From contig CP070672.1 of NCBI GenBank assembly GCA_020351895.1, positions 2,480,915-2,487,848 on the forward strand: 6,934 nt of DNA, read 5' to 3'. The notes under the pieces are model-generated. The model ran no database searches and was not told the origin of the DNA. It was given only the letters and a program-made list of their open reading frames with translations. Position 1 is the first letter of the stretch. Each line of letters begins with the position of its first letter. This DNA is from Thermoplasmata archaeon (GTDB lineage Archaea; Thermoplasmatota; Thermoplasmata; GCA-020350865). The position numbers and the translations under genes were made by a program. Positions 1-6,934 of the stretch are shown piece by piece.

Positions 1-712
1 CCGAATCGTTCACTAGGAAGAACTCCTCCACCTTTTGATGCCTTTCGGATTTTGTCTTGGCAAGTTCTAATGCTAAGTCTGTCATCCTGCAGGCCGGGCT
101 GTTTTTCACTGTTCTGATTGAGGGCTTGGGGATGTTCAGGGTGTGGGCTAGCTCTGATACCCTCAAGACTTTCTTGGATTGGAAAATGTGTTCCATTGGG
201 TTATTCATCATGTTGTTGATGTATCGCTTGAGTTGGGGGAACTGCTTGCCCTTTATGTTGAGTTTGAGGGTGTGGACCTTGAATAGGTAAGGTTGGGGGT
301 GAAAGAGCTTCCTTGTTTTTATTGTCTGATTTGGGTCAAAATCGTATTTCTTTCTTAGTTTTGTTGCGGGGAGCTCGTTTCCATAACGATTGATCCAATT
401 TCTAAGGGTTGTCAGGGGGATTTTTATCCTGTATCTTCTGCGCATGGTTCTTATGGTCATGTCCAGGGTGTGGCCCATGTTGTAATAGGTAAGTGCAGAA
501 AGAATGACTTTGGGGGGGTAGGATGTGTGACTTAACTTGCGATCCGAAAAACGCTTTTGGCAATTCTTGCAGAGATATATCTGTATAGTGTCCTCTTTCA
601 GGTTTCTTGTCCCGCTTTTAACCACATTTTCTGAGGTGCGGCACTGTGGGCATGAAGGCGATTCGAACTTGAAATCCTCGAACATTGTGATCAGGGTCTT
701 TTTCTTAGCCAT
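1..712 (-). CDS. Zinc-ribbon/HTH transposase-like protein, N-terminal 237 codons (runs off left edge)
   Basis: The frame is open from an ATG at 712 to base 1 with no stop, so the C-terminal part is missing. An in-frame TAA seven codons upstream, with no other start codon between, fixes this start. Seen: a four-cysteine zinc ribbon (CPQC at residues 21-24 and CKNC at 48-51, followed by KRFSDRK), then a basic helical region at about 66-110 (VILSALTYYNMGHTLDMTIR, then TTLRNWINRY) that reads as a helix-turn-helix. This order is typical of archaeal IS transposases, where it binds the element ends. Residues 111-237 are basic and contain HPQPYLFKVHTLKLN; I do not recognise this part, and no DDE catalytic motif is visible, so the catalytic core may lie beyond the edge. 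No Shine-Dalgarno is seen; the TATA position suggests a leaderless mRNA. Alternatives are a DNA-binding regulator or an unusual recombinase. The gene diverges from the large surface-protein gene. Confidence 0.72.
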   Translation of the reverse strand, partial: MAKKKTLITMFEDFKFESPSCPQCRTSENVVKSGTRNLKEDTIQIYLCKNCQKRFSDRKLSHTSYPPKVILSALTYYNMGHTLDMTIRTMRRRYRIKIPLTTLRNWINRYGNELPATKLRKKYDFDPNQTIKTRKLFHPQPYLFKVHTLKLNIKGKQFPQLKRYINNMMNNPMEHIFQSKKVLRVSELAHTLNIPKPSIRTVKNSPACRMTDLALELAKTKSERHQKVEEFFLVNDS

Positions 713-730
713 GAACTCTTGGAGGGAGTG

Positions 731-740
731 TTAATATATG
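731..740 (-). promoter_or_regulatory. TATA box for the transposase-like gene
   Basis: On the minus strand the sequence reads CATATATTAA, centred near 735, about 24 bases before the A of the ATG at 712. Archaeal TATA boxes lie about 25-27 bases before the transcription start, so the mRNA would begin at or within a few bases of the start codon. This fits the missing ribosome binding site. The first palindromic repeat begins at 745, only a few bases upstream of the box, so a protein bound there could control initiation. Confidence 0.55.
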
Positions 741-744
741 AATC

Positions 745-780
745 TATCGCACGGATTCGGCATGCCATTTTCGTGCGATA
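745..780. repeat. 36-bp nested palindrome (repeat unit 1)
   Basis: TATCGCACG at 745-753 is perfectly inverted as CGTGCGATA at 772-780, with 18 bases between. The spacer contains the perfect 8-bp palindrome GGCATGCC at 759-766. Both palindromes share the same centre (762/763). This symmetry suits a dimeric binding protein or a hairpin in single-stranded DNA or RNA. It lies next to the TATA box of the minus-strand gene. Confidence 0.75.
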
Positions 781-893
781 TCTCACGGATTTGGCATGCC
801 ATCTATCTCACGCATTTGGCGGTAGATTTTAGGTATATCTCACGAATTTGGCTGTTAGATTCTTGATTTTATCTCACGGATTTGGTATGCCAT
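745..893. repeat. Five direct 24-25 bp repeats upstream of the transposase-like gene
   Basis: Units lie at 745-768, 779-802, 804-827, 836-860 and 870-893. All begin TATC(G/T)CACG, then a variable base, ATT(T/C)GG. Units 1, 2 and 5 end GG(C/T)ATGCCAT, while units 3 and 4 end in a diverged GGTAGAT or TGTTAGAT. Unit-to-unit spacing is 34, 25, 32 and 34 bases. The position beside the start of a transposase-like gene suggests subterminal transposase-binding sites of an insertion element, or operator-like iterons. The other end of the element is not in view, so terminal inverted repeats cannot be checked. Confidence 0.8.
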
Positions 894-902
894 TTGCGTG
901 AG
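873..902. repeat. 30-bp nested palindrome (repeat unit 5)
   Basis: CTCACG at 873-878 is inverted as CGTGAG at 897-902, again with an 18-base spacer, and a near-palindrome GGTATGCC at 884-891 shares the centre (887/888). The geometry equals that of the palindrome in unit 1. Relative to unit 1, the G-C pair in the arm has become T-A on both sides. It marks the outer end of the repeat array. Confidence 0.65.
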
Positions 903-941
903 TTGTGGGTGATTAAAGTTTGCGTGGGTTTTGGTACGCTG

Positions 942-987
942 GCTCCGCCCTGAATAACCCAGGAGAAACCCTCCTTTTCAGCCGAGC
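942..987. other. Possible structured RNA/DNA hairpin
   Basis: Three nested stems can be paired: GCTC (942-945) with GAGC (984-987), CTGAA (950-954) with TTCAG (977-981), and AGGAG (961-965) with CTCCT (971-975), closing a five-base loop AAACC. Internal loops and a bulge separate them. Each stem is only 4-5 pairs long, so chance is a real alternative. Confidence 0.25.
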
Positions 988-1039
988 AGAGGGGGTATGT
1001 GTGTTGGGAATCTGGGTATTTTTACCAGATGTGAGTGGT

Positions 1040-1077
1040 GGGGTGGGTTGAGGGAACCCAGAATGGGGTGGGGCGGG
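1040..1077 (+). other. G-rich block, possible G-quadruplex
   Basis: Six runs of three or four G occur on the plus strand at 1040-1043, 1045-1047, 1052-1054, 1065-1068, 1070-1073 and 1075-1077. Loops are 1, 4, 10, 1 and 1 bases. Any four-run quadruplex must use the ten-base loop, so the fit is relaxed rather than canonical. Confidence 0.3.
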
Positions 1078-1228
1078 CCTTGCAGGCGGCTTCAAAAATG
1101 GAAGGATTTCGGAGGGGAGGAGTATTCTGAGGAGTTTGGGGAGTGTGATATTTTTGAGTGGGAGATTCAGGGTCAATATGAATAATAGAAATCTTGGTCA
1201 AAAGAGAGATTACCACTCTTATTTCGTA

Positions 1229-1413
1229 TCCGGTTTCCGAGTGTTACCCCTCGAATTCCGGATCCGGATCAACTCCCGCATTTCGAAATGAAATAGAGGT
1301 TTAACACTCGAATTTCGGATCCGGTTTTCGGGTGTTACCACCCGAATTTCGGACAAATCCAGTAGATAAAGCTGAGGATATTTCTTGGGTTAATATCCGG
1401 TTTTCGAGAGGTG
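1229..1413. repeat. Alternating inverted ~16-18 bp repeats forming palindromes
   Basis: Forward copies (type TCCGGTTTTCGGGTGTTA) lie at 1229-1246, 1320-1337 and 1396-1413; reverse copies (type CACTCGAATTTCGGA) at 1248-1262, 1302-1319 and 1338-1353. Pairs form hairpins with a TTAC loop: 1229-1243/1248-1262 and 1320-1334/1339-1353. Copies at 1303-1319 and 1320-1336 form a 34-bp imperfect palindrome centred on CGGATCCG. A truncated forward copy follows at 1263-1267, and a perfect 12-bp palindrome CATTTCGAAATG occupies 1279-1290. The array lies 290-470 bases upstream of the surface-protein gene. It could be a protein-binding cluster or a miniature repeat element. Confidence 0.7.
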
Positions 1414-1449
1414 ATTTCGATTTGGTACCAGAAAAGGGGTTTGGGGTGG

Positions 1450-1469
1450 GCCCGAGGTAGAGCTCGGGC
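1450..1469. other. GC-rich hairpin
   Basis: GCCCGAG at 1450-1456 is perfectly inverted as CTCGGGC at 1463-1469, leaving a six-base loop. No T-run follows directly on the plus strand; the nearest is six Ts at 1502-1507. Neither flanking gene is transcribed into it from its 3' end, so a terminator role has no support. Confidence 0.4.
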
Positions 1470-1622
1470 GGGTCTATGAAATGTAGAACAAAATTGGAAT
1501 CTTTTTTAAAACAGGATTAGAAGGGTGGAAGTCCTTTGAGAAATGGAAACGATACCATGAGGGGACAATAATAGATATTCTAAATAAAAGAGAATCAAGT
1601 CTGATAAAAATAACAAAACATC

Positions 1623-1647
1623 TATGTATATTGATACAATCTTATAG
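1623..1647 (+). promoter_or_regulatory. Candidate TATA elements for the surface-protein gene
   Basis: Two AT-rich boxes, TATGTATATT at 1623-1632 and CTTATAG at 1641-1647, lie 50-75 bases before the ATG at 1700. The second would place transcription start near 1670 and leave a leader of about 30 bases containing the ribosome binding site. Neither matches an archaeal TATA box strongly, and the surrounding DNA is AT-rich, so this is tentative. Confidence 0.25.
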
Positions 1648-1689
1648 AAGACCTCAAGCCAAGGGGAAAGTGGGAAAAGAGAACCAGAT

Positions 1690-1696
1690 GTGAGGG
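1690..1696 (+). promoter_or_regulatory. Ribosome binding site of the surface-protein gene
   Basis: GTGAGGG lies just before the ATG at 1700. The GTGA part, which pairs with the archaeal 16S 3' end (core GGTGA), is six bases from the start. It supports the ATG at 1700 over the later in-frame ATGs at 1766, 1781, 1787 and 1799, which would truncate or remove the signal peptide. Confidence 0.45.
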
Positions 1697-1699
1697 TTA

Positions 1700-1810
1700 A
1701 TGGGATCAAATGCCACAGTCAGGCACTGCTTGCCCTACTGTGCTCTGATATTGATATTCGTACTCATGCAGGTGGCTGGAATGCTAATGAGCCCCTCTAT
1801 GGGAGAGGGC
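1700..1810 (+). other. Signal peptide region of the surface protein
   Basis: The protein begins MGSNATVRH, a short n-region with one arginine. Residues 10-30 (CLPYCALILIFVLMQVAGML) form an uninterrupted hydrophobic core, then SPSMGEGKN is polar. Cleavage is probably in the stretch around residues 30-36, but no single site is clear. No twin arginine is present and no clear lipobox was seen, so export by the Sec route is expected. Confidence 0.75.
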
Positions 1811-4800
1811 AAGAATCCGGTTTTAACTGTGACTGGGACAAACCAGGACGATAGGTTCGGATGGAATGTATCCAGTGCAGGCGATGTGAACGGAGACGGT
1901 TATGACGATATCATTGTGGGCGCACCGGGTTACAACCTGAGCAGAGGCAGGGCATATATCTTTTTTGGGGGACCTTGGTTTTCCGGGCTGCTTAAAGCCA
2001 AGAACGCTAATATCACGTTGACCGGGACAGCCCCCGGTGACAGGTTCGGCTGGGACGTCTCCGGTGCAGGGGATGTGAACAGGGACGGGTTTGATGATGT
2101 GATTGTGGGTGCACCAGGCAGAAACAAAGGTGTGGGTTCATCATATCTTTTTTACGGAAAAAAAACCTCTGTTACCGCCTTGAAGGCAATAAATGCCAAT
2201 TCAACATATTTGGGAGAGGATACAGGCCATGAATTCGGTTCATCGGTATCATGGGCTGGGGATGTGAACAATGATGGATACGATGATATAATTATTGGGG
2301 CTCCATATTATAATGGATGGTGGGACAGGAATTGGACGAACCGAATAAAATTGACCTTCGACAATTCCGAACAATCAGAAGATCTATACAACTTTCCGGT
2401 ATTGATAAACCTTAGTTCACCTATTTTTGATTATTCCAAGGCCAATTTAGACGGCACTGATCTGCGCTTCATTGACGACGACGGCAAAACTGAACTAAAT
2501 TACCATATCGAAGTATGGGATCCTGCCGGATATAGCCATGTTTGGGTGAATGTGACAAAAATAGATGCTAATTCAGAAACAGATCATGTTTGGATGTACT
2601 ACGGAAACACTGCGGCTTCTGATACTCAAGATCCTATGAAAACCTATGATTCGGATTATGTGGGAGTCTGGCATTTGAATGAAACAGTAATCGATGAGGC
2701 GATGTCAGGGGTGCATTACGATTCCACCTCTTATAACAACCATGGAAGTCAAAACAAAAACGATGATATTTTAGGAAAGATTGCTTATGGCCAGTTTTTT
2801 GATGGGACCGACGATAAGGTTCACATCACTGACGATCCCAGCTTGCAAATAGTTGATATGACACTTGAGGCTTGGGTGTACATTCTCGGAATAATACCTA
2901 TGAATTGGAGTACAATAATTGAGCACGACAGAAGCGATGTTAACTGGTACGGGTTATGGAAATCTGACAATGGCAATGTATTTCATTTCAGATGGAGTAC
3001 AGGTACTGTGAGAAGGACGGATTTTACATCACCGATAATTCCGAATTCGTGGTATTACGTGGCTGGAGTTCTGAATACCTCTTCATCCACAGCCTACGGA
3101 TACCTGAACGGCGATATCGATATCACTGTCCCCGGGGCCGATCCCCCGACTCCGTCTCCAGGATTCACAAGGTTTGGGAGCTCCGGCAACGGAACTGAGG
3201 ATTTCTCGGGGATAATCGATGAGGTGCGTATTTCAAAGAAAGCGAGAAGTGCGGATTGGATCAGGGCACAGTATTTTTCCATGAACGGCAGCTTTGTCGT
3301 ATTTGGTGAAGAGACCGTGTTATCCCAGGTGCCTGGTGCCGCATACATATTTCTCGGAAATAAAACCCTGGAATTAGAAATCAAAGCCGCGGAGGCGGAT
3401 ACGTTTCTGGGGGGTGAAAGAGGGAATTTTGGATTCTCTGTCTCCTCTGCTGGCAACGTCAACAACGATCAATATGACGATGTGATAATTGGGGCGCCTG
3501 GGGTGGACAAAGCCTATGTTTACTTCGGAGGCAACCCCATGAACGCTTGGGTCCAAACGAGCCAGGCCGACTTCGATTCCGCCGAAAAAAAGATCCACAT
3601 CAATACCACTCGGAATATGGACGGGGAGGTACAGCTTGCATCCTTCTACAACATCAAGGCCATGATGGCCTATTTCGACGGGTCCAATCCCCCGGACACT
3701 CCCGAGGTTCCAAAGAACAGGACATGGGATCAATCCTTCTGGAGGGAGGAAAATAAACCTGCTACTATAGGAATCGATGAAAATTACTGGTTCGCTCTCA
3801 GGTCGAGCACAACCCGAAAGAACGAGAAGATTTTGGTTATATCGGATGCGGGTAGAGATCTTAATATTCAGGTTTCGGACGGACTATCATGGAACCATGT
3901 CATGGAGCTGGACACCGTTTCAAAGGATATGAAGTTCAGGGGATTTGATGTGGCATACGAGTCGAAATCAGGCAATGCCGTTTTTGCTTACTTCAATGAT
4001 TCTAGTCCTTCAAAGCTCGTTCCCAAATACCGTATATGGGACGGAAATTCATGGAGTAGTGAAATGGATGCAGAGCCCGTTGGCACAGCTGATATCCAGT
4101 GGATTGTTTTGGCCTCGAATCCCCTGAAAGATGAGATAATGATGCTCACTCTCGACAAAGGTAACAGGGACATCTATGCCCAGGTATGGAACGGCACAGC
4201 ATGGGGAAATGTTCAACTGATTGAGAGCCAGGCATCAAGAGATGACAACCTGTGCTTCGATGCTGTATATGAGCAACAGTCAGGATATGGGATGATTGTG
4301 TGGGGAGGAGACAGCGGGAGCAACAAGAACCTCAACTACAGGCGGTGGACAGGAGATTGGTCCGAAATGGCGGGAACCATGACGGCTGCCGACAACCAGG
4401 TGAATGTAGTGAAGCTGGCAGCTGACCCCAGAACCGATTATATTATCTCCGGCAATCTCGATAATGGAAAACGGATTGATGTGCAGATATGGAACGGGAA
4501 AGGATGGAGTGCTGTGAGGGAGGTGGCACCTGGAAATGCAGAGAGAAGTGCAGAGCACTGCTTTGATGTTGCATACGAGGCAACAGGTGATCGTGGGGGA
4601 ATCGTGGTTTACGGCATCGATGACCATAGACCTGCTTATCGGTTAATAAACGGGACTTCTGTCGGTCCCGAAGGTTTTGTTCTAGAGGCAAACCCTCCAG
4701 ATAATGGCAGGAAACCGAACTGGATATTATTAGAAAGCGATCCCCAGACAAGAAATATCATGTTGACCTATATAATAGATGACGGGGGTGGAAACGGTGG

Positions 4801-6934
4801 TGCCGAGGACGATATTGGGTGTGAGGTATGGAACGGAACAGAATGGATATTACCCCAGCGAGTGGAGCTGAATTCAACAAGGGATAACGGTCAATGCTTT
4901 GATATGGCTTATACAGATACATCAGGTTATCTGATTTCGGCGCCGTATGATGCACTAACTGCAGGGACTTGGGGCCGAATAAGGTGGACTGCAAAAATAC
5001 CCAGGCAAACAGATATTCAGTTCAGAACTAGGACATCATCAGACGGTAATAATTGGAGCGCATGGTCAGATTGGTTGGATAACGGGGATAGAATTGGCAG
5101 TCCCGCAAACAGGTGGATCCAGTACGAGGCCTATTTCGAGACAACCAATGTTGGCCGAACTCCCATACTTTACGATGTATCAATAGAACTGAACAGGGCT
5201 AACCTGACATTAAAAGGTACACCCCAAGAGGGTTTCGGATGGTCCGTTTCCAACACCGGCGACCTCCAAGATGACGGATATGACGATATGATTGTGGGTG
5301 CTCCCTTTAATGGCAGTGCCAACGGTTCAGCGTATATCTTTTCAGGTGCCCGAGTGAAGACGGAGGGGGATGGCGATAGATTCATAAACCTCACAAATGG
5401 CGATACTGCAAATGTCACCCTGATAGGGGATGTAGGGGATGATAGGTTCGGGTACTCAGTGTCACGGGCAGGCAATGTATCCAGTGATAATTATCCCGAT
5501 GTGGTGGTTGGGGCTCCAGGTGCACAGAAATCGGGCACAATATACATCTTCTTTGGCTCGCCTTCAATGGATCCCGTTCTACCAGTTTCCGATGCAGATG
5601 CTTTGTTTACTGGAGATGGAGAACTGGAATGCTTTGGATGGTCTGTTACTTTGGTTGGAAATATCAGTTCGACCGGGTATGACGAGGTTGCTGTTGGGGC
5701 GCCTTTTTACGATGACATGAGCAAAACAGATGCAGGTAGGGTCTACATAATAAATTTCCATTATCGGCCCGACATCTCAATTAACGGCAACGTAAATGAT
5801 GAGTACCAGGTTATACCTGCCGGTTTACAGGTCAATGTATCATGGGTAACCCCCGGCAATAACATTACATTTTATATTAAAGTGGAAAATGATGGAACGC
5901 TTCCGGATACCTACGATTTAAATATTACAACGGGAATGCTTGCTGGTTGGTTTTGGAATATTACTGACAACATCACGGCAGAGGAAATCCTGGATGGTCA
6001 CAGCATCACCCTATTACCCGGGGAAAACAGGACCTTCACTCTGAACGTATCTGTACCGATTTCTACTTTTCATGGGGAGGAATCGTGGGTTACTGTAACT
6101 GCGGTATCACAGAATGATACTGTAAAGAAAGATGCGGTAAAAGCTGTTGTCCGCGCCTTGGATGTCACTCCTCCTGAAATCCTAGATACAACTTCCGGGA
6201 CACCCTCCACTGGAGATATCTTTGTGATATCAACCACAGTAACCGACGATGTGATTGTCAACAATGTTTATCTCTATTATTGCTTCGATTTGTTCGATGG
6301 AGGTATGGATGGGCCATACAATGTAACCATGGACCCTGGATACACTAAAGATATTACTGCACCTACCAATGCTACTGTCCTTTATTACAATATCTCAGTC
6401 AATGATACCAGTGACAACTGGAACGAGACTGGGGAAAAGATATTAAGCGTTCTAGATAACGATTTACCTGCTCTCGTTGATATCACTTCGGGTTCCCCAA
6501 CAACCGGAGACCAATTTGTCGTGACAGTTGCAGCTTCTGACAATATCCAGATTGTTGGAGTTCACGTACTTTTATGGTTCGAGACCACAGGTGGACCTAT
6601 TGCACCTGTGAACCTTAGCATGAATGATATTGGAGGAGGCAATTTCCAACGCGGTATAAATGTACCTGCAAACGCACTCGTACTCCATTATAAATTCAGT
6701 GCAAACGACACCTCGGACAACTGGAACGAAACCGGATTCGTCACCTTAAATGTGGTGGACAATGACGGGCCCAATATTATAGATACAACTTCGGATTCCC
6801 CAACGACAGGTGACTTATTTTCAATTACAGCATCTACCACAGACAACATAGAAGTGGGTGAGGTCCAGGTCTATTTCGGGTTCGATTTATATGGGGGAGG
6901 AACGGACGGACCCTACAACATATCAATGGATCCC
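1700..6934 (+). CDS. Giant secreted surface protein with nested beta-propellers (FG-GAP, DUF2341, LamG, Ig-like), N-terminal 1745 codons
   Basis: The frame is open from ATG 1700 to the window end without a stop; an in-frame TGA at 1691 bounds it upstream. Order seen: signal peptide (h-region about residues 10-30); seven FG-GAP blades (FG at about 53, 116, 179, 577, 1179, 1250, 1312); insertion 1 in blade 3 (DUF2341 207-315, LamG-like 322-530); insertion 2 between blades 4 and 5 (614-1164; repeat propeller and beta-sandwich); NEW3/CARDB-like domain (1356-1487); Ig-like repeats from 1488, the third cut by the edge. About forty N-x-S/T sequons, counted by eye, and few cysteines fit an archaeal glycosylated exoprotein. 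FG-GAP propellers and LamG folds bind proteins or sugars, so adhesion or substrate binding is inferred; no catalytic site was recognised. The C-terminal anchor is outside the window. The gene appears to stand alone, diverging from the transposase-like gene. Confidence 0.95.
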   Translation, partial: MGSNATVRHCLPYCALILIFVLMQVAGMLMSPSMGEGKNPVLTVTGTNQDDRFGWNVSSAGDVNGDGYDDIIVGAPGYNLSRGRAYIFFGGPWFSGLLKAKNANITLTGTAPGDRFGWDVSGAGDVNRDGFDDVIVGAPGRNKGVGSSYLFYGKKTSVTALKAINANSTYLGEDTGHEFGSSVSWAGDVNNDGYDDIIIGAPYYNGWWDRNWTNRIKLTFDNSEQSEDLYNFPVLINLSSPIFDYSKANLDGTDLRFIDDDGKTELNYHIEVWDPAGYSHVWVNVTKIDANSETDHVWMYYGNTAASDTQDPMKTYDSDYVGVWHLNETVIDEAMSGVHYDSTSYNNHGSQNKNDDILGKIAYGQFFDGTDDKVHITDDPSLQIVDMTLEAWVYILGIIPMNWSTIIEHDRSDVNWYGLWKSDNGNVFHFRWSTGTVRRTDFTSPIIPNSWYYVAGVLNTSSSTAYGYLNGDIDITVPGADPPTPSPGFTRFGSSGNGTEDFSGIIDEVRISKKARSADWIRAQYFSMNGSFVVFGEETVLSQVPGAAYIFLGNKTLELEIKAAEADTFLGGERGNFGFSVSSAGNVNNDQYDDVIIGAPGVDKAYVYFGGNPMNAWVQTSQADFDSAEKKIHINTTRNMDGEVQLASFYNIKAMMAYFDGSNPPDTPEVPKNRTWDQSFWREENKPATIGIDENYWFALRSSTTRKNEKILVISDAGRDLNIQVSDGLSWNHVMELDTVSKDMKFRGFDVAYESKSGNAVFAYFNDSSPSKLVPKYRIWDGNSWSSEMDAEPVGTADIQWIVLASNPLKDEIMMLTLDKGNRDIYAQVWNGTAWGNVQLIESQASRDDNLCFDAVYEQQSGYGMIVWGGDSGSNKNLNYRRWTGDWSEMAGTMTAADNQVNVVKLAADPRTDYIISGNLDNGKRIDVQIWNGKGWSAVREVAPGNAERSAEHCFDVAYEATGDRGGIVVYGIDDHRPAYRLINGTSVGPEGFVLEANPPDNGRKPNWILLESDPQTRNIMLTYIIDDGGGNGGAEDDIGCEVWNGTEWILPQRVELNSTRDNGQCFDMAYTDTSGYLISAPYDALTAGTWGRIRWTAKIPRQTDIQFRTRTSSDGNNWSAWSDWLDNGDRIGSPANRWIQYEAYFETTNVGRTPILYDVSIELNRANLTLKGTPQEGFGWSVSNTGDLQDDGYDDMIVGAPFNGSANGSAYIFSGARVKTEGDGDRFINLTNGDTANVTLIGDVGDDRFGYSVSRAGNVSSDNYPDVVVGAPGAQKSGTIYIFFGSPSMDPVLPVSDADALFTGDGELECFGWSVTLVGNISSTGYDEVAVGAPFYDDMSKTDAGRVYIINFHYRPDISINGNVNDEYQVIPAGLQVNVSWVTPGNNITFYIKVENDGTLPDTYDLNITTGMLAGWFWNITDNITAEEILDGHSITLLPGENRTFTLNVSVPISTFHGEESWVTVTAVSQNDTVKKDAVKAVVRALDVTPPEILDTTSGTPSTGDIFVISTTVTDDVIVNNVYLYYCFDLFDGGMDGPYNVTMDPGYTKDITAPTNATVLYYNISVNDTSDNWNETGEKILSVLDNDLPALVDITSGSPTTGDQFVVTVAASDNIQIVGVHVLLWFETTGGPIAPVNLSMNDIGGGNFQRGINVPANALVLHYKFSANDTSDNWNETGFVTLNVVDNDGPNIIDTTSDSPTTGDLFSITASTTDNIEVGEVQVYFGFDLYGGGTDGPYNISMDP
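2318..3328 (+). other. Insertion 1: DUF2341 plus LamG-like module inside blade 3
   Basis: Residues 207-315 match DUF2341: WWDRNWTNRIKLTF, then DGTDLRFID near the middle, and WMYYGNTAASD around 299-308. From W324 (GVWHLNE) a LamG-like concanavalin-type sandwich follows, with FFDGTDDKV at 366-374, LEAWVY, WYYVAGVLN, and the closing IIDEVRISKKARSADWI at about 505-521. The DUF2341-LamG pairing is common in prokaryotic exoproteins; it is expected to bind ligand, often sugar, at the surface. Blade 3 stops after GAPYYNG before this module and resumes as PGAAYIFLG after it. Confidence 0.85.
3647..4948 (+). repeat. Insertion 2, part 1: duplicated WNG/CFDVAY repeats, possible eight-bladed propeller
   Basis: Two alternating ~50-residue half-units repeat. 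Type A carries IxLxSxPxxxxI...xVWNGTxW (A1 from 697, A2 799, A3 901, A4 1005; WNG tryptophans at 830, 931, 1044, with the divergent VSDGLSW in A1). Type B begins FDVAYExxSG (F at 749, 853, 955, 1067) and ends in a YRxWxGxxW strand. The first segment (653-688, AMMAYFDGSNP...RTWDQSFW) is a type B unit lacking its start, and the last (1067-1083) is a type B start lacking its end. Together they would make one blade, giving eight. I do not recognise a named family; the fold is inferred. Confidence 0.7.
4961..5191 (+). other. Insertion 2, part 2: beta-sandwich-like domain
   Basis: Residues 1088-1164 read as a compact beta-rich domain: IRWTAKIPRQTDIQFRTRTS, SDGNNWSAWSDW, then IGSPANRWIQYEAYFET and TPILYDVSIEL. 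This pattern (WTA..P..T.I.F.TRTS.DG..WS.W, RxIQY, TPxLYDV) is one I know from other exported propeller-type proteins, but I cannot name the family with certainty. It ends exactly where the FG-GAP propeller resumes (NRANLTLKG at 1165). Confidence 0.6.
5765..6160 (+). other. NEW3/CARDB-like beta-sandwich domain
   Basis: Residues 1356-1487, directly after the last propeller blade, show the typical pattern of NEW3/CARDB-like domains: NITFYIKVENDGTLPDTYDL, a tryptophan-containing strand (GWFWNIT), then ITLLPGENRTFTLNVSVP and a closing strand with VTVTAVSQND. Such domains act as extracellular spacers in archaeal surface proteins. Several N-x-S/T sequons occur here. Confidence 0.65.
6161..6934 (+). 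repeat. Tandem Ig-like repeats, ~100 residues each, third cut by window edge
   Basis: Units begin at residues 1488, 1586 and 1687 (bases 6161, 6455, 6758), giving periods of 98 and 101 residues. Each starts D-x-x-x-P-x-(I/L)-x-(D)-(T/I)-TS-x-(T/S)-P-(S/T)-TGD-x-F, followed by TDD or SDN/TDN; complete units end with NDTSDNWNETG, nearly identical between units 1 and 2. These are extracellular Ig-like beta-sandwich repeats that probably hold the binding domains away from the cell. More copies may continue past the edge. Confidence 0.85.

Follow-up and report, generated by a model that had tools for sequence, protein, structure and literature searches.

What kind of domain lies inside the long plus-strand open frame of this window (the whole 6,934-nt stretch of DNA analysed), and how is it held there? 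The frame (positions 1700-6934, 1745 aa) is stop-free to the window end and reads as the start of a giant FG-GAP protein of the archaeal surface, with a likely signal peptide at aa 1-36 (1700-1807; hydrophobic at 10-28 in a hydropathy scan). Above Pfam cut-offs it contains FG-GAP in seven stretches (159.3 bits, cut-off 22.1), DUF2341, and Laminin_G_3. The inner-ring region gave no Pfam match above cut-off and likewise none in NCBIfam. The original prediction had placed here a second propeller nested within the first.

Repeat units and closure of the inner ring

The region was cut at its strand-1 motifs, and pairs of the nine resulting segments were scored by shuffle z-scores. Their order is a truncated B (Bend), A1, B1, A2, B2, A3, B3, A4, and an 11-residue Bstart (aa 1066-1076, nt 4895-4927). 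Pairs of like type scored 4.0 to 12.8 (A-A, six pairs) and 5.6 to 9.6 (B-B, three pairs), as against -0.4 to 5.2 for the 12 A-B pairs, which confirms the predicted half-unit series running from a B end through alternating A and B units to a B start. Segment comparison, HMMs, and the structural model place strands 2-4 of the split B blade (AMMAYF...) at aa 654-696 (3659-3787), followed on the plus strand by A1 (aa 697-747, 3788-3940), B1 (aa 748-800, 3941-4099), A2 (aa 801-851, 4100-4252), B2 (aa 852-900, 4253-4399), A3 (aa 901-953, 4400-4558), B3 (aa 954-1007, 4559-4720), A4 (aa 1008-1065, 4721-4894), and strand 1 of the split blade, the closing strand (CFDMAY, aa 1066-1071, 4895-4912). The HMMs used for the two parts of the split blade were the family HMMs.

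The first and last segments had been proposed to be complementary parts of a single blade, and their scores support this. By itself, Bend is clearly similar to B1 (z 9.3), weakly to B3 (2.3), and not to B2 (-1.1), and Bstart scores 6.1, 6.9, and 6.6 against B1, B2, and B3. When joined, the two ends score 15.9, 4.5, and 5.0 against the same three blades and at most 0.1 against all four A blades. These data support a closing blade formed by strands 2-4 from the N end and strand 1 from the C end, in which the FDMAY and AMMAYF strands would pair. The end of the ring lies near aa 1071-1076; the YL at aa 1077-1078, assigned to the last segment in the original prediction, more likely belongs to the next sandwich strand.

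Structure prediction of the region gave a propeller, not separate beta-sandwiches. In the VIA list, the model superposes over aa 650-1074 on the d1 propeller of cytochrome cd1 nitrite reductase, which is eight-bladed. The better cd1 rows align 347-352 residues at 3.2-3.3 Å and span both ends. The two differ in other respects, with 6-8% identity, no haem context, and no sequence match. Together with full segments of 49-58 aa, the predicted fold and the cd1 superposition support the claim of eight blades of about 50 residues in two alternating types, and the region is best modelled as a closed ABABABAB beta-propeller.

That the region is instead seven-bladed, open, or a set of separate sandwiches is highly improbable. 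Seven-bladed PLL-type lectins reach equally high Z values (21.8-24.0), and 37 of 155 family chains have six or seven detected segments. However, these lectins align over 308-320 residues at 3.8-4.2 Å (BP39L, 334 at 4.2), as compared with the longer and closer cd1 alignments, and eight is both the commonest chain length and the number found in the window itself. Separate sandwiches and a seven-bladed ring were set aside on the window segments, the family chains, and the cd1 superposition. Neither the VIA nor the Foldseek list excludes families that are unlisted.

Two protein searches supplied 58 (the window's own included) and 77 proteins. HMMs for A and B blades, built from the segments of 35 alignment rows, match 128 of these 135 proteins and yield 155 chains, by far the commonest being BABABABA (66/155), with one further chain a double of it. 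Other chains read BABABAB (14), BA (14), BABABA (13), and ABABABA (10). Apart from BABABABA and its double there are 88 chains, all shorter except one AABABABA and one BABABABAA, the latter the only longer single chain. Many of the short chains arise from cut proteins or divergence, and some perhaps from other ring sizes. We defined a complete domain as a chain reading BABABABA, so it is eight by definition; ring size was judged on all 155 chains.

There are 68 complete domains in 64 proteins, 33 of them in HMM training proteins and 35 outside. The first B begins at position 9 or later of the B model in 32/33 training and 35/35 outside domains, and inner B blades begin within the first four model positions in 99/99 and 97/105 cases, respectively. 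The cut of the first B is a family trait. In the closing-strand test, a match resembling B strand 1 after the last A had to outscore 95% of the shuffled versions of its stretch, and one domain was too short. Such a match occurs in 13/19 nested and 33/48 other domains (46/67, counted over related sequences and so not independent) and is absent in 21/67; the N-side control gave 0/18 nested and 3/42 other domains (3/60). With pooled shuffles the match was found in 33/55 domains (13 of the 68 were dropped, with fewer than 15 residues after the last A), against 1/51 in the N-side control. Several relatives are hardly more than a leader and the inner-ring domain, with identical start and end in the alignment.

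The outer FG-GAP ring and its proposed split host segment

Pfam and HMM matches place the first two FG-GAP repeats and the opening half of the third at 1856-2317, with starts at aa 53, 116, and 179. Blade 3 is completed, and strands 1-3 of blade 4 follow up to AYVYFGG, within aa 546-611 (3335-3532; by HMM). Strand 4 of blade 4 (ANLTLKG) lies at 5198-5773 together with repeats 5, 6, and 7, which start at aa 1179, 1250, and 1312 (by Pfam and HMM). Strands in both stretches were assigned via homologue L001, a 2443-aa protein on chromosome CP070751.1 of a Thermoplasmata archaeon MAG. Pfam finds seven FG-GAP repeats in the window frame, where their positions come from HMMs, and also in L001, for which computation supports a closed seven-bladed outer ring like integrin alpha heads. 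DxDxDG-like loops between strands 1 and 2, recognised as motifs, read DVNGDG, DVNRDG, DVNNDG, and DLQDDG; repeats 4, 6, and 7 are degenerate. Seven FG-GAP repeats with such loops are likewise described for bacterial and archaeal FG-GAP propellers in the available portions of PMC3192720 and PMC9218822.

A second guest, DUF2341 and LamG_3 (aa about 207-543, 2318-3328; by Pfam), interrupts FG-GAP blade 3 between its strands 2 and 3. It is absent from the Pfam labels of the nested relatives P0002-P0018 (1610-2732 aa) and was not found in L001, so it was perhaps gained in the window's lineage. The closest relative, P0002 from a Thermoplasmata archaeon MAG, has 76% identity across the inner-ring region. 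With L001, this makes a Thermoplasmata archaeon the most likely source of the window.

The inner ring is flanked by two further pieces, an N half, WVQTSQADFDSAEKKIHINTTRNMDGEVQL (aa 617-646, 3548-3637), and a C half with DSSP-assigned strands (aa 1074-1169, 4919-5206), both of which recur in other proteins paired around other guests. The predicted propeller within a propeller is supported as nesting. The inner ring is, however, not inserted directly and instead sits between these sandwich-like halves in the outer ring. Strand assignments from L001 support a place for the split host segment and inner ring in the hairpin that joins strands 3 and 4 of FG-GAP blade 4. The model of the nested arrangement has a pTM of only 0.62, which makes the relative placement of the domains uncertain.

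Both host halves were searched with HMMs, in a protein set that overlaps the training set of the N model and in loci that do not. Among copies of the C half, 24 of 34 distinct ones in proteins outside the nested group have the N half upstream (gaps of 185-200, 314-319, or 373-376 aa), as do 21 of 37 in loci from the Thermoplasmata class (gaps of 153-875 aa); in control upstream stretches the N half was found in 0/88 reversed and 0/440 shuffled. A regular-expression listing, made without controls, gave the pair in 23 of 35 frames, not all of them from separate genes. Pfam scans of the gap in 19 paired loci (L068 and one duplicate left out) found CBM96 or a disaggregatase repeat domain in eight, MAM in one, and no match in ten. 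Among the 11 paired proteins, eight were scanned, and a 3keto-disac_hyd or galactocerebrosidase lectin domain scored above cut-off in five and below it in three; we take these guests to be LamG-like by their folds.

We read the two halves as one split sandwich hosting binding modules. A somewhat unlikely alternative is that they do not form one domain, so that the inner propeller, within the outer ring, simply has a linker before it and a separate sandwich after it. This would accord with the C halves that have no recognised N half (10/34 protein and 16/37 locus copies, at least eight of these 26 having fewer than 250 aa upstream), with the pLDDT of the N half, only about 68-78, and with the finding of no contiguous, guest-free N-C pair in the proteins and loci searched. 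Nonetheless, the N half is conserved despite differing guests and 153-875 aa between the halves, and it appears in 0 of 528 control stretches, which argues for a single split host.

Other frames carry related arrangements. P0043 (690-1263) has a different guest domain amid its FG-GAP repeats, and five repeats precede its host N half, so relatives may not all have the same socket or ring. Thermoplasmata-class genomes (L037-L048, L058-L077) contain many large surface frames in which the split host segment surrounds differing guests, and seven such frames lie within 80-117 kb of G001 C1.

Beyond its rings, L001 carries Ig/cadherin-like repeats (Pfam) and, at 2216-2234, a hydrophobic segment; its C-terminal stretch has no Pfam name. 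At the end of this locus (L001 7179-14510, aa about 2216-2400), the hydrophobic segment, ~150 aa without a Pfam name, and an acidic tail were observed, and several relatives have similar C-termini. We take the stretch to be roadblock/longin-like in appearance. By a hydropathy scan, 14 of the 18 proteins P0001-P0018 (of which P0001 is cut by the window and P0002 is marked partial) have a hydrophobic segment close to the C-terminus. Membrane anchoring is seen in homologues only and is presumed, like the surface location, for the window's protein.

Relatives and known systems

In Pfam, NCBIfam, the PDB sequences, and listings of openly licensed papers, we found neither the inner-ring family nor a propeller nested in such fashion. 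The original prediction could not name the family; this stands insofar as there was no match in the Pfam, NCBIfam, and PDB sequences used, but the family is widespread in archaea and bacteria. PF26696, a newer Pfam family, is a precomputed label on four relatives (P0023, P0067, P0070, P0076) and may already cover part of it. Minor matches were rejected as chance, namely DUF2510 in the inner-ring region (14.1 bits, cut-off 24), PDB sequences at E 0.2 to 1.1, and PHROGs at E 0.04-0.05. Neither FG-GAP rings nor inserted domains nor eight-bladed propellers are new in themselves. Propellers of DDB1-type proteins interleave, so propeller nesting alone is not without precedent.

A search of genome contigs recovered 26 loci, among them Thermoplasmata, DPANN, Woesearchaeota, Methanosarcinaceae, and Bathyarchaeota, as well as the bacteria Planctomyces, Patescibacteria, Elusimicrobia, and Myxococcota. 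The genome-contig scan with one protein as query gave 0 confirmed loci. At least 35 of 200 genomes drawn from the class of L001 match, at least 13 of them in the propeller part by our reading of the rows. Propeller and sandwich occur together in at least two, G001 (L001's own genome) and G018.

Of the 77 proteins of the second search, 9 have prepilin-like leaders and 6 archaeal pilin-like ones, as judged by regular expression. A prepilin-like leader is joined to the same propeller family in P0079, P0080, P0097 (named Saccharimonadales), P0118, P0122 (Daviesbacteria), P0123, P0127, P0133, and P0135, which are candidate pilus-borne adhesins. An analogue is PilX2, a propeller-bearing minor pilin of Saccharibacteria whose deletion lowered host binding (PMC12206443, available portions). 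PilX2 is described there as seven-bladed with RCC1 repeats, in contrast to the eight-bladed inner family. Five more proteins (P0061-P0064, P0066) share one common leader type by eye, an N-terminus resembling the archaellum stator ArlF fused to the propeller family; the profile match comes from P0061, the one of the five scanned (52.7 bits, below the cut-off of 110). Judging from these pilin-like and ArlF-like leaders, much of the family looks extracellular.

Among propellers of known function, the PLL/PHL/BP39L and AAL-type lectins have seven or six blades of one type, with sugar sites between the blades. The inner ring differs in its two alternating blade types, and phmmer and profile searches against PDB sequences found no sequence match to a lectin of known structure; the likeness is by fold only. 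The LVIVD, RIVW, and LGxL repeats of archaeal surface proteins are 42-45 aa in the part of PMC2447325 available, as compared with inner-ring units of 49-58 aa that lack a Pfam match above cut-off. A BFVD search with the model of aa 608-1171 returned 178 matches at an E of 0.001 or below, led by A7KUQ7 (E 5.7e-15, 15% identity, rmsd 14.4 Å), a hint that similar domains may exist in viruses.

The integrin alpha head with an inserted alphaI (vWA) domain resembles the window protein in that an integrin-type ring carries a guest domain. According to the accessible text of PMC3192720, alphaI sits between blades 2 and 3, whereas the guest here, a propeller together with its split sandwich-like segment, occupies the strand 3-4 hairpin of blade 4. 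In integrins that bear it, alphaI binds the ligand (PMC3192720, PMC12422189, both in part). As far as the available portions go, PMC3192720 and PMC9218822 do not describe a nested propeller for FG-GAP propellers, and the words "nested" and "insert" are absent from the main text of PMC9218822.

Proposed function and other window elements

The reading we favour, with confidence somewhat above even, is an ABABABAB ring with a split blade, set in a split sandwich in FG-GAP blade 4, forming a Ca2+-stabilised surface head with an exchangeable, ligand-binding inner ring. Computation supports the pattern of repeats, the split blade, the fold as predicted, the integrin-type character of the outer ring (L001), and the recurrence of the host halves around other guests; we infer the closing strand pairing, the unity of the host halves, surface location and anchoring, and Ca2+ and ligand binding. 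Since its two ends would meet in one blade and exit side by side, the ring could be plugged into a loop without strain, as a cartridge in the split host segment. The same would hold for the sandwich within the outer ring. In this reading, a long archaeal surface protein anchored in the membrane would have the integrin-type ring as its Ca2+-stabilised head, and the inner ring, an exchangeable part of this head, would bind the ligand, most probably a glycan or some other polymer of a surface. CBM96 and LamG-like guests fill the same slot, and by this analogy the inner ring is most likely the binding head of an archaeal surface adhesin, perhaps for glycans.

It is possible, though doubtful, that the same nesting serves a different end, the inner ring acting either as a rigid spacer or as a contact to other proteins or in an S-layer lattice. 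Propellers often serve as scaffolds for protein interactions, and WD40 proteins reach the same Z as lectins among the VIA matches. The ArlF-like start of P0061 (below cut-off, as noted) would also fit, as envelope binding would be expected there. Against this, slot guests named by Pfam are of carbohydrate-binding type (CBM96, lectin-like) or MAM, with none named in 10 of 19 loci.

An enzymatic inner ring, sialidase-like or another glycoside hydrolase, is improbable. The five best Foldseek E-values do belong to bacterial sialidases (1wcq, E 1.4e-11), and endo-arabinanase (Foldseek) and BT3686 (VIA) are among the matches. However, the five sialidases superpose at rmsd 27-29 Å with a TM of 0.30 by query length, and sialidase homology from the top E-values was rejected on this rmsd. 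The Asp-box, given as SxDxGxTW in the available part of PMC9218822, is also missing; neither S.D.G.TW nor S.D.G.[TS]W matches anywhere in aa 650-1085.

The slot that the inner ring has in common with carbohydrate-binding modules offers a directly testable hint at its function. The analysis defines an eight-bladed propeller family across archaea and bacteria that lacks annotation in the Pfam and NCBIfam libraries used, and a ring in a sandwich in a ring as a nested, cartridge-like construction of surface heads. The likeness to the inserted domain of integrin alpha suggests more than one origin of binding domains plugged into FG-GAP rings. More tentatively, the proteins may form an archaeal integrin-alpha-like receptor class with an integrin-type head, a split-sandwich socket, lectin-like cartridges, an Ig/cadherin-like stalk, and, past a single membrane helix, a conserved cytoplasmic domain. 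Should this be true, ligand binding outside could be signalled inside.

The remainder of the window holds smaller elements. On the minus strand, positions 2-712 encode a 237-aa open frame whose N-terminal part resembles a zinc ribbon (Zn_ribbon_TFIIS 18.9 bits, InsA-like 14.1, both under cut-off), perhaps a transposase or regulator. Directly upstream of it, at 745-889, lie five imperfect 20-nt copies like TATCTCACGnATTTGGC with a spacing of 25-34 nt, a possible operator or element end. In the gap ahead of the gene, at 1210-1410, two or three TCCGGTTTTCGAGTGTTACC-like units occur with inverted partners.
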